Below, one piece after another: positions 1 to 64,000 of a stretch of DNA of 64,000 nucleotides. Origin of the DNA: Thioclava sp. ES.031 (GTDB taxonomy: Bacteria; Pseudomonadota; Alphaproteobacteria; Rhodobacterales; Rhodobacteraceae); assembly GCF_002563775.1 (NCBI RefSeq), contig NZ_PDJO01000001.1:3226501-3290500 (forward strand). Reading direction: 5' to 3'. Each line of letters begins with the position of its first letter. Position 1 is the stretch's first letter. The position numbers and the translations under genes are program-made. A model generated the notes under the pieces. That model did no database searches and was not told the DNA's origin. It saw nothing but the letters and a program-made list of their open reading frames with translations.

Positions 1-103
1 CACACAGCCGCTCGAGAAAGCGCACCCAGCCAGCCTTTCCCGCCTCACTCGCCGCCGCGAAGAGCGCGTTGATCAACAGTGTGTTCTCGGACTGACCCAA
101 CAT
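1..103 (-). CDS. N-terminal fragment of an unidentified protein (cut by window edge)
   Basis: Reading leftwards from an ATG at 103 the frame stays open to the window edge and begins MLGQSENTLLINALFAAASE, a composition typical of a real soluble protein start. It is divergent from cysD, with about 90 bases and a G/C palindrome between them. No clear Shine-Dalgarno sequence precedes the ATG. The plus strand also has a short open frame here that stops at base 103, so the coding strand is not certain. I do not recognise the family. Confidence 0.4.
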   Translation of the reverse strand, partial: MLGQSENTLLINALFAAASEAGKAGWVRFLERLC

Positions 104-114
104 AAGCCGTATTT

Positions 115-132
115 ACCCCCCATTTGGGGGGT
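115..132. promoter_or_regulatory. Perfect palindrome between the divergent partial gene and cysD
   Basis: An 8-bp inverted repeat with a 2-base centre, ACCCCCCA-TT-TGGGGGGT, lies about 60 bases before the cysD start. It could be an operator for the sulfate-assimilation operon or an RNA hairpin in its leader. I do not know a regulator with this exact site. Confidence 0.35.
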
Positions 133-192
133 TATCCAGCAAAACCCGAGGCCTATATCTTGGAAAACCGCGTTCAGACAGAGACCTCCCTC

Positions 193-1095
193 ATGAACAA
201 GACCCTGACTCACCTGCAGCGGCTCGAAGCCGAGAGCATTCACATCCTGCGCGAAGTCGTGGCCGAAGCCGATAATCCGGTCATGCTCTATTCCGTCGGC
301 AAGGACAGCGCGGTGATGCTGCATCTCGCGAAAAAAGCCTTCTACCCGTCGCCGCCGCCCTTCCCGCTGATGCATGTCGACACGACGTGGAAATTCCAGG
401 CGATGTATAACCTGCGCGACAAGGCCGCGAAGGATGCGGGCATGGAGCTGATCGTGCATCAGAACCCCGAGGCGAAGGCCAAGGGGATCAACCCGTTCGA
501 TCACGGCTCGCTGCATACCGACATGTGGAAGACCGAAGGGCTGAAACAGGCGCTGGACAAGCACGGCTTCGACGTGGCCTTCGGCGGTGCGCGCCGCGAC
601 GAGGAGAAATCCCGCGCGAAGGAACGCGTCTTCTCGTTCCGCTCGGCCAATCACCGCTGGGATCCGAAGAACCAGCGCCCCGAGCTTTGGCGTCTCTACA
701 ACGCCAAGAAGGCCAAGGGCGAGAGCGTCCGCGTCTTCCCGATCTCGAACTGGACCGAGCTGGACATCTGGCAATACATCCACCTTGAAGGGATCGAGAT
801 CGTCCCGCTCTATTTCTCGGCCCCGCGCCCGACGGTGGAACGCGACGGACTGATCCTGATGGTGGACGACGACCGTTTCCCGCTGCGCGACGGCGAGAAG
901 CCGGTGACGCGCTCGGTCCGCTTCCGCACGCTGGGCTGCTACCCGCTGACCGGGGCCGTCGAGAGCGACGCGCAGACCCTGCCGGAAGTCATTCAGGAAA
1001 TGCTGCTGACCACCACCTCCGAGCGTCAGGGCCGCGCGATCGACCACGATCAGAGCGCCTCGATGGAGAAGAAGAAACAGGAAGGCTACTTCTGA
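193..1095 (+). CDS. cysD: Sulfate adenylyltransferase subunit 2 (CysD)
   Basis: Small subunit of ATP sulfurylase, which with the CysN GTPase makes adenosine 5'-phosphosulfate from sulfate and ATP in the cytoplasm. The 300-residue length matches the roughly 302 usual for CysD. The PP-loop ATP-pyrophosphatase signature SVGKDSAV lies near residue 36, followed by family blocks such as HVDTTWKF and [11 protein letters not shown]. The start chosen is [20 protein letters not shown], because the CysD family begins here; the frame is open upstream but that part does not look conserved. cysNC follows 58 bases downstream, forming a cysD-cysNC operon. No cysH or sulfate transporter gene is in the window. 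Confidence 0.97.
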
Positions 1096-1153
1096 GCCTT
1101 CCCCTCCCGAGCCGCACGCGCGCCCTCATTTCCACCCTATCAGGTGAGCCGAC

Positions 1154-3061
1154 ATGACGACCAACGATCCGATCTACAAGACCGACGCGCTGATCGCGCA
1201 GGATATCGACGCCTATCTCGAGGCGCATCAACACAAGACCATGCTGCGCTTCATCACCTGCGGCTCGGTCGATGACGGGAAATCGACGCTGATCGGGCGG
1301 CTGCTCTATGACAGCAAGATGATCTTCGAGGATCAGCTGGCAGCCCTTGAGGCCGATAGCAAGCGCGTCGGCACCCAAGGCCAGGAGATCGACTTCGCGC
1401 TGCTGGTCGACGGTCTCGCCGCCGAGCGCGAACAGGGCATCACCATCGACGTGGCCTACCGCTTCTTCGCAACCGAGAAGCGCAAGTTCATCGTCGCGGA
1501 CACCCCCGGCCACGAGCAATATACCCGCAACATGGTCACCGGTGCCTCGACCGCCGATCTGGCCGTGATCCTGATCGACGCGCGCAAAGGCGTGCTGACC
1601 CAGACGCGGCGCCACTCCTATCTCGTCCACCAGCTTGGCATCCGCCATATCGTGCTGGCCGTGAACAAGATGGACCTCGTCGATTACGATCAGGCGACCT
1701 TCGACGAGATCGTGGCCGATTACAAAACCTTCGCCGACAGCATCGGTATCGAAGGCTTCACCCCGATCCCGATCTCGGGTTTCAAGGGCGACAACATCAC
1801 CGGCCCGAGCGAGAACACCCCTTGGTACAAGGGCCCCTCGCTGCTGCCCTACCTCGAAGCGGTCGAAGTGGACGTGACCTCCGATCAGGAGCGCCCCTTC
1901 CGGATGCCGGTGCAATGGGTGAACCGCCCGAACCTCGATTTCCGCGGCTTCTCCGGGCTGATCGCCTCGGGCACCGTGAAACCGGGCGACGAGGTCCGTG
2001 TGCTGCCCTCGGGAAAAACCTCGACGGTCGCGCGGATCGTCAGCCTCGAAGGCGACCGCGACATGGCGGTGGCAGGCGAATCCACGACGATCACGCTCGC
2101 CGACGAGATCGACTGCTCGCGCGGTCAGGTCATCGTCGCCGCGAAAGAGCCGCTGGAGGTCGCCGATCAGTTCGAATCCACAATCGTCTGGATGGACGAG
2201 ACCGAACTGGTGCCGGGCCGCGCCTATTGGCTGAAGATCGGCACGCAGACGGTTTCGGCGACCGTCCACGAGCCGAAATACGAGGTGAACGTCAACACGC
2301 AGGAGCATCTGGCGACGAAAACGCTGGACCTGAACGCGATCGGCGTGGCCAACATCACCACCGACCGCGAGATCCCCTTCGCGCCCTATGGCGAGAACCG
2401 CGATCTGGGCGGGTTCATCCTGATCGACAAGATGACCAACCAGACGGCGGCTGCGGGGATGATCAACTTCGCGCTGCGCCGGGCTCAGAACATCCACTGG
2501 CAGGCGACCGATATCGGGCGCGAGCATCATGCCAACATGAAGCACCAGAAACCCGCCGTGGTCTGGCTGACGGGTCTCTCGGGCTCGGGCAAATCCACGA
2601 TCGCCAATATCGTCGAGAAGAAGCTGGCGCGGATGAACCGCCACACCTTCCTGCTCGATGGCGACAACGTGCGCCATGGCCTGAACAAGGATCTGGGCTT
2701 CACCGAGGCCGACCGCGTGGAGAACATCCGCCGCGTCGGCGAGGTCGCGAAGCTGATGACCGATGCGGGCCTGATCGTGGTCACGGCCTTCATCTCGCCC
2801 TTCCGCTCCGAGCGCGACATGGTCCGCGCGATGATGCAGCCGGGCGAATTCCTCGAAGTCTTCGTGGACACGCCGCTGGAAGTGGCCGAGGCGCGCGACG
2901 TGAAAGGGCTTTATGCCAAGGCACGCGCCGGTCAGCTGAAGAACTTCACCGGCATCGACTCGCCCTATGAGGCGCCCGAGAACGCCGAGATGCGGATCGA
3001 CACCACCGCGATCAGCCCCGAGGAAGCGGCCGATCTGATCATCGAGCGGCTCATTCCGTAA
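1154..3061 (+). CDS. cysNC: Bifunctional sulfate adenylyltransferase subunit 1 / adenylylsulfate kinase (CysNC)
   Basis: Fusion of the ATP-sulfurylase GTPase subunit with APS kinase, so one polypeptide with CysD converts sulfate to APS and then to PAPS. The 635 residues hold an EF-Tu-like GTPase with P-loop GSVDDGKS at 37-44, then DTPGHEQY and NKMD, beta-barrel domains to about residue 455, and an APS-kinase domain with a second P-loop GLSGSGKS at 474-481 and the FISPFRSER block. This NodQ-type architecture is common in alphaproteobacteria. PAPS can feed reductive assimilation or sulfotransfer; nothing in the window says which. A strong terminator follows. Confidence 0.97.
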
Positions 3062-3092
3062 GCGGTTACATCCACCGCCCCAAATCACACGA

Positions 3093-3131
3093 ACGTGCGG
3101 CCCTCCCGGGGGCCGCACGTTTTCGTTTTGG
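3093..3131 (+). terminator. Rho-independent terminator of cysD-cysNC
   Basis: Perfect 11-bp stem (3093-3103 pairing with 3110-3120, ACGTGCGGCCC) with a 6-base loop, followed by TTTTCGTTTT. It starts 31 bases after the cysNC stop. Confidence 0.9.
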
Positions 3132-3195
3132 CCTTGACCTCGCTCGGGGGCGCGCCCCAACCTGCGCGAGATAACGCCAGCAGAAAGAAGCCCGA

Positions 3196-4380
3196 ATGCC
3201 GATCGAAAACGTGCACTTCAGCGAACTCGAATACTCCCGCCGGATCGCGCTCGTGCGTGCGGCGATGGCGCAACGCGAGATCGACATTCTCTTCATCACC
3301 AACCCCTCGAACCAGTTCTGGCTGACGGGCTATGACGGCTGGTCCTTCTACACCCATCAGGGGGTGATCCTGCCGATGGAAGGCGCGCCCTACTGGTGGG
3401 GGCGCTTCATGGATGCCAATGGCGCGCGCCGCACCGTCTGGATGGAGGAGGAGAACATCCTTCATTACAACGACGCGATGGTGCAATCCGACATCATGCA
3501 CCCGATGGAAGACCTCGCCTCGCACCTGCGGATCATGGGCTACGGCAAGGCCCGGATCGGTGTCGAGATGGAGACCTATTTCTACACCGCGAAGGCGCAT
3601 GCGACGCTCTATGAAGGGCTGCCCGAGGCCACACTGCTCGACGCCTCGGTGCTGGTGAACTGGCAGCGCCTGATCAAATCCGACGAGGAGCTGCGCTTCA
3701 TGCGCCGCGCCGCGCGGATTTCCGAACTGGTGATCGAACGCGCGATGGAACTGGCCGAGCCGGGGCTGCGCAAGCACGATCTAGTGGGCGAGCTCTATCG
3801 TACCGCCGTGCAGGGCGAGGAAGACAGCTGGGGCGATTACCCGGCCATCGTGCCGATGCTGCCCTCGGGCCCCGACGCCTCCGCGCCGCACCTGACATGG
3901 AACGGCGAGGCGCTGAAGGCGGGCGAGGCGACCTTCGTCGAACAATCGGGCTGCTACCGCCGCTATCACGCGCCGCTCTGCCGCACCGTGTTCCTCGGCA
4001 AACCGCCGCAACACATGATCGACGCGTCCGAGGCCCTGACCGAAGGGCTGAACGCAGGGATCGAGGTCGCCCGCGCCGGCAACCGCGCCTGCGACATCGC
4101 GCGCGCGCTGAATGTAGAACTCGCCAAGGTCGGCATCGAACGGCCCAACCGCGCGGGCTATGCGGTGGGCTGCTCCTACCCGCCGGATTGGGGCGAGCAC
4201 ACCGTCTCGATCCGCGACACCGACGAGACGATCCTGGAGCCCGGCATGACCTTCCACTTCATGCCCGGCCTCTGGATGGATCATTGGGGGATGGAGACGA
4301 CGGAAACCATCGTGATCACCGAGGACGGCCCCGCCCTGCCCCTGTGCAATGTCGAGCGCAAACTGTTCATCAAGGACTGA
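3196..4380 (+). CDS. doeA: Ectoine hydrolase-like M24 family metallohydrolase (DoeA/EutD type)
   Basis: 394-residue protein of the creatinase/aminopeptidase P fold. It resembles ectoine hydrolase DoeA/EutD in length (about 390-400) and in blocks such as NQFWLTGYDGWSFYTHQGV, PYWWGRFMDANG and the C-terminal MTFHFMPGLWMDHWGMETTE. DoeA opens the ectoine ring to N-acetyl-diaminobutyrate. The usual neighbours of an ectoine catabolic operon (uehABC or teaABC transporter, doeB, asnC-type regulator, doeCD) are absent here. The next gene, only 4 bases away, is an ArgE-type deacetylase that could act on the N-acetyl product. That pairing is an inference; other M24 amidohydrolase substrates remain possible. 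Confidence 0.8.
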   Translation: MPIENVHFSELEYSRRIALVRAAMAQREIDILFITNPSNQFWLTGYDGWSFYTHQGVILPMEGAPYWWGRFMDANGARRTVWMEEENILHYNDAMVQSDIMHPMEDLASHLRIMGYGKARIGVEMETYFYTAKAHATLYEGLPEATLLDASVLVNWQRLIKSDEELRFMRRAARISELVIERAMELAEPGLRKHDLVGELYRTAVQGEEDSWGDYPAIVPMLPSGPDASAPHLTWNGEALKAGEATFVEQSGCYRRYHAPLCRTVFLGKPPQHMIDASEALTEGLNAGIEVARAGNRACDIARALNVELAKVGIERPNRAGYAVGCSYPPDWGEHTVSIRDTDETILEPGMTFHFMPGLWMDHWGMETTETIVITEDGPALPLCNVERKLFIKD

Positions 4381-4384
4381 GCCC

Positions 4385-5539
4385 ATGCGGATCGACACCA
4401 CCCGCGCGATCCTCTCGGACCTGATCGCCTACCCGACGATTTCGACCGACAGCAATCTGCCGATCATCCACTATATCGCGGACCGGCTGGAAACCGTCGG
4501 CGCGGCAGTGGAGGTGATGATCGACGAGAGCGGCCACAAGGCGAACCTCTTCGCGACACTGGGCGCGCCGCGCGACGGCGGGCTGGTGCTGTCGGGCCAT
4601 TCGGACGTGGTGCCGGTCACCGATCAGGACTGGACCGGCGATCCGTTCGACATGACCGAGCGCGACGGCAAGCTCTACGGGCGCGGTGCCTGCGACATGA
4701 AAGGGTTCATCGCGGCCTGTCTCGGCTCGCTCGACCTCTTGGCCGAGGCCGCGAAAACCCGCCCGATCCATTTCGCCTTCACCCATGACGAGGAGGTCGG
4801 CTGTCTGGGCGCGCAGGAACTGGTGAAGCTGCTCGCGAAACGCCCGGTCAAACCCGCGCTTTGCATCATCGGCGAGCCGACCTCGATGCAGGTCTTCGAC
4901 GGCAACAAGGGCTGCTGCGAATATACCGTGCGCTTCGAGGGTCTGCCGGGTCACAGCTCCGCCCCCGAGAAGGGCGTGAACGCGGTCGAATACGCGGTGC
5001 GCTACATCAACCGCCTGTTCGAGCTGCGCGCCGAACTTGTCAAACGCTGCCCCGAAGGCTCGCGCTTCGACCCGCCGCAGACGACGCTCAACGTGGGCGC
5101 GCTGAAAGGCGGCATCTCGCATAACGTGATCGCGCCCCGTGCCGAACTGGCCTGGGAAATGCGCCCGATCAACGCCGCCGACATGGAGTTCGTCAAAGGC
5201 GAGATCGCGAGCTACGTCGAAGACACGCTGCTGCCCGAGATGCGTGCCATCGCGCCAGAGGCCGGGATCGCTACCGAGACCATCGGCGAGGTCGTGGGGC
5301 TCGAGCCGATGGACGACAATGCCGCGCGCGATCTGGTCTTCGCTCTGACGGGTCAGAACCATGCAGGCTGCGTCGCCTTCAACACCGAGGCCGGGCTGTT
5401 CCAGTCGCTCGGGATGGATGCGGTGATCTGCGGGCCCGGCTCGATCGAGCAGGCCCACAAGGCCGACGAATTCGTCTCGCTCGAGCAGATGGATCAGGCG
5501 CTGACGATGCTGGGAAGGCTCGCCAGCGCCCGAACCTGA
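4385..5539 (+). CDS. argE: Acetylornithine deacetylase-like M20 metallopeptidase (ArgE family)
   Basis: 384-residue M20 deacetylase. Metal ligands are visible: H72 and D74 in SGHSDVVPV, D104 in GACDMKG, and the E136-E137 pair in HDEEVGC, followed by the dimerisation block GLPGHSSAP. The start at 4385 lies 4 bases after the doeA-like stop, with AAGGA just upstream inside that gene, so the two are probably translationally coupled. The family makes ornithine from N-acetylornithine. Here the partner suggests deacetylation of N-acetyl-diaminobutyrate, replacing the DoeB used elsewhere, but arginine metabolism cannot be excluded. It converges on bhcA, with 6 bases between the stops. Confidence 0.85.
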   Translation: MRIDTTRAILSDLIAYPTISTDSNLPIIHYIADRLETVGAAVEVMIDESGHKANLFATLGAPRDGGLVLSGHSDVVPVTDQDWTGDPFDMTERDGKLYGRGACDMKGFIAACLGSLDLLAEAAKTRPIHFAFTHDEEVGCLGAQELVKLLAKRPVKPALCIIGEPTSMQVFDGNKGCCEYTVRFEGLPGHSSAPEKGVNAVEYAVRYINRLFELRAELVKRCPEGSRFDPPQTTLNVGALKGGISHNVIAPRAELAWEMRPINAADMEFVKGEIASYVEDTLLPEMRAIAPEAGIATETIGEVVGLEPMDDNAARDLVFALTGQNHAGCVAFNTEAGLFQSLGMDAVICGPGSIEQAHKADEFVSLEQMDQALTMLGRLASART

Positions 5540-5545
5540 CCGCTC

Positions 5546-6739
5546 TTACGCGGCGGCTTGTCGCACAGGGGTGGCGGCGGTCTCGCGGTAATGCGCCTGG
5601 GCTGCGGCAACCCCGCTGCCCAGCTCCACCGGCAGGCCGAGATCGACCATCGCCATCTCGGCCGTGGCCAGCCCCGAGAGCGCCATCACATCGGTCATCA
5701 GACCCAGATGCCCGATGCGGAAGACCTTGCCCGCGACATCGCCCAGCCCGCCCCCGAAGGCCACGCCATAGGTGTTGAGCGCCTGCGCCACGATCCGGCT
5801 CGCGTCGAACCCGTCCGGCGCACGCACCGCGCTGACGCTGTTGGAGTAGAGATCGGGCGAGACGGCGCAAAGCTCCATCCCCCAGGCCGCCACCGAACGG
5901 CGCACGCCTTCCGCGATCCGGGCATGGCGGGCGAAGACATTGCCCAGCCCTTCCTCCAGCAGCATGTCGCAGGACGCTTTCAACCCGTTCAGCATCCCCA
6001 CCGGCGGCGTGTAGGGATAACCGTTGGCCGCGTAGCCCGTGCGCATGTCGCGAATGTCGAAGAAGCAACGCGGCAGCTTCGCGCCCTCGACCGCCTCCAG
6101 CGCCTTTTGCGAGAACCCGGTGATGGCGAGGCCCGGCGGCAGCATGAAGCCTTTCTGGCTGCCGGTGACGGCCACATCGACGCCCCAGTCATCCATCCGG
6201 AACTCCATCGACCCGATCGAGCTGACGCCATCCACGAAGAACAGCGCCGGATGCCCCGCCGCATCCATCGCGCGCCGGATGCCCGCGACATCCGAGGTCA
6301 CGCCGGTTGCGGTCTCGTTATGAGTGGCGAGCACCGCCTTGATCTGGTGGCCCGTATCGGCGCCGAGGATGTCTGCGAAGCGCTCGACCGGGATGCCCTC
6401 GCCCCAGGCCACACTGACCACCTCGACCTCCAGCCCGTAGCGCTGGCACATGTCGATCCATTTATGGCTGAACATCCCATTGCGGCAGGCCAGAACCTTG
6501 TCGCCGGGCGAGAGCGTATTGGTGATCGCCGTCTCCCAGCCCCCGCTGCCGGTCGCGGGGAAGACGAAGGCCTCGCCCGTGGTCGTCTTGAGCACCTTCT
6601 TCACACCGTCCAGCGCCGGGTGGATGATATCGGCGAAACCGGGGCTGCGGTGATCCATCGTCGGAATATCGACGGCTTTGCGCAACGTCTCGGGGATGTT
6701 GGTCGGGCCCGGAATGAAAACGGGATTGAGATGGATCAT
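5546..6739 (-). CDS. bhcA: Aspartate/serine-glyoxylate aminotransferase, BhcA-like
   Basis: Class V, fold-type I PLP aminotransferase of 397 residues. The PLP lysine is K196 in VTGSQKGFMLPPG, preceded by D170 in FFVDGVSSIGSM. The N-terminus NPVFIPGPTNIPETLRKAVD and the C-terminal LGSGVAAAQAHYRET look like BhcA, the L-aspartate:glyoxylate aminotransferase of the beta-hydroxyaspartate cycle, which makes glycine and oxaloacetate. The ATG at 6739 is chosen because GGAGGAGG precedes it; the frame runs 31 codons further but without conservation. A divergent IclR-type regulator matches the bhcR-bhcA arrangement, but bhcB, bhcC and bhcD are not here. A plain serine-glyoxylate aminotransferase is the alternative. 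Confidence 0.8.
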   Translation of the reverse strand: MIHLNPVFIPGPTNIPETLRKAVDIPTMDHRSPGFADIIHPALDGVKKVLKTTTGEAFVFPATGSGGWETAITNTLSPGDKVLACRNGMFSHKWIDMCQRYGLEVEVVSVAWGEGIPVERFADILGADTGHQIKAVLATHNETATGVTSDVAGIRRAMDAAGHPALFFVDGVSSIGSMEFRMDDWGVDVAVTGSQKGFMLPPGLAITGFSQKALEAVEGAKLPRCFFDIRDMRTGYAANGYPYTPPVGMLNGLKASCDMLLEEGLGNVFARHARIAEGVRRSVAAWGMELCAVSPDLYSNSVSAVRAPDGFDASRIVAQALNTYGVAFGGGLGDVAGKVFRIGHLGLMTDVMALSGLATAEMAMVDLGLPVELGSGVAAAQAHYRETAATPVRQAAA

Positions 6740-6862
6740 GACGCCTCCTCCATGTGTCGGAAGCGTTTCTACCATGGCGGGGCTGACGCAGAAATTTTTA
6801 CGGATCGTGGGCGTTTGCGCCGCATCAGCCAAGAATTCGGAGGGAATTCAGGGCTTTGAGTT

Positions 6863-6902
6863 TTTCATACAGTGAAATTAGATTTTGTTTTATACTGTGT
6901 AA
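6863..6902. promoter_or_regulatory. Candidate IclR-type operator in the bhcA-bhcR intergenic region
   Basis: A perfect palindrome TTTCATACAGTGAAA (6863-6877, 5-bp arms, 5-base centre) is followed 12 bases on by an imperfect palindrome TTATACTGTGTAA (6890-6902). The two share an ACAGT/ACTGT core in opposite orientations. The AT-rich stretch sits just upstream of the regulator start and inside the shared promoter region. IclR proteins commonly bind about 15-bp palindromes; binding by this regulator is inferred. Confidence 0.5.
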
Positions 6903-6935
6903 GATATTTCTTTTTGCCACTCAGAGGTGCGCCCG

Positions 6936-7736
6936 ATGACCATGCCCCGCCGGAAGGGCCGCCCGAAAGGCTTCAACACGGACCCCGCGCAGGGCACGAT
7001 CCTCGCGCTGGACCGGGCGCTCGACGTGCTGGACCTGCTGGCGCGGCATGGCGGGCTGTCTCTGAGCGCCATCGCGCGCGAGCTGGACCAGTCTCCGGCG
7101 ACGATGCACCGGGTTCTGGCCACGTTGCATGCCCGCGATTTCGTGGAGCCCGATGCGCAGGACTGGCATATCGGCCCGGCAGCCTTCCGCATCGGCTCGG
7201 CCTTCCTGCGCCGCACCAATGTGTTCGAGCGCGCGCGGCCGCTGATGCAGGATCTGATGCGCTCGACCGGGGAGACGTCAAATCTGGGCGTGGAGCGCGC
7301 GGGACAGGTGCTGTTCACCGGGCAGGTGGAGACGCATGATCCGATCCGGGCGTTCTTCCCGCCAGGCACGGTCGCTCCGCTGCACGCGTCGGGCATCGGC
7401 AAGGCGCTTCTGAGCACCTATGCCCCGGATCGGCTCGACCAACTCCTCGCAGAGTACGACTTCACGCGGTTCAATGACCGCACGATCGGCGATGCGCCGA
7501 CGCTGCGTGCCGAACTGGCGCGGGTCACGGCGCGGGGCTACGCGGTGGACGATGAAGAACGTACGCTGGGCATGCGCTGCATCGCCGCGCCGATTTTCGA
7601 CGCGCATGGCGACGCGGTGGCGGGGATTTCGGTCTCCGGTCCCGTGCAGCGAATTCCCGATAGCCGCCTGCCCGCCCTCGGGCACGCGGTCGCTCAGGCG
7701 GCGAAAGCGATCAGCCACCGGATCGGGGCGGCTTAA
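6936..7736 (+). CDS. bhcR: IclR family transcriptional regulator, BhcR-like
   Basis: 266 residues with an N-terminal winged helix (about residues 24-80, ALDVLDLLARHGGLSLSAIA then SPATMHRVLATL) and a C-terminal IclR effector domain with GKALLSTY and GMRCIAAPIFD. It is divergent from bhcA. In Paracoccus the IclR protein BhcR controls the bhc genes and senses glyoxylate, and the same role is inferred here. The ATG at 6936 is preferred over a GTG nine bases upstream and an ATG six bases downstream because AGAGG lies about nine bases before it. Its end overlaps the convergent ugpC stop by 4 bases. Confidence 0.85.
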   Translation: MTMPRRKGRPKGFNTDPAQGTILALDRALDVLDLLARHGGLSLSAIARELDQSPATMHRVLATLHARDFVEPDAQDWHIGPAAFRIGSAFLRRTNVFERARPLMQDLMRSTGETSNLGVERAGQVLFTGQVETHDPIRAFFPPGTVAPLHASGIGKALLSTYAPDRLDQLLAEYDFTRFNDRTIGDAPTLRAELARVTARGYAVDDEERTLGMRCIAAPIFDAHGDAVAGISVSGPVQRIPDSRLPALGHAVAQAAKAISHRIGAA

Positions 7737-8785
7737 TTCAGCCGCTGACCGGTTTTCGGATCGAAGAGATGCAGGTCCTCGGCATTCACCGAGAGCCGCA
7801 CCTGCCCCGCCGCCTGCTTCTCCATATGCACGCCCGGCAGCGCCGCCGTCATTGCCTCGCCGCGCCCTTCGAGCGTGCCGTGCAGGAGCGTATTCGCCCC
7901 CAGCGGCTCGGACAGGGTAACATTCAGCGTCAGCGGCCCGTTACCGTCGGGATGCAGGTGTTCGGGCCGAATCCCGAGACTGACGGGGCGATCGGGCAGA
8001 TCGGTCGGGCCGAGCGTGACATGGCCCAGCATCACCTGACCGCCGCGCACCTCGGCATCGAGAATGTTCATCGACGGGCTGCCGATGAATTGCGCGGCGA
8101 AGATCGTCACGGGGCGCTCATAGACTTCGAGCGGCGTGCCGATCTGCTCGGCCACGCCGCCATTCATCACGATCATCCGGTCGGCCATGGTCATCGCCTC
8201 GACCTGATCGTGGGTCACATAAAGCGCGGTCACGCCCAGCTTGCGCTGCAGCTCGCGGATCTCGACGCGCATCTGCACCCGCAGCTTGGCGTCGAGGTTC
8301 GACAGCGGCTCGTCGAACAGGAAGACCGACGGCTCGCGCACGATGGCGCGGCCCATCGCCACCCGCTGCCGCTGCCCGCCGGACAGTTCGCGCGGCTTGC
8401 GCTCGAGATAGTCCGACAGCTGCAACAGCTTCGCCGCCTCATCGACGCGGCGCTTGATCTCGGACTTCGCCATGCCCGCGATCTTCAGCCCGTAGCCCAT
8501 GTTCTGGCGCACCGACATATGCGGGTAGAGCGCGTAGTTCTGGAACACCATCGCGATGTCGCGGTCCATCGGCTCGCGCTCGTTCACGCGGGCTTCGCCG
8601 ATGCGGATTTCGCCCTCGGAGATGCTCTCCAGCCCCGCGACCATGCGCAGAAGCGTCGATTTCCCGCAGCCCGACGGACCGACGATGACGATGAATTCGC
8701 CATCCTGAATGTCGATCGAGACCCCGTGCAGAACCTCGGTCTTGCCAAAGCGTTTCTTGATGTTTTCGAGTTCAACGGTCGCCAT
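7733..8785 (-). CDS. ugpC: sn-glycerol-3-phosphate ABC importer, ATP-binding protein (UgpC)
   Basis: 350-residue ATPase of the MalK/UgpC subfamily. Walker A GPSGCGKST at 36-44, the signature LSGGQRQRV, Walker B FLFDEPLSNLDAK and the switch histidine in VTHDQ are present, and a C-terminal MalK-type regulatory domain (about 235-350) contains GIRPEHLH. It energises uptake through UgpAE at the cytoplasmic face. Last gene of ugpBAEC, 9 bases after ugpE. Confidence 0.93.
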   Translation of the reverse strand: MATVELENIKKRFGKTEVLHGVSIDIQDGEFIVIVGPSGCGKSTLLRMVAGLESISEGEIRIGEARVNEREPMDRDIAMVFQNYALYPHMSVRQNMGYGLKIAGMAKSEIKRRVDEAAKLLQLSDYLERKPRELSGGQRQRVAMGRAIVREPSVFLFDEPLSNLDAKLRVQMRVEIRELQRKLGVTALYVTHDQVEAMTMADRMIVMNGGVAEQIGTPLEVYERPVTIFAAQFIGSPSMNILDAEVRGGQVMLGHVTLGPTDLPDRPVSLGIRPEHLHPDGNGPLTLNVTLSEPLGANTLLHGTLEGRGEAMTAALPGVHMEKQAAGQVRLSVNAEDLHLFDPKTGQRLN

Positions 8786-8794
8786 TGTCTGCCC

Positions 8795-9664
8795 TTATTT
8801 CTCGCTGTCCACGAGGCCGCGAATGAAGAGTTTCTGCATCGAGATCACCACGATCACCGGCGGGATCATCGCGAGGATCGAGGTCGCCATGATGACCGGC
8901 CAATCGGCGATATCGTCGCCCGACGGGAACATCTGCTTGAGCCCCATGACGATGGTGTTCATCTCGGGATTGGTGGTGATCAGGAGCGGCCAGAGATACT
9001 GGTTCCAGCCATAGATGAAGAGGATCACGAAGAGCGCCGCGATATTCGTGCGGCTCATCGGCAGCAGGATATCGAAGAAGAAGCGCATCGGACGCGCGCC
9101 ATCGACGCGAGCGGCCTCGGCCAGCTCGTCCGGCACCGTCAGGAAGAACTGCCGGAACAGGAAGGTCGCCGTGGCCGACGCGATCAATGGCAGGATCAGG
9201 CCGGAATAGCTGTTGAGCATCCCGAATCCCGCGACCACCTCGTAGGTCGGCACGATCCGCACCTCGACCGGCAGCATCAGCGTGATGAAGATCATCCAGA
9301 AGAAGAAGCGCCGCCCCGGAAAGCGGAAATAGACGATCGCGAAGGCCGACAAGAGCGAGATCGCGATCTTGCCGAGCGCGATCCCCAGCGCCATGACCAG
9401 CGAGTTCACCAGCATCGTGGCCACCGGCACGTTCACACCGGAGAACAGCGCATCCGAGTAGTTCTGGATCAGGTGCGAGCCCGGCATCACCGGCATCGGC
9501 GCCTGCGCGATCTCTTGCTGCGTGTGCGTCGAGGCCACGAAGGCCAGCCAGATCGGGAAGAAGATCACCAGCACGCCCGCGATCATCAGCACATGGGTCA
9601 GCCAAAGACCGGAGCCGCGCTTCTCCACCATGCCCGGGGGCGGTTCGTTGTGCATGTCAGCCAT
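8795..9664 (-). CDS. ugpE: sn-glycerol-3-phosphate ABC importer, permease (UgpE)
   Basis: 289-residue inner-membrane permease of the MalG type. It has several hydrophobic helices and the coupling (EAA) motif [20 protein letters not shown], which docks on the ATPase. The start [10 protein letters not shown] overlaps the ugpA stop by one base (TGATG), giving translational coupling. The open frame runs further upstream into ugpA, but that extension is not the protein. Confidence 0.93.
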
Positions 9665-10545
9665 CAGTAATGCACCCGCTTCTCGACGAATTTGAATTGC
9701 AGCACCGTCAGGAAGCCCACGACGACCAGTAGCACCACGGATTGCGCGGCGGAGCTTCCGAGATCCTGACCGACGAACCCGTCCGCATAGACCTTGTAGA
9801 CGAGGATCGTGGTGGCCTGTTGCGGCCCGCCGGAGGTGATCGTGTGGATCACGCCGAAAGTCTCGAAGAAGGCGTAGACGATGTTGACGACCAGCAGGAA
9901 GAAGGTCGTGGGCGACAGGAGCGGCAGCACGATCGTGAAGAAGCGCCGCCAGAACCGCGCCCCGTCGATCGCCGCCGCCTCGATCACCGATTTCGGCACC
10001 GCTTGCAGCGCCGCGAAATAGAACAGGAAGTTGTAGCTGATCCGCCCCCAAGCCGACGCCACGACAACGAGCCCCATCGCCTCATGCTCGTTGAGCACAT
10101 GGTTCCAGTCGTAACCCATCTGGTTGAGATAGAAGGCGACCACACCGATCCGCGTGTTGAACATGAACAGCCACAGCACACCGGCCACCGCGGGCGCGAC
10201 CGCATAGGGCCAGATCAAGAGCGTGCGATAGGTCCCCGCCCCTTTCACCAGCCGATCCGCCAGCACCGCGAGGAACAGCGCCGGGATCATCGAGACCAGT
10301 GTCACGAGGGTCGAGAACACCGCCGTCGTCACGAAGGACGCGCGGTAATAGGGGTCGTTGAAGAGATATTCGAAATTGCCGAGGCCCACATATTGCATCG
10401 ACAGGCCGAACGGATCGGGGATGAACAGCGATTGCCACACCGCCTCGCCCGCCGGGTAGAAGAAGAACACGCCCGAGACGATCAACTGCGGCGCAAGCAG
10501 CAGCATCGGCAAGAGCCAGCCCTTGAAGGTTACGCGTTTTTCCAT
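9664..10545 (-). CDS. ugpA: sn-glycerol-3-phosphate ABC importer, permease (UgpA)
   Basis: 293-residue MalF/UgpA-type permease starting [20 protein letters not shown]. It has about six membrane helices and the EAA-like loop [19 protein letters not shown]. It forms the channel with UgpE. It lies downstream of ugpB across a strong stem-loop that probably sets lower expression than the binding protein. Confidence 0.93.
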
Positions 10546-10574
10546 ATCGGGATCGGGGCCTTCGAATAGAAATA

Positions 10575-10603
10575 GCCGCGGGCAGGTCTCGCCTGCCCGC
10601 GGC
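10575..10603 (-). terminator. Strong stem-loop between ugpB and ugpA
   Basis: A perfect 12-bp stem (10575-10586 with 10592-10603) and 5-base loop, followed on the minus strand by TATTTCTATT. It sits in the gap between the ugpB stop and the ugpA start. Its position inside an operon suggests partial termination or 3'-end protection of the ugpB transcript, so that more binding protein than permease is made. Confidence 0.75.
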
Positions 10604-10613
10604 CGGATTTGGG

Positions 10614-11927
10614 TTAGCGGTTGGCTTGCTCGAAGCGGCGCAGCAGCTGGTTGCCACGCTCCACCGCGTTGTCGAGCGCGTCCTGAGCGGTCTTGTCACC
10701 GGCCCAGACAGCTTCCAGTTCCTCGTCGATGATGCCGCGGATCTGGTCGAAGTTGCCCAGACGGATGCCCTTCGAGTTCTCGGTCGGCGCATTCGCGGTC
10801 ATCTGCTTCACGGCCACATCGGTGCCGGGGTTCGCGTCATAGAAGCCCTGCTCGCGGGTCAGATCAGCCGCAGCCTTGGTGATCGGCAGATAGCCGGTGT
10901 CCTGGTGCCACTTCGCCTGCACTTCCGGCGAGGAGAGATAGCTCAGGAACTCGGCGACCCCCTTGTAGTGGTCGTCATCCTTGCCCGACATCACCCAGAG
11001 CGAAGCGCCCCCGATGATGGTGTTCTGCGGCGCACCGTCCACGTCACCCCAATAGGGCAGCGGGTGCACTTCGAAGTTGAACTTGGCTTCGGACTTGATG
11101 CCCGCGTAGCCGGCCGAGCTCTCGGTGAAGAGCGCGCAGGTGCCGGCGCGGAAGTCGGCGCCACCTTCGTTGCGGCGGCCCTTGTAGATGAACTCGCCCT
11201 TCTTGGCCCAGTCACCCAGCGTCTGGATATGCTTGACCTGAACGGGGCCGTTGAATTCCAGCTTCGCGTCGAGACCGGCGAAGCCGTTCTCTTGGCTGGC
11301 GAACGGCACGTTGTGATAGGCCGAGAGGTTCTCGAGCTGGATCCAGCTCTGCCACGCGGTGGTCATCGGGCAATCGACGCCCGAGGCCTTCAGCTGGTCG
11401 AGCACCTTGCCGACATCTTCCCAGGTGGTCAGCGGCGCATCCTTGGCCACGCCTGCCTCGTCGAGCATGTCGCGGTTGACCCAGAGAACCGGCGTCGAGG
11501 AGTTGAAGGGCAGCGACAGCATCTTGCCGTCGGTGGTGGTGTAATAGCCCTTCACCGCGCCGATATAATCGTCGGGATTGAAGTCGACGCCCGCGTCGGC
11601 CATCACCTGATAGACCGGCTTGATCGCGCCCTTGGCGGCCATCATCGTCGCCGTGCCGACCTCGAACACCATCAGGATGTCGGGCTGCTCACCGGCGCGG
11701 AACGCGGCGATCCCGGCGTTCAGCGTTTCCGAGTAGTTACCCTTGTTGGTCGCCACGACCTCATACTGGTCCTGGCTGGCATTGAAGTCCTTGACCTGCT
11801 GATCGACGAGCTCGCCGAGACGGCCGGTGAAGGCGTGCCAGAATTGGATTTCCGTCGCTGCATTGGCCGTGAAGGGCGCAATGAGCGAGGCCGACGCAAG
11901 CGCCGCACCGAGTGCAAAATTCTTCAT
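10614..11927 (-). CDS. ugpB: sn-glycerol-3-phosphate-binding periplasmic protein (UgpB)
   Basis: 437-residue periplasmic binding protein. An N-terminal signal peptide (MKNFALGAALASASLIAPF, cleavage after TANA) is followed by a UgpB-like mature start, TEIQFWHAFTGRLGELVD, and the block FEVGTATMMAAKGAIKPVY, which strongly resembles E. coli UgpB. The start at 11927 is preceded by GGGAGGAAGAC; the frame is open 34 codons further but without a signal. First gene of ugpBAEC. The pathway brings in glycerol-3-phosphate or glycerophosphodiesters. I see no convincing Pho box. Confidence 0.93.
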   Translation of the reverse strand: MKNFALGAALASASLIAPFTANAATEIQFWHAFTGRLGELVDQQVKDFNASQDQYEVVATNKGNYSETLNAGIAAFRAGEQPDILMVFEVGTATMMAAKGAIKPVYQVMADAGVDFNPDDYIGAVKGYYTTTDGKMLSLPFNSSTPVLWVNRDMLDEAGVAKDAPLTTWEDVGKVLDQLKASGVDCPMTTAWQSWIQLENLSAYHNVPFASQENGFAGLDAKLEFNGPVQVKHIQTLGDWAKKGEFIYKGRRNEGGADFRAGTCALFTESSAGYAGIKSEAKFNFEVHPLPYWGDVDGAPQNTIIGGASLWVMSGKDDDHYKGVAEFLSYLSSPEVQAKWHQDTGYLPITKAAADLTREQGFYDANPGTDVAVKQMTANAPTENSKGIRLGNFDQIRGIIDEELEAVWAGDKTAQDALDNAVERGNQLLRRFEQANR

Positions 11928-12321
11928 GTCTTCCTCCCATATGTAGCGGGATTCATTGTTGGATGGATCTGAGGCCCCAAGCGAAGCCTCCGCGCTACGC
12001 GGCGTAGTGTGCGGATGTAACAGGAACAAAACAAGAGAGTGATTTCGTTTTCGCTTTGACGCTCGGTCGCGTTACCCGATGCGGAGCCGTGCCTCCTCAA
12101 TCCCTATTTTTCATAGGAATTTCGAAGTTTCTCGAAGATAGGCCGATCCAGCGCTCACGATTTTGTGAAGCGCTTTTTTGCGCGATTCGACGAGAACCGA
12201 ACAAAAACCGACAGCTCCGCGCAATGCCCGAGCATGTTTCTCCCCGCCCCCGCCGCGCTTTGCCGAATCCCTCCGATTTGTTAGCCTGTTGAAATGGTTC
12301 AACTCGGTTCGGATCATCGTC
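11928..12321. other. 394-bp intergenic region between ugpB and the 12322 operon
   Basis: Divergent promoter space. A perfect palindrome CTACGC-G-GCGTAG lies at 11995-12007, about 70 bases before ugpB, and could be an operator. A small open frame across 12056-12292 has no coding character. Otherwise I see only AT-richer patches near 12015-12050 and 12165-12215, compatible with promoters. Confidence 0.4.
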
Positions 12322-12792
12322 ATGTTCGTTGCGTCGTATCAGTTTCCTGCCTTTCCGATCCTTGCCGCGGCAGGGATCGCCCTCGCATCGACGGGTGCAG
12401 CATTCGCCCAAAGCTCCGCTGAGAACCCCGCCCTGCGCTGGGATCAGGCCGAATGCCTGCGCGATCATGCGACCGATTACTTCGAACGCCATGACTTCCC
12501 GTCGATCCTCTTCGTGGGCTTTTGCGAGGACGGGATTTTCGACCCCTCCGCCGCAGAGATCGCAAAGGGGACGAGCCGCAATTCCGCCATCGACTCCGAA
12601 GGCCTGCCGCGGCTGAAATCCGGCGCCGTCATCCCCGCCAATCCCAAGGCGGCGGTGCTGGTGCTGACGCGCGCACAACTCGAATGCCTACATGACGAGT
12701 TTGACCGCGTCGCGCGCAAGCAGGTCGCGAAGCTCGACGAGACAACCGAAATTCCGGTGGCCGAGCTTGATTTCTCGGGATGCCCGCAGTGA
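12322..12792 (+). CDS. Secreted protein of unknown function, four cysteines
   Basis: 156 residues. An N-terminal signal peptide ends near ASTGAAFAQS, and the mature part of about 125 residues has four cysteines (AECLRDH, GFCEDG, LECLHDE, FSGCPQ) that could make two disulfides in the periplasm. I do not recognise a family. The next gene starts 13 bases before this one ends, so it is the first cistron of a three-gene unit with the membrane protein at 12780 and the ClpP/LprI-like protein at 13412. The start was chosen for the signal peptide; the frame is open further upstream. Confidence 0.7.
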   Translation: MFVASYQFPAFPILAAAGIALASTGAAFAQSSAENPALRWDQAECLRDHATDYFERHDFPSILFVGFCEDGIFDPSAAEIAKGTSRNSAIDSEGLPRLKSGAVIPANPKAAVLVLTRAQLECLHDEFDRVARKQVAKLDETTEIPVAELDFSGCPQ

Positions 12793-13424
12793 GCGCGGGG
12801 CAGACGCCGCCCCCTGCCGCAGACGCCCCCAATGTGCCCAGAGACGCGCCTGAAACGGATACCGCCCCGCCCGAAGTCGCGTCCCGGGAGCGCATAAGCC
12901 TGCTACGGATCATCGAAGCGGGGTCGTGGGCCGCCACGATCATCGCCCTCGGCTTCACCGGCTGGCAAATCTTCCAATGGCGCGAGGACCGGAAGGCTGA
13001 TCTCTCGCTCGAAATGGTCGCGCGGTTTTCCGACCTCGAATATGCGGGCCGCGCGCGCCGCCAGCTCGCGCAATTCTGGTGGGAGAATTCCGACGATCTG
13101 GCGAAGGTGACGGCCGTCGATGGCGGCATCCCCCCGGCGCAGCGGCGGAACTTCCTCGATCTGCTGTTCCAAAGACAACCGGCGCCGCAACGCCAGATGC
13201 AATTCGCCGCCGTGTCGGAAATGGCGAATTTCTTCGATCAGGTCGAGTTGTGCATCGCGACCAAGCGTTGCGACGCGCAGATCGCCACGGATTACTTCTG
13301 CGGCTACGCCGCCAACTTCGCCGACCTCTACCAAGGCCCGCTCACCCAAGTCCGTGAGACCTTCGGCACGGCGGGTCTCGGGACCGGCCTGCAGAATTTC
13401 GTGGAGGCCAGATGCGACGACTGA
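12780..13424 (+). CDS. Membrane-anchored protein of unknown function (DUF4760-like)
   Basis: 214 residues: a proline-rich N-terminus, one membrane helix around residues 43-64 (IIEAGSWAATIIALGFTGWQ), then a soluble alpha-helical region rich in aromatic residues with SLEMVARFSDLEYAGRAR and ATDYFCGYAANFADLY. The layout of one helix followed by a helical domain is like DUF4760-type proteins, a loose match. It overlaps the upstream gene by 13 bases and the downstream gene by 13 bases. A GTG at 12789, overlapping the upstream stop as GTGA, is an alternative start. Probable partner of the two exported proteins. Confidence 0.65.
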   Translation: MPAVSAGQTPPPAADAPNVPRDAPETDTAPPEVASRERISLLRIIEAGSWAATIIALGFTGWQIFQWREDRKADLSLEMVARFSDLEYAGRARRQLAQFWWENSDDLAKVTAVDGGIPPAQRRNFLDLLFQRQPAPQRQMQFAAVSEMANFFDQVELCIATKRCDAQIATDYFCGYAANFADLYQGPLTQVRETFGTAGLGTGLQNFVEARCDD

Positions 13425-14113
13425 TCCCAGCCCTCGCCGCGCTGAGCGTCCTCGGCATCGCCCCACCGGCCCCCGCCGCCGATATAGACTGGGCACCGCC
13501 GATCACGGATGAGTTCGTGTTGCCTTATATCGGCGTGGATATGGCCACCGGGACCAAGCCGGGCGACAGCTTCGATTTCAAGAACGCGTTGCACATTCAA
13601 ATCAGAGGCGAAATCACGCCCGGCGACGCAGAAACATTCAGAAACCTGATCACCGACAAGGCCAGCGAGATCTTCGATCCGATTTCGGGCGGGGTGAATA
13701 TGCGCGCTGTCGTCGTCTCTCTCGACAGTGACGGCGGCGATTTCTATGAGGGCCTCAAACTCTCAGACTCGATCCGCGGCTTCGCTACATTCGTCGGAAA
13801 GGGCGACCGGTGCCTCTCTGCCTGTGCGATCGCATTTCTGGGCGGCTCAGAACGGATGCTGCGCGGCTACCCGATGTGGAACGCGCGATACGTTCACACC
13901 GAGGGCGTCGTCGGATTTCACGCGCCATTCTCGAGCCTCTCGAATACGCTGATGATCCCCGATGGCACGCCGTTTTCGGGCACGCTCGGCAATCAGATCG
14001 CCACGCAATTCTACGCGCAGGCTCAGGACGCCATCAACGAACTCACGAAGCGGATGGGGACATGGAATATCGCTCCGGGCTTCGTCTTCGAAATGATCGG
14101 CAAGAAATATCAA
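13412..14113 (+). pseudogene. 5' part of an exported ClpP-like/LprI-like protein gene, interrupted by a transposon
   Basis: Starts MRRLIPALAALSVLGIAPPA (signal peptide) with GGAGG just upstream. The following 230 residues look like a periplasmic ClpP/crotonase-fold protein: a strand-helix block VVVSLDSDGGDFYEGLKLSD, then DRCLSACAIAFLGGSERM, where the Ser after Cys sits where ClpP-like proteins place the nucleophile. The gene is cut at 14113 by an insertion element; the frame then reads 12 codons into the element and stops at 14149. The 3' part resumes at 16331. Removing the element and one target copy rejoins the frames exactly and gives a 552-residue protein. Confidence 0.85.
14106..14113. 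repeat. Left target-site duplication (AATATCAA)
   Basis: 8-bp direct repeat abutting the left end of the element, identical to 16323-16330 on the right side. An 8-bp duplication is typical of the IS1595 family. Confidence 0.95.
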
Positions 14114-14137
14114 GGGGGTGTCCGCAAACTGTGTTGG
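14114..14137 (+). repeat. Left terminal inverted repeat
   Basis: Begins GGGGGTGTCCGCAAAC and continues TGTGTTGG. It matches the reverse complement of 16299-16322 at 23 of 24 positions. Confidence 0.93.
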
Positions 14138-14158
14138 TGTGCTTCGTGATCTTTTGAA

Positions 14159-15190
14159 ATGGCTTATATCTCTCCGCTTTGCCCGCGGAGGATGCCCTTG
14201 CTACACCACGACTTTCGCCGTTTTCTCAACGCCCTCAACCGCCTGAACCCGGCCCAGATCGAGGATACCCAAACGAAGATCCGAGATCTCCGGAGAAAGA
14301 CGGAAGCAATCTCGGAGATCGAAGCACGGACAAACCAAGAACACAAGTGTCCGTTCTGCGGTGACGAACGGCGCCAGAAGTGGGGGCGCACCCGCACCAA
14401 GATCCAACGCTACCGATGCTCCGGTTGCAAGAAGACCTATTCCGGCCGCACCGGCAGCGCCATCGGCCGCATTCATCGCCCGGACCTGTTCATGGTGGCG
14501 CTGCGGGATATGCTGGGCACCTCCGCACCGAAGTCGGTGCGCAAGCTCGCCACGCAGCTCGACGTCAACAAATACACGGTCTGGCGCTGGCGGATGCTCG
14601 TATTCTTGATCATCGCGAACAGCAGCGTGGCGGCGAGTTTCTCGGGAATCATCGAGGCGGATGAAACCTACCAGCGGGAGTCGCGCAAGGGTTCTCGCGA
14701 ATGGGTTCGTCACTTCGCAGATCCAAAGAATGTCGCGGCGCCGCCCCGTCCCAGGTGGGAAGATTACACGACCAAAGGGCTGAAGATGATGCGAGGGCTC
14801 TCCAGATGGCAACTCCCGATTCTTACGGTCGCTGACCGAGGTGGGGCGCGCCTTTTCAGGCGCCTTCCCAACCGCAAGGGCGTGACACTCCAGCGCGCAA
14901 TGAAGCCGCTGGTGCCCGGCGATGCCGTGCTCTGTTCGGATGGCGCGAATGGCTACATGAACCTGGCGGCAGCGGTCGGCTTGGAGCACTTCGTAGTCGG
15001 CAGCAAGCCAGGCACGCGCGTGGCTTCAGGCTGCTATCACATCCAGAATGTGAACTCCCTGCACGCCCGCTACAAAAGGTTCATCAAGCCCTTCTGTGGA
15101 CCGGCCACGAAGAACCTCTGCGGCTACATACGATGGCTGGAGGCCAGGCTTGCAGGGGTGAAGCCCGCTGACATACTCCGGATAGCCTGA
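14159..15190 (+). CDS. IS1595-family transposase
   Basis: 343 residues. A zinc ribbon (C64, C67, C87, C90: CPFCGDE, then YRCSGCKKTYSGRTGS) is followed by a helix-turn-helix-like segment KLATQLDVNKYTVWRW and the catalytic core: D168 in GIIEADET, D261 in VLCSDGANGY and the HIQNVNSLHARYK block, where Asn rather than Glu sits at the third catalytic position. This fits the DDNK variant described for much of IS1595. No good ribosome site precedes the ATG at 14159; an in-frame ATG at 14192 directly follows GCGGAGG. The gene looks intact. Confidence 0.92.
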   Translation: MAYISPLCPRRMPLLHHDFRRFLNALNRLNPAQIEDTQTKIRDLRRKTEAISEIEARTNQEHKCPFCGDERRQKWGRTRTKIQRYRCSGCKKTYSGRTGSAIGRIHRPDLFMVALRDMLGTSAPKSVRKLATQLDVNKYTVWRWRMLVFLIIANSSVAASFSGIIEADETYQRESRKGSREWVRHFADPKNVAAPPRPRWEDYTTKGLKMMRGLSRWQLPILTVADRGGARLFRRLPNRKGVTLQRAMKPLVPGDAVLCSDGANGYMNLAAAVGLEHFVVGSKPGTRVASGCYHIQNVNSLHARYKRFIKPFCGPATKNLCGYIRWLEARLAGVKPADILRIA

Positions 15191-15205
15191 GCGACGGCCC
15201 AAGTA

Positions 15206-16192
15206 TCAGAAAGGGATCTCATCATCCTCAGCAGGTTGCTCAGGGAGTGCGCCGGCAGGAAGTGGAAGGTTCGTCGTGATGAAGAGATTGAGAATATCGC
15301 CTCGATCCATGAACATCACCTGTGATCGTTTTGAAGCGTCGAGCTTTCCGCCCAGCCAGTTCCTGGCCTGCTTCGTGATCTCGCCCCCGGCTACGATGAA
15401 CGCATGGTCAACCAAGACCCTCCGGTTCAGCTCTGGATCGAATATTTCGTGGCCCAGCATCATACTGACCTGGTTATGAATCTCTGCGACGTTTGCATTT
15501 CCAGACTTGCCCACTCCAGCGGAGTCCAGCTTTCCCTTCTTTGCCTGGATGCCAAAGTAAAGCACGTGCAGTGTCGGGAGCGTATATTTCATCCAGACAT
15601 CCTTGCCGTATTCCAGGGCCTTATCTTTGTGACCCGCCGCAGTAATGCGGTGGAAACCCAACTGTCGGAACAGGGGTAAGAGCACTTCCTCGATCAGTTC
15701 ATCTTCGGAGCACCGGTCCAGATAGTCGGAAAGATGCTTCCCACGCGCGATCTCCACTGACGACAAGGGACGATGAGGATTTACGAGTTGGGCGATCGTG
15801 TTCGTCTTGATGTGCCGCATCTGGGCGATGGCGCCATCATCGTAGAAAACTTCCCAACCTTCTCGCCGCAGCACCGTATTCACGGCAGACAGCGCACTGG
15901 CGCGGTCGTCGTCTCCTGTCTGCGCTTCCCCGCTGTCGAGCAGTGTTTGAATGATGCGAATAAACGGGTCGGGAGGAAGTTGTGGCGACTGCTGAGGAAG
16001 CGCCATGACCTCTTCAAGCCGATCCGCCACCCAGCGCCAACGTGTGCTGCCGTCATGGACATACTCAAGGTCGCAGTCCTCGAAAAATTCGGTAAGGAAG
16101 GAGCTGGAACGGTAAGGGAAATACGGACCCGCCTCCTCGTCCCCGCAGATCATGCGAGCGAGCTCACGAAGACTCCTCTTCTTCCAGTCCAT
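15206..16192 (-). CDS. Transposon passenger: AbiJ-like N-terminus with a Mrr-like PD-(D/E)XK nuclease domain (putative)
   Basis: 328 residues from an ATG preceded by GGAG (an ATG at 16213 would add 7 residues). Residues about 1-65 (SLRELARMICGD, PYFPYRSSSFLTEFF) resemble N-terminal domains of AbiJ-type abortive-infection proteins. Residues about 150-285 look like a Mrr-type restriction-endonuclease fold, with E194-Y-G-K-D198 and then Q216-A-K218 in YFGIQAKKGK giving the D...QxK catalytic pattern. The C-terminus is acidic. It converges on the transposase with a 15-base gap and lies wholly inside the element. A DNA-cleaving defence or element-maintenance role is inferred; neither domain assignment has been tested. 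Confidence 0.6.
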   Translation of the reverse strand: MDWKKRSLRELARMICGDEEAGPYFPYRSSSFLTEFFEDCDLEYVHDGSTRWRWVADRLEEVMALPQQSPQLPPDPFIRIIQTLLDSGEAQTGDDDRASALSAVNTVLRREGWEVFYDDGAIAQMRHIKTNTIAQLVNPHRPLSSVEIARGKHLSDYLDRCSEDELIEEVLLPLFRQLGFHRITAAGHKDKALEYGKDVWMKYTLPTLHVLYFGIQAKKGKLDSAGVGKSGNANVAEIHNQVSMMLGHEIFDPELNRRVLVDHAFIVAGGEITKQARNWLGGKLDASKRSQVMFMDRGDILNLFITTNLPLPAGALPEQPAEDDEIPF

Positions 16193-16298
16193 GACAGATT
16201 TCTCCTGCATCATTCCGTTTGAGTGAATGTGGGGCTATTTCAACAAGGGCGAAAGAAGATACTCGGTTACCGGAAAGAGTGCTGGAGTCGAGCGGGCG

Positions 16299-16322
16299 CC
16301 AACACGGTTTGCGGACACCCCC
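16299..16322 (-). repeat. Right terminal inverted repeat
   Basis: Ends in GTTTGCGGACACCCCC, the complement of the left end, with one mismatch over 24 bp. Confidence 0.93.
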
Positions 16323-16330
16323 AATATCAA
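16323..16330. repeat. Right target-site duplication (AATATCAA)
   Basis: Identical to 14106-14113. Confidence 0.95.
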
Positions 16331-17287
16331 AAGGACGACGACAGGCCGCTGGGCGAGCAGTACCTGCTGATCAATTCCTATAACCGGCTCGATCAGACCA
16401 AAACGACTGTCCTTGCCGACCGCGCCCCGAACCCGGCCAATGTGGACATTCTGGGTGCCATAAACGTCTGCGAATTCGTGGTATTCGCAAATACCGGCCG
16501 CCGGGTGATGACTGGCCCGCCCGTATCTTCAGAGACCATCCCGGAGCGCGGCCTGATCCGCTTGTGGTCACGTTACTCAAGCTTCGGACAGGCGACAGAA
16601 GAAGGCCTGAAAACCTCCGGCGGCTCCCGCCCTCGGCTGCTGAGATCCAAGATCGGCCCGCTCACGTCGAACGTCCTTTTGCCCGCGGCGGGCGACGACT
16701 CCTATTACCTGCAGGCGAAGCTCGCAGGTCCCGGCCGCGTCGACTGCAACGTGTTCAAGGACGCTGACGGGCGCTGGTATGTCAAAACCTACAATATCGA
16801 CATCCATGCCAACGATACGTTTCTCACGATGGACGGGACGACAGCCACGCAGCGCGATGTGCTCGACTACAAGGGCCCTTACCCGATCAACGATTTCACC
16901 ATCCTCGGCCCCGACGGCGTCTGGAACAACTTCCCCGCCATCGAGCCCTCCGAAGAGCTCGCCCCGATCCTCGCCCAATTCCCCGATGTCACCGGCCCCA
17001 GCTTCGACTGCACCGGCAAGCTCGATCCGGCGGCGGAGGTGATCTGCCTGATCCGCCCGCTCGGCCAGCTCGACGGCGTGCTGGGCAAGCTCTACCCCCG
17101 CGCCGTCGCGAAGGACGCAGACGGCACGAAGCAGAGCCAGCGGCATTGGCTCAAGATCCGCGACCGCGCCTGTCGTCCGGGCGGGATCGACACGAACGAT
17201 CCGCTGCAATTCCGCAGCCTGATCGACTGCCTCACCTACTTCTACGAGATACGCCTGAGAGAGCTCGAGCAGATCGCCTCGAATTAA
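16331..17287 (+). pseudogene. 3' part of the exported ClpP-like/LprI-like protein gene
   Basis: Continues in the frame of 13412-14113 once the element and one duplication copy are removed. It encodes about 318 residues starting KDDDRPLGEQYLLINSYNRL. The C-terminal 90 residues carry a lysozyme-inhibitor LprI-like (DUF1311) pattern: FDCTGKLDPAAEVICLIRPL, LDGVLGKLYPRAV, HWLKIRDRAC, LIDCLTYFYEIRLREL, with paired cysteines. An ATG at 16223 inside the element opens a longer frame, but its first 36 codons come from transposon sequence. Whether this fragment is expressed is unknown; it has no signal peptide. Confidence 0.85.
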
Positions 17288-17940
17288 CCGCCATAGCGGA
17301 AATTGCGCACATGCGCGGGCATCTCGACGCCCTCGAGGTTGCGCGGATCGGGGATCGGGTCGCCCATCTCCATACGGACCGGGATCACCCCGGCCCAGAT
17401 CGGAAGCGCGTAATCCTCCTCGTCGTCACTCGGCCCGCCGGTGCGGATCTTCGCGGCACCCTCGGTGATCTCCATCCCCAGCACGGTCGTCGCTTTCAGA
17501 TCCTGCGCGTGATCGGGGCGCAGCATCTCGTAGCGCCCCGGATAGAGATGGTTCACGAACGCCCCGAGCTTCTGCAGCTTCTCCGCCGGATCCTCCACCT
17601 TGAACGCAGTCCCGTAGAGCATCACCGACCGCGTGTTCAGCGAATGATGCATCCCCGAGCGCGCCAGCACCAACCCGTCGAGGATCGAGACCGTCAGGCA
17701 GACCTCGGCCTGCGTCTCGCTGCGCAGAGCACGGCTCGCGGAAGAGCCATGCCAATAGACGTGATTGCCCTCGCGCCATTGCATGGTCGGCGTCACGTAA
17801 GGCTTGCCGTCGCGCACATAGCCCACATGGCACATCGGCTGCGCATCGAGGATCGCGTTGATCGTCTCGCGGTCGAAATGGCCGCGCTCATGCAGGCGGC
17901 GCAGACGGGAACGGTCGGTCACGGGAAGGGTCTCGGTCAT
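17284..17940 (-). CDS. Pyridoxamine 5'-phosphate oxidase-like flavin-binding protein
   Basis: 218 residues of the split beta-barrel fold seen in PNPOx-like and nitroimidazole-resistance-type proteins: DAQPMCHVGYVRDGKPYVTP, then YWHGSSASRALR and a C-terminal ALPIWAGVIPVRM block. Such proteins bind FMN or another cofactor; the substrate is unknown. It is divergent from a MocR regulator with only 66 bases between, a common arrangement in which the MocR protein controls its neighbour, so a link to vitamin B6 or amine metabolism is plausible. The stop overlaps the end of the convergent 16331 fragment by 4 bases. Confidence 0.85.
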   Translation of the reverse strand: MTETLPVTDRSRLRRLHERGHFDRETINAILDAQPMCHVGYVRDGKPYVTPTMQWREGNHVYWHGSSASRALRSETQAEVCLTVSILDGLVLARSGMHHSLNTRSVMLYGTAFKVEDPAEKLQKLGAFVNHLYPGRYEMLRPDHAQDLKATTVLGMEITEGAAKIRTGGPSDDEEDYALPIWAGVIPVRMEMGDPIPDPRNLEGVEMPAHVRNFRYGG

Positions 17941-18006
17941 GGGGCTCTCAATCAAAGCGGGTCTCTCTTGTCCCGGCAGCGATACCGCCCTATTGGATAG
18001 GAAAAC

Positions 18007-19443
18007 ATGTCCAGTTTCGCCAAAATGTACCAGTCCAATCTGAACGCCGCCCTTTTCGGCCTGTCGCTGGATCGCCGCTCCGGCTTGCCGCTGCACGCGC
18101 AGCTGACGCAAGCGCTGCGCGAGATGCTGCGCGCCGATCCCGCCGCGGCCGGAGAGCGCCTGCCGCCAAGTCGCGCTCTGGCCGAGGAGCTGTCGGTCTC
18201 GCGCATGACGGTGACCACCGCCTATGACCAGCTGATCGCCGAGGGCTATCTGGTCACGCGTCCCGGCGGCGGAACCTATGTGGCCGAGGACCTGCCCCAT
18301 CTCGCACCGCCCGCGCCGCGGGACGCACCACATTCACAGCCGCACGCGGCACAGACGTGGCTGCCCTTTCAGCCCGGCCTGCCCGATCAGGCGCTGTTCC
18401 CGCACCGGCTCTGGGCGCGCCACCTCGAACGGGCATGGCGCAACCCCGATCCCGCGCTTCTCGACCGGCCCGACCCGTTCGGCTGGCACCCTTTGCGGCA
18501 GGCGATCCGCGACCACCTCGCGGCATGGCGCGGCCTCGACTGCGCGACCGAACAGGTGGTGATCACCGGTGGTGCGTGGGATGGGTTCGACTTGATCGCG
18601 CGGGCGGCGCTGCCCCCCGGCGCGCTGATGGCGACCGAAGATCCCGGCTGGGCGACGATGGGCCATGTGCTGACCGCAAGCGGGATCACCGAGCGCCCGG
18701 TACGCATCGACGCCGAGGGGCTCGATCCCGCCGATCTGCCGGCCGAGACCCGCGCGATCACCATCACCCCCTCGCGCCATTTCCCGACCGGGATCGCAAT
18801 GCCACTGACGCGTAGGCTGGCGCTGCTTGACTGGGCGCGCGAGCACGATGCGCTGATCGTCGAGGATGACTACGACAGCGAGTTTCGCTATCGCGGCCAG
18901 CCGCTGCCGGCGCTCGCGGGGCTCGATGGGTTGCAGCGCGTGATCTATATGGGCAGCTTCTCGAAACTGCTCAGCCCGGCGCTGCGGATCGGCTATCTGG
19001 TGTTGCCCGAGCGGCTGCTAACCCCGATGCGCGACGCGATTGCGACGACCGGATCGCGGGTCTCGATGGTTCCGCAACCGGCGCTGGCGAGTTTCATGGA
19101 GAGCGGCGAATTCGCGACCCATCTGCGGCGGATGCGCCGCCATTACGCCAAGCGCCAGCGTCACCTTCTGAGCGAACTGGCGGGGCTGGAGGACTATCTC
19201 CAACTTCAGCCCGACCCGTCGGGAATGCATCTCTGCTCAGGCCTCGGCCCGGCCCTCGCCCCTCTGGGCGACCGTGCGATATCCGAGCGCGCCAAAGAGG
19301 CTGGCCTCACGCTGCGCGCGCTCTCCGCCCATGCCCGCCTGCCCGACCCGCCGCAAGGCCTGCTCATGGGCTATGCCGCCTTCGACGAACCGGTGCTGAG
19401 CACCGCCGCAAATACGCTGCGCACCCTGCTGAGGACGCTTTAG
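18007..19443 (+). CDS. MocR/PdxR-type GntR regulator with aminotransferase-like domain
   Basis: 478 residues. A GntR winged helix (about 26-92: GLPLHAQLTQALREML, PPSRALAEELSVSRMTVTTA) is followed by a fold-type I aminotransferase-like domain with the PLP lysine K320 in YMGSFSKLLSPALRIGYLVL and VEDDYDSEFRYRG upstream. MocR regulators sense PLP or amine ligands. It is divergent from the PNPOx-like gene, its likely target. Its stop overlaps the hypE stop by 4 bases in convergent orientation. Confidence 0.92.
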   Translation: MSSFAKMYQSNLNAALFGLSLDRRSGLPLHAQLTQALREMLRADPAAAGERLPPSRALAEELSVSRMTVTTAYDQLIAEGYLVTRPGGGTYVAEDLPHLAPPAPRDAPHSQPHAAQTWLPFQPGLPDQALFPHRLWARHLERAWRNPDPALLDRPDPFGWHPLRQAIRDHLAAWRGLDCATEQVVITGGAWDGFDLIARAALPPGALMATEDPGWATMGHVLTASGITERPVRIDAEGLDPADLPAETRAITITPSRHFPTGIAMPLTRRLALLDWAREHDALIVEDDYDSEFRYRGQPLPALAGLDGLQRVIYMGSFSKLLSPALRIGYLVLPERLLTPMRDAIATTGSRVSMVPQPALASFMESGEFATHLRRMRRHYAKRQRHLLSELAGLEDYLQLQPDPSGMHLCSGLGPALAPLGDRAISERAKEAGLTLRALSAHARLPDPPQGLLMGYAAFDEPVLSTAANTLRTLLRTL

Positions 19444-20459
19444 CAGATACGCGGCAACTGCTCGCCCACCAGCATATCGACGATGCGCTGACCGCCGAAC
19501 GCCGTCGTCATTCGCACCTGCTTATGCCCCTCGACCGCACAGCCCACGATTACCGCGCCGGCCCCTTCGGGCCGCGCGCGCATCGCGGCCAGCGCCGCCT
19601 CCGCCTCGGCCTCGGGCACGAAAACCACCAGCCGCCCCTCATTGGCCAGATACAGTGGATCGAGCCCGAGGATCTCGCACATCCCGACGACCTCAGTGCG
19701 CAGCGGCAACGCATCTTCGGCGATCTCGATCCCGCAGCCCGCAGCCTCCGCAATCTCGTTGAGCGCCGAGGCCAGCCCGCCCCGCGTCAGATCGCGCGCG
19801 GCTTTCGCGCCCGGCGCCACCGCCAGCACATCCGCCATCAGATGCCCCAGAGCGGCGCAATCACTCTCGATCGCGCTCGACAGCGCCAGATCGCCGCGCG
19901 CAGCGAGGATCGTCGCACCGTGATCGCCCAGCACCCCGTTCACGATCGCCACATCGCCGGGCGCGACCAACCCGGCGGCCATCTCGACGCCGCCGGGGAT
20001 CACGCCGACGCCCGCTGTGGTGACGAACACCCCGTCGCAGGCCCCGCGCCCGACCACTTTGGTATCGCCGGTGACGATCTTCACACCGGCAGCCTCCGCC
20101 TCGCGCGCCATCGTCGCGACGATCCGGCGCAGAAGCGCGATCTCGGTGCCTTCCTCGATGATGAAAGCCGCCGAGAGCCAGAGCGGCTTCGCGCCCCCCA
20201 CCGCCAGATCGTTCACCGTACCGCAAACCGCGATCTTGCCGATATCACCGCCCGGAAACTCGATCGGCGTGACGACATAGCTATCGGTCGTAAAGGCCAG
20301 CCGCGCGCCGGGCTCGGCCAGCGCCTCAGCCTGCAGCCGCGCCTGATCCTCCATGCCGGGCGGCGCGAAGACCGAGGTGAACACTTCCTCGATCAGATCC
20401 CGCATCGCCTTGCCGCCGCCGCCATGGGCCAGCGTCACCCGCTCGTCGCGCAGAGCCAT
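19440..20459 (-). CDS. hypE: Hydrogenase maturation protein HypE (carbamoyl dehydratase)
   Basis: 339 residues of the PurM/ThiL-like family. HypE dehydrates the carbamoyl group passed by HypF on its C-terminal cysteine to thiocyanate, the source of the Fe-bound CN ligands. The protein starts MALRDERVTLAHGGGGKAM and ends in the diagnostic PRIC with the acceptor cysteine. The ATG at 20459 is used; a GTG nine bases upstream is less likely. Last gene of the hydrogenase locus. It is separated from hypD by about 110 bp of a dispersed hairpin repeat, unlike the tight packing elsewhere in the cluster. Confidence 0.96.
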   Translation of the reverse strand: MALRDERVTLAHGGGGKAMRDLIEEVFTSVFAPPGMEDQARLQAEALAEPGARLAFTTDSYVVTPIEFPGGDIGKIAVCGTVNDLAVGGAKPLWLSAAFIIEEGTEIALLRRIVATMAREAEAAGVKIVTGDTKVVGRGACDGVFVTTAGVGVIPGGVEMAAGLVAPGDVAIVNGVLGDHGATILAARGDLALSSAIESDCAALGHLMADVLAVAPGAKAARDLTRGGLASALNEIAEAAGCGIEIAEDALPLRTEVVGMCEILGLDPLYLANEGRLVVFVPEAEAEAALAAMRARPEGAGAVIVGCAVEGHKQVRMTTAFGGQRIVDMLVGEQLPRIC

Positions 20460-20471
20460 TCTAAACACCTT

Positions 20472-20571
20472 CGCCTTGGTTCAAATATCCCGGGGGAGCG
20501 CGCAAGCGCGGGGGCAGAGCCCCCTCTTCCCTCAATCACTGTCGCCCTCCGGCGACGGGGGCAGAGCCCCC
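20472..20571 (-). repeat. Dispersed hairpin repeat, copy 1 (hypD-hypE gap)
   Basis: On the minus strand it reads GGGGGCTCTGCCCCC twice (two hairpins) with a CGTCGCCGGAGGGCGAC palindrome between, then CCCCCGGGATATTTGAACC and AAGGCGAAG. Shares the core CGGGATATTT-N3-CCAAG with copies near 35340, 49725, 59575 and 59625. Confidence 0.75.
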
Positions 20572-21714
20572 CTACTCCGCCGGCTCGACAGCGCGCGCGC
20601 CGCCATATTGCCAATAGGCCGCACAGGCCCCTTCGGAACTCACCATCAGCGCGCCAAGCGGCATTTCCGGCGTGCAGCCGCGCCCGAATTGCGGGCACTC
20701 CACCGGCTTCATCCGCCCCGTCATCACCTGCCCGCAAGCGCAACCCTCGGCCTCTTCGACCTCGCGCCGACCGGCGGCATAGCCGATGCCGAATTTCTCC
20801 TCGGCGTCATAGGCCTCGTATTGCGTACGGATGCGCAGGCCGGACTTGTCGATCTCGCCCAAGCCGCGCCATTCAAAAGACGGCCGCGTCTCGTAGACAT
20901 CGTCGATCGCGGCAAGGCTGACCGGATTGCCATACTCGGGCACGACGCGGGCATATTGGTTCTCGACCTCGGCGCGGCCTTCGGCAATCTGACGCAGCAC
21001 CATCAGCACCGATTGCAGCAGATCGAGCGGTTCGAACCCGGCCACCGCGATCGGCTTGCCGTAATCCTGCGCGATGAAATCGTAGGGATGGATCCCGATC
21101 ACCATCGAGACATGGCCGGGCCCGATGAACCCGTCGAGGCACATATGCGGATCGTCGAGCAGCGCCTTGATCGGCTCGGGCACGGTGATGTGGTTACAGA
21201 ACACGCTGAAATTGCCCAGCCCCTCGCGCGCGGCCTGCTGGATCGCGAGCGCCGTGGAGGGGGTCGTGGTCTCGAAGCCCAAGCCAAAGAACACCACCTC
21301 GCGTTCCGGGTTGCGGCGCGCCAGTTCCAGCGCGTCGAGCGGCGAATAGACCATGCGAATATCCGCGCCATCGGCCTTCGCCTGCAGAAGCGATTTCTTC
21401 GTGCCCGGCACACGCATCGCATCGCCGAAAGTGGTGAAGATCACGCCCTCTCGCTCGGCGATCTCGATGCATTCATCGACCCGCGCACGCGGCAGCACGC
21501 AGACCGGGCAGCCGGGGCCGTGGATGAACTCGATGCCTTCATGGACCAGCTTGTCGAGCCCGTAGCGGAAGATCGAATGGGTATGCCCGCCGCAGACCTC
21601 CATGATGTGGACGGGCTTGTCCTTCATCGCGCCGATCTGATCGGCCACCTTGGCGATCTCGGCCAGCAGCACCTTGGCGGCTTTCGGATCGCGGAATTCG
21701 GATGCGAATTTCAT
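20572..21714 (-). CDS. hypD: Hydrogenase maturation protein HypD
   Basis: 380 residues. An Fe-S scaffold protein that, with HypC, carries the Fe(CN)2CO unit made by HypE and HypF. Cysteine motifs are in place: CGGHTHSIFRYG near the start, GPGCPVCVLPRARVDECIE, and the C-terminal cluster ligands CACGQVMTGRMKPVECPQF and GRGCTPEMPLG. The start MKFASEFRD lies 5 bases after the hypC stop. The frame is open upstream inside hypC, but the family starts here. Confidence 0.97.
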   Translation of the reverse strand: MKFASEFRDPKAAKVLLAEIAKVADQIGAMKDKPVHIMEVCGGHTHSIFRYGLDKLVHEGIEFIHGPGCPVCVLPRARVDECIEIAEREGVIFTTFGDAMRVPGTKKSLLQAKADGADIRMVYSPLDALELARRNPEREVVFFGLGFETTTPSTALAIQQAAREGLGNFSVFCNHITVPEPIKALLDDPHMCLDGFIGPGHVSMVIGIHPYDFIAQDYGKPIAVAGFEPLDLLQSVLMVLRQIAEGRAEVENQYARVVPEYGNPVSLAAIDDVYETRPSFEWRGLGEIDKSGLRIRTQYEAYDAEEKFGIGYAAGRREVEEAEGCACGQVMTGRMKPVECPQFGRGCTPEMPLGALMVSSEGACAAYWQYGGARAVEPAE

Positions 21715-21719
21715 CTGTC

Positions 21720-22007
21720 TCACTCCCCTGCCAGCGCGGCGTCGCCCGCGGCCATCTGTTCCAGCGCCTCTTGCGCCTCGCCAAGATCGCGCAGCGCGAT
21801 CAGCGTCTTTTCGGCCTCGTCCTCGTCGATCAGGCTCATCGCGAAGCCGACATGGATCAGCGCCCATTGCCCCACGAGCCCCTCCAGCGCGCCCTCGGCC
21901 ACGCAGGCCACGTTCACCTCGCGGCGCACGCCCGACACCTCGGCCATCGCCATCTGGCGCGTCTCATCGGTGATCGCCACGATCTGGCCCGGAATACCCA
22001 AACACAT
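21720..22007 (-). CDS. hypC: Hydrogenase maturation chaperone HypC
   Basis: 95 residues with the invariant start [12 protein letters not shown], whose Cys2 holds the iron ligand complex with HypD and contacts the large-subunit precursor. Its ATG overlaps the hupR stop (TGATG). A second HypC-family gene, hupF, is at 27700, so the cluster has both paralogues as in R. capsulatus. Confidence 0.96.
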   Translation of the reverse strand: MCLGIPGQIVAITDETRQMAMAEVSGVRREVNVACVAEGALEGLVGQWALIHVGFAMSLIDEDEAEKTLIALRDLGEAQEALEQMAAGDAALAGE

Positions 22008-23482
22008 CAGTCACTCTCCTCCTCAGTGGCCACCGACGGGTCGGCGATGCCGTAACGATCCAGTTTCGCCCGCAGGCCCACGCGCGACAGGCCCAGCTCG
22101 GCCGCCGCCCGGCTCTTGTTCCAGCGGTTGCGAGTGAGCGTCTCGCGCAAGATGCGCATTTCCATCAGCTCGATCCGGTCCTTGAGCGTGCCCTCGGCGG
22201 TCATCACGTCCTCGGCGGCGCGGTCGGCGCCCTCATCCGACGGATCGGCCTGCAGGATGTGACGCGAGATCAGCTCGGCGCCGAGCACATTGTCCTGCGC
22301 AAAGATCAGCATCCGCGTGACCTCGTTGGTCAGTTCGCGCAGATTGCCGGGCCAGTCGTAATTCTCCAGAAATTCCAGCGCCGCCGCCTCGAAACCCATC
22401 ACCGGCTTGCCATGGCTCGTCGCGACCTCGGACAGGATCGCCTGCGCCAGCATCGCAACGTCGCCGCGCCGCGCGCGCAGCGGCGGGATCGCGATCTCGC
22501 CAAGGCTCAGCGCGTAGTAAAGATCGGTGCGGAACCGCCCCTCGGCGACGCCTGCACGCAGGTCGCCCGACGCGCCCGCGATCAGCCGCAGGTTGGTCGA
22601 GACCGCCTCCTGCCCGCCCACCGGCGTCACGGTCCCGTCGCGCAGCATCCGATGCAGCGCGAGTTGCAACGCCGGGCTCGCGCCCTCGATCCCCGCCAGA
22701 TAGAGCGTGCCGCGATCGGCCTTCTGCGCGAGCCCGATCTTGGCCACGCCGCCGGGCAGCACGCCGCGCTTGGCGCCGAACAGCTCGACCATCGCGAGAT
22801 CTTCCGGCATCCCGGAAATGTTCAATTCGTAGAACGGCTTCTCCGAACGCAGCGAGCCGTAATGCATCGCCCGCGCCATCTGCGTCTTGCCCGTACCCGG
22901 CTCGCCCGTCATCAGCACCGGCACGTCGAAGCTGGCATATTGCCGCGCGAGCGTGACCGCCGCGTTCATCGCGGAATTGGGCGAGCGCAGGATCGTCTCG
23001 AACCCCATGCCCTCGCGCAAGGACCGCCGCCGCTTCTCGACCCGCGTCTCGGTGGTCGAGTTGAGAAAGCGCATCTCCAGCGTCAGCCGTTCGTTCTCGC
23101 GCGACAGCTGGAACATCCGCGCGGCATTGCGCGCCACCGCCAGAAGCTGCTCGGGATGCCAGGGTTTGGCGATAAACTGGTGAATGCCCGCATCGTTGAT
23201 CGCGGCCACCATCGAGGCGCTGTCGGTATAGCCGGTGATGACGATACGCACGGTTTCCGGCCAACGCTCGCGCACCTCGGTGAGGAAATCGACCCCCGAG
23301 CGGCCGGGCATGCGCTGATCGCAAAAGATCACCTGCACCCATTCCTCTTCGAGCACCGCCATCGCCTCTTCAGCCCTCGGCGCGGTGAGGATCTCGAACT
23401 CGTCCTCGAGCGCCATTTTCATGGCCTGAAGCGAATGGGGCTCGTCATCGACGAGGAGGATGGCCGGGGTCGAGCCAGTCAT
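22007..23482 (-). CDS. hupR: Hydrogenase response regulator HupR (NtrC family)
   Basis: 491 residues: a receiver domain with phosphoacceptor D55 (IFCDQRMPG), an AAA+ domain with Walker A GEPGTGKT at 193-200, and a C-terminal Fis-type helix-turn-helix ([20 protein letters not shown]). It activates hupSLC in response to HupT and HupUV. Two AAA+ features are degenerate: the GAFTGA loop that contacts sigma-54 is replaced by RGVLPGG (239-245), and the usual Walker B acidic pair reads LYLAGIEG. In R. capsulatus, HupR works with sigma-70 and activates when unphosphorylated, and the sequence fits that mode. Its ATG overlaps the hypB stop (ATGA). Confidence 0.96.
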
Positions 23483-24387
23483 GACGCGGCCTTCCGGTCG
23501 AGCCCGCGCTTGAGCCAATCGAGCCAGGCCTGCATCCCCTCGCCCGTGCGGGCGGAGACGCGCAGCACCTCGATCTCCGGATTCACGCGCTTGATATTGG
23601 CCTCGTAGAGATCGAGATCGACATCGCAATAGGGGGCCAGATCGGTCTTGTTGAGGATCGCGAGACCGGCGGCGGCGAACATGTCCGGGTATTTCAGCGG
23701 CTTGTCCTCGCCCTCGGTGACCGACAGGATCGCGACCTTCGCATCCTCGCCCAGATCGAAGGCGGCGGGGCAGACGAGGTTGCCGACATTCTCGATGAAC
23801 AGAAGCGACCCTTCGGGCAGCGCGAGCCGGTCGAGCGCGGTCTCGACCATGCGCCCGTCGAGGTGACAGCCCTTGCCGGTGTTCACCTGAATGGCCTTCG
23901 CGCCTGTCGCGCGGATGCGGTCCGCGTCGTTCGTCGTCTGCTGGTCGCCCTCGATCACCGCGAGCGGCGTATCTCCCAGCATCTCGATCGTGCGGCACAG
24001 GAGCGTGGTTTTGCCCGAGCCGGGAGAGGAGACGAGATTGGTCGCGAAGATAGCCTTCTGCGCCAGTCGCGCCCGGTTCTTCCCGGCGAAATCATTGTTT
24101 TTCGACAGGATATCGGTCTCGATCTCGATCAGACGTTCCTGGCTCATGCCCGGCACTTCGGTGCCTGCCGCCCCAAGGCCGATATGGATATCGCCGTGGT
24201 CGTGGTGGTGATGGTGGGGGGCGTGATCGTGAGAATGATGGCTCTGCGTGGGTGCCGGGGCCGCCGGGGCTCCTTGCGCGAGTACCGCCAGAGGCGTCGC
24301 TTTCGGCACAGCCTGACCGCTCTTTTCCAGATGGGCGCGGAACTGATCTTCCACGCTATGTCCGCTGCATCCGCACACCGTGCACAT
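23479..24387 (-). CDS. hypB: Hydrogenase nickel incorporation GTPase HypB
   Basis: 302 residues. It begins with the nickel site MCTVCGCSG, followed around residues 49-68 by a histidine-rich stretch ([19 protein letters not shown]) that can store nickel, then the SIMIBI GTPase with P-loop [15 protein letters not shown] and NKTDL. It delivers nickel with HypA. The ATG at 24387 shares its A with the hypA stop. Confidence 0.97.
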
Positions 24388-24728
24388 CAGAGCACCTCCA
24401 TATCCTTGATCCGCATCTCCTCGCCGCCCTGCGCCAGCAATTTGCCGCCGCCGCAGTTCGGGCAAGGGTCCAGTCGATGTTCGATTTCCACAGTCTCCGC
24501 GCAATCATAGCAGAGCGCTTTGCCGGGAATGTCGATAATCTGCAATTCCGCGCCTTCCGCGGGCGAGCCGCGCATCACCACGTCGAAGGCGAATTCCAGC
24601 GCGTGTTTCTCGACGCCCGCGAAGCGTCCGATTTCGAGCCGCAGCGTGGTCACGCGCGAAAAGCTGTTGGCCTTGGCCGCATCCTCGATCACGCCGCGGA
24701 TGCCTTCGGCGATCGACATCTCATGCAT
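24387..24728 (-). CDS. hypA: Hydrogenase nickel metallochaperone HypA
   Basis: 113 residues, starting [10 protein letters not shown] with the nickel-binding His2. The zinc ribbon is CYDC, then CPNC. It inserts nickel into the large subunit with HypB. It overlaps hupK by 8 bases and hypB by 1. Confidence 0.97.
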
Positions 24729-25605
24729 CGGCGACCTCCCGCATCAGAACTGGCACGCAGGGATCGAGTATGTCCACCACCAAGCTCGCCAAAGACGCTT
24801 TCTCTGCAGGCAGGGTCTCCAAGCTGAGCTGCAACATCCCGCCGGGCACGGTCAGATGATCGGTCGGCGTGATCCGCGTGAGCGCGCTCACACGACCGGC
24901 GCTCAGTCTGACCTGCAAGGTATAAGCGCCACGCGCCGCCGCGACCGAGGCCACGCCCGGCGCGATCCGGCTTGCGGGTGGCCGATCGAAGCACAGCCGA
25001 TCCAGATCGACAACGCGCCCCAGCGACCGCCAGAGCGGCCCGCGGCCGTAGCGCGCTTCGGCCTGACGCATCAGATCGGCGTCGCGCACCCGTCCGGCGG
25101 CGGAATTTTCCTGCGGCACCAGCGACAAAGGCTGCGACAGGTCGGGCAGATCGGCCACCGCTTCGCCCGGCGCGAAGCGCTCCGCGATCGCGGCCAGAAG
25201 CGGGCTAATCCCCGCGCCGGAACTCAGCCAGTCCGCGAGCTGTAAGGGCCGCGCACCGCCCCAGATCCAGCGCTGCAACGCCGCGCCGCCCTTCGACCAC
25301 TCCGCAGGCAGCGGCATCGGGTCGTGACCGATCAGCGCAGGCCAGCGCAGGCATAGCTTGGATAGATGGTCGCGCAAAATCTCGCGCCGCGGGTCGCATC
25401 CGGCGGTCTCCAGCCCCGTCGCGAGCCGCACCGCGAGGCCCTGCGCCATGCCGCACAGGTTGAACAGGCGAGGCATCAGTTCCGCGACCTCTTCGGGCGT
25501 CTTGCCCAGCATCATCGCCTCGACCGGGCTCGGCGCGGGCAGCGCAAGCACCGCCTTCAGCCGAGCGCCGTCACGCGCAATGGTTATGCCGAGCGTCTGG
25601 TTCAT
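24721..25605 (-). CDS. hupK: Hydrogenase assembly protein HupK
   Basis: 294 residues, a divergent relative of the hydrogenase large subunit, thought to act as a scaffold during cofactor assembly. The C-terminus keeps a single large-subunit-like motif, LDPCVPV, and the N-terminal [11 protein letters not shown] corresponds to the large-subunit L1 region with one cysteine left. Overlaps hupJ by 4 bases and hypA by 8. Confidence 0.92.
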
Positions 25606-26441
25606 TCCGCGTCATCCGCCGCGTCGCACGGCGCATCCTCGGCCAGACCGGCCGAGATCAGCTTGCGCCGGGTCGGCTGCGCCATCTCCTCGACGCGCGC
25701 ATCTTCCGCCGCCTGCGCAGCCTCCGCCTCCTCGACCGCGGCAAGCTCGGCCTCGCGACCGGCGCGGATTTCGGATTTGCGATCCGTCTCGGCGCGGTTC
25801 TCGTCCTTGAACAGCTCCATCATGATCGCGCGGGCGACATCGGTCGCTTGCATCTGCGTCTGGAAATCGCCCATCGGCGAGAAGAGCGAGCACGCCTTGT
25901 AGCCGCCGCCCATCTCGCGGACGTTATGGATGAACTCATAGGTGCCGGACGGGAAATCGATGTTTTCCTTGGCGCCGGGGACCAGCGCCGACCAATCCTC
26001 GCCCTCGCGCGGCAACATGATCAGGTTCATGAACCACGGGCTGACAAGGACACCGAGCCCGCGCCCCTCATGGGAGACGAACCCCACCGGCTCGACCGAG
26101 AGCGCCTTGTTCACCAAGGGCACGTCGCGCATTTTCGAATGCCAGACCTCGCGGAAATCGGCGGTGAGCTTGGCCACCTGTTCCTCGATCCGGCGCGCCT
26201 CCAGCATCGCGGGCGCGCCCGGATCGGTCTGCACCATGAACTGCTCTTTCGGCGCATCGCAATTGGGGCAATGCCAGTCCTCGGGCAGCATTGAGAACGG
26301 CGTGCCGGGCAGGACCTGACGGAAATCGTCGCCCTCCGCCGGATCGTAAGGCGTCCAGCAGATCTTGCATTCCATGATCGCCTGATCGGAAATCCGATCA
26401 TTGGCGCCCATGTAGCTTCCCTCGAACCCCGCAACGCTCAT
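25602..26441 (-). CDS. hupJ: Rubredoxin-HupJ fusion hydrogenase assembly protein
   Basis: 279 residues. An N-terminal rubredoxin (about 23-70) with CKICWTPYDPAEGDD and CPNCDAPKEQF is fused to a HybE/HupJ chaperone domain (about 85-215) with HSKMRDVPLVNKAL and VSPWFMNLIMLP. An Ala/Glu-rich tail of about 55 residues follows. In rhizobia these are the separate proteins HupI and HupJ; R. capsulatus has a similar fusion. The rubredoxin is thought to protect or reduce the small-subunit clusters during aerobic assembly. ATGA overlap with hupH. Confidence 0.93.
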   Translation of the reverse strand: MSVAGFEGSYMGANDRISDQAIMECKICWTPYDPAEGDDFRQVLPGTPFSMLPEDWHCPNCDAPKEQFMVQTDPGAPAMLEARRIEEQVAKLTADFREVWHSKMRDVPLVNKALSVEPVGFVSHEGRGLGVLVSPWFMNLIMLPREGEDWSALVPGAKENIDFPSGTYEFIHNVREMGGGYKACSLFSPMGDFQTQMQATDVARAIMMELFKDENRAETDRKSEIRAGREAELAAVEEAEAAQAAEDARVEEMAQPTRRKLISAGLAEDAPCDAADDAE

Positions 26442-27268
26442 CGGATCGCCTCCAGCACTTCGACGATCCGCTCGGCGGAGTCGGCGAGGTCCTCTTTCGC
26501 GGCGATCGCCACTTCGGGCATCGTGGTCACTTCGAACGTGTCGAGGATCAGCGTGTCCATCGAGTTGAAGAACTGCACCCGCCAGACATGGGGTAGCCCG
26601 GTCGCGGTGACGCGGCAATTGCCGTAGCCACGCGACAGGATCGTCACCGCGCCTTCGCCCGTCGCCGCGTCGAGCCAGGCGAGGTCTTCCTCGGTATGGG
26701 GCAGCAGGGTCAGGTTCACCACATGCGGCTCGCCGCCCATGAAGCTGCCCGATTTATCCTCCAGTTCGGCCATCAGCGCCGGCGCGTTCACGACGCCCGG
26801 ACCGCGCGGATGGGTCTTGCCTTCGGCCTTGCGGAACGGCTCGAAGGCGCGGCTCAGCGCCGCCGAAGGGACCGGACCGACCTCGATCTTGTCGACGCCC
26901 GAACCGGCGATCATCCAGACGCCCGCGAAGACCGACTCCTGCACCGCCAGCGCCGGGATGCCGCGGATCTTCATCGCGACCTCGCCCTGCCCCATCGTCT
27001 CGGCGATGAGCGCGCGGTTCTCGGCGTCGAGATGGCTCAGATCGAAGCTCGCCATGCCGCCTTGCGCCGCCGCCGCGCAGGCCTTCGCCACATCGGCGAG
27101 CGTCTTGAGCGCGGGCGTGACGCTGGAAGGGTCGTCGATGTCGGGCATATGCGCCGAATAGGTGCGCATACCGGAGGGAAGCTTCATATATTCGAGCTGT
27201 GCATCCTCGTCTTCGGGTTGCGAGCCGGGACCGAAGCCCATGGGCGGAAGGTGGAAATTGGAAACCAT
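26438..27268 (-). CDS. hupH: Hydrogenase expression/formation protein HupH (HyaF family)
   Basis: 276 residues of the HupH/HyaF family, needed for small-subunit maturation. Conserved blocks are LLPHTEEDLAWLDAATGEGA, ILSRGYGNCRVTATGLPHVW and VQFFNSMDTLILDTFEV. Starts 4 bases after hupG and overlaps hupJ by 4 bases. Confidence 0.94.
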   Translation of the reverse strand: MVSNFHLPPMGFGPGSQPEDEDAQLEYMKLPSGMRTYSAHMPDIDDPSSVTPALKTLADVAKACAAAAQGGMASFDLSHLDAENRALIAETMGQGEVAMKIRGIPALAVQESVFAGVWMIAGSGVDKIEVGPVPSAALSRAFEPFRKAEGKTHPRGPGVVNAPALMAELEDKSGSFMGGEPHVVNLTLLPHTEEDLAWLDAATGEGAVTILSRGYGNCRVTATGLPHVWRVQFFNSMDTLILDTFEVTTMPEVAIAAKEDLADSAERIVEVLEAIR

Positions 27269-27272
27269 CGTC

Positions 27273-27689
27273 TCAGCCTTTCGCGGTCAGGATATGGGAG
27301 GTGCGGGCGACGTAATCGTCCCAGTCGCGGATCTTCTCGATCGCGCCGAGAAACTCACCCTCGCGGTAGAACAGGAAACCGGGGGCTTTCAGCGCGCGGG
27401 TCTGCTGGCGCAGCTCGGTCTCGATCGCATCGCCCACCACGGCGCAGTCGAAGGCGTGCTGAAAGGCCATGCGGATTTCCGGCAGCACAACGGCGGCGTC
27501 GGGGGTCTCGAGGTTGCGCTTGGCGTCGCCCGGAATGAACAGGCAATGCGCCCCGGGACGCGCGGTGAACTCGGCCACATCGGACATGTTCGCCAGAAGC
27601 GGATAGCCCATCTCGTCGATCAGGCGGGTCACCAGCGGGTGCATCGCGCCCGAGGGCGCAGCCGTATCGGGCATTGCGAAATCGTGCAT
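27273..27689 (-). CDS. hupG: Hydrogenase small-subunit chaperone HupG (HyaE family)
   Basis: 138 residues with a thioredoxin-like HyaE/HupG fold: HPLVTRLIDEMGYPLL, then CLFIPGDAKRNLETPDAAVV and PGFLFYREGEFLGAIEKIRDW. It binds the Tat-signal precursor of the small subunit. The start at 27689 has GAGGAGAG just upstream; the longer open frame runs into hupF and is not used. Confidence 0.92.
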   Translation of the reverse strand: MHDFAMPDTAAPSGAMHPLVTRLIDEMGYPLLANMSDVAEFTARPGAHCLFIPGDAKRNLETPDAAVVLPEIRMAFQHAFDCAVVGDAIETELRQQTRALKAPGFLFYREGEFLGAIEKIRDWDDYVARTSHILTAKG

Positions 27690-27699
27690 GTGTCTCTCC

Positions 27700-28020
27700 T
27701 CAGGCAGTCGTTTTGCCGGCATCGCGCGCGGCTTGCAGATGGGCCGGCAGTTGCGGCTCGCGGGCGTCGAGATCGGCGAAAGCATCGCCCAGATCGCCGC
27801 CCTGCATCAGAGCCCGCAGCCCGCCAAGCGCGGCCGCGATCTTGGTCGCCTCGTCCTCGGTGATCACCTCGCGAGAAGCCCCGAGAAAGGCCAGAAGCCA
27901 GTCGCCGGGCTTGGCGTCGGGCGTCAGCGACAGGTCGATGATGCCGGGCTGTCCCTCTTCGAGAACCTCGCCGCGGATGCCATCGACCGCCACCAGTTGA
28001 ACCGGGATTCCGACGCACAT
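27700..28020 (-). CDS. hupF: Hydrogenase large-subunit chaperone HupF (HypC family)
   Basis: 106 residues starting [15 protein letters not shown], a HypC paralogue with the conserved Cys2 and a longer C-terminus. In rhizobia, HupF stabilises the HupL precursor under oxygen. Its ATG shares a base with the hupD stop. Confidence 0.94.
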
Positions 28021-28652
28021 CAGGCGCGGACCTTCTCGGCGCCGGGGAAGAAGCGGTGATCGCCCATCCGGCAGGCCTCGCCCTCGGTCGGGCGGCCCCC
28101 TTCGTAAGCCCCGCGGCGGATCGAGGCATCGGCGAGGTCATCGGCCTGCGTCACGCCTGCCGCGATCGAGATACCCCAGCGCGCCAGTTCGGCCTCGCAT
28201 TCGCGGATCGCGGGCTCGATCTGGGCGGCGACCGCGGGGCGCAAACCTCCACCGTAATCCTCCAGCTCGACCGGCTGGCAGCCGATCAGCGTCAGCTTCG
28301 CCGGGCAGCGGTTCATCAGCTGCGCGGTGGCGATCACGTCCTGAAAACCGGTCTGGTGCAGGCTCATTTTCTTGGCGCCCATGAAGGCGGGGACGTCGTC
28401 GTCGCGCAGCACCCGCATCTCGCCCGGCTCCAGCCCGAAATCGATCGCATCGAAGACGATCAGCGCATCGGCCTCTTCGAGAAACGGCAGCAGATAGAGC
28501 CCCTGCGTGCCGCCATCCAGGAGCTTGACGTTGTCCGGCACGGCGCGGGTCTCGGCCATCACCTCGACGCAGCGCACACCGAAGCCCTCATCCGCCCAAA
28601 GAACGTTCCCGATACCCAGAACGAGCACCCGGTCCGGTGCAAAATCCGACAT
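28020..28652 (-). CDS. hupD: Hydrogenase maturation endopeptidase HupD
   Basis: 210 residues of the HyaD/HupD protease family, which cuts the HupL C-terminal tail once nickel is in place. The nickel-sensing acidic residues and histidine are visible: [21 protein letters not shown] and [11 protein letters not shown]. First gene after the 320-bp hupC-hupD gap, so it may have its own promoter. Confidence 0.96.
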
Positions 28653-28972
28653 GATTTCCTCCCTCTCCCCGAGGCGGCAAGCGCGTTGCCATCCTCGCCT
28701 CGAACCGACAATAGGCTTTGCAGAGGGGCGGATTTCACGGAAATCGCACGAAACTGCGACAATCTGTCTAGTATTTGTTTTTACGAAATTTTCTTGGAAA
28801 ATGCGTCGCTATCAAAGCCGCCAATGTGGAAACTATATTTCCACTTAAGCAGACCTTTCGCAATAAAGCCTTCCACCGGCAGCGCAACGCTGGAAACAGC
28901 TCGAATCCGCACCCAAATGCAGAACGGGCGCGGATTGACCCGCGCCCGTTCGCCCTACCACCGCACGAACCG
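28653..28972. other. 320-bp hupC-hupD gap with two perfect palindromes
   Basis: Distinctly AT-richer than its surroundings at 28740-28870. Perfect palindromes ATTTTC-TTG-GAAAAT (28787-28801) and GTGGAAA-CTATA-TTTCCAC (28825-28843) lie 24 bases apart and share GGAAA/TTTCC elements. The hupC-side end holds the hairpin at 28922-28951. No protein-coding frame is convincing. It probably carries a promoter and operator for hupD onwards. Confidence 0.5.
28922..28951 (-). terminator. Strong hairpin after hupC
   Basis: Perfect 12-bp stem (28922-28933 with 28940-28951, GAACGGGCGCGG), loop of 6 bases, 21 bases after the hupC stop. No T-run follows, so it is either a weak terminator or a processing and stability element at the end of hupSLC. 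Confidence 0.65.
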
Positions 28973-29749
28973 TTACTCGATACGATCGTCCTTAAACGTC
29001 CGGTGGCCGGAGATCATTGTGGAGACCATCGACTGACGGCTCATGATGTCCTCGCGGATCGCCGCGTAGATGTGCACGATCATGAAGATCACGATGGCCC
29101 ACATTCCCAGATGGTGCAGCGTGTGCAGCCTCTGGGAATTCTGCACGAGACCCAGCACCCAGCCCATGGCCGTATCGGGCAAAGAGCCCTGCCCCGCGCC
29201 TTCCGCATAGAGCGCCCAGCCGGTGATCAGCATGAAGGTGATCCCGAGCGTCATGAAAAAGAACATCGCAAGCTGTGCCAGCGGGTTGTGGCCCACGTAT
29301 TTCTTCGGCGTCTTCTCGAGGAAAGCATACCAGCGCAGCTCGTGCCCCAGTTCTTTCCACCAGCGCTTGCGCCAGACCGGCACGTAGAACAGCTGGCGGG
29401 CGTGGTGATTGCCCACGAAGGCCCAGTAGATGCGCCCGAAGAAGATCACCGTCAGGACCTGCGCCGCCGCGAAATGGCCGAAGCGGATATAGCCCATGAC
29501 GAATTGCTCGGTCGCCTCGCCGATCTGCATCGACGGCAGGGGCGCGCCGATGAAATAGCCAGTGACGATCAGCACCGTGATCATCAGCGCGTTGAGCCAG
29601 TGCCAGAGGCGCACGGGCGCCTCGTAGACATAGACGGAGGTCCGGCGGCGGATCGAGTCGAGATCTTCCTCGGTCGCGTCGCCGGTCAGGCGGGAGGCCT
29701 CGAAGGCCCCTGTCGCCTTGGGGTTTGGCGTGTGGATCGTGTCCTCCAT
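28973..29749 (-). CDS. hupC: Ni/Fe-hydrogenase b-type cytochrome subunit HupC
   Basis: 258-residue di-heme cytochrome b that anchors HupSL and passes electrons from H2 to quinone. It has four membrane helices with heme histidines in VYEAPVRLWHWLNALMI, YIRFGHFAAAQVL and HTLHHLGMWAIVIFMIVHIY. The N-terminal 35 residues are acidic and cytoplasmic. A 61-residue ORF lies between it and hupL, which is not the usual arrangement. Confidence 0.96.
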   Translation of the reverse strand: MEDTIHTPNPKATGAFEASRLTGDATEEDLDSIRRRTSVYVYEAPVRLWHWLNALMITVLIVTGYFIGAPLPSMQIGEATEQFVMGYIRFGHFAAAQVLTVIFFGRIYWAFVGNHHARQLFYVPVWRKRWWKELGHELRWYAFLEKTPKKYVGHNPLAQLAMFFFMTLGITFMLITGWALYAEGAGQGSLPDTAMGWVLGLVQNSQRLHTLHHLGMWAIVIFMIVHIYAAIREDIMSRQSMVSTMISGHRTFKDDRIE

Positions 29750-29754
29750 CGCCC

Positions 29755-29940
29755 TTACTCCTTGCGGACGCGCTTGACGGCGCGGGCGATCTCGACGGCC
29801 ACATAGGCCAGGGCGATCGCGCCGGCCGCCATTGCGACATGGGCGATGGTGTGCCCTTCCGCGCCGGGGGCCACCGCGTGACCCGGATGGGCCAGCGCGG
29901 GACCTGCGATCATGCTGAAAGCGAGTGCGAGTTTCTTCAT
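29755..29940 (-). CDS. Small membrane protein encoded between hupL and hupC
   Basis: 61 residues starting MKKLALAFSMIAGPALAHPG. The start resembles a signal peptide or first helix. A histidine-dotted segment follows (HPGHAV, EGHTIAH), then a second hydrophobic helix, MAAGAIALAYVAVEIA, and a basic tail RAVKRVRKE. GAGGAGG-type sequence precedes the ATG. It is 5 bases from hupC and 14 from hupL, so it must be cotranscribed. The layout recalls DUF6732-like or HupE-like small proteins, but I cannot assign it. A metal-handling or subunit-anchoring role is speculative. Confidence 0.7.
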   Translation of the reverse strand: MKKLALAFSMIAGPALAHPGHAVAPGAEGHTIAHVAMAAGAIALAYVAVEIARAVKRVRKE

Positions 29941-29954
29941 GATTTCCTCCTCCC

Positions 29955-31751
29955 TCAGCGCACCTTGACGGTGGTGAGCTCTTCGCCGTCGGGCGACATC
30001 ACATGGGTCGAACAGGCAAGGCACGGATCGAAGCTGTGCAGGGTGCGCAGGATCTCGACCGGCTCTTCGGGACGCTCCACCTTGGTGTTCATCAGCGAGG
30101 CCTCGAAGGCACCGATATTGCCCTGCGTGTCACGGGGCGAACCGTTCCAGGTGGTGGGCACGACGCATTGGTAATTCTCGATGCGCCCGTCCTTGATCTT
30201 GACCCAATGCCCCAGTGCGCCGCGCGGAGCCTCGGTCATGCCGACGCCCTTGGCCTCTTTCGGCCAGCTCGACGGATCCCATTTCTCGACATTGGCGGTG
30301 CTTTCGTCGCCATTCTTGATGTTGGTCATCATCTTGTCGAAGAAATGCCGCTGCAGACGCGAGCAATACTCGGATTCCAGCGCCCGCGCCGCGGTCCGGC
30401 CCAGCGTCGAGAAGACCGCATTGAACGGCAGGTCCATCTTGCGCAGCAGACCGTCGACCTGGTTCTTGATGTCCTCGTGACCCTTGGCGTAGCCCACGAC
30501 GTAACGCGCGAGCGGTCCGACCTCCATCGCGTGCCCCTTCCAGCGCGGGGCCTTGATCCAGCTGTATTTCGCAGCCTCGTCAAGCTCGATGATATTGGTC
30601 CGCGTGCCCTTGGCGTTCGGCCCGAGCTCGTATTGCGGCTCGGTCACGCCATCCCACGGGTGCAGGCCCTTGCCGGGTTCGCCATAGGTGTACCAGGAGT
30701 GATCGACGAATTCCTGAACCTGCTCGGGGTCGCGCGGATCGACGTCATGCACCTCGTTGAGATTGCCGTTGATGATCGCGCCACGCGGCAGGTGAAGCTG
30801 CTCGGGCGAGAAGTCGTTCGGGTTCTCCGGGATGTCGCCATAGGCGAGGCAGGCCTGCGACGACAGACCACCGCCATAGAGCCAGTTCTTGTAGAAGCCG
30901 CCGATCGCGATCACGTCGGGGATATAGACGTTCTCGTTGAACTCCTGACACTTGTCGATGATCGACGAGACGAGGTTCAGCCGCTCCATATTGATCGCAC
31001 CGACCGAGCCGACGCCGTCGATATTGATCGGGCACGGCACGCCGCCCACCAGCCAGTTCGGGTGCGGGTTCTTGCCCCCGAAGATGGTGTGAACCTTCAC
31101 GATCTCCTTCTGAAGATCGAGCGCCTCCAGATAGTGCGTCGTCGCCATCAGGTCCGCTTCCGGCGGCAGCAGATAGGCCGGGTTGTCCCAATAGCCGTTT
31201 TTGAACAGCCCGAGCTGCCCGCTTTCGACGAATTTCTTGAGACGGTTCTGCACGTCCCGGAAATAGCCTGGGGAGGAGAGCGGGTGGCTCGGGCTGACCT
31301 TCTGCTGCAGCTCCGAAGTCGCCTTCGGGTCCGCGCGCAGAGCGTTGACCGGGTTGACCCAGTCGAGTGCATGCAGGTGATAGAAATGCACGATGTGGTC
31401 ATGGATCTGCAGCGCGAGCTGCATCATGTTCCGGATCGAGTTCGCATTATCAGGGATCTGAATCCCCAGCGCGTCTTCCACCGCACGGACCGAGGTCAGC
31501 GCGTGGGTGCCGGTGCAGACGCCGCAGATCCGCTCGGTGAAGGCCCAGGCGTCGCGCGGATCGCGACCCTTCAGGATCACCTCGAGCCCGCGCCACATCG
31601 TGCCGGTCGAGACCGCGTTGGTGATCATGTTGTTTTCGTCCACATTCACTTCGCAGCGCATGTGACCTTCGATCCGGGTCACCGGGTCGACGACGACCCG
31701 CTTGCCCGAATTGTCCATCGTGTAGCCGTTCGGCGTGTTGAGAACCGACAT
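29955..31751 (-). CDS. hupL: Uptake [NiFe]-hydrogenase large subunit HupL
   Basis: 598-residue precursor of the catalytic subunit. Nickel ligands are C76 and C79 ([10 protein letters not shown]) and C577 and C580 (DPCLACSTH). Fifteen residues follow H583 ([15 protein letters not shown]), the tail removed by HupD. The sequence is group 1 membrane-bound uptake type. Starts 3 bases after hupS. Confidence 0.98.
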
Positions 31752-31754
31752 GGA

Positions 31755-32831
31755 TTACGCCTCCTCGTTCTTCTTCTGGGCGCGTTTGAGCGCGGAGACG
31801 GCAGCGTGAACTGCCACCGCACCGCCGACGACGGCCGCCGTGGTGCCGCCGACCACATCGGCATTCGCTTCGATCCCGAATTGCTTGATGTTGGTGAGCC
31901 GGTCGTAGAAGGAGCCCTGGTCCCAGAACCCGTCCTCGGAACAGCCGATACAGCCGTGACCCGACTGGATCGGGAAGCTGACCCCGTCATTCCAGCGCAC
32001 GGTCGAGCACGCGTTGTAAGTGGTCGGCCCTTTGCAGCCCATCTTGTAGAGGCAATAGCCCTTGCGCGCGTTCTCGTCGTCCCACGTCTCGACGAACTGA
32101 CCGGCGTCGAAATGCGGACGGCGGTAGCACTTGTCGTGGATGCGCTGCGAATAGAACATCTGCGGCCGGCCCTGCCGGTCCAGCTCGGGCATCCGGTCGA
32201 AGGTCAGCATGTAGGTGATCACGCCGGTCATCACCTCGGCGATGGGCGGGCAGCCCGGCACCTTGATGATCGGCTTGTCGGTGATGACCTTGTGCACCGG
32301 GGTGGCGCGCGTCGGGTTCGGGGCGGCAGCTTGCACGCAGCCATAGGAAGCGCAGGCGCCCCAGGAGATAATGGCTTTCGCGTGCTCGGCAGCGTGGCGG
32401 AGTTGGTCCACGAAGGGCTTGCCGCCCACGATGCAGTACATCCCGTCTTCGTTGAGCGGCGGATTGCCCTCCACGGCGAGGATGTAATTCCCTTTATACT
32501 TGTCGATCGTATCCTGCAGCGCGGCTTCCGCCTGCGCGCCCGCCGCCGCCATCAGCGTGTCGTCATAGTCGAGCGAGATCATCGAGAGCACGACATCCTT
32601 GGCCAGCGGGTGTGCCGAGCGGATGAAGCTTTCCGAACAACAGGTACATTCGAGCCCGTGCACCCAGATCACCGGGGTACGCGGCTTGGTTTCCATCGCA
32701 TGGGCGATCTTAGGCACATAGGCCGGGCCGAGACCCAGCGCCGCCGCCGTCAGCGAGCAATATTTCATGAAGCTGCGGCGGGTAATCCCCTGCCGACGCA
32801 TCACGTCGTAAAAGGTTTCGATCGCAGGCAA
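31755..32831 (-). CDS. hupS: Uptake [NiFe]-hydrogenase small subunit HupS
   Basis: 358-residue Fe-S subunit exported by the Tat pathway. A twin-arginine signal ([19 protein letters not shown]) is followed by cluster ligands [22 protein letters not shown], and the distal region with CYRRPHFD and [11 protein letters not shown]-terminal hydrophobic helix (about 325-345) anchors it. No ATG fits: the family start (about 20 residues before the Tat motif) matches a TTG at 32831, with GGGAGGGACAC directly upstream; an internal ATG ([10 protein letters not shown]) would leave a shorter n-region. First gene of hupSL-orf-hupC. Confidence 0.96.
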
Positions 32832-32985
32832 AGTGTCCCTCCCTCTGTGATCCCGATGACCGGATTCTCCCTCCTCCCGAGGGGAATACGCATGTGTGAT
32901 CTCAGGATTGGCAGGTCGGATCCGCGAACAGAACGAAATAATGACAGGATGTCGCAGGCGCGAATTCCTGTTTGTTTCCGATATG

Positions 32986-32996
32986 TTGCCCGTCAA
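32986..32996. promoter_or_regulatory. HupR-type binding site TTG-N5-CAA upstream of hupS
   Basis: TTGCCCGTCAA lies 155 bases before the hupS start. In R. capsulatus, HupR binds a TTG-N5-CAA palindrome far upstream (around -150 to -160) of hupS, with IHF bending the DNA. Motif and distance agree, so this is probably the activator site. The short motif alone would occur by chance; the position is what supports it. Confidence 0.7.
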
Positions 32997-33000
32997 AACC

Positions 33001-33025
33001 CCGGTGCGGCGCGGGACCGCACTGG
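33001..33025 (-). terminator. Terminator of the hupTUV-hypF transcript
   Basis: Stem of 9 bp (33001-33009 with 33017-33025, one G-T pair, core GTGCGG/CCGCAC) followed on the minus strand by CGGGGTTTTG. It lies between hypF and the hupS promoter, adjacent to the HupR site. Confidence 0.65.
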
Positions 33026-33056
33026 TACGTCAGTGACCAGCTTTCCGGGATTCCGG

Positions 33057-35321
33057 TCAGTCTCTTTCCGACTGCGCCGCAGCAATCACCGCCTGCCCCA
33101 GCGCCAGCGATCCGTCATTCGCCGGCAGCGTGCGATGGCTCAGCACCGGCAGATCGCCCAGTGCCGCGCAGGTCAGCCGATGCAACAGCGCGTTCTGATA
33201 CACGCCACCCGTTAGCGCCACGGCTTTCGCGTCTCCGCTTTCGATCAGCGACCGCGCCCGGCGGGCAAAGCCCTGCGCCAGCGCCGCATGGAACCGTAGC
33301 GCGATGGTCTCGGGCGCGACCCCGGCAGCAAGATCGGCGGCGAGCGCCTGAAAAAGCGGTCCGGTCTCGAGCACGTCGCCCGCATCCGAGAACGCATAGG
33401 CCCCGGCCTCCGCTGGGGCGCCGTGAGCCAACGCGTGCGCGGCCAGCGCCTCAAGCCGCATCGCGGCCTCGCCCTCATAACTCTGCCGCATCGGGCAAAT
33501 CCCGAGGCAGGCCGCCACCGCATCGAAGAGCCGCCCCGCCGACGAGGACAGCGGCGCGTTGATCCCCTTCGCCGCCGCCTGACGCGCCAGATCGCGCGGG
33601 GCCTCGGGGAACAGACTGTCGGCCAGCCCCTCCAGCCCCGCCGCATCGAGCCGCACCAGCGCGTTGCGCCACGGCTCTGCCTGCGCCCGGTCGCCACCGA
33701 TCAGCGGCGCGGGCTCAAGCCAGCCGCATCGCGCGAACCCATGATAATCGCCCAGCAGCAGCTCGCCGCCCCAGACCGTGCCATCGGGGCCCAAGCCAAG
33801 CCCATCGAGCACGATCCCCGCGACCTTGCCGCCCTCCAACGGCCAGCCATTCTCGGCCATGCAGGCGGCGAGATGCGCATGGTGATGCTGCACCTCGACC
33901 AGCCGCAACCCGTCGCGCGCGGCCCGTTCAGCCCCGTGGCGCGAGGCGCGGAAATCGGGGTGCAGATCGACCGCCACGACCTCGGGGCGATGATCGAACA
34001 GCGCCGCATAATCCGCATCGGCCTGCTCGAACGCCTCCCATGTCAGCGCCTCGTCCAGCTCGCCCAGGTGATGGCCCAGCAGCGCCTGCCCATTCTTGAT
34101 CAGGCAGATCGCGGCCTTCATCTGCCCGCCATAGCCAACGACCTGCGGCACGCCTTCGAACCCTTCGGGCAGCGGCAAGGTGCCCGGCACCTGCCCCCGC
34201 GCGCGGCGCAGCACCATCGGCGGATCGGCCCGCACGACGCTGTCATCGAGCCGCCGCGCAATGTCGCGGTCATGCATCAGGAAGGCATCGACGAAGCCAG
34301 CCAGCTTCTCGCGCGCCTCACCGTTGCCGATCACCTGCGGCTCGCCCGAGAGATTGCCCGAAGTCATCACCAAGGGCCGCCCCTCTTCCCCCCGCGCCCA
34401 TTCGCGCAACAGAAGATGATGGAGCGGCGTATAGGGCAGCATCCAGCCGAGGCTGTCCTGCCCGGGCGCCACCGCCTCCGGCAACACCTCCCCCGCCTTT
34501 TGCAGCAACACGATCGGCGCCGCGGGATCGCACAGCAATTCCGCCTCGGCTTCCGAGACCTTGGCGTAGCGCCGGATCGTCTCGATCTCACCCATCAGCG
34601 CGAAGGGCTTGGCGGGCCTGCGCTTGCGCGCCCGCAACAGCGCGACCGCCTCGGCACTGGTCGCATCGCAGGCGAGATAAAACCCGCCCAAGCCCTTCAC
34701 CCCGACGATGCCCCCGCCCTGCAAAACCGCTCCGACCTCTTCGGCAGGACGCTCTTCCCCGCCCATCTCCAGCCACACCCGCGGCCCGCAGTCTGGGCAG
34801 GCGATCGGCTGCGCGTGAAAACGTCGATCCGCCGGGTTCTCATATTCCGCGCGACAGGCCGAGCACATCTCAAACGGTGCCATCGTCGTTTGCGCCCGGT
34901 CATAGGGCAGCGCGTGCAGGATCGTGAAACGCGGCCCGCAATGGGTGCAGTTCGTGAAAGCGTAGTGCCGCCTGCGCCCGTCGCCCCGGATTTCAGCCAG
35001 ACAGTCCGGGCAGGTCGCCGCATCCGGCGTCACCCGCGTCTCGGCCCCCGCCCCCTGCGAGGCAACGATATCAAAACTCTCAGGCGCGGTGTCGAACACA
35101 AACTCCGAAACCTCCACCGCATCGACCCGCGCAAGCGGCGGTGCCTCATCCGAGATCGCCTCGGCCAAACCGTCCAGCGCCCCCGCCACCCGGATCAGCA
35201 CCCCCTCGGGATCGTTGAGCACATGGCCCGAAAGCCCGCGCTCCTGCGCAAGCCGCCAGATGAAGGGGCGGAAGCCCACCCCCTGCACCTGCCCGCGCAC
35301 CCTGATCTCGAAACCCTTCAT
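33057..35321 (-). CDS. hypF: Carbamoyltransferase HypF
   Basis: 754 residues. Domains in order: acylphosphatase-like (1-90, RGQVQGVGFRPFIWRLAQE), zinc-finger domain with CPDCLAEI, CTHCGPRF, CSACRAEY and CPDCGPR (about 105-185), YrdC-like domain (about 200-380), and Kae1/TobZ-like carbamoyltransferase domain (VQHHHAHLAACMAENGW metal site, LTGGVYQNALL). It makes carbamoyl-AMP and passes the carbamoyl to HypE for cyanide ligand synthesis. It sits between hupV and hupS as in R. capsulatus. Confidence 0.97.
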   Translation of the reverse strand: MKGFEIRVRGQVQGVGFRPFIWRLAQERGLSGHVLNDPEGVLIRVAGALDGLAEAISDEAPPLARVDAVEVSEFVFDTAPESFDIVASQGAGAETRVTPDAATCPDCLAEIRGDGRRRHYAFTNCTHCGPRFTILHALPYDRAQTTMAPFEMCSACRAEYENPADRRFHAQPIACPDCGPRVWLEMGGEERPAEEVGAVLQGGGIVGVKGLGGFYLACDATSAEAVALLRARKRRPAKPFALMGEIETIRRYAKVSEAEAELLCDPAAPIVLLQKAGEVLPEAVAPGQDSLGWMLPYTPLHHLLLREWARGEEGRPLVMTSGNLSGEPQVIGNGEAREKLAGFVDAFLMHDRDIARRLDDSVVRADPPMVLRRARGQVPGTLPLPEGFEGVPQVVGYGGQMKAAICLIKNGQALLGHHLGELDEALTWEAFEQADADYAALFDHRPEVVAVDLHPDFRASRHGAERAARDGLRLVEVQHHHAHLAACMAENGWPLEGGKVAGIVLDGLGLGPDGTVWGGELLLGDYHGFARCGWLEPAPLIGGDRAQAEPWRNALVRLDAAGLEGLADSLFPEAPRDLARQAAAKGINAPLSSSAGRLFDAVAACLGICPMRQSYEGEAAMRLEALAAHALAHGAPAEAGAYAFSDAGDVLETGPLFQALAADLAAGVAPETIALRFHAALAQGFARRARSLIESGDAKAVALTGGVYQNALLHRLTCAALGDLPVLSHRTLPANDGSLALGQAVIAAAQSERD

Positions 35322-35327
35322 CTTCCT

Positions 35328-35424
35328 CTTGGCTCAAATATCCCGGGGGTTTGGGGGCGGAGCCCCCATTTTCATCTAAAGTTTGCCGCCTTCCGGCGAC
35401 GGCAGGGACAGAGCCCCAACTCAC
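35328..35424 (-). repeat. Dispersed hairpin repeat, copy 2 (hupV-hypF gap)
   Basis: Minus strand: GGGGCTCTGTCCC, a GTCGCCGGAAGGCGGC palindrome, GGGGGCTCCGCCCCC hairpin, then CCCCCGGGATATTTGAGCC and AAGAGGAAG. Same modular order as copy 1. Confidence 0.75.
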
Positions 35425-36852
35425 TCAATGCACCGTGCAGACCATGCAGGGATCGAAACTGCGCACGATATGCTGCACCGAGACCGGCGTGGTCTCGCCC
35501 GCCCCGACCGGCGCGCCGACCAGCGCGGCCTCCAGCGGTCCCGGCACGCCCTCCGCGTCGCGCGGGCTGAAATTCCACGTCGTCGGCGCGATGATCTGAT
35601 AGGAGGCGATGCGCCCGTCCTCGATACGCAGCCAATGGCCCAGCGCGCCGCGCGCCGCCTCGACCAACCCCGCGCCCTGCCCTGCCTCTGGCAAATCGCC
35701 CTGCTCCATGAACGCAGCCCCCGGATCGATCCCTTTCGCAAGCCCCTCCATGAAGGCTTGCGTCCGCGCCAGCTCCAACAGCCGCCCCGCGACCCGCGCC
35801 AGAACGCCGCCGCCCGCCAGCGCACGCGCCAGCGGATGCCCGTCCACGACCTGCCGCGCGAGCGCGCCGGTTTCCACCGTCTGCCCGTTCAGCCGCGGCG
35901 CCTTGCACCAGCTATAGGCGGCGTCGCGCATCGCCTCGTCGGGCCGTGTCTCGCCCTGCCAGGGATGGGCCTGCGCCCCCAGCATCCACGCATGGCTGAG
36001 GTCTTCCGTGATCGCGCCGAAATCGACCGCGCCCAAGGCCCCGTCCCACAGCCCGCGCGCAAAGCCGAACCCTTCGGTCAGCGGATAGGCTCCGAAGCTC
36101 ATATACCGCCCCGAGCCGCGCCCGAGCCGGTCCAGATCCAGATCGGCCGCGATACGCAGGAACAACCCCGCATCGCCCGTCTCCCACGCCATCAGCTGAT
36201 CGACGGTCTCGATCGCACAGAAGGTTTCCAGCGACCCGCCGAAAACCACCTCCTCCAGATAGCGCCGGAAAGCGCGCAACGTCGTCTCGATGCGCACCTT
36301 GTCGCGCGGTCCCGGCGCGCGGGTAACGCCGCCGGGCTGGATCGCGAGCGTATGGGGCCATTTGCCCGCCATCAGCCCGAGGATATGCATCAGCTCGGCG
36401 CGTGCCGCGACCGCCGCGCGCTGCGCGCCGCCCTCGGCGGGGGTAAAGCGCGCCACGGCCCGGTCGAACCACGGCCTGTCCGCATACACGGGGCGGATGA
36501 AATCGGGCATGAAGAACAGGTTGAAATGAAACAGGTGGTCCGAGACATTCTCGACCGCATGGATCAGCGCCGCCATACCCGCGCCCTGCGGCGTCGGCTC
36601 CAGCCCCATCGCTGCGCCCAGCGCGCGCGCCGCCGCCGCCGACTGGCTGATCGAGCAGATGCCGCAGATCCGCGGCGTGATCGTGAGCGCGTCGCGCGGG
36701 TCTTTGCCTTCCAGCATCCGCTCGAACCCGCGATAGAGCGGCGAGTTCACGCGCGCCGCGCCCACCGCTCCACCGGCGAGATCGAGATGCACTTCCAGAT
36801 CGCCCTCGACCCGGTTGAACGGGCCCACGACGAGGCGCGGCGTCTCAGTCAT
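35425..36852 (-). CDS. hupV: Regulatory [NiFe]-hydrogenase large subunit HupV
   Basis: 475 residues. NiFe ligands C63/C66 (RICGICS) and C469/C472 (FDPCMVCTVH). The protein ends exactly at the histidine where HupL is cleaved, so it needs no protease, the hallmark of H2-sensing hydrogenases. With HupU it detects H2 in the cytoplasm and controls HupT. ATGA overlap with hupU. Confidence 0.97.
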   Translation of the reverse strand: MTETPRLVVGPFNRVEGDLEVHLDLAGGAVGAARVNSPLYRGFERMLEGKDPRDALTITPRICGICSISQSAAAARALGAAMGLEPTPQGAGMAALIHAVENVSDHLFHFNLFFMPDFIRPVYADRPWFDRAVARFTPAEGGAQRAAVAARAELMHILGLMAGKWPHTLAIQPGGVTRAPGPRDKVRIETTLRAFRRYLEEVVFGGSLETFCAIETVDQLMAWETGDAGLFLRIAADLDLDRLGRGSGRYMSFGAYPLTEGFGFARGLWDGALGAVDFGAITEDLSHAWMLGAQAHPWQGETRPDEAMRDAAYSWCKAPRLNGQTVETGALARQVVDGHPLARALAGGGVLARVAGRLLELARTQAFMEGLAKGIDPGAAFMEQGDLPEAGQGAGLVEAARGALGHWLRIEDGRIASYQIIAPTTWNFSPRDAEGVPGPLEAALVGAPVGAGETTPVSVQHIVRSFDPCMVCTVH

Positions 36853-37847
36853 CTGCGTCCTTTCGGCTTGCGGATCGTCGGCGTCACCTCGACCCGGTCG
36901 GCAACCGCGTTCTTCGCGATCCGCTCGGGCGTCGCCGCCTTTGACAGCGAGGCGAGCGCCATGAACCACGCTTTGGGCATATCGGTCGGAAGCCCCACCG
37001 GGATGCCCGCGATCTTCGGCGTCTCGGTGAAGGAATGGCGCGGCTCCTCGAATTCGGGCGCGGTGCAGTTGATGCAGGGGTATCCGCCCGAGGTACACGA
37101 CCCGTCGCCGTTCCACGGCCGGATATTGCAATCGCCCACGGCCTGCGTGCCGATGCAGCCCAAATTCTCCATCATGCAGCCGATATCGGACAGCTCGACC
37201 GCCGAGGCCTTGTATTCGTAGAACTCGTTTTTCGAGCAGCCGTGATGGACGAGGTGCTTCGCATAGAACAAAGGCCGCCCGAAGGCGTCGAGATCTTCCG
37301 CCCCGAGCGCGCCTTCATTCAGCAGCAAAAGCGTCTCGGTCACCCAGTCGGGATGGGTCGGGCAGCCCGCCACATTGATCACCGGCAGCCCCGAGCCGGA
37401 GCGGAACTCCACCGGCAGCGCGCCGCCCGGCAGCGCCCCGTCATATTGCACGCCGACCGCATCGGAGGGGTTGCCGCCCGCCGAGGTCACGCCGCCATAG
37501 GTCGCGCAGGTGCCCACCGCGACCACATGGCGGGCTTTTGGCGCGAGGCTCACCACCCAGTCGAGCATCGAGCGCCCGGTGCCGGACACCATCTGGAACT
37601 TGCCCGTCCCGCGCGGCCCGCGGGCGATGGAGCCCTCGACGGCCAGCACGTCCAGCGCGATCTCGCCGCTCTCGACCGCCTCGAAAATCGCGCGCACCTC
37701 CGCGCCGGTCTCGAGGCTGACGGTCGGGTGCCAGAGGAACTCGATCCCCGCGCCGCCCAGCGTATCGAAGACATTCGGGGATTCCGCGCAAAGGAGCGAC
37801 ATGGTGCAGCCGCCGCAGCCTGCCGCTTGCAGCCAGAGAACCTTCAT
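36849..37847 (-). CDS. hupU: Regulatory [NiFe]-hydrogenase small subunit HupU
   Basis: 332 residues, cytoplasmic because there is no Tat signal: it starts MKVLWLQAAGCGGCTMSLLC, directly at the proximal cluster cysteines. Further ligands: VGTCATYGGV, AGCPTHP, HHGCSKNEFY and PCINCTAP. Partner of HupV. The 23-residue in-frame extension before this Met overlaps hupT and lacks conservation. Its ATG overlaps the hupT stop (ATGA). Confidence 0.97.
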   Translation of the reverse strand: MKVLWLQAAGCGGCTMSLLCAESPNVFDTLGGAGIEFLWHPTVSLETGAEVRAIFEAVESGEIALDVLAVEGSIARGPRGTGKFQMVSGTGRSMLDWVVSLAPKARHVVAVGTCATYGGVTSAGGNPSDAVGVQYDGALPGGALPVEFRSGSGLPVINVAGCPTHPDWVTETLLLLNEGALGAEDLDAFGRPLFYAKHLVHHGCSKNEFYEYKASAVELSDIGCMMENLGCIGTQAVGDCNIRPWNGDGSCTSGGYPCINCTAPEFEEPRHSFTETPKIAGIPVGLPTDMPKAWFMALASLSKAATPERIAKNAVADRVEVTPTIRKPKGRR

Positions 37848-39235
37848 TCCGCCCCCTCGCCCAGTTCCAGATCGAAGGAGAAACAGGCCCCGCCCAGCGC
37901 CGACCCTTTCGGGCAAAGCCGCAGACGCCCGCCATGTTCCTCGATGATCTTATGGCTGATCGCGAGGCCCAGCCCCGTGCCCGCACCCACCGCCTTGGTG
38001 GTGAAGAACGGATCAAAGATCGCCTGCGCCAGCTCCTCGGTCACGCCAGGACCATTGTCGCCAACCGACAATGTCCCGCGCCCCTCCATCACCCGCGCGT
38101 CGACCTCGATCCGACCGGTGCCCTCTTCCAGCCCCGAGAGCGCGTCGATCGCATTTTGCACCAGGTTCATCACGACCTGCTGGATATGCCCCTGCCGACC
38201 GCGAACCTGCAGCGTCTCCGCGCCGGTGAAGGCGATCTCGACCCCGGCCTTGGAGCCGCGCTGCACCCAGTTCGCCGCCACCCGCGCGGTCTCGACCAGA
38301 TCGAAGACGACCATCTCGCCCGAGCCTTCGGCACTCAGCCGCCGCAGATCCTCGACGATGTCGCGCACCCGTTCGGCCCCGTCGCGCGCACCCTCGATGG
38401 CCGAACGCAGGTTGCGGATTTCACGGTCGAGCTTCAGCTCCTCGCGCAAGGCAATCAGCGCCTCGCGATCCGCTCCGGCCTGCACTTTCTCGAAATAGGC
38501 CTCGAACTTGCCCGCATAGCGCTCCAGCGCATGGGTATTCGCGTAGACGAAAGAAATCGGGTTGTTCAGCTCATGCGCGACGCCAGCAAGCAGACGGCCC
38601 AGCGAGGCCAGCTTCTCGTTGCGCACCAGCTGCGCCTGCGTCGATTTGAGTTCTTCGTGGCTGCGCTCCAGCTCGGAATAGGCCTGCCGCAGCTCGCCCA
38701 AGGGCCGCCCGGTCAGCACATAGCCCGCGATGCGGGAGCGTTCGTCCATGCGCGGGCTGATCGACAGTTCCAGCGGCGCGGGGCCTTCCGGCCCGCTCAG
38801 CGCCGCTTCGATCGTTACCGGCTTGCGGGTATTCGCAGCCTCCGCCAACCCGCGATCCAAGGCCTCGACCGAGCGCGCATCGAACATGCCTGCGAGCTTG
38901 CGACCGTGCCAAGCGCCGGGCGGCTCGCCCGTCAGGCTCGCGACCGAGGCCGAGGTTTCCAGCACCTCGCCCGAGCGCGAAATCACGATCAGCGCATCCG
39001 AGACCGAGGCGAGGATCGACCCGAGGAAAGACCGCAGATCCTCCAGCTCGTGGTTCTGCTGCTCCAGCCGCTCCTGATAGTCCACCAGATCGGCATAGGT
39101 CCGGTCGACCGCCGAGAGCACATCGAACCAGACGTCTTCGCCCTCTCCCTCATCCGCGCCCGGCGCGTGGCGCAGCAGCCCGGCCAAGGTCGGGTCCAAG
39201 GGGTGCTGGCTATCGGGTGCGGACTCGCGCGACAT
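37844..39235 (-). CDS. hupT: Hydrogenase sensor histidine kinase HupT
   Basis: 463 residues, soluble (no membrane helix). A coiled coil near 48-66 leads into a PAS domain (about 68-180). The HisKA domain has the phosphoacceptor H221 in LLAGVAHELNNPISFV, and the ATPase boxes are LVQNAIDAL, DNGPGV, FFTTK and GTGLGLAI. HupT phosphorylates HupR, and in R. capsulatus this represses hupSLC when H2 is absent, with HupUV as the sensor. First gene of hupTUV-hypF. ATG 39235 is preferred over an upstream in-frame ATG for family length (about 456). Confidence 0.95.
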   Translation of the reverse strand: MSRESAPDSQHPLDPTLAGLLRHAPGADEGEGEDVWFDVLSAVDRTYADLVDYQERLEQQNHELEDLRSFLGSILASVSDALIVISRSGEVLETSASVASLTGEPPGAWHGRKLAGMFDARSVEALDRGLAEAANTRKPVTIEAALSGPEGPAPLELSISPRMDERSRIAGYVLTGRPLGELRQAYSELERSHEELKSTQAQLVRNEKLASLGRLLAGVAHELNNPISFVYANTHALERYAGKFEAYFEKVQAGADREALIALREELKLDREIRNLRSAIEGARDGAERVRDIVEDLRRLSAEGSGEMVVFDLVETARVAANWVQRGSKAGVEIAFTGAETLQVRGRQGHIQQVVMNLVQNAIDALSGLEEGTGRIEVDARVMEGRGTLSVGDNGPGVTEELAQAIFDPFFTTKAVGAGTGLGLAISHKIIEEHGGRLRLCPKGSALGGACFSFDLELGEGAE

Positions 39236-39492
39236 GACACTCTCAAAGCCGGGCGCAAAGGGCGCCCATCCCTTATCGCTAGCCCATTCGCGGCGCTCAG
39301 TCCATGATCTCGGCTCCCGCATCGAGGGGCGCATTTCGTGTCAAAAGACGCACCATACCCCAAGATGACCTTCCGTCAGTCCGCGCCTCGCCCTCTTGGC
39401 AAGGCCGCGCGCTTTGCCAAAACTACAGCACGAGCGCAAACAGGCGGGTGACTTGGCGCGTCCGGCGCGGCGGGAACCCGAGGGAGGACGAG

Positions 39493-40911
39493 ATGCGGGG
39501 ATGGAAAGCGGTGCTTGCCGGGATCGGCGGGCTTGTCGTGGTGGCGGTGCTCTACGCGGTGATCGTGCCGCCGGAACTGCTGCGCGTGGGCGCTGGCTAT
39601 AGCGCGAAGATCACCTGCTCGGCGCAGGTGCTGCAGGGCCGCGACCCCGACGAGGTTCTCGAAACCGATGTGCAGGCGCCGGGCAATCCGTTGCTGCGCG
39701 CCTTCTGGGTCAGCGCCGACCGCCAGGCAGGCCGGGTCCGGTCCGCCTTCGCCGGGATCATCGCACCCACGACCGCCGAAGAGCGCGTGGGCCTCGGCTG
39801 TGCAACCTTCCCCGATGGCAATCTGGCCGCCGCCCGCGATCAAAGCGCCCCGTCGGCGCCGGGACCCAGCACGAGCGCCGCTCTCTGGCCCACCGGTGCG
39901 CAGACCGACCTGACCGGGCAAGGCCGCTTCGAAGCCGTCTTGCGCGACGATGCGCTGACCGGGCCGGGGATGCGCGCGGTGGTGGTGATCAGGGATGGCA
40001 AGCTGGTCGCCGAACGCTACGGCGATGGCTTCGATGCGACGACGCCGCTTCTGGGCTGGTCGATGACGAAGACCGTCACCGCGGCCCTTGTCGGCACCGC
40101 GATCGAGGCGGGCAAGCTGCGGATGGACCAAAGCGACCTGCTGCCCGAATGGCGTGGCGACGACCGCGCGAAGATCACCGTTGCGCAGCTGATGTCGATG
40201 TCGAGCGGGCTGCACTTCAACGAGGATTACGGCGACGTCTCGGACGTGACGCGGATGCTCTATCTCCAGCCGGACATGGCGAAATTCGCAGCCTCGCAGC
40301 CGCTCGATCATCCGCCCGGCACGCATTTCAGCTATTCCAGCGGCACCGCCGTGCTGCTGTCGCGCATCTGGCAAAATGCGGTGGGCGACACCTCCACCGC
40401 GCTCGCCTGGCCGCGCCGCAAGCTGTTCGACCCGCTCGGGATGAGCTCCGCCACGCTCGAGACCGATGCCTCCGGGACCTTTGTGGGCAGTTCCTACCTC
40501 TACGCCACCGCGCGGGACTGGGCGCGCTTCGGCCAGTTCCTGCTACAGGATGGCAAATGGGACGGCCGGCAATTGCTGCCCGCCGAATTCGTGCAGCGGA
40601 TGCATACGCCCGCACCGACCGACAGGGTCTATGGGCAGGGCATGACCTGGCTCGCGGGGCCGAGCAATCAGCAGAAAGCGGGCGATGATGCGCGGTTCGG
40701 GCTGCCTGCCGACACCTATTGGCTCGAGGGGCATGACGGGCAGACCGTCACGGTGATCCCCTCGGCCGATATGGTCGTGGTGCGGATGGGGCTGACGCCG
40801 TCGGACCTGAACTACCGCCCGCAGAAACTGGTGGCGGCATTGCTGGACGCGGCGAAGGCCACGGCTCACGCCTCGTCGAACATCCCTTCGAACAGCGCCG
40901 AAGACAGGTAA
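39493..40911 (+). CDS. Serine hydrolase of the beta-lactamase/penicillin-binding class C family
   Basis: 472 residues. An N-terminal membrane anchor (about 5-25) precedes a periplasmic region and a serine-hydrolase domain with the S-x-x-K motif S190-M-T-K193 and the Y-S-S motif in [10 protein letters not shown]. The substrate is unknown; relatives include esterases, D-amino-acid peptidases and lactamases. The start at 39493 is preceded by GAGGGAGGACGAG. Its last 46 bases overlap the end of cysK on the other strand. Confidence 0.88.
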
Positions 40912-41831
40912 CGCTCGCCCGAATCCGGCAGCACGACGACGATGGTCTTGCCCGCGTTCTCCGGTTCACGCGCGAGGCGCAGGGCCGCAGCAGCAGCCGC
41001 GCCGCAGGAGATCCCGGCCAAGATGCCCTCTTCGCGCGCCAGCCGCCGGGCGGTCTCGATCGCCTCGTCATTGCTGACCTGCTCGATCCGGTCCACGAGA
41101 TCCATGTCGAGCACCTGCGGCACGAAGCCCGCCCCGATGCCTTGGATTTTGTGCGGACCGGGCTGCAGCGCCTCGCCTGCGCGGGCCTGCGACAGAACCG
41201 CGCTGGCCTCGGGCTCGACCGCGACCGAGATCACCGACAGGCCCTTTTCCTTTTTCAGATAGCGCGAAACGCCGGTGATCGTGCCGCCCGTGCCGACGCC
41301 CGCGACGAAGATATCGACCACGCCATCGGTATCCTCAAAAATCTCCGGACCGGTGGTCTTCGCGTGAATCTCGGGGTTCGCGGGGTTGTTGAACTGCTGC
41401 AGCAACACGTAGCGGTCGGGATCGGAGGCCGCGATCTCCTCAGCCTTGGCAATCGCGCCCTTCATGCCCTGCGCGCCTTCGGTCAGCACGAGCTTCGCGC
41501 CATAGGCCAGAAGCAGCTTGCGCCGTTCGATGCTCATCGTGTCGGGCATGGTCAGCGTGATCGGGATGCCGCGCGAGGCGGCGACGAAGGCCAGCGCGAT
41601 CCCGGTATTGCCCGAGGTCGGCTCGACGATCTCCTTGCCGGGGCCGAGCACACCGCGCTCCTCCGCGTCCCAGATCATGTTCGCACCGACGCGGCACTTC
41701 ACCGACCACGCCGGGTTGCGCCCCTCGATCTTGGCCAGAACGGTCGCGCCCGCGCCCTCGGTCATGCGGTTGAGCCGCACCAGCGGCGTGTTTCCGATGC
41801 TGAGCGAATTGTCTTCGTAAATATGTGCCAT
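40866..41831 (-). CDS. cysK: Cysteine synthase A (O-acetylserine sulfhydrylase)
   Basis: 321-residue PLP enzyme making cysteine from O-acetylserine and sulfide. The PLP lysine is in [20 protein letters not shown]; substrate loop TSGNTG; GTGGT phosphate-binding loop. It completes the sulfur route begun by cysD-cysNC about 40 kb away. Start [20 protein letters not shown]. Convergent overlap of 46 bases with the serine hydrolase gene. Confidence 0.96.
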
Positions 41832-41925
41832 GCGCGCGCTCCCTTTCAGTCTGCTGCAGCCCATCAGATAGCCATAGGCGGAGCGAGGGAAAGGCAAAAG
41901 CGACGCGCGACGGCGACGCGCCCTG

Positions 41926-42189
41926 TTACTGCAGGGCGCGCAGGGAGGTCAGAACTTCGTAATTCGGGCAATCCGTGGGGATGGCCTGCGGGCCTTCGCC
42001 CTTCTCCGCCAGAACGGCGAGGCAGAATTCGGTGCGCCCGCAGGTGCGGCAGGTGGTGATCATCTCGGCGAAGTCGGCTTGCGTGAGAAAGCCGTCATGC
42101 ATCGCTTCGGTAATATTCACTCCAAGACGCCGCGCCATGCCGCGCGTCACCCAGAAGTTCAGATCGATTTCGCTTTGCATTCCCATCAT
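41926..42189 (-). CDS. DUF6455 family protein (first of a tandem pair)
   Basis: 87 residues: [20 protein letters not shown], then a cysteine pattern [16 protein letters not shown] with a further C in TDCPNYE. Four conserved cysteines suggest a metal or Fe-S site; no function is established. AAGGAG precedes the start. It overlaps its paralogue at 42186 by 4 bases, so they form a two-gene unit behind an Fnr-like box. Confidence 0.85.
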
Positions 42190-42479
42190 TCCACTCCTTG
42201 GGGTTCGGCGCCGATGGTGGCGCGCAGCCGCGACATCATCAGGCGGTTTTCGCAATAGGCGGGAGGGGCCTTCGCGGGGTTGCTTTGAGGGTCATGCTCG
42301 GCCAGCCAGAGCAGGCAGGCCCCGGCCTCGCGGCACTTGGTGCAGCGGATCAGCGCGTCTCTCCAGCCTTCGGCACTGAGCCGACCGGCAGCCATTTCCG
42401 TGCTGAGGTCGCCCCCCATCTGCTGGGCCATCCGATTCATCATCGCCGCGTGGCGATTGAGATGTTTGGCAGCAGTCAT
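42186..42479 (-). CDS. DUF6455 family protein (second of a tandem pair)
   Basis: 97 residues starting MTAAKHLNRHAAMMNRMAQQ, with CTKCREAGACLLWLAE and YCENRLMMSRL, the same C-x2-C-xn-C...C pattern as the neighbour at 41926. GAGGGAGG lies just before the ATG. An Fnr-like box is 68 bases upstream of the start. Function unknown. Confidence 0.85.
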   Translation of the reverse strand: MTAAKHLNRHAAMMNRMAQQMGGDLSTEMAAGRLSAEGWRDALIRCTKCREAGACLLWLAEHDPQSNPAKAPPAYCENRLMMSRLRATIGAEPQGVE

Positions 42480-42546
42480 GGCAGCCTCCCTCGAAACAGT
42501 CATCCCGGTGATGGGGTGACTCTGCCGCAGGGGCCGTTGGTTCGAC

Positions 42547-42560
42547 ATGATTCAGATCAA
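42547..42560 (-). promoter_or_regulatory. Fnr/FnrL-like box upstream of the DUF6455 pair
   Basis: Minus strand TTGAT-CTGA-ATCAT matches the Fnr consensus TTGAT-N4-ATCAA at 9 of 10 positions. Its distance to the gene start fits an activator site around -40. It slightly overlaps the end of the DUF2254 gene. Confidence 0.55.
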
Positions 42561-43885
42561 GCGTTGCGATCCGAACTGTCGCCGTCGATTTCATGCCCGA
42601 CATTGCAGTCGATTTCGGGGGCGAAACGCGCCGCCAGCGCCTGCGCTTCCTGCGCAATCGCGGCGCGGTCGGATTTCAGCGTCATCGCGGATTGCGAATG
42701 GGCGGCGGCGCGCAGAGCCTGATGCGCAGCGGAACGACCGAAATGAGCGGGATGCATCTCGGCCAGGGCTTCCAGCACTTCCTGCTGGCGCAGCGCGACC
42801 TCCAGATGCCCCGCACCGTCGCGTCCGATCGCAGCGAAAGCGTCCTCGGTATATTGCTCGGGCGTCACCGCGCGCACATAGACGCGGTCGAACACGCATT
42901 CGGGGCTGTTCGGCGGGTGCCATTCGGCCAGAACCCTCGCCAGTCGCCCGAGAATGTCGATACCAGTGCCGGGGTCGTTGATCGCAGGCGAAAGCGCACG
43001 AGAGGCGATTTCGGCCAGCGCGATCAACCCGAATTGCGGGTCCTGATCATAGTCGCGGGCATGGTCGATGGTGAAGGCGTCGCGCGCGGCCTCTTCGATC
43101 TCCTCGCGGGTCTCGGTATCGCCCGGCAGCGCATCGCATTGGACCAGATGAGACGCCCCATGGACGAATTCGCCGGGCCGCGCGCAAAGCCAGATCCGGC
43201 AGTCATGCGCCTCGGCGACCTTTTGCAGCGCGCCCATATCGACATGCTGCACATGGCCGGTCCGCGTCGAGGTGATCCCGAAGACACCCACGGGCGGGTC
43301 TTCCCATTCCTTGCCACCGATCCACGGCCGCGCGCAGCGTGCCTTCAGCGCCGTGCTCGCGGCACTCTCGACGCGGCTGATCACGTCGCCCAAGCGTCCG
43401 AATTCGCTCAGATGCTGCACCCAGCGCAACAGCGAGATCACCACCATCGCCACCACGCCAAGCGTCACCAGCAGCAGGATGAACCGCCCCGAGTCGTCAT
43501 AGACATCCGTCTCGAGCGCGATGATCCCGACCAGAGAGAAGACGAAAGAGCCGATGAAGCTCGCCAGCACGTTCTGCGTGACGCGGTCAGTCTGCATCAG
43601 CTTGATCGCGCGCGGCGTCGCCCCCGTCTGAGCCGAACTGAACGCGGTGATCATGATCTGCAGCGAGAAGGTGGTGACCGTCAGCATCGCGGTCGCGATG
43701 ATCTTCAGGATCGGCTCCACCGAGCCCGCCCCCATCTTGTAGCCGAGATCCGCCGGCACGAGATAGCCGAAGCCCGCCGACCCCAGCGCGGTCAGGACCC
43801 CCAGCACACCGAAGGCCGTCACCCGCACCCATATCTCGCGCAGGATGACCTTCAGCCGCCAGCGCAGTCGCGAAAAGATTGCCAT
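42557..43885 (-). CDS. DUF2254 membrane protein
   Basis: 442 residues with four membrane helices in the first 150 (including VTAFGVLGVLTALGSAGFGY, ILKIIATAMLTVTTFSLQIM, FIGSFVFSLVGIIAL, FILLLVTLGVVAMVVISLL) and a cytoplasmic part with the family block FGLIALAEIASRALSPAIND. Predicted inner-membrane protein; function unknown. Confidence 0.9.
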   Translation of the reverse strand: MAIFSRLRWRLKVILREIWVRVTAFGVLGVLTALGSAGFGYLVPADLGYKMGAGSVEPILKIIATAMLTVTTFSLQIMITAFSSAQTGATPRAIKLMQTDRVTQNVLASFIGSFVFSLVGIIALETDVYDDSGRFILLLVTLGVVAMVVISLLRWVQHLSEFGRLGDVISRVESAASTALKARCARPWIGGKEWEDPPVGVFGITSTRTGHVQHVDMGALQKVAEAHDCRIWLCARPGEFVHGASHLVQCDALPGDTETREEIEEAARDAFTIDHARDYDQDPQFGLIALAEIASRALSPAINDPGTGIDILGRLARVLAEWHPPNSPECVFDRVYVRAVTPEQYTEDAFAAIGRDGAGHLEVALRQQEVLEALAEMHPAHFGRSAAHQALRAAAHSQSAMTLKSDRAAIAQEAQALAARFAPEIDCNVGHEIDGDSSDRNA

Positions 43886-43984
43886 TGGTTCTGTGTTCCC
43901 GTCCCCAGTTCCCGCGTCCCGGACCCGCCTTTGCCGGGGGCCTCTATGTCAAATCTCAAGTGCGCAGGCCCTGAACGGGTTCCC

Positions 43985-44731
43985 TCAGCTGCCCGCCGGG
44001 ATTTTGCCCGCACGCAACTGGGCGACGGTGTCGCGCACCACGTCGAAGCGCAGCTGATTGGGCGGATGGGTGCCCAGCATCTTGTCGCCCGGATCGGGCA
44101 GGCGCAGGAAGAACTGTGCGCCCTTGAGCGGATCGTAGCCCGCATCCCATGTGATGATCGTGCCGAGCCGGTCGGCCTCCAGCTCGTAATCCTTGGAATA
44201 GAGCCGCGAGCCGATCTCGGCCCCGATCCTGCGCGCGCGCTGCACGGTCAGGGGATCGGCCCCCTGCGCCTGCACCGCGCGGCCCATGTAGGCCGCCCCC
44301 ACCGCCGCATCGCGTTCGCGCTGAGCGATATGACCGGCGATGTGATGGGCGGCCTCGTGGCCGATCACGAAGGCCAGCTCGTCGGCATTGCGCACCTCGG
44401 CGATCATCGCGAGCGTCACCCCGATCACCGGGCGGCCCGAGCGATCGGTGGTCTGAAACGCGTTCGCATCCAGATCGAGCCGGTCATCGACCACGAAGAG
44501 GTAGTCGCAGTTGAGCTTGCGCGTGCGCTTTCGGCATTCCTGCTCGATCTGCGGCTCCATCCGCTCGCCCACATCGACCAGCCGCGCTACGGCCACTTCG
44601 GCGCGTTGCCTGTCTTCGGGCGAGATCTCGGTCTCCGGAACGCGCTGCATAGGCGTCATCGTCGGCACGCAGCCCGAAAGCAGCGTCACGGCGAGCGACA
44701 GGATCACGAGGAGAAAACGGAAGGAAGGCAT
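43985..44731 (-). CDS. M48 family metalloprotease lipoprotein
   Basis: 248 residues. A lipoprotein signal with lipobox LLSGC (C21) is followed by a Zn-protease domain with HExxH at 125-129 (IGHEAAHHIAG) and the third-ligand region YELEADRLGT. The THPP substrate-strand motif is near the C-terminus (LGTHPPNQLRFD). BepA/LoiP-like outer-membrane or periplasmic quality control is likely. The start at 44731 was chosen for the signal peptide. Confidence 0.9.
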   Translation of the reverse strand: MPSFRFLLVILSLAVTLLSGCVPTMTPMQRVPETEISPEDRQRAEVAVARLVDVGERMEPQIEQECRKRTRKLNCDYLFVVDDRLDLDANAFQTTDRSGRPVIGVTLAMIAEVRNADELAFVIGHEAAHHIAGHIAQRERDAAVGAAYMGRAVQAQGADPLTVQRARRIGAEIGSRLYSKDYELEADRLGTIITWDAGYDPLKGAQFFLRLPDPGDKMLGTHPPNQLRFDVVRDTVAQLRAGKIPAGS

Positions 44732-44873
44732 CGGCGGGAAAGCGCCCCTGAAAGAGGATTTCCCCCAGCTTAACGACTTGGCCCGCAGCAGCATAGCCTC
44801 CTGCACGTGATCGCCTGCAAGCGCCGGCGTGATTTCGCTTTTTCGGATCGAAAAGCCGCGCTAGCATGAGAGC

Positions 44874-45140
44874 ATGTTTACCATCGAACACGAATTCGAC
44901 GCGACCGTGATCACCCTTGTCGACGAGGGGGCGGATCCGCTTGATTATCTGCAGGAAGACATCACGATCAGTTCCTTCGAGGATTGCGTCGTGGTCGAAC
45001 AGCTCGACGAGCAGACCGAGCAGGTGCAGACGATCACCTTCAGCCATGCCCAGCTGCGCGAACTCGCGGCGGCGCTCAACCTGCCCGAAGGCGTCTATCG
45101 CCTGAAGCAGACCGGCAGCGCCTCCAGCGAGGATGGCTGA
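44874..45140 (+). CDS. Small acidic protein of unknown function
   Basis: 88 residues starting MFTIEHEFDATVITLVDEGA, acidic throughout, with a mid-section FEDCVVVEQLDEQTEQVQTI and a helical end HAQLRELAAALNLPEGVYRL. No recognised domain. GAGAG lies before the ATG. Codon use matches the neighbours, so it is probably real. Confidence 0.65.
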   Translation: MFTIEHEFDATVITLVDEGADPLDYLQEDITISSFEDCVVVEQLDEQTEQVQTITFSHAQLRELAAALNLPEGVYRLKQTGSASSEDG

Positions 45141-45167
45141 GGCCTCTGCCCGCGCCACAGCGCCCGC

Positions 45168-45416
45168 TCAATCGAGGCGGAACACCTTGTCGCGCGCGGT
45201 CTGGCCCCGGATCAGCGTCAGCCGCGATTTCGCGACGCCCAGCGCCTTCGCCAGCAATTTGACGACCGCCGCATTGGCCTTGCCGTTCTCCGGCACGACC
45301 GTGACATAGGCCCGAAGCCCCTCTTCGCTTTCCCGAATCTCATTACGCGACGCTTTCGGCGTCACGCGCAGCGCGATTTCGCTGCCCGGAATGGCAAGGT
45401 GGCTGAGATCCGTCAT
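45168..45416 (-). CDS. DUF167 (YggU/UPF0235) family protein
   Basis: 82 residues with the family pattern ALRVTPKASRNEI, YVTVVPENGKANAAVVKLLA, KSRLTLIRGQTARDKVF. Function unknown; the fold binds no known ligand. The longer frame upstream runs antisense to the nitroreductase and is not used. Confidence 0.92.
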   Translation of the reverse strand: MTDLSHLAIPGSEIALRVTPKASRNEIRESEEGLRAYVTVVPENGKANAAVVKLLAKALGVAKSRLTLIRGQTARDKVFRLD

Positions 45417-45524
45417 CGCCGCGCAGCATAGACCCTGCTCAATGGCGCACAAGCCAGTTGCCAATGCTGCGGTTGCAATCGCGCGCCGAGCGCCCGATAT
45501 CTGGCGCAACAGACGGAGATTTTC

Positions 45525-46127
45525 ATGACTGAACTGCCCGAAGTGAACCCGGCCGAGCGCAACGATGCGGCGATGGCTTTCCTTCTGACCCGCCGGTCGC
45601 GCCCGGCCAAGACCCTGAAGGCCCCTGCCCCCGACGCGGCCGCGCTGCGCGAGATCCTGACCGCCGCCGCGCGCACGCCCGATCACGGGAAGCTGGAGCC
45701 GTGGCGCTTCATCACCATCGCCCGCGAGGCCGCGCAGCGTCTGGGCGCCGAGGCCGAGAGCCGCGCGAAGGCGCAGGGCCTGACTGACGAGAAGATCGCC
45801 AAGGCGGGCAAGCAATTCCATGACAGCCAGCTTTGCGTGGCAGTGGTGTTCTCGCCCAAGGAAAGCGAGAAGGTGCCGCAGGTCGAGCAGGTCTATTCGG
45901 CGGGCGCGGTCTGCCTGTCGCTGCTGAATGCGGCTCTCGCCGCGGGCTGGGGCGCGAACTGGCTCACCGGCTGGGCCGCGCATGACGAAGCCTTCGGGCG
46001 CGAGATGCTGGGCCTCGAGGACGGCGAAAGCGTCGCGGGCTTCATCCATCTGGGCACCGAGGGCATCGCGCCTCCCGAACGCCCGCGCCCCGACCTCGAC
46101 GCGATCACCACGCGGATCTCGGAATGA
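45525..46127 (+). CDS. Nitroreductase family protein
   Basis: 200-residue FMN-dependent oxidoreductase, with LLTRRSRPAKTLKAPAPD at the N-terminus, AARTPDHGKLEPWRFI and NAALAAGWGANWLTG. Substrate unknown (YdjA-like subgroup by length). Its stop overlaps the start of the EI24 gene (ATGA), so the two are coupled. Confidence 0.92.
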   Translation: MTELPEVNPAERNDAAMAFLLTRRSRPAKTLKAPAPDAAALREILTAAARTPDHGKLEPWRFITIAREAAQRLGAEAESRAKAQGLTDEKIAKAGKQFHDSQLCVAVVFSPKESEKVPQVEQVYSAGAVCLSLLNAALAAGWGANWLTGWAAHDEAFGREMLGLEDGESVAGFIHLGTEGIAPPERPRPDLDAITTRISE

Positions 46128-46819
46128 TCATCTCAAGCTATGTGAAAGCCTGGGCCGACCTGCTGCGGCCCGGTGCGATGAAAGTCGTGGGCTTCGGCGT
46201 GGCCCTCTCGCTGGGCCTTCTGGTCGCGATCTATGTGGCGATGGTGATGCTGATCGGCTGGCTGGTGCCGGACAGCTTCTCGCTGCCCTTCATCGGCGAG
46301 GTCGGCCATATCGATACAGCGCTGTCGATCGTCTCGGCAGGGGTGATCCTCTTTGCCTCGATCTTCCTGATGGTGCCCGTGGCCTCCGCCTTCACCGGCT
46401 TCTTCCTCGAAGACGTGGCCGAGATGGTGGAGGACGTCCATTACCCGACCCTGCCGCCGGTGCGCAAACTGACCTTCGCCGAAGGCATGCGCGACACGGT
46501 GCGGTTTTTCGGGGTGATCCTCGCGGCCAACATCATCGCCCTGATGATCTACCCCTTCGTGATCCCGCTGGCTCCGTTTCTGTTCTTCGGGCTGAACGGC
46601 TACCTCCTGGGGCGTGAATATTTCCAGATGGCGGCCTTCCGGCGGATGGAGCGCGAAGCGGCACTCGAACTTTACGAGCGCAACAAAGTCACGATCTGGG
46701 CCGCGGGCGCGCTGATGGCGGTGCCGCTTTCGATCCCGCTGGTGAACCTCTTCGTGCCGGTTCTGGGCGCTGCGGGCTTCACCCACCTGTTCCACGCGAT
46801 CACCGGTCGCCGCGGGTGA
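46124..46819 (+). CDS. EI24 domain membrane protein (CysZ-like)
   Basis: 231 residues, four to five membrane helices, with the EI24/CysZ block VASAFTGFFLEDVAEMVEDV and a C-terminal LPLSIPLVNLF-type segment. CysZ proteins take up sulfate; a sulfate role here is only suggested by family and is not supported by its neighbour, the nitroreductase. Confidence 0.88.
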   Translation: MIISSYVKAWADLLRPGAMKVVGFGVALSLGLLVAIYVAMVMLIGWLVPDSFSLPFIGEVGHIDTALSIVSAGVILFASIFLMVPVASAFTGFFLEDVAEMVEDVHYPTLPPVRKLTFAEGMRDTVRFFGVILAANIIALMIYPFVIPLAPFLFFGLNGYLLGREYFQMAAFRRMEREAALELYERNKVTIWAAGALMAVPLSIPLVNLFVPVLGAAGFTHLFHAITGRRG

Positions 46820-46841
46820 CGGGGCGGCGCCGAGGCGCCGC

Positions 46842-47519
46842 TCACATCTCTTCCTTGATGCCCTTGCGGATCAGCAGCCAGTTCACCGGATAGGCGGTCA
46901 CAAAACCGGCCATCATCGCGATCTGCATGGCGAACCAGAATTCCGGGTCGGCGGCGTTGATCTCGGCGCCCCAAAGCCCTTTGAACACGGCGAACTGGAA
47001 GATCGCCATCATCCCGTACATGCCGACCTGCCAGGAGGTGAGCGAAGCGACATCGGCTTTCGCCGCCTCTTTGAGCCCTTTGACAAGGCCAAGCCCGCGC
47101 ATCGGCGCAATCGAGAAATATTGGAACACGATCCCGATCGCGAGGGCGAAGACATAATCGAGCCCCCAAACCGCAAAGATCTTGTCTTCCCAAAAACCCG
47201 GCCAGCCGAATGCGATCAGAACCGCGGGGACGGCGAGCGCGAGGTTCTCGGCCAGAATATCGCCGAGAGTGCAGCCTGCGCCGCAATGGAGCGTTCCCTT
47301 CGCGACCGAGACCGGGAAGGGCGCATTGCCATGGCCCGGAAAGCGGCCATGCAGCCAGATGACCAGCGGTCCGCCGAACAACCCGCAAATCGGCCAGACC
47401 CATGCCATGATCGCCATATGTGGCGGATTCCGACGCATCTGAACGAGAAGATAGAGAAATGAGAGAACGCCTACAGCAAGCGATAACCAGCTCAGAACGG
47501 TAAACCAGTTTGGTGTCAT
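46842..47519 (-). CDS. DUF4396 membrane protein
   Basis: 225 residues with about six membrane helices. Conserved polar positions are in VWPICGLFGGPLVIWLHGRF and KGTLHCGAGCTLGDILAENL, where two cysteines and a histidine look suited to metal binding. The family is found near copper and heme genes, but no such genes are adjacent here. Confidence 0.88.
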   Translation of the reverse strand: MTPNWFTVLSWLSLAVGVLSFLYLLVQMRRNPPHMAIMAWVWPICGLFGGPLVIWLHGRFPGHGNAPFPVSVAKGTLHCGAGCTLGDILAENLALAVPAVLIAFGWPGFWEDKIFAVWGLDYVFALAIGIVFQYFSIAPMRGLGLVKGLKEAAKADVASLTSWQVGMYGMMAIFQFAVFKGLWGAEINAADPEFWFAMQIAMMAGFVTAYPVNWLLIRKGIKEEM

Positions 47520-47577
47520 GGGAGGCTCCTTTCAATAACCTCCCAACTCGCTCCGCTTTACTGGGTTCCCTGCGTGC

Positions 47578-47847
47578 CTAGCGGCGCAGCTGCCCGAAGA
47601 AGTCGATATCTTCCAAGGTGATGATCCCCGACAGCAGCACCGCCGCGATGATCGCCCAGAGCACGATGGTGACAATGGTGGTGATCTTCACCTTCGCGCC
47701 CAGATGCGCCTCATGCGGCGCGCCTGCGGGGGTGCCCGGCACGACCTCGTCCACATCGCCTTGCGTCTTCAACCGCACCGGCAAGACCATGAAGAAGATC
47801 ATGAACCAGATGACTGCGAAGAGGATGATGCCGCCGGTGAGGCTCAT
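47578..47847 (-). CDS. DUF1467 family membrane protein
   Basis: 89 residues, two membrane helices with the block WFMIFFMVLPVRLKTQGDVD, then a proline/glycine linker. It starts on the last base of the epimerase gene, so they are coupled; this pairing is common in Rhodobacteraceae. Function unknown. Confidence 0.92.
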   Translation of the reverse strand: MSLTGGIILFAVIWFMIFFMVLPVRLKTQGDVDEVVPGTPAGAPHEAHLGAKVKITTIVTIVLWAIIAAVLLSGIITLEDIDFFGQLRR

Positions 47848-48251
47848 CAGACCTGCTCCAGTTCGACCAGGCAGCCATTGAAGTCCTTCGGGTGCAGGAA
47901 CAGCACGGGCTTGCCATGCGCACCGATCTTCGGCTCGCCGCTGCCCAGAACCCGCGCGCCATCCGCTTTCAGCTTGTCGCGCGCCTCAAGGATGTCCTCC
48001 ACCTCGAAGCACATGTGATGGATGCCGCCCGCGGGGTTCTTTTCCAGAAAGCCGTTGATCGGGCTGTCCTCGCCCAGCGGATAGAGCAGTTCGATCTTGG
48101 TGTTGGGCAGCTCGATGAAGACGACCGTGACGCCGTGATCGGGCTCGTCCTGCGGCGCGCCGACATTGGCACCCAGCGTGTCGCGATACTTGGCCGAGGC
48201 CGCCTCGAGGTCGGGCACGGCAATGGCGACATGGTTCAGGCGTCCGATCAT
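47847..48251 (-). CDS. mce: Methylmalonyl-CoA epimerase
   Basis: 134-residue vicinal-oxygen-chelate enzyme that converts (S)- to (R)-methylmalonyl-CoA in propionate and ethylmalonyl-CoA metabolism. Metal ligands are in MIGRLNHVAIAV (His), GGIHHMCFEVED (His) and the C-terminal Glu of CLVELEQV. The mutase is not in the window. Confidence 0.95.
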   Translation of the reverse strand: MIGRLNHVAIAVPDLEAASAKYRDTLGANVGAPQDEPDHGVTVVFIELPNTKIELLYPLGEDSPINGFLEKNPAGGIHHMCFEVEDILEARDKLKADGARVLGSGEPKIGAHGKPVLFLHPKDFNGCLVELEQV

Positions 48252-48420
48252 TTGGGTCTCCTCCGGTAACGCGGGCGTTAAAAGGGGTAGCCGGGCGCGC
48301 GGCTTCGCGCAAGCCTTGCGGTGGCAGTTGTGAACCCGGTTCGGATTAACCCAGTGTTAGGCAATCTGCGCCCTACTGATCGGACAAGCCGAATCCGATC
48401 GCAGCCGAAGGGGCCATGAC

Positions 48421-49131
48421 ATGAGCGACACGATCCCGACCCTGACCCGCATGCCGACACCCGAACGCCCCCTGACCGGGCTGACGGTACTTCTGGTGGA
48501 AGACAGCCGCTTTGCCTCGGAAGCCGTGCCGCTGCTGTGCCTGCGCTCGGGGGCGCGAATCCGGCGCGCCGATTGCCTCGCCTCGGCAGATCGGCATCTC
48601 AAGACCTATCGGCCCTCGATCGTGATCGTGGATATGGGCCTGCCCGATGGCTCGGGAAGCGACCTGATCGCCGAGATACGCGGGACGCGCGGGCCGCATC
48701 CGGTGGTCCTTGGGACCTCGGGCGACCCCGACCTGAAAAGCGCGGCCCTCGCTGCGGGCGCGGACGGGTTTCTGGAAAAGCCGATCGAAAGCCTCGCCGT
48801 GTTTCAGGAAGCGATCCTGTCGACCCTGCCCGAAGAGATGCGACCGCTCGGCCTGCGCGCGCTTGCCGATCTTGTGATCGCACCGGACCCGCTCGCGCTG
48901 CGCGACGACCTGCAGCACCTCTCGGAACTGCTGCGCGACACTAAGGGGGCGGATGCGCGCGCCCTGCCCTATGCCGCGCATTTCCTTCATAGCATCGCGC
49001 GCTCGGCCCATGATGCGGCGCTGGACGATGCGGCGCAGCGCCTGAGACGATCCGGCGGCCCCTCCCGCGAGGATATGACCCGCGTCACGCAGATCCTGGA
49101 CGCGCGGATCGCGGCCGCCGGGGCGTTCTGA
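48421..49131 (+). CDS. Response regulator with receiver domain and helical C-terminus
   Basis: 236 residues. Receiver domain about 21-135 with D28 (LLVEDSRF), phosphoacceptor D71 (IVIVDMGLPDGSG), Thr in LGTSGDP and Lys in LEKPIES. The C-terminal 100 residues are helical (DLQHLSELLRD, AAHFLHSIARSAHDAALDD) with no DNA-binding motif and a faint Hpt-like look. No kinase is adjacent. Confidence 0.88.
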   Translation: MSDTIPTLTRMPTPERPLTGLTVLLVEDSRFASEAVPLLCLRSGARIRRADCLASADRHLKTYRPSIVIVDMGLPDGSGSDLIAEIRGTRGPHPVVLGTSGDPDLKSAALAAGADGFLEKPIESLAVFQEAILSTLPEEMRPLGLRALADLVIAPDPLALRDDLQHLSELLRDTKGADARALPYAAHFLHSIARSAHDAALDDAAQRLRRSGGPSREDMTRVTQILDARIAAAGAF

Positions 49132-49140
49132 CGCAGCTGC

Positions 49141-49165
49141 GGAACCGCCTCTCCGACATCGCGTT
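49141..49165 (+). promoter_or_regulatory. GGAAC-N16-CGTT promoter motif upstream of hemerythrin gene
   Basis: Exact match to the alphaproteobacterial EcfG general-stress consensus (GGAAC, 16 bases, CGTT), 37 bases before the ATG. Similar motifs precede cfa and the PRC-barrel gene. Use by an EcfG-type sigma factor is inferred. Confidence 0.5.
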
Positions 49166-49201
49166 GCTCCGACTGAAAATCGATCCAACGGAGGAACCCC
49201 G

Positions 49202-49678
49202 ATGCCCTCGATCTATGACGAAATCAAAAAGGACCACGACCACCATCGCGCCCTTCTCAAGACCATCGCCGACACCACCGGTGCGAGCGACGCGCGCAAG
49301 AAAGCCTGGGCCGAATTCTACAACGACGTGAAGGCCCACGGCGCCGCCGAGGAAGAGACCTTCTACTCGAAGCTGATGACCAAGACCTGGGGGCAGGATG
49401 CGGCGCGCCATTCGGTCGAGGAACATGCCGAGATCGACGACCTGCTCGAAGAGCTCAACGGCATGGACATGTCGAGCCCCGGCTGGCTGAACAAGTTCAA
49501 CACCCTGGCGCATGACTACAATCACCATATCGACGAGGAAGAAGAAGACATCTTCAAGCGCGCGAAAGAGGTGATCGACAGCTCCGAGATCGACGGCTAC
49601 GGCGAGCGCTTCCTGAGCCGCAAGAAAAAGGAACTGACGCTGGTCGACGACAAGCTCAACGATCACCTCGAAGACTGA
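49202..49678 (+). CDS. Hemerythrin HHE domain protein
   Basis: 158 residues forming a four-helix bundle with di-iron ligands: DHDHHRALLK, HGAAEEETFY, VEEHAEIDDLL and YNHHIDEEEEDIFKRAKEVI. Such proteins bind O2 or NO or protect against oxidative stress. CAACGGAGGAACCCC is the ribosome site. It has its own stress-type promoter motif and a shared terminator. Confidence 0.93.
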   Translation: MPSIYDEIKKDHDHHRALLKTIADTTGASDARKKAWAEFYNDVKAHGAAEEETFYSKLMTKTWGQDAARHSVEEHAEIDDLLEELNGMDMSSPGWLNKFNTLAHDYNHHIDEEEEDIFKRAKEVIDSSEIDGYGERFLSRKKKELTLVDDKLNDHLED

Positions 49679-49687
49679 TCGCGGCGC

Positions 49688-49748
49688 AGGGGGCGCTGCC
49701 CCCGCTGGCTCCGCCAGCCCCCCGGGATATTTCCGCCAAGCCGAAAAG
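49688..49748 (+). repeat. Dispersed hairpin repeat, copy 3 (after hemerythrin gene)
   Basis: GGGGGCGCTGCCCCC hairpin, CTGGCTCCGCCAG hairpin, then CCCCCCGGGATATTTCCGCC and AAGCCGAAA, the same core in plus orientation, directly before a terminator. Confidence 0.75.
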
Positions 49749-49749
49749 A

Positions 49750-49779
49750 AAGGCCCCGCTCGATCCGGAGCGGGGCCTT
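49750..49779. terminator. Bidirectional terminator between hemerythrin gene and aspS
   Basis: Perfect 12-bp stem AAGGCCCCGCTC with a 6-base loop, followed by CTTGATTT on plus and by TTCTTTTC on minus. It serves both converging genes. Confidence 0.85.
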
Positions 49780-49803
49780 CTTGATTTCAAGCGATCGCCG
49801 GGA

Positions 49804-51582
49804 TCAGTCCTCTTGCGGCAGAACCCGCAGGCGCAGCTCGCGCAGCTGTTCGTTCATCGGCTCCGACGGCGCGCCCATCATCAGGTCTTCGGCGCGCTGG
49901 TTCATCGGGAACATGATGACTTCGCGGATATTCGCGGTATCGGCGAGGATCATCACGATCCGGTCGATGCCGGCGGCGCAACCACCGTGCGGCGGAGCGC
50001 CGTATTTGAACGCCTTGACCATGCCGCCGAAGCGCTTCTCGACTTCGGATGCCGGGTAGCCCGCGATCTCGAACGCCTTGTACATGGTCTCGAGCTTGTG
50101 GTTCCGGATCGCGCCCGAGAGAATCTCGTAACCGTTGCAGGCGAGGTCGTACTGGTAGCCTTTGACCTGCAGCGGGTCGCCCTCCAGCGCCTCCATCCCG
50201 CCTTGCGGCATCGAGAACGGGTTGTGCGAGAAGTCGATCTTGCCCTCGTCATCGGCCTCGTACATCGGGAAGTCGACGACCCAGGCGAACTTGAACTTGG
50301 TCTTGTCGGTCAGGCCCAGCTCTTCGCCGATCACGTTGCGCGCACGGCCTGCGACGCCCTCAAAACTCGACGGCGCGCCGCCGAGGAAGAAGGCCGCATC
50401 GCCCTCGCCCAGACCCAGCTGCGCGCGGACCGCCTCGGTCCGCTCGGGGCCGATGTTCTTGGCCAGCGGGCCTGCGCCTTCGAGCGAGCCATCCTCGCCC
50501 TTGCGCCAGAAGATGTAGCCCATGCCCGGCAGGCCTTGCTCCTGCGCGAACTTGTTCATCCGGTCGCAGAACTTGCGCGAGCCGCCCGTGGGGGCCGGGA
50601 TCGCACGAATCTCGGTGCCGTCCTGCTCGAGCAGCTTGGCGAAGATCGCGAAGCCCGAGTCGCGGAAGTGATCGGAGACCACCTGCATCTCGATCGGGTT
50701 GCGCAGGTCGGGCTTGTCCGAGCCGTATTTCAGCATCGCCTCGGCGTAGGGAATGCGCGGCCAGACCGGATCGACGGTGCGGTCATCGGCGAATTCCTCG
50801 AACACGCCCTGGATCACCGGCTGCATCGTGTTGAAGATGTCTTCCTGCTCGACGAAGCTCATCTCGACGTCCAGCTGATAGAAGTCGGTGGGCGAGCGGT
50901 CGGCGCGCGGGTCTTCGTCACGGAAGCACGGCGCGATCTGGAAATACTTGTCGAAGCCGCCGACCATGATCAGCTGCTTGAACTGCTGCGGCGCCTGCGG
51001 GAGCGCGTAGAACTTGCCCGGATGCAGGCGCGAGGGCACGAGGAAGTCGCGCGCGCCTTCGGGCGACGACGCGGTGATGATCGGCGTCTGGAACTCGTTG
51101 AAATCGGCGTCCCACATGCGCTTGCGCATGGATTTCACGACGTTGGAGCGCAGGATCATCTTGTCATGCAGGCTCTCGCGGCGCAGGTCGAGGAAGCGAT
51201 AGGCCAGACGGGTCTCTTCGGGATATTCCAGCTCGCCGAAGACCGGCAGCGGCAGTTCCTCGGACTCGCCCAGAATTTCGATGTCACGGACATAGACCTC
51301 GATCTCTCCGGTCGGGATCTTCGGGTTGATCAGGCTCTCGTCGCGCAGCTTCACGGTGCCGTCGATGCGGATCACCCATTCGGAGCGCGTCTTCTCCATC
51401 GTCTTGAAGGCGGGGCTGTCGCCGTCACAGAGCACCTGCGTCATACCGTAATGATCGCGAAGATCGATGAAGAGCACCCCCCCGTGATCGCGCACGCGAT
51501 GGACCCAGCCCGCAAGGCGGACGGTCTCACCGGCGTTGGCGGCGCTCAGATCGGCGCAGGTATGGCTGCGAAAGGCATGCAT
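49804..51582 (-). CDS. aspS: Aspartyl-tRNA synthetase
   Basis: 592-residue class II synthetase of the bacterial type: an OB-fold anticodon domain (1-105), catalytic motif 2 [19 protein letters not shown], a GAD insertion domain (about 300-420) and motif 3 [14 protein letters not shown]. Start [12 protein letters not shown] with GGGAG upstream. A very long frame continuing upstream is open only by base composition. Many alphaproteobacterial enzymes of this kind also charge tRNA-Asn. Confidence 0.97.
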
Positions 51583-51740
51583 GGGAGGCTCCCCGGATCG
51601 AGAATTGCGTATAGTCGCGCCGATACACCCGTTGAGCGCGCAAAAGTCAAGCTGTGCGGAGGCACACAGACCCGTCTCGAGCTGTTCACGCGCGCGTGGC
51701 TCGAAAAAATGTAAATTTTCGGTTAACTTCAGAGACAACG

Positions 51741-51766
51741 GGAACTTTGGTAATTTCACAAAGGTT
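51741..51766 (+). promoter_or_regulatory. GGAAC-N17-GGTT promoter-like motif upstream of cfa
   Basis: GGAAC at 51741 and GGTT at 51763-51766, in an AT-richer segment 60-85 bases before the cfa start. Close to the EcfG consensus, with one changed base in the -10 element. Confidence 0.4.
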
Positions 51767-51825
51767 GCCGTCGTGAAGGCCAACGCTGGAGCCTGCCAAG
51801 CCCCGGCAAGATCCGGAGAGACCGC

Positions 51826-53064
51826 ATGAGAGCTTGGGACTCGCTTCTCGACCGTATGTTGCGCCACCTGATCCGCAGGGGCACGCTCGAACTCGTCTAT
51901 TCGGACGAGACGCTCAGACGCTATGGCGACGGCACCGGAGAGCCGGTCCGCGTCACCATCGAAAACCCCGACGTGACGCGCAGGATCGTACTGCGGCCCG
52001 ATCTCGGTGTCGGCGAAGGATATATGAATGGCGACTACACGATCGCGAATGACGATCTGCGTGGCTTCCTCGCGCTTGCGATCCGCAATCAGACCGGCTC
52101 GGGCATGCCGTGGTTCGAGAAGCCCCGCGAGGCGAGCCGCTTCTTCGGACGCCGCTTCGCCCAGTTCAACCCGGTGAACAAGGCGCGCACCAACGTCGCG
52201 CATCACTATGACCTGTCGGGCGAGCTTTATGACCTCTTCCTCGATGAGGACCGGCAATATAGCTGCGCCTATTTCGAGCGCCCCGACATGACGCTGGAAG
52301 AGGCGCAGGAGGCCAAGAAACACCATATCGCCAAGAAGCTGCTGATCGAGCCGGGCATGACCGTTCTCGATATCGGCTGCGGCTGGGGCGGCATGGCGCT
52401 GACGCTGGCGCGCGATTTCGGCGCGAACGTGGTGGGGGTGACGCTGTCCACCGAACAGCACGCGCTGGCCCGCAAACGGGTGAAGGAGGCCGGCCTCGAA
52501 GACAAGATCGACATCCGCCTGACCGATTACCGCGATGTGACCGACAAGTTCGACCGGATCGTCTCGGTCGGCATGTTCGAACATGTGGGCGTACCGCATT
52601 ACCGCGAGTATTTCTCGAAGGTGCGCGAGCTGTTGAAACCGGGCGGCGTCTCGCTGATCCATTTCATCGGACGCTCGGGCCCCGGTGGCGCGACCGCCGA
52701 TTTCATCACGAAATACATCTTCCCCGGCGGCTATTGCCCGGCCATGTCCGAAGCGTCGAACGCGCTCGAGCATGAAGGGCTCATTACCACCGATCTCGAG
52801 GTCTGGCGGCTGCATTACGCCGAAACGCTCAGACATTGGTGCGACCGGTTCGAGGCGAATATCGAAAAGGCCTGCGAACTTTACGACGAGCGGTTCTGCC
52901 GGATGTGGCGCTTCTACCTCGTGGCCTCGGAGATGGCCTTCCGCCACGGCGGGCAGGTCGTGTTCCAGTATCAGCTGGCCCATGAGGTGGGCGACGTGCC
53001 GCTGACGCGCGACTACCTCTATCGCGACGAAGACGAACAGGAACATCGGCTGGCCGCCGAATAG
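51826..53064 (+). CDS. cfa: Cyclopropane-fatty-acyl-phospholipid synthase
   Basis: 412-residue SAM-dependent enzyme that cyclopropanates unsaturated membrane lipids. An N-terminal lipid-binding domain precedes the methyltransferase: [23 protein letters not shown] motif [15 protein letters not shown], and SVGMFEHVG. Usually induced in stationary phase or stress, in agreement with the promoter-like motif upstream. Divergent from aspS. Confidence 0.95.
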
Positions 53065-53182
53065 GCCAGCCTCTCCCTCACCGGGCCGAATTTACGCCGC
53101 GCGGCCCCCGGCGCAGCGCCCGACAGGCTTGGGCGCGCGCCCTCGCGTCACCCTGCAACCCGGCTATCGCGTCCTGACCCTC

Positions 53183-53210
53183 TTGCGACGCCTGACCCTT
53201 TGCGTATAAA
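53183..53210 (+). promoter_or_regulatory. Sigma-70-type promoter for carB
   Basis: TTGCGA, 16 bases, TATAAA, ending 36 bases before the carB ATG. Good match at both boxes for a housekeeping promoter. Confidence 0.45.
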
Positions 53211-53246
53211 GCGCCTCAATTTGCGCAGTGACCAGAGGGGATTCCC

Positions 53247-56576
<3,330 letters not shown>

Positions 56577-56603
56577 GCGATCACACCACGGCGAAAGAAC
56601 ATG

Positions 56604-56644
56604 TGTCCTCCGAAGCACAAGCTTCGGAGGACATTCATTTTTCA
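56604..56644 (+). terminator. Terminator of carB
   Basis: Perfect 13-bp stem TGTCCTCCGAAGC with loop ACAA, followed by TTCATTTTT. Confidence 0.9.
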
Positions 56645-56719
56645 CCACACCAAACGTTGTTCGCGCACGCCCCTTGCCTATGAGTGTCGCCTTAACGCTT
56701 TGAATAGGCAGGACACATC

Positions 56720-57448
56720 ATGAAAGTCTCTCTTATCGCGGCAGCACTGCTCGCGCTCGCACCGACCGTTTCGAACGCGGCGGATCTGAAAGGCGGCTCG
56801 ATCGAGCTTGGCTATTCGGATCTCGTGAACAACGATTTCTATTTCGCGCTCGGCAAACGTTCGATCACGGGCTCCGCGGAAGTCGGCTTCGGCCCGGCCT
56901 TCTCCGTGCAAGGCGACCTCGCCTATGCGAATTTCGGCAACGGCGCCGGTTTCGACATCGATTCCAACAATGTCGCTCTGCACACGATCTATCATCCGAA
57001 CGAAGCGACCGCTCTTGGCGTCTTCTTCGGGCGCGACACGATCAACGGCGAGGGCACGAACTACCACGGCGTTGAAGTCGGCCACAGCATCGGGGCCTTC
57101 TGGGGTGAAGCCTACTTCACGCGGGTCAAGGAACTGAGCACGAAAGGCGACCTCTACGGCGTCTCGGGGCGCTACACGCTCAATGACCACATCGAGTTCA
57201 AAGCGGACCTCGCCAACTTCAACGTCTCGTTCCTGAACACCAACCGCGCCTCCTTCGGGATGGATTACCGTGTGAACGACGCCCTCACGCTGAACGGCAC
57301 TGTCGGCCATCTCGACATGGGCTATGGCGGGTCTTCGGATTTCATCTCCATCGGTGCGAAATTCACCTTCGGCCCGAACAAAGGCGCGACCTTCCAGCAG
57401 CGCGATCTTTTGCACTACCTGCCGGGACAAGGCGGCTTCGCGGCCTGA
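56720..57448 (+). CDS. Exported beta-barrel-like outer membrane protein
   Basis: 242 residues. Signal peptide MKVSLIAAALLALAPTVSNA, then alternating strands rich in aromatic and glycine residues (GGSIELGYSDL, YGVSGRYTLNDHIEFKADL, GMDYRVNDALTLNGTVGHL, FISIGAKFTFG), typical of a small porin-like barrel. Function unknown. GGCAGGACACATC precedes the ATG. Monocistronic between two terminators. Confidence 0.85.
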   Translation: MKVSLIAAALLALAPTVSNAADLKGGSIELGYSDLVNNDFYFALGKRSITGSAEVGFGPAFSVQGDLAYANFGNGAGFDIDSNNVALHTIYHPNEATALGVFFGRDTINGEGTNYHGVEVGHSIGAFWGEAYFTRVKELSTKGDLYGVSGRYTLNDHIEFKADLANFNVSFLNTNRASFGMDYRVNDALTLNGTVGHLDMGYGGSSDFISIGAKFTFGPNKGATFQQRDLLHYLPGQGGFAA

Positions 57449-57474
57449 TCATCCGCAGGGCTTATGATGACGAC

Positions 57475-57501
57475 AAGGGCGGCTCCAAGGCCGCCCTTTT
57501 T
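57475..57501 (+). terminator. Terminator after the beta-barrel gene
   Basis: 9-bp stem AAGGGCGGC, 6-base loop, followed by a T-run. Confidence 0.88.
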
Positions 57502-57528
57502 CATACCCGCTGCGCGCGACGCAAGCTG

Positions 57529-58359
57529 TCAAGCCCGCTGCGCCCGCCGGGCGAGCCAGCTTTGCCACGCCGCCGGAGAGCCCCCGAACGCGTTCATGTC
57601 CACCGTTCCGGGTACGCCGGGCACGACACCCGTGCCGCTATATTGCCAGAAGCTCCAATCGGCGCCGGGGTAGCGCTCCATCGGGTGCGCGGTGACCGAG
57701 CGCAGCCACATCTCATAGCCCGAGAAGCGCGACAGGTCGTTGTCCCGCCAGAAATCGATCGTCGTGTAGATCACCGGGCGCGTGCCGTAATGCCGCGTCA
57801 GGGCCGCGAGGAAGCGGTGCATCTCGGCGCGGGTGACATGGGCCGCGGGACGACGCTGGCAGGTGCGCGAGGTGTGGTTCCACTCGATATCCAGCACGGG
57901 CGGCAGATCGCCCCGGCGGCGCGGGACGTTGCGGATATACCAATCCGCCTGCTCTTCGGGGGAGCGGCAGAAATAGTAGAAGTGATAGGCCCCGACCGGC
58001 ACGCCCGCCGCCCGCGCACGGGTCGCGTTGATGTGGAAACCGGGATCGGAGTGATCGCCGCCCTCGGTCGCCTTGAGCCACGCAAAGGACACTCCCGCCG
58101 CGCGCGCCCGGCGCCAGTCGATCTCGCCCTGATAGCGCGCCGCGTCGATCCCGTGCACCGGCAACCGCGCCGGCGCCAGACCTTCCCAATCATGCGGGTC
58201 GGTATCGCCGAAGCGCGCAGGGATGCCGCTCGCCCGGTAGTTCGACGCCGACAACACCGCCGGACGCATCAGCTTGGCCTGCTTGCCGCTGGGCGCGCCG
58301 CCGCAGCCCGCCAAGGTCAAGGCTGCGCCCGAGACGAATAACCTGCGCGAAATCCCCAT
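57529..58359 (-). CDS. GH25 family lysozyme (exported)
   Basis: 276 residues. N-terminus MGISRRLFVSGAALTLAGCG combines a twin-arginine-like motif with a lipobox Cys, so it is exported and probably lipidated. The GH25 domain has catalytic acidic residues in GIDAARYQGEIDWRRARAAG (Asp) and LPPVLDIEWNHTS (Asp/Glu), and also FAWLKATEGGDHSD. Cleaves peptidoglycan; a remodelling role is likely. Confidence 0.92.
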   Translation of the reverse strand: MGISRRLFVSGAALTLAGCGGAPSGKQAKLMRPAVLSASNYRASGIPARFGDTDPHDWEGLAPARLPVHGIDAARYQGEIDWRRARAAGVSFAWLKATEGGDHSDPGFHINATRARAAGVPVGAYHFYYFCRSPEEQADWYIRNVPRRRGDLPPVLDIEWNHTSRTCQRRPAAHVTRAEMHRFLAALTRHYGTRPVIYTTIDFWRDNDLSRFSGYEMWLRSVTAHPMERYPGADWSFWQYSGTGVVPGVPGTVDMNAFGGSPAAWQSWLARRAQRA

Positions 58360-58468
58360 GCTCACTCCCCCGTGATTTTTTCCCAGCCTCTCATGCAAAC
58401 GCCCGCCTGTCATCGCTGACAGACGGGCGTCATTTGACATCGGCGAGGCTTCGCCTAGGAGGGCTCGC

Positions 58469-58984
58469 TTAACTCCGGGGGCCGAAATCGGCCTTGGTCA
58501 GCATGCCATCACCGTTGCGATCGCGCATCGCGAACCACCGATCGGTGCCGCCCACGAATTCCGCGCGCGAGATCACCCCGTCGCCATTCGCATCGAAGGC
58601 CCGCAGCCCCTCGGCGGTCGGGATATCGTGGCCCGCGCGCATCGCGTTGCGGCCCTGACCCTGTCGCTTGCCGGGCCCCTGCCCCATGCCCTCGGGCATC
58701 TGATGCCCCGGACCTTTGCCGGCCGCGCGTTCCATTTCCTTATGCTCGTCGATCATCGCGATTTCCGCGACGGAGTAGGTGTCATCCTCGTTCGCGTCGA
58801 ACATCGTGAAAATGTCGCCGCGGCGCTCGCGGGCTTCGGACAGCGTGACGCCACCATCGCCATCGAGATCCCATTGCAGGAGGAATTCCTGCCCCGGCAC
58901 CGGGGCGGTTTGCGCGAGGCCCGGAGCGGCACCGAGCAGCAATGCGGCGGCAAACGGGGCGGCGAGAGAAGCGATGCGTTTCAT
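58469..58984 (-). CDS. Exported EF-hand calcium-binding protein
   Basis: 171 residues. Signal peptide MKRIASLAAPFAAALLLGAA, then four EF-hand loops: DLDGDGGVTLSE, DANEDDTYSVAE, DANGDGVISRAE and DRNGDGMLTKAD. The second loop is less canonical. Between pairs is a Gly/Gln/Met-rich basic linker (MPEGMGQGPGKRQGQGRN). Periplasmic Ca2+ binding is likely; the role is unknown. Start at 58984 with AAGGACAGACAG upstream. Confidence 0.88.
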   Translation of the reverse strand: MKRIASLAAPFAAALLLGAAPGLAQTAPVPGQEFLLQWDLDGDGGVTLSEARERRGDIFTMFDANEDDTYSVAEIAMIDEHKEMERAAGKGPGHQMPEGMGQGPGKRQGQGRNAMRAGHDIPTAEGLRAFDANGDGVISRAEFVGGTDRWFAMRDRNGDGMLTKADFGPRS

Positions 58985-59025
58985 CTGTCTGTCCTTCATT
59001 ACTCATGTCGCTAATGAAACGAAAC

Positions 59026-59050
59026 GGCCCGCGCCTTTCCGGCGCGGGCC
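59026..59050 (-). terminator. Terminator of the AhpD-like gene
   Basis: Perfect 10-bp stem GGCCCGCGCC with a 5-base loop, followed on minus by GTTTCGTTTC. Confidence 0.85.
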
Positions 59051-59077
59051 TGACAACATGTCGCAGAGCGGGGCCGC

Positions 59078-59422
59078 TCAGCCTTTCGCGGCGGCCAGCT
59101 CGTCCCAGCAGGCCAGCGCGTGACCGGCATACATCACGCCCGGGCCACCGCCCATCTGGATCGCCATGGCGAGCACGTCGCCCAGCTCCTCGCGCGTGCC
59201 GCCCGCCTTCATCAGCGCCTCGACATGGAACATGATGCAGGGCTCGCAACGCAGCACGACCGCCATGCCGAGCGCGATGAATTCCTTGGTTTTCACATCG
59301 AGCGGCCCGTTCTCCTTCACCGCTTTCGACAGCACACCGAAGCCGCCGACAGCGTCGGGGATCGTCTTGTTCATCACGCGTAGCTCGTTGCGCATCTCGT
59401 CGATTTTCGCCTTGTAGCTCAT
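59078..59422 (-). CDS. Carboxymuconolactone decarboxylase/AhpD family protein
   Basis: 114 residues with the redox motif C-x-x-C followed by His in VLRCEPCIMFHVEALMKAG, as in AhpD alkylhydroperoxidases, and an LGDVLAMAIQMGGGPG helix. Probably a thiol-dependent peroxide or redox enzyme. Own terminator; an Fnr/FixK-like box lies 59 bases upstream of the start, so expression may depend on oxygen. Confidence 0.9.
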   Translation of the reverse strand: MSYKAKIDEMRNELRVMNKTIPDAVGGFGVLSKAVKENGPLDVKTKEFIALGMAVVLRCEPCIMFHVEALMKAGGTREELGDVLAMAIQMGGGPGVMYAGHALACWDELAAAKG

Positions 59423-59480
59423 CGCAGGTCTCCTTCGCATTTCGTCCCTCGCGGCGTGACACGGGGCGCGGGCGAAATCC

Positions 59481-59494
59481 TTGACCTGCGTCAA
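59481..59494. promoter_or_regulatory. Fnr/FixK-like palindrome upstream of the AhpD-like gene
   Basis: Perfect palindrome TTGAC-CTGC-GTCAA (extended by C/G outside). Half-sites match the Crp/Fnr-family pattern TTGAY-N4-RTCAA. Confidence 0.6.
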
Positions 59495-59531
59495 GCCAAC
59501 GGGAAGGCGCTGCGTGATGTGACCAAAGTTG

Positions 59532-59677
59532 AGGGGGCTCCGCCCCCGGCGCGAGACGCGCGCCTCCCTCGGGATATTTTCACCAAGCCGAAGACAGCAG
59601 AGTTTCCCCCTTCGCCTTGGCGCAAATATCCCGGGGGGTGAATTCGCGCAGCGAAAAGGGGGGCAGCGCCCCCCTTC
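59532..59677. repeat. Dispersed hairpin repeat, copies 4 and 5 in opposite orientation
   Basis: Plus: GGGGGCTCCGCCCCC hairpin, GGCGCGAGACGCGCGCC, then CGGGATATTTTCACC and AAGCCGAAG. About 20 bases on, the minus-orientation copy CGGGATATTTGCGCC and AAGGCGAAGG, with its own GGGGGCGCTGCCCCCC hairpin at 59659-59676. The pair lies between the AhpD-like gene and the end of the 59702 dehydrogenase gene. Confidence 0.75.
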
Positions 59678-59701
59678 TCCGGTCTCAATCGATAGACAGG
59701 C

Positions 59702-62203
59702 TCAGCCGTCGACGCGGATTCGCGCGTTGCTCGGATCGTGCGGGCTGTCCTCGGTCACTTCCGCCGGATAGTCGGCCCCGAGGATGCGCACGGAAAGCTT
59801 GGTGCCCGGCTCGGCCAGATCGGGGCGCACATAGCCCATGCCGATCTGCTTGCCGAAGGCCACCGACCAGCCGCCCGAGGTCAGACGCCCGACGCGCTCG
59901 CCATCCTGTTTGATGACTTCCTTGCCCCAGGGATCGGCATCGTCCGGCCCGTCGATCAGAAGCGTCACGCATTTCGAGCGGATGCCGGTGTCGAGCATCG
60001 CCTGCTTGCCGGTGAACTCCTTCTCGAGGTCGATGAAGCGGTCGAGACCGGCTTCCTGCGGGGTCGCGTCGCGGCCCAGTTCGTTGCCGAAAGCGCGGTA
60101 GCTCTTCTCCTGACGCAGCCAGTTCTGCGCGCGCGCGCCCACCAGCTTCATCCCGTGCTTCTCGCCCGCTTCGACCAGCAGATCCCAGAGGTAGCGGCCG
60201 AATTCGACCGGGTGATGCAGTTCCCAGCCCAGCTCGCCCGTATAGGCCACGCGCACGGCGCGGACCGGGCACATGCCCAGCTCGATATTGCGCATCGAGA
60301 GCCACGGGAAGCGTTTGTTCGACAGCACCGTCTCCGGATAGGCGTCCTTGACCACCTCCTGCAGGATCTTGCGCGCATTGGGACCCGCCAGCGCGAAGAC
60401 GCCCCATTGGGTGGTCACGTCGTGGCAATCGACATAGTCGCCGCCCGCGGCGCGGAAATCCTCGATCGATTTACGCAGGAAGTCGCCGTCGTAATCGGTC
60501 CAGGCGCCCGCCGAGATCAGGTAGTACTCATCCTCGGCCAGACGCACGATCGTGTATTCGGTGCGGGTCGTGCCGGCTTCGGTCAGCGCGTAGGTCAGGT
60601 TGATCCGGCCCACTTTCGGCAGCTTGTTGCAGGTGAAGGCATCGAGGAAGGCGGTCGCGCCGGGGCCGCGCACCATATGTTTGGTGAAGGCGGAGGCGTC
60701 GATCAGACCGGCCGTGTCGCGCAAAGCCTCGGCCTCGGCCTTGGCATATTGCCACCATTCCCCGCGACGGAACGAGCGGCTGTCATGGTCGAAGCTCGAG
60801 GGCGCATCCTTGGGCCCATAATAGTTCGGGCGTTCCCAGCCATTGGTCTGGCCCATCTGCGCGCCCGCCGCGATCTGGCGATCATAGGCGGGGGCAGTGC
60901 GCAGCGGACGGCAGGCTTCGCGCTCTTCATCGGGGTGGTGCAGGATGAAGACGTGCTCATAGGCCTCTTCGTTCTTGCGCGCCGCGTATTCGGTGGTCAT
61001 CCAGCTGCCGTAGCGCTTGGGATCGAGCGAAGCCATGTCGATCTCGGCTTCGCCTTCGACCATCATCTGCGCGAGGTAATAACCGGTGCCGCCCGCGGCG
61101 GTGATGCCGAAGGAGAAGCCTTCCGCCAGCCACATGTTGCGCAGCCCCGGCGCGGGGCCGACCAGCGGGTTGCCGTCGGGGGTGTAGCAGATCGGGCCGT
61201 TGAAATCGTCCTTCAGACCAACTTCCTCGGAGGTCGGCAGACGATGGATCATCGACATGTATTCTTCTTCGATACGCTCCAGATCGAGCTGGAACAGATC
61301 GGCGCGGAAACTCTCCGGCACGTCATAGAGGAAGCGCGCGGGGGCGTTGCGCTCATAGGGGCCGAGGATCCAGCCGCCGCGCTCTTCGCGGACATACCAT
61401 TTCGCATCGGCATCGCGCAGCACCGGGTGCTCGGGGTTACCCTCGGCGCGCCATTTCACCAGCGCCGGGTCGGCATCGGTGACGATGAACTGGTGCTCGA
61501 CCGGGATCGCGGGGATCTTGATGCCCAGCAGGCGCGCGGTGCGCTGCGCGTGGTTGCCGGTGCAGGTCACGACATGTTCGGCGCGGATCTCGATCTCTTC
61601 GCCCGAGCCGACAAGGTTGCCGCCCTTCTCGACCATCTTCTCGAGCGTGACGACCCATTCCGAGCCGGTCCAGCGATAGGCGTTGACCTGCAGCTTGCGC
61701 GCGATCTCGGCACCGTGCTGGCGCGCGCCCTTGGCCATCGCCTGCGTCACGTCGGCGGGGTTGATATAGCCGTCCTGCGGGTGGAACAGCGCGCCCTTGA
61801 GGTCTTCGGTGTTCAGAAGCGGCCAGCGCTCCTTCATCTGCGCGGGCGTGAGGAACTCGTGATAGACATCCGCGGTCTCGGCGACGGAGGAATAGAGCTT
61901 GTACTCGTCCATCCGCTCCTGCGTCTGCGCCATGCGCAGGTTGCCCACGATCGCGAAGCCCGCATTCAGCCCGGTCTCGGCTTCCAGCGTCTTGTAGAAA
62001 TCGACCGAGTATTTGTGGATATGGGTCGTCGCGTAGCTCATGTTGAACAGCGGCAGCAGACCCGCCGCGTGCCAGGTCGAGCCCGAGGTCAGCTCGTCGC
62101 GCTCGATCAGCAGCGTCTCCCAGCCCGCCTTGGCAAGGTGATAGGCGACACCGCACCCGACCGCGCCGCCACCGACGACCAAAGCTTTCACATGGGTTTT
62201 CAT
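59702..62203 (-). CDS. FAD-dependent dimethylglycine/sarcosine dehydrogenase-like protein
   Basis: 833 residues. N-terminal FAD oxidoreductase (DAO fold, about 1-400) with dinucleotide motif VVGGGAVGCGVAYHLAKAG and SGSTWHAAGLLP, where the His/Trp region is that of covalent flavin enzymes. The C-terminal part is GcvT-like folate binding (about 430-833, RVAYTGELGWELHHPVEFG, GLDRFIDLEKEFTGKQAM). This architecture oxidises N-methyl groups of glycine derivatives and passes C1 to tetrahydrofolate. Whether dimethylglycine or sarcosine is the substrate cannot be told. AAGGAGG precedes the ATG. Confidence 0.9.
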   Translation of the reverse strand: MKTHVKALVVGGGAVGCGVAYHLAKAGWETLLIERDELTSGSTWHAAGLLPLFNMSYATTHIHKYSVDFYKTLEAETGLNAGFAIVGNLRMAQTQERMDEYKLYSSVAETADVYHEFLTPAQMKERWPLLNTEDLKGALFHPQDGYINPADVTQAMAKGARQHGAEIARKLQVNAYRWTGSEWVVTLEKMVEKGGNLVGSGEEIEIRAEHVVTCTGNHAQRTARLLGIKIPAIPVEHQFIVTDADPALVKWRAEGNPEHPVLRDADAKWYVREERGGWILGPYERNAPARFLYDVPESFRADLFQLDLERIEEEYMSMIHRLPTSEEVGLKDDFNGPICYTPDGNPLVGPAPGLRNMWLAEGFSFGITAAGGTGYYLAQMMVEGEAEIDMASLDPKRYGSWMTTEYAARKNEEAYEHVFILHHPDEEREACRPLRTAPAYDRQIAAGAQMGQTNGWERPNYYGPKDAPSSFDHDSRSFRRGEWWQYAKAEAEALRDTAGLIDASAFTKHMVRGPGATAFLDAFTCNKLPKVGRINLTYALTEAGTTRTEYTIVRLAEDEYYLISAGAWTDYDGDFLRKSIEDFRAAGGDYVDCHDVTTQWGVFALAGPNARKILQEVVKDAYPETVLSNKRFPWLSMRNIELGMCPVRAVRVAYTGELGWELHHPVEFGRYLWDLLVEAGEKHGMKLVGARAQNWLRQEKSYRAFGNELGRDATPQEAGLDRFIDLEKEFTGKQAMLDTGIRSKCVTLLIDGPDDADPWGKEVIKQDGERVGRLTSGGWSVAFGKQIGMGYVRPDLAEPGTKLSVRILGADYPAEVTEDSPHDPSNARIRVDG

Positions 62204-62572
62204 CGCGGGGCCTCCTTGCCGATACGGACGTAGGGGCAGATTGACCCTCATATTCGCAAACGCAATCCGATCCGGGCGACATTCGCGCGACAAAAACGAC
62301 AAAAGCGCACGCGCGGCGCTTCGGGGGCGCGGCGCCCGCCCTGTGGGGCCCGCTTATGAAAGCTCAAGCCCCATTGGATGCGCCCGAACCCGGCGATGAC
62401 GCTTCCGTGAGGCGAGTCGCGAATCCGTGTTTAGTTCCCACGATTTGTAAAAATTTTTCCCCCGTTTGCACAGGAACTGTGCGCCGTTTCACCAGTTCTC
62501 AGACCATCAGAGGCCGGGGAAACCGGAAACCGGGACCGACGCGCCTCACTTAAAACGAAAGGGAGACGAGAT
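62204..62572. other. 369-bp divergent intergenic region, dehydrogenase / PRC-barrel genes
   Basis: Contains the GGAAC-N17-GTT motif at 62473-62497 facing the PRC-barrel gene, an AT-rich patch at 62432-62460, and the ribosome site AAAGGGAGACGAG before 62573. No coding frame is convincing. Confidence 0.5.
62473..62497 (+). promoter_or_regulatory. GGAAC-N17-GTT promoter-like motif upstream of the PRC-barrel gene
   Basis: GGAAC at 62473 and GTT at 62495, 75 bases before the ATG. Fits the EcfG stress consensus except for A in place of C before GTT. Confidence 0.4.
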
Positions 62573-63820
62573 ATGAAAAAGCTCATCACCACTACCGCCA
62601 TCGGCCTGATGCTTGCCCTGCCCGCACATGCCGAAGACAAAGCAAATGCAAACGCGACGGCTGAAGCCAACGCGAACGCTTCGGCCAACATGTCGGGCGA
62701 CATGTTCATGAAGTCGATTCCGGATTCCTTCAACGCCTCGGGCCTCATGGGCAAGCGGGTTTACATCTCGAAGGACAAGGTCGACGCGAAGACCGCGATC
62801 AATGAAGCGCAGGACAACTGGGATGACGTTGGCGAAGTCAGCGACGTCGTGATCGGCACCAACGGCGAAGTCGATGCCGTGCTCGTCGACGTGGGTGGTT
62901 TCCTCGGTATTGGCGAGAAAACCGTCGCGATCTCGATGGATTCGCTCAACCTGATCCCCGATGGCGACACCGACAATTCCTATTTCGTCGTCGCTCAGGG
63001 CAGCAAGGACCAGTTGGACCAAGCGCCGAAATATGACGCCGAAATGCAGACCGCGTTCAGCGCGGAGGCCAATGGCGACAAGAACGGTAACGGCGAAGAC
63101 ATGCAAAACGCCGATGCGTCGCAGCAGATGGATGAGGCCGGCGACCACGCCGAAGCCGCAGCCAAGGCGACCGCCACCGCTGCAGGCGCCGCTGCGAACG
63201 AAGCTGCGAACGAGACCGCTCAGGCTGCCGATAACGCAGGCGAAGCGATCGACAACGCCGCCGAGAACACTGCCGACGCCGCTCAGAACGCCGCGCAGGA
63301 AACTGAGCAGGCGATGAATAACGCTGGCGACAAGACCGAAGAGATGGCGAAAGACGCCGCTCAGAACACCAAGGAAGCTGCGAACGCGACCGGCCAAGCC
63401 GTCGAGAACGCGGCCGAGAACGCTGGCGAAGCGACCAAGGAAGCCGCTAATGAGACCGGCAACGCCATCGACGACGCCGTCGACAGCACCGCCGCTGCCG
63501 TGGGCACCATGGGTCAAGCTGACCAGGAAGACGGCCAGAAGGTCGATATCGCTTCGGTCGCTCCCGACACGCTGCGTGGTGAAGGCGTCTATGGCCCGAA
63601 CGACGACAAGGTCGGCGACGTGTCCGAGCTGGTTCAGGGCAATGACGGTAAAGTCTCGGGCGTCGTGATCGACGTGGGTGGCTTCCTCGGCATTGGCGCC
63701 AAGCCGGTCGAAATCAAGGCGAGCGAGCTGACCGTTCTGCAGAACGACACCTCGATCACCGTGCATACCGGTCTGACCGAAGACCAACTGAAGAAGCTTC
63801 CGAAATACGAAGCGAAGTAA
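62573..63820 (+). CDS. Exported protein with two PRC-barrel domains joined by a LEA-like Ala/Asn/Glu-rich linker
   Basis: 415 residues. Signal peptide MKKLITTTAIGLMLALPAHA; an Asn/Ala stretch; a PRC-barrel at about 55-150 (LMGKRVYI, GEVSDVVIGTNGEVDAVLVD, VGGFLGIGEKTVAI); a low-complexity helical linker at about 170-310 built from AANEA-, AAENA- and AAQNT-type units; and a second PRC-barrel at about 325-415 repeating VIDVGGFLGIGAKPVEI. The linker resembles group 3 LEA or apolipoprotein-type amphipathic repeats, so a periplasmic desiccation or osmotic protection role is conceivable. PRC-barrel proteins of this type are often stress-induced. No enzyme motif. Confidence 0.88.
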   Translation: MKKLITTTAIGLMLALPAHAEDKANANATAEANANASANMSGDMFMKSIPDSFNASGLMGKRVYISKDKVDAKTAINEAQDNWDDVGEVSDVVIGTNGEVDAVLVDVGGFLGIGEKTVAISMDSLNLIPDGDTDNSYFVVAQGSKDQLDQAPKYDAEMQTAFSAEANGDKNGNGEDMQNADASQQMDEAGDHAEAAAKATATAAGAAANEAANETAQAADNAGEAIDNAAENTADAAQNAAQETEQAMNNAGDKTEEMAKDAAQNTKEAANATGQAVENAAENAGEATKEAANETGNAIDDAVDSTAAAVGTMGQADQEDGQKVDIASVAPDTLRGEGVYGPNDDKVGDVSELVQGNDGKVSGVVIDVGGFLGIGAKPVEIKASELTVLQNDTSITVHTGLTEDQLKKLPKYEAK

Positions 63821-63867
63821 TCTTCGGATGATGTGACGGAGAGCCGGGGGCAGCCCTGCTCCCAGCG

Positions 63868-63898
63868 AAGGCCCCGGGCGCGTCCCGGGGCCTTTCGT
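63868..63898 (+). terminator. Terminator of the PRC-barrel gene
   Basis: 11-bp stem AAGGCCCCGGG with a 5-base loop, followed by TTTCGTC. Confidence 0.85.
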
Positions 63899-63935
63899 CA
63901 TCGTGTGACCCAACTCAACCGAAGCCCAAATGAAA

Positions 63936-63959
63936 AGGCCCCGGATCACGCCGGGGCCT
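63936..63959 (-). terminator. Terminator of a minus-strand gene entering from the right
   Basis: 9-bp stem AGGCCCCGG with a 6-base loop, followed on minus by TTTTCATTT. Confidence 0.75.
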
Positions 63960-63979
63960 CGAAGCTGTTTTCGAGCGGA

Positions 63980-64000
63980 TCAGGTCATCGACGGCACGAC
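63980..64000 (-). CDS. C-terminal end of an unidentified protein (cut by window edge)
   Basis: A minus-strand frame enters from the right edge and ends VVPSMT with TGA at 63982-63980, just before the minus-strand terminator at 63936-63959. Too short to identify. Confidence 0.4.
   Translation of the reverse strand, partial: VVPSMT

Follow-up and report, generated by a model that had tools for sequence, protein, structure and literature searches.

The window, as we call the whole 64,000-nucleotide stretch of Thioclava sp. ES.031 DNA that was analyzed, contains at positions 14114-16322 a 2209-bp IS1595-family transposon that consists of two 24-bp ends, a transposase gene, and a single convergent passenger gene. 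The left terminal inverted repeat (14114..14137, plus strand), recognized also by relatives with similar ends, and the right one (16299..16322, minus strand), recognized also by blastn against relatives, are complementary at 23 of 24 positions (96%). They are the best match among the long inverted pairs in 13900-16600; the second-best pair, also of 24 nt, is 71% complementary. Immediately outside the ends lie two matching copies of the 8-bp target-site duplication AATATCAA (14106..14113 and 16323..16330). The IS1595 family is characterized by short inverted repeats at the ends and a target duplication of 8 bp. Inside the ends, the transposase ORF of 343 aa (14159..15190, plus strand) and the passenger ORF of 335 aa (15206..16213, minus strand) stand tail to tail, their stop codons 15 nt apart (spacer, 15191..15205); the conserved transposase module ends about there. 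The coordinates, the 24-bp ends, the duplication, and the one converging passenger gene had been given in a preliminary description of this DNA and are all borne out. The genome carries one copy of the element.

The insertion split a chromosomal gene in two, and its 5′ part (13412..14113) and 3′ part (16331..17287), both on the plus strand, were delimited by their ORFs and by uninterrupted homologues. Excising 14114-16330 restores an uninterrupted frame of 1659 bp, which encodes 552 aa and has one stop, at its end. Furthermore, the site is uninterrupted in three genomes of the same genus (L117, L118, and L119; flanks 92-95% identical), in which AATTTCAG (L117 and L118) or AATATCAG (L119) is followed directly by AAGGACGACG. 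The homologue of L119 likewise has 552 aa, and those of L117 and L118 continue past 553 codons. The deletion frame together with the empty site found in these three relatives, where the preliminary description had proposed to look for it, confirms its view of a clean insertion into an in-frame ancestral ORF of 552 codons; the relatives that lack the element have the plain site, not the same junctions without a duplication. Its label for the host gene, ClpP/LprI-like, is weak: the LprI profile scored 18.0 bits (cut-off, 22), SppA gave an E value of 0.079, and a PDB sequence search with the uninterrupted homologue of L117 returned no match better than E = 0.29.

With at most 2 mismatches allowed, 39 of 394 family genomes (own genome included) contain a 21-base pattern of the ends, whereas 1 of 394 contains the same pattern read backwards, which excludes a chance origin. 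Exact 8-bp duplications flank L002, L083, L086, L088, L144, L145, L151, and L162 as well, and duplications with one mismatch flank L004, L147, and L149. The duplications of the closer elements are 93% AT, calculated from 12 strings of our own choice in which TTTTCTTT is counted twice (L088 and L149) and a single copy is used wherever two copies differ; with three more distant elements added, two of them GC-rich (TGGAGCTG and TGGCGGGA), the value is 85%. Eight-mers with at least seven A or T make up 0.35% of the window.

The transposase was assigned by NF033547 and by alignment of relatives. It reached 120.5 bits against NF033547 (cut-off, 75), in agreement with the earlier assignment to IS1595, and 30.4 against NF050000, the IS1/IS1595 zinc domain (cut-off, 28); Pfam DDE_Tnp_IS1595 gave 20.5 bits, under its cut-off of 27. 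To judge from the alignment, the family start probably lies near the ATG at 14192 (MPLLHHDF). DDNK is the catalytic motif of IS1595 transposases. Of the proposed DDNK type, D168, D261, and N299 are invariant in an alignment of 20 out of 20 chosen transposases and would supply the first three residues; K318, invariant too, is a candidate for the lysine. Relatives of the transposase (E ≤ 1e-30) are present in 32 of the 394 family genomes, own genome included.

The passenger is a predicted solo PD-(D/E)XK nuclease, as judged by a fold match and invariant residues. To judge from the alignment, its start in the family is probably M8 at 16192, which would give 328 aa. The predicted model (pTM 0.55 for the full passenger) has an N-terminal domain of five helices and two strands (residues 1-150; 15764..16213, minus strand), and structure and alignment define a C-terminal nuclease domain of about residues 153-335 (15206..15757, minus strand), which holds D205, Q223, and K225. 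In structure comparison, the C terminus of the model adopts the PD-(D/E)XK fold, with AspBHI, FokI, and MspJI as the nearest structures; Foldseek with the passenger model gave 0 matches at E ≤ 0.001, and its top two had TM values of 0.29 and 0.28. D205, Q223, and K225 are invariant in 162 of 162 alignment rows, with the pattern Q-x-K, not D/E-x-K, and are the putative catalytic residues. The PD-(D/E)XK passenger of the preliminary description is thus supported by fold and residues alike. Its AbiJ-like N terminus could not be established: the AbiJ_NTD3 profile (PF18860) hit 2 of 42 relatives with a best E value of 0.056, profile comparison with two AbiJ_NTD3 proteins aligned 44 columns at a probability of 10.8% (18.0% with a better cut), and the structure searches that had been suggested for the passenger yielded no match of the N-terminal domain among solved folds. 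The Mrr_cat profile (PF04471) hit 4 of 42 members (best E value, 0.021), and a PDB sequence search with the passenger found no relative.

Had no other copy paired this transposase with this passenger, the composite element would have been in doubt, but L002, L004, and L026 have the pair as well. In Sagittula marina (L002), it forms an element of 2209 bp with the duplication AAAAAAAA, whose transposase and passenger are 97.7% and 99.1% identical to those of the window. Only these two pairs are complete, and they are 98.7% identical. The pair of a Geminicoccaceae MAG (L004; 2206 bp) has a broken passenger, and in Pseudorhodobacter aquimaris (L026), the passenger ends at the contig end and the transposase has an in-frame stop. 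Paracoccus salsus (L003) has kept the passenger and the right end without the transposase.

Closer inspection of related elements revealed other genes at the position of the passenger. In blastn comparisons, the window element matches seven closer elements with other cargo from its base 1 up to about 1028-1067 (73-84% identity); six of these seven also match it over 24-25 bp at the right end, and there is no further match. Their cargo is a 139-aa protein (L083) or a 174-aa protein (L147), neither of which matches Pfam and both of which look membrane-like on inspection; DUF4440 (L086, with a broken transposase); a glyoxalase-like protein (L088); a 225-aa protein without a match (L144); a cupin and an MFS protein (L145); or ArsR and an MFS protein (L149, with a broken transposase). 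The more distant L151 carries an HTH protein and RelE, and L162, also more distant, a pair that resembles it by eye. In all these elements with other cargo, the ends are paired and the two copies of the duplication agree exactly or with one mismatch; distant elements such as L099 (1147 bp) have room for the transposase only. Judged by these alignments, the transposon belongs to a set whose members carry different genes in one slot.

Backbone and cargo have separate histories. When the first 1060 bases were used to build a tree of 13 elements, the nuclease carrier L026 grouped with L086, which carries DUF4440 (support, 96/98), and forcing the four nuclease carriers into one clade was 41 log units worse (p-AU = 0.00116). 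This rejection rests on L026, because L004 (nuclease), L144 (other cargo), and the window element with L002 (nuclease) form one group (92/95) whose inner branching is not settled; a protein tree that placed L004 apart was known before the clade test was made. Identity along the sequence, taken in successive segments, is uneven: that of L026 over about the first 700 bases is 83-88% to L086 versus 69-83% to the window element, and past about 700 bases L026 is no longer nearer to L086. In the passenger tree, from which the broken passenger of L004 was left out, the passengers of the window, L002, L003, and L026 form one group with four database rows (100/99) inside the solo relatives. Since the transposase tree rejects a single clade of nuclease carriers, modules were reshuffled; the simplest reading is that the nuclease was captured once and that transposase modules were exchanged afterwards, and independent capture at the same junction is less likely.

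The passenger family is large, mostly solo, and unnamed in the four libraries searched (NCBIfam, PHROGs, Pfam, and PADLOC in its 2023 version). A homologue search found 3890 proteins, 120 of them listed. The window passenger had no NCBIfam or PADLOC match at E ≤ 1 and one match in Pfam, VMAP-M20, at 16.7 (cut-off, 27). None of the 42 relatives matched PHROGs or NCBIfam at E ≤ 0.01; in Pfam they touched 12 families at E ≤ 0.1, no family being touched by more than 4 of them, and in PADLOC, Stk2 in 7 (best E value, 7.6e-5) and four other models in 1 each. The passenger is patchily distributed: 4 of 394 family genomes, 5 of 385 genomes of a class sample, and 1 of 16 genomes of the genus have it (own genome included in each), and the flanks fetched from the other three family genomes are free of IS1595 ends. 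Relatives over several phyla are 57-77% identical to the window passenger, which, together with the patchiness, argues for horizontal spread rather than a housekeeping role. The family occurs on 44 plasmid records (on 36 over most of its length) and 6 IMG/VR contigs, with no occurrence in the 50,697 phage records searched, and stands without the element in 92 fetched loci, three duplicate pairs included. DNA like one plasmid-borne Escherichia coli copy covers most of the query in 189 of 5426 complete E. coli genomes (~3.5%), at 80-90% identity in nearly all and at chromosomal places in 191 of 193; the single chromosomal region read lies close to hokD and rem, within a remnant prophage.

The neighborhoods of the solo copies suggest a defense context without proving it. 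Among 96 loci, HsdR-like and ArdC-like genes are the only ones to recur in at least 4, and most loci lack a recurrent partner: in 6 loci, the solo copy is preceded at 53-71 bp by an HsdR-like gene on the same strand, and 5 have an ArdC-like gene close by, two of these being one and the same locus (HsdR of L034 and ArdC of L022 were confirmed by Pfam, the others assigned by clustering). VapBC or VapB plus PIN lies directly upstream in 6 of 13 annotated regions, all on enterobacterial plasmids and probably of one lineage; the remaining annotated regions range from helicases and ABC-three-component genes to metabolic genes. PADLOC matched 120 families in 108 of the 172 nearest ORFs and 8 in 107 control ORFs, from which we claim no measured enrichment, since redundant models inflate the 120, the control ORFs were chosen differently and are unmatched, and the tally is not per protein. 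Many of the 25 PADLOC families listed are type I specificity models; the 25 include type I R and S subunits, HamA, QatC, GajB, and Mad5, with one member each. Pfam on the same 108 ORFs gave 67 families, with at most 2 members each among the 25 listed, and the mixture comprises nitrogenase-type, AMP-binding, ETF, and thiolase proteins beside caspase, TIR, and HsdR.

Taken together, our data make it reasonably probable that the element is a compact IS1595 "transporter IS" with an exchangeable cargo slot, occupied here by a solo PD-(D/E)XK nuclease that most likely cuts incoming DNA. In our model, whose chemistry is borrowed from the family, the transposase would act on the two 24-bp ends and insert the element with an 8-bp duplication, in closer relatives apparently at AT-rich sites. 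Because constancy among relatives is confined to the left end, the transposase, and the last 24 bp on the right, a gene that comes to lie past the transposase stop and ahead of a right end could travel; capture may depend on how close a gene is to such an end. Cargo would move between backbones by recombination within the transposase gene, as the conflicting trees support. The nuclease was probably captured once, from a family otherwise found solo in plasmids and prophages and sometimes beside restriction genes. Defense against incoming phage or plasmid DNA is our best guess for its role; a solo nuclease without an accompanying methyltransferase needs either recognition of a modification or an infection switch, and the N-terminal domain would recognize the one mark or the other cue. 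The resemblance of the model to MspJI and AspBHI slightly favors the modification reading.

The slot could also be filled for other reasons. An addiction or toxin-like nuclease would keep the element in the cell, the cargo being selected for stabilizing it, and this is in keeping with the HTH and RelE-type toxin in the same slot of the distant L151, the similar pair of L162, and VapBC as the upstream neighbor of solo copies on enterobacterial plasmids. However, no antitoxin-like gene was seen in the element, of which the passenger is the sole cargo apart from shadow ORFs, most of the 96 solo loci lack a recurrent partner, and the glyoxalase-like, MFS, and cupin cargo of other elements is not toxin-like, so that we regard addiction as unlikely here. 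About as improbable in our eyes is a passenger that was captured as a mere bystander, serves in housekeeping or DNA repair, and sits in a slot filled at random with nothing selected, against which stand the patchy distribution in family, class sample, and genus and the identity retained across several phyla. That the passenger aids transposition or target choice would fit the continued adjacency of the two genes in L002, L004, and L026, but elements whose ends are of this kind and whose transposases are 75-86% identical do without it, and the passenger family does without the element in the 92 fetched loci and, as far as the fetched flanks reach, in the three other family genomes; we give this idea very little credence.

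Returning to transporter IS with exchangeable cargo, a wider version can be put forward, which we hold only tentatively and consider rather doubtful: a single-slot IS1595 shuttle of the Rhodobacterales may spread defense, addiction, and efflux genes, with the nuclease cassette as a new single-gene anti-invader system that is present alone across phyla. Such a shuttle would have a constant end-plus-transposase module of 1.05 kb and a far end of 24 bp, any gene between them being exchangeable by recombination. What the elements offer in any case is a readable example of very small transposons picking up and trading whole genes, with relatives that differ by clean replacement between two fixed points. 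Moreover, a large nuclease family, unnamed in NCBIfam and PHROGs and weakly touched by Pfam and PADLOC, has relatives in E. coli genomes, and therefore, the suspected defense role is testable in a standard laboratory strain.

Among known systems, passenger-bearing IS1595-family elements ("transporter IS") are already on record according to extracts of two articles (PMC3129680 and PMC12888890), as the preliminary description had noted. Like them, the window element is of IS size and carries a passenger gene apparently unrelated to transposition; by its sequence it would count as a transporter IS, with a passenger inside its ends and elements with the same kind of ends lacking it. It differs in that blastn lined up near-constant ends and transposases with fully different cargo, and in that one element carries a solo predicted nuclease. 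In the excerpted text of PMC12888890, the IS66-family transporter IS ISPa75-fosZ also has its passenger downstream of the transposase inside the ends but belongs to another family, with three transposition ORFs and resistance cargo. From the modification-dependent MspJI and AspBHI, and from FokI, whose PD-(D/E)XK fold the C terminus of the passenger model shares, with a D...Q-x-K pattern, the passenger differs in its unmatched N-terminal domain and its lack of PDB sequence relatives. MspJI has a Q-x-K site. Fusions of AbiJ-NTD1/2 with Mrr-type and of AbiJ-NTD3 with DUF2726 nuclease domains are described in passages of PMC3710099; there, as in the passenger, an N-terminal domain of ~140 aa precedes the nuclease. 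The resemblance of the passenger N terminus to AbiJ_NTD3 is borderline only. Neither the passenger nuclease family nor the slot comparison was found in print by literature search; the nuclease family is the new part, and cargo-carrying IS1595 elements were known before. Transporter IS of the IS1595 family were reportedly treated by Siguier, Gagnevin, and Chandler in 2009. IS1595 has named subgroups, such as ISNwi1 and ISPna2, and a relative of the window element may already bear a name in ISfinder.

Relatives of the passenger, the predicted PD-(D/E)XK nuclease carried by the transposon, also occur as solo copies outside such elements. At six loci fetched from other genomes (L032, L034, L044, L047, L166, and L168), an HsdR-like gene lies 53 to 71 bp upstream of the solo relative and on the same strand, and here the solo relative is placed as if it closed a type I restriction operon. 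At another locus (L043, 1665-4948), genes that by eye resemble an OLD-type ATPase and a UvrD-like helicase are found directly upstream of the solo copy. GajB was one of the PADLOC matches of 108 of the 172 ORFs nearest to solo copies.

Some of the solo relatives are bracketed by inverted repeats. In L024 these measure 119 nt and lie at a contig end (1-119 and 3392-3510), in L018 they measure 23 nt (4612-4634 and 5999-6021) and are themselves palindromic, and in L015 they are longer and imperfect. In Escherichia coli (L199, NZ_CP029369.1), the relative at 12001-12981 is located in a prophage remnant, adjoining hokD and rem. With one plasmid-borne copy as the query, a search of 5426 complete E. 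coli genomes detected passenger-related DNA in 189.

Among the loci with other IS1595 elements, L083 includes a 562-bp piece (424-985) that has the same type of ends, lacks a transposase, and adjoins a full element. The 8-mers bordering it differ from each other by one base, and the piece is possibly a non-autonomous derivative. In two more distant elements, the slot between transposase and right end holds an HTH gene and a RelE-type toxin gene, as assigned by Pfam in L151 and judged by eye in L162; additional ORFs in L162 resemble another transposase.

The interrupted host gene itself looks like the last member of a three-gene run, because the two upstream ORFs (window 12178-13424) overlap one another and the start of the host gene.
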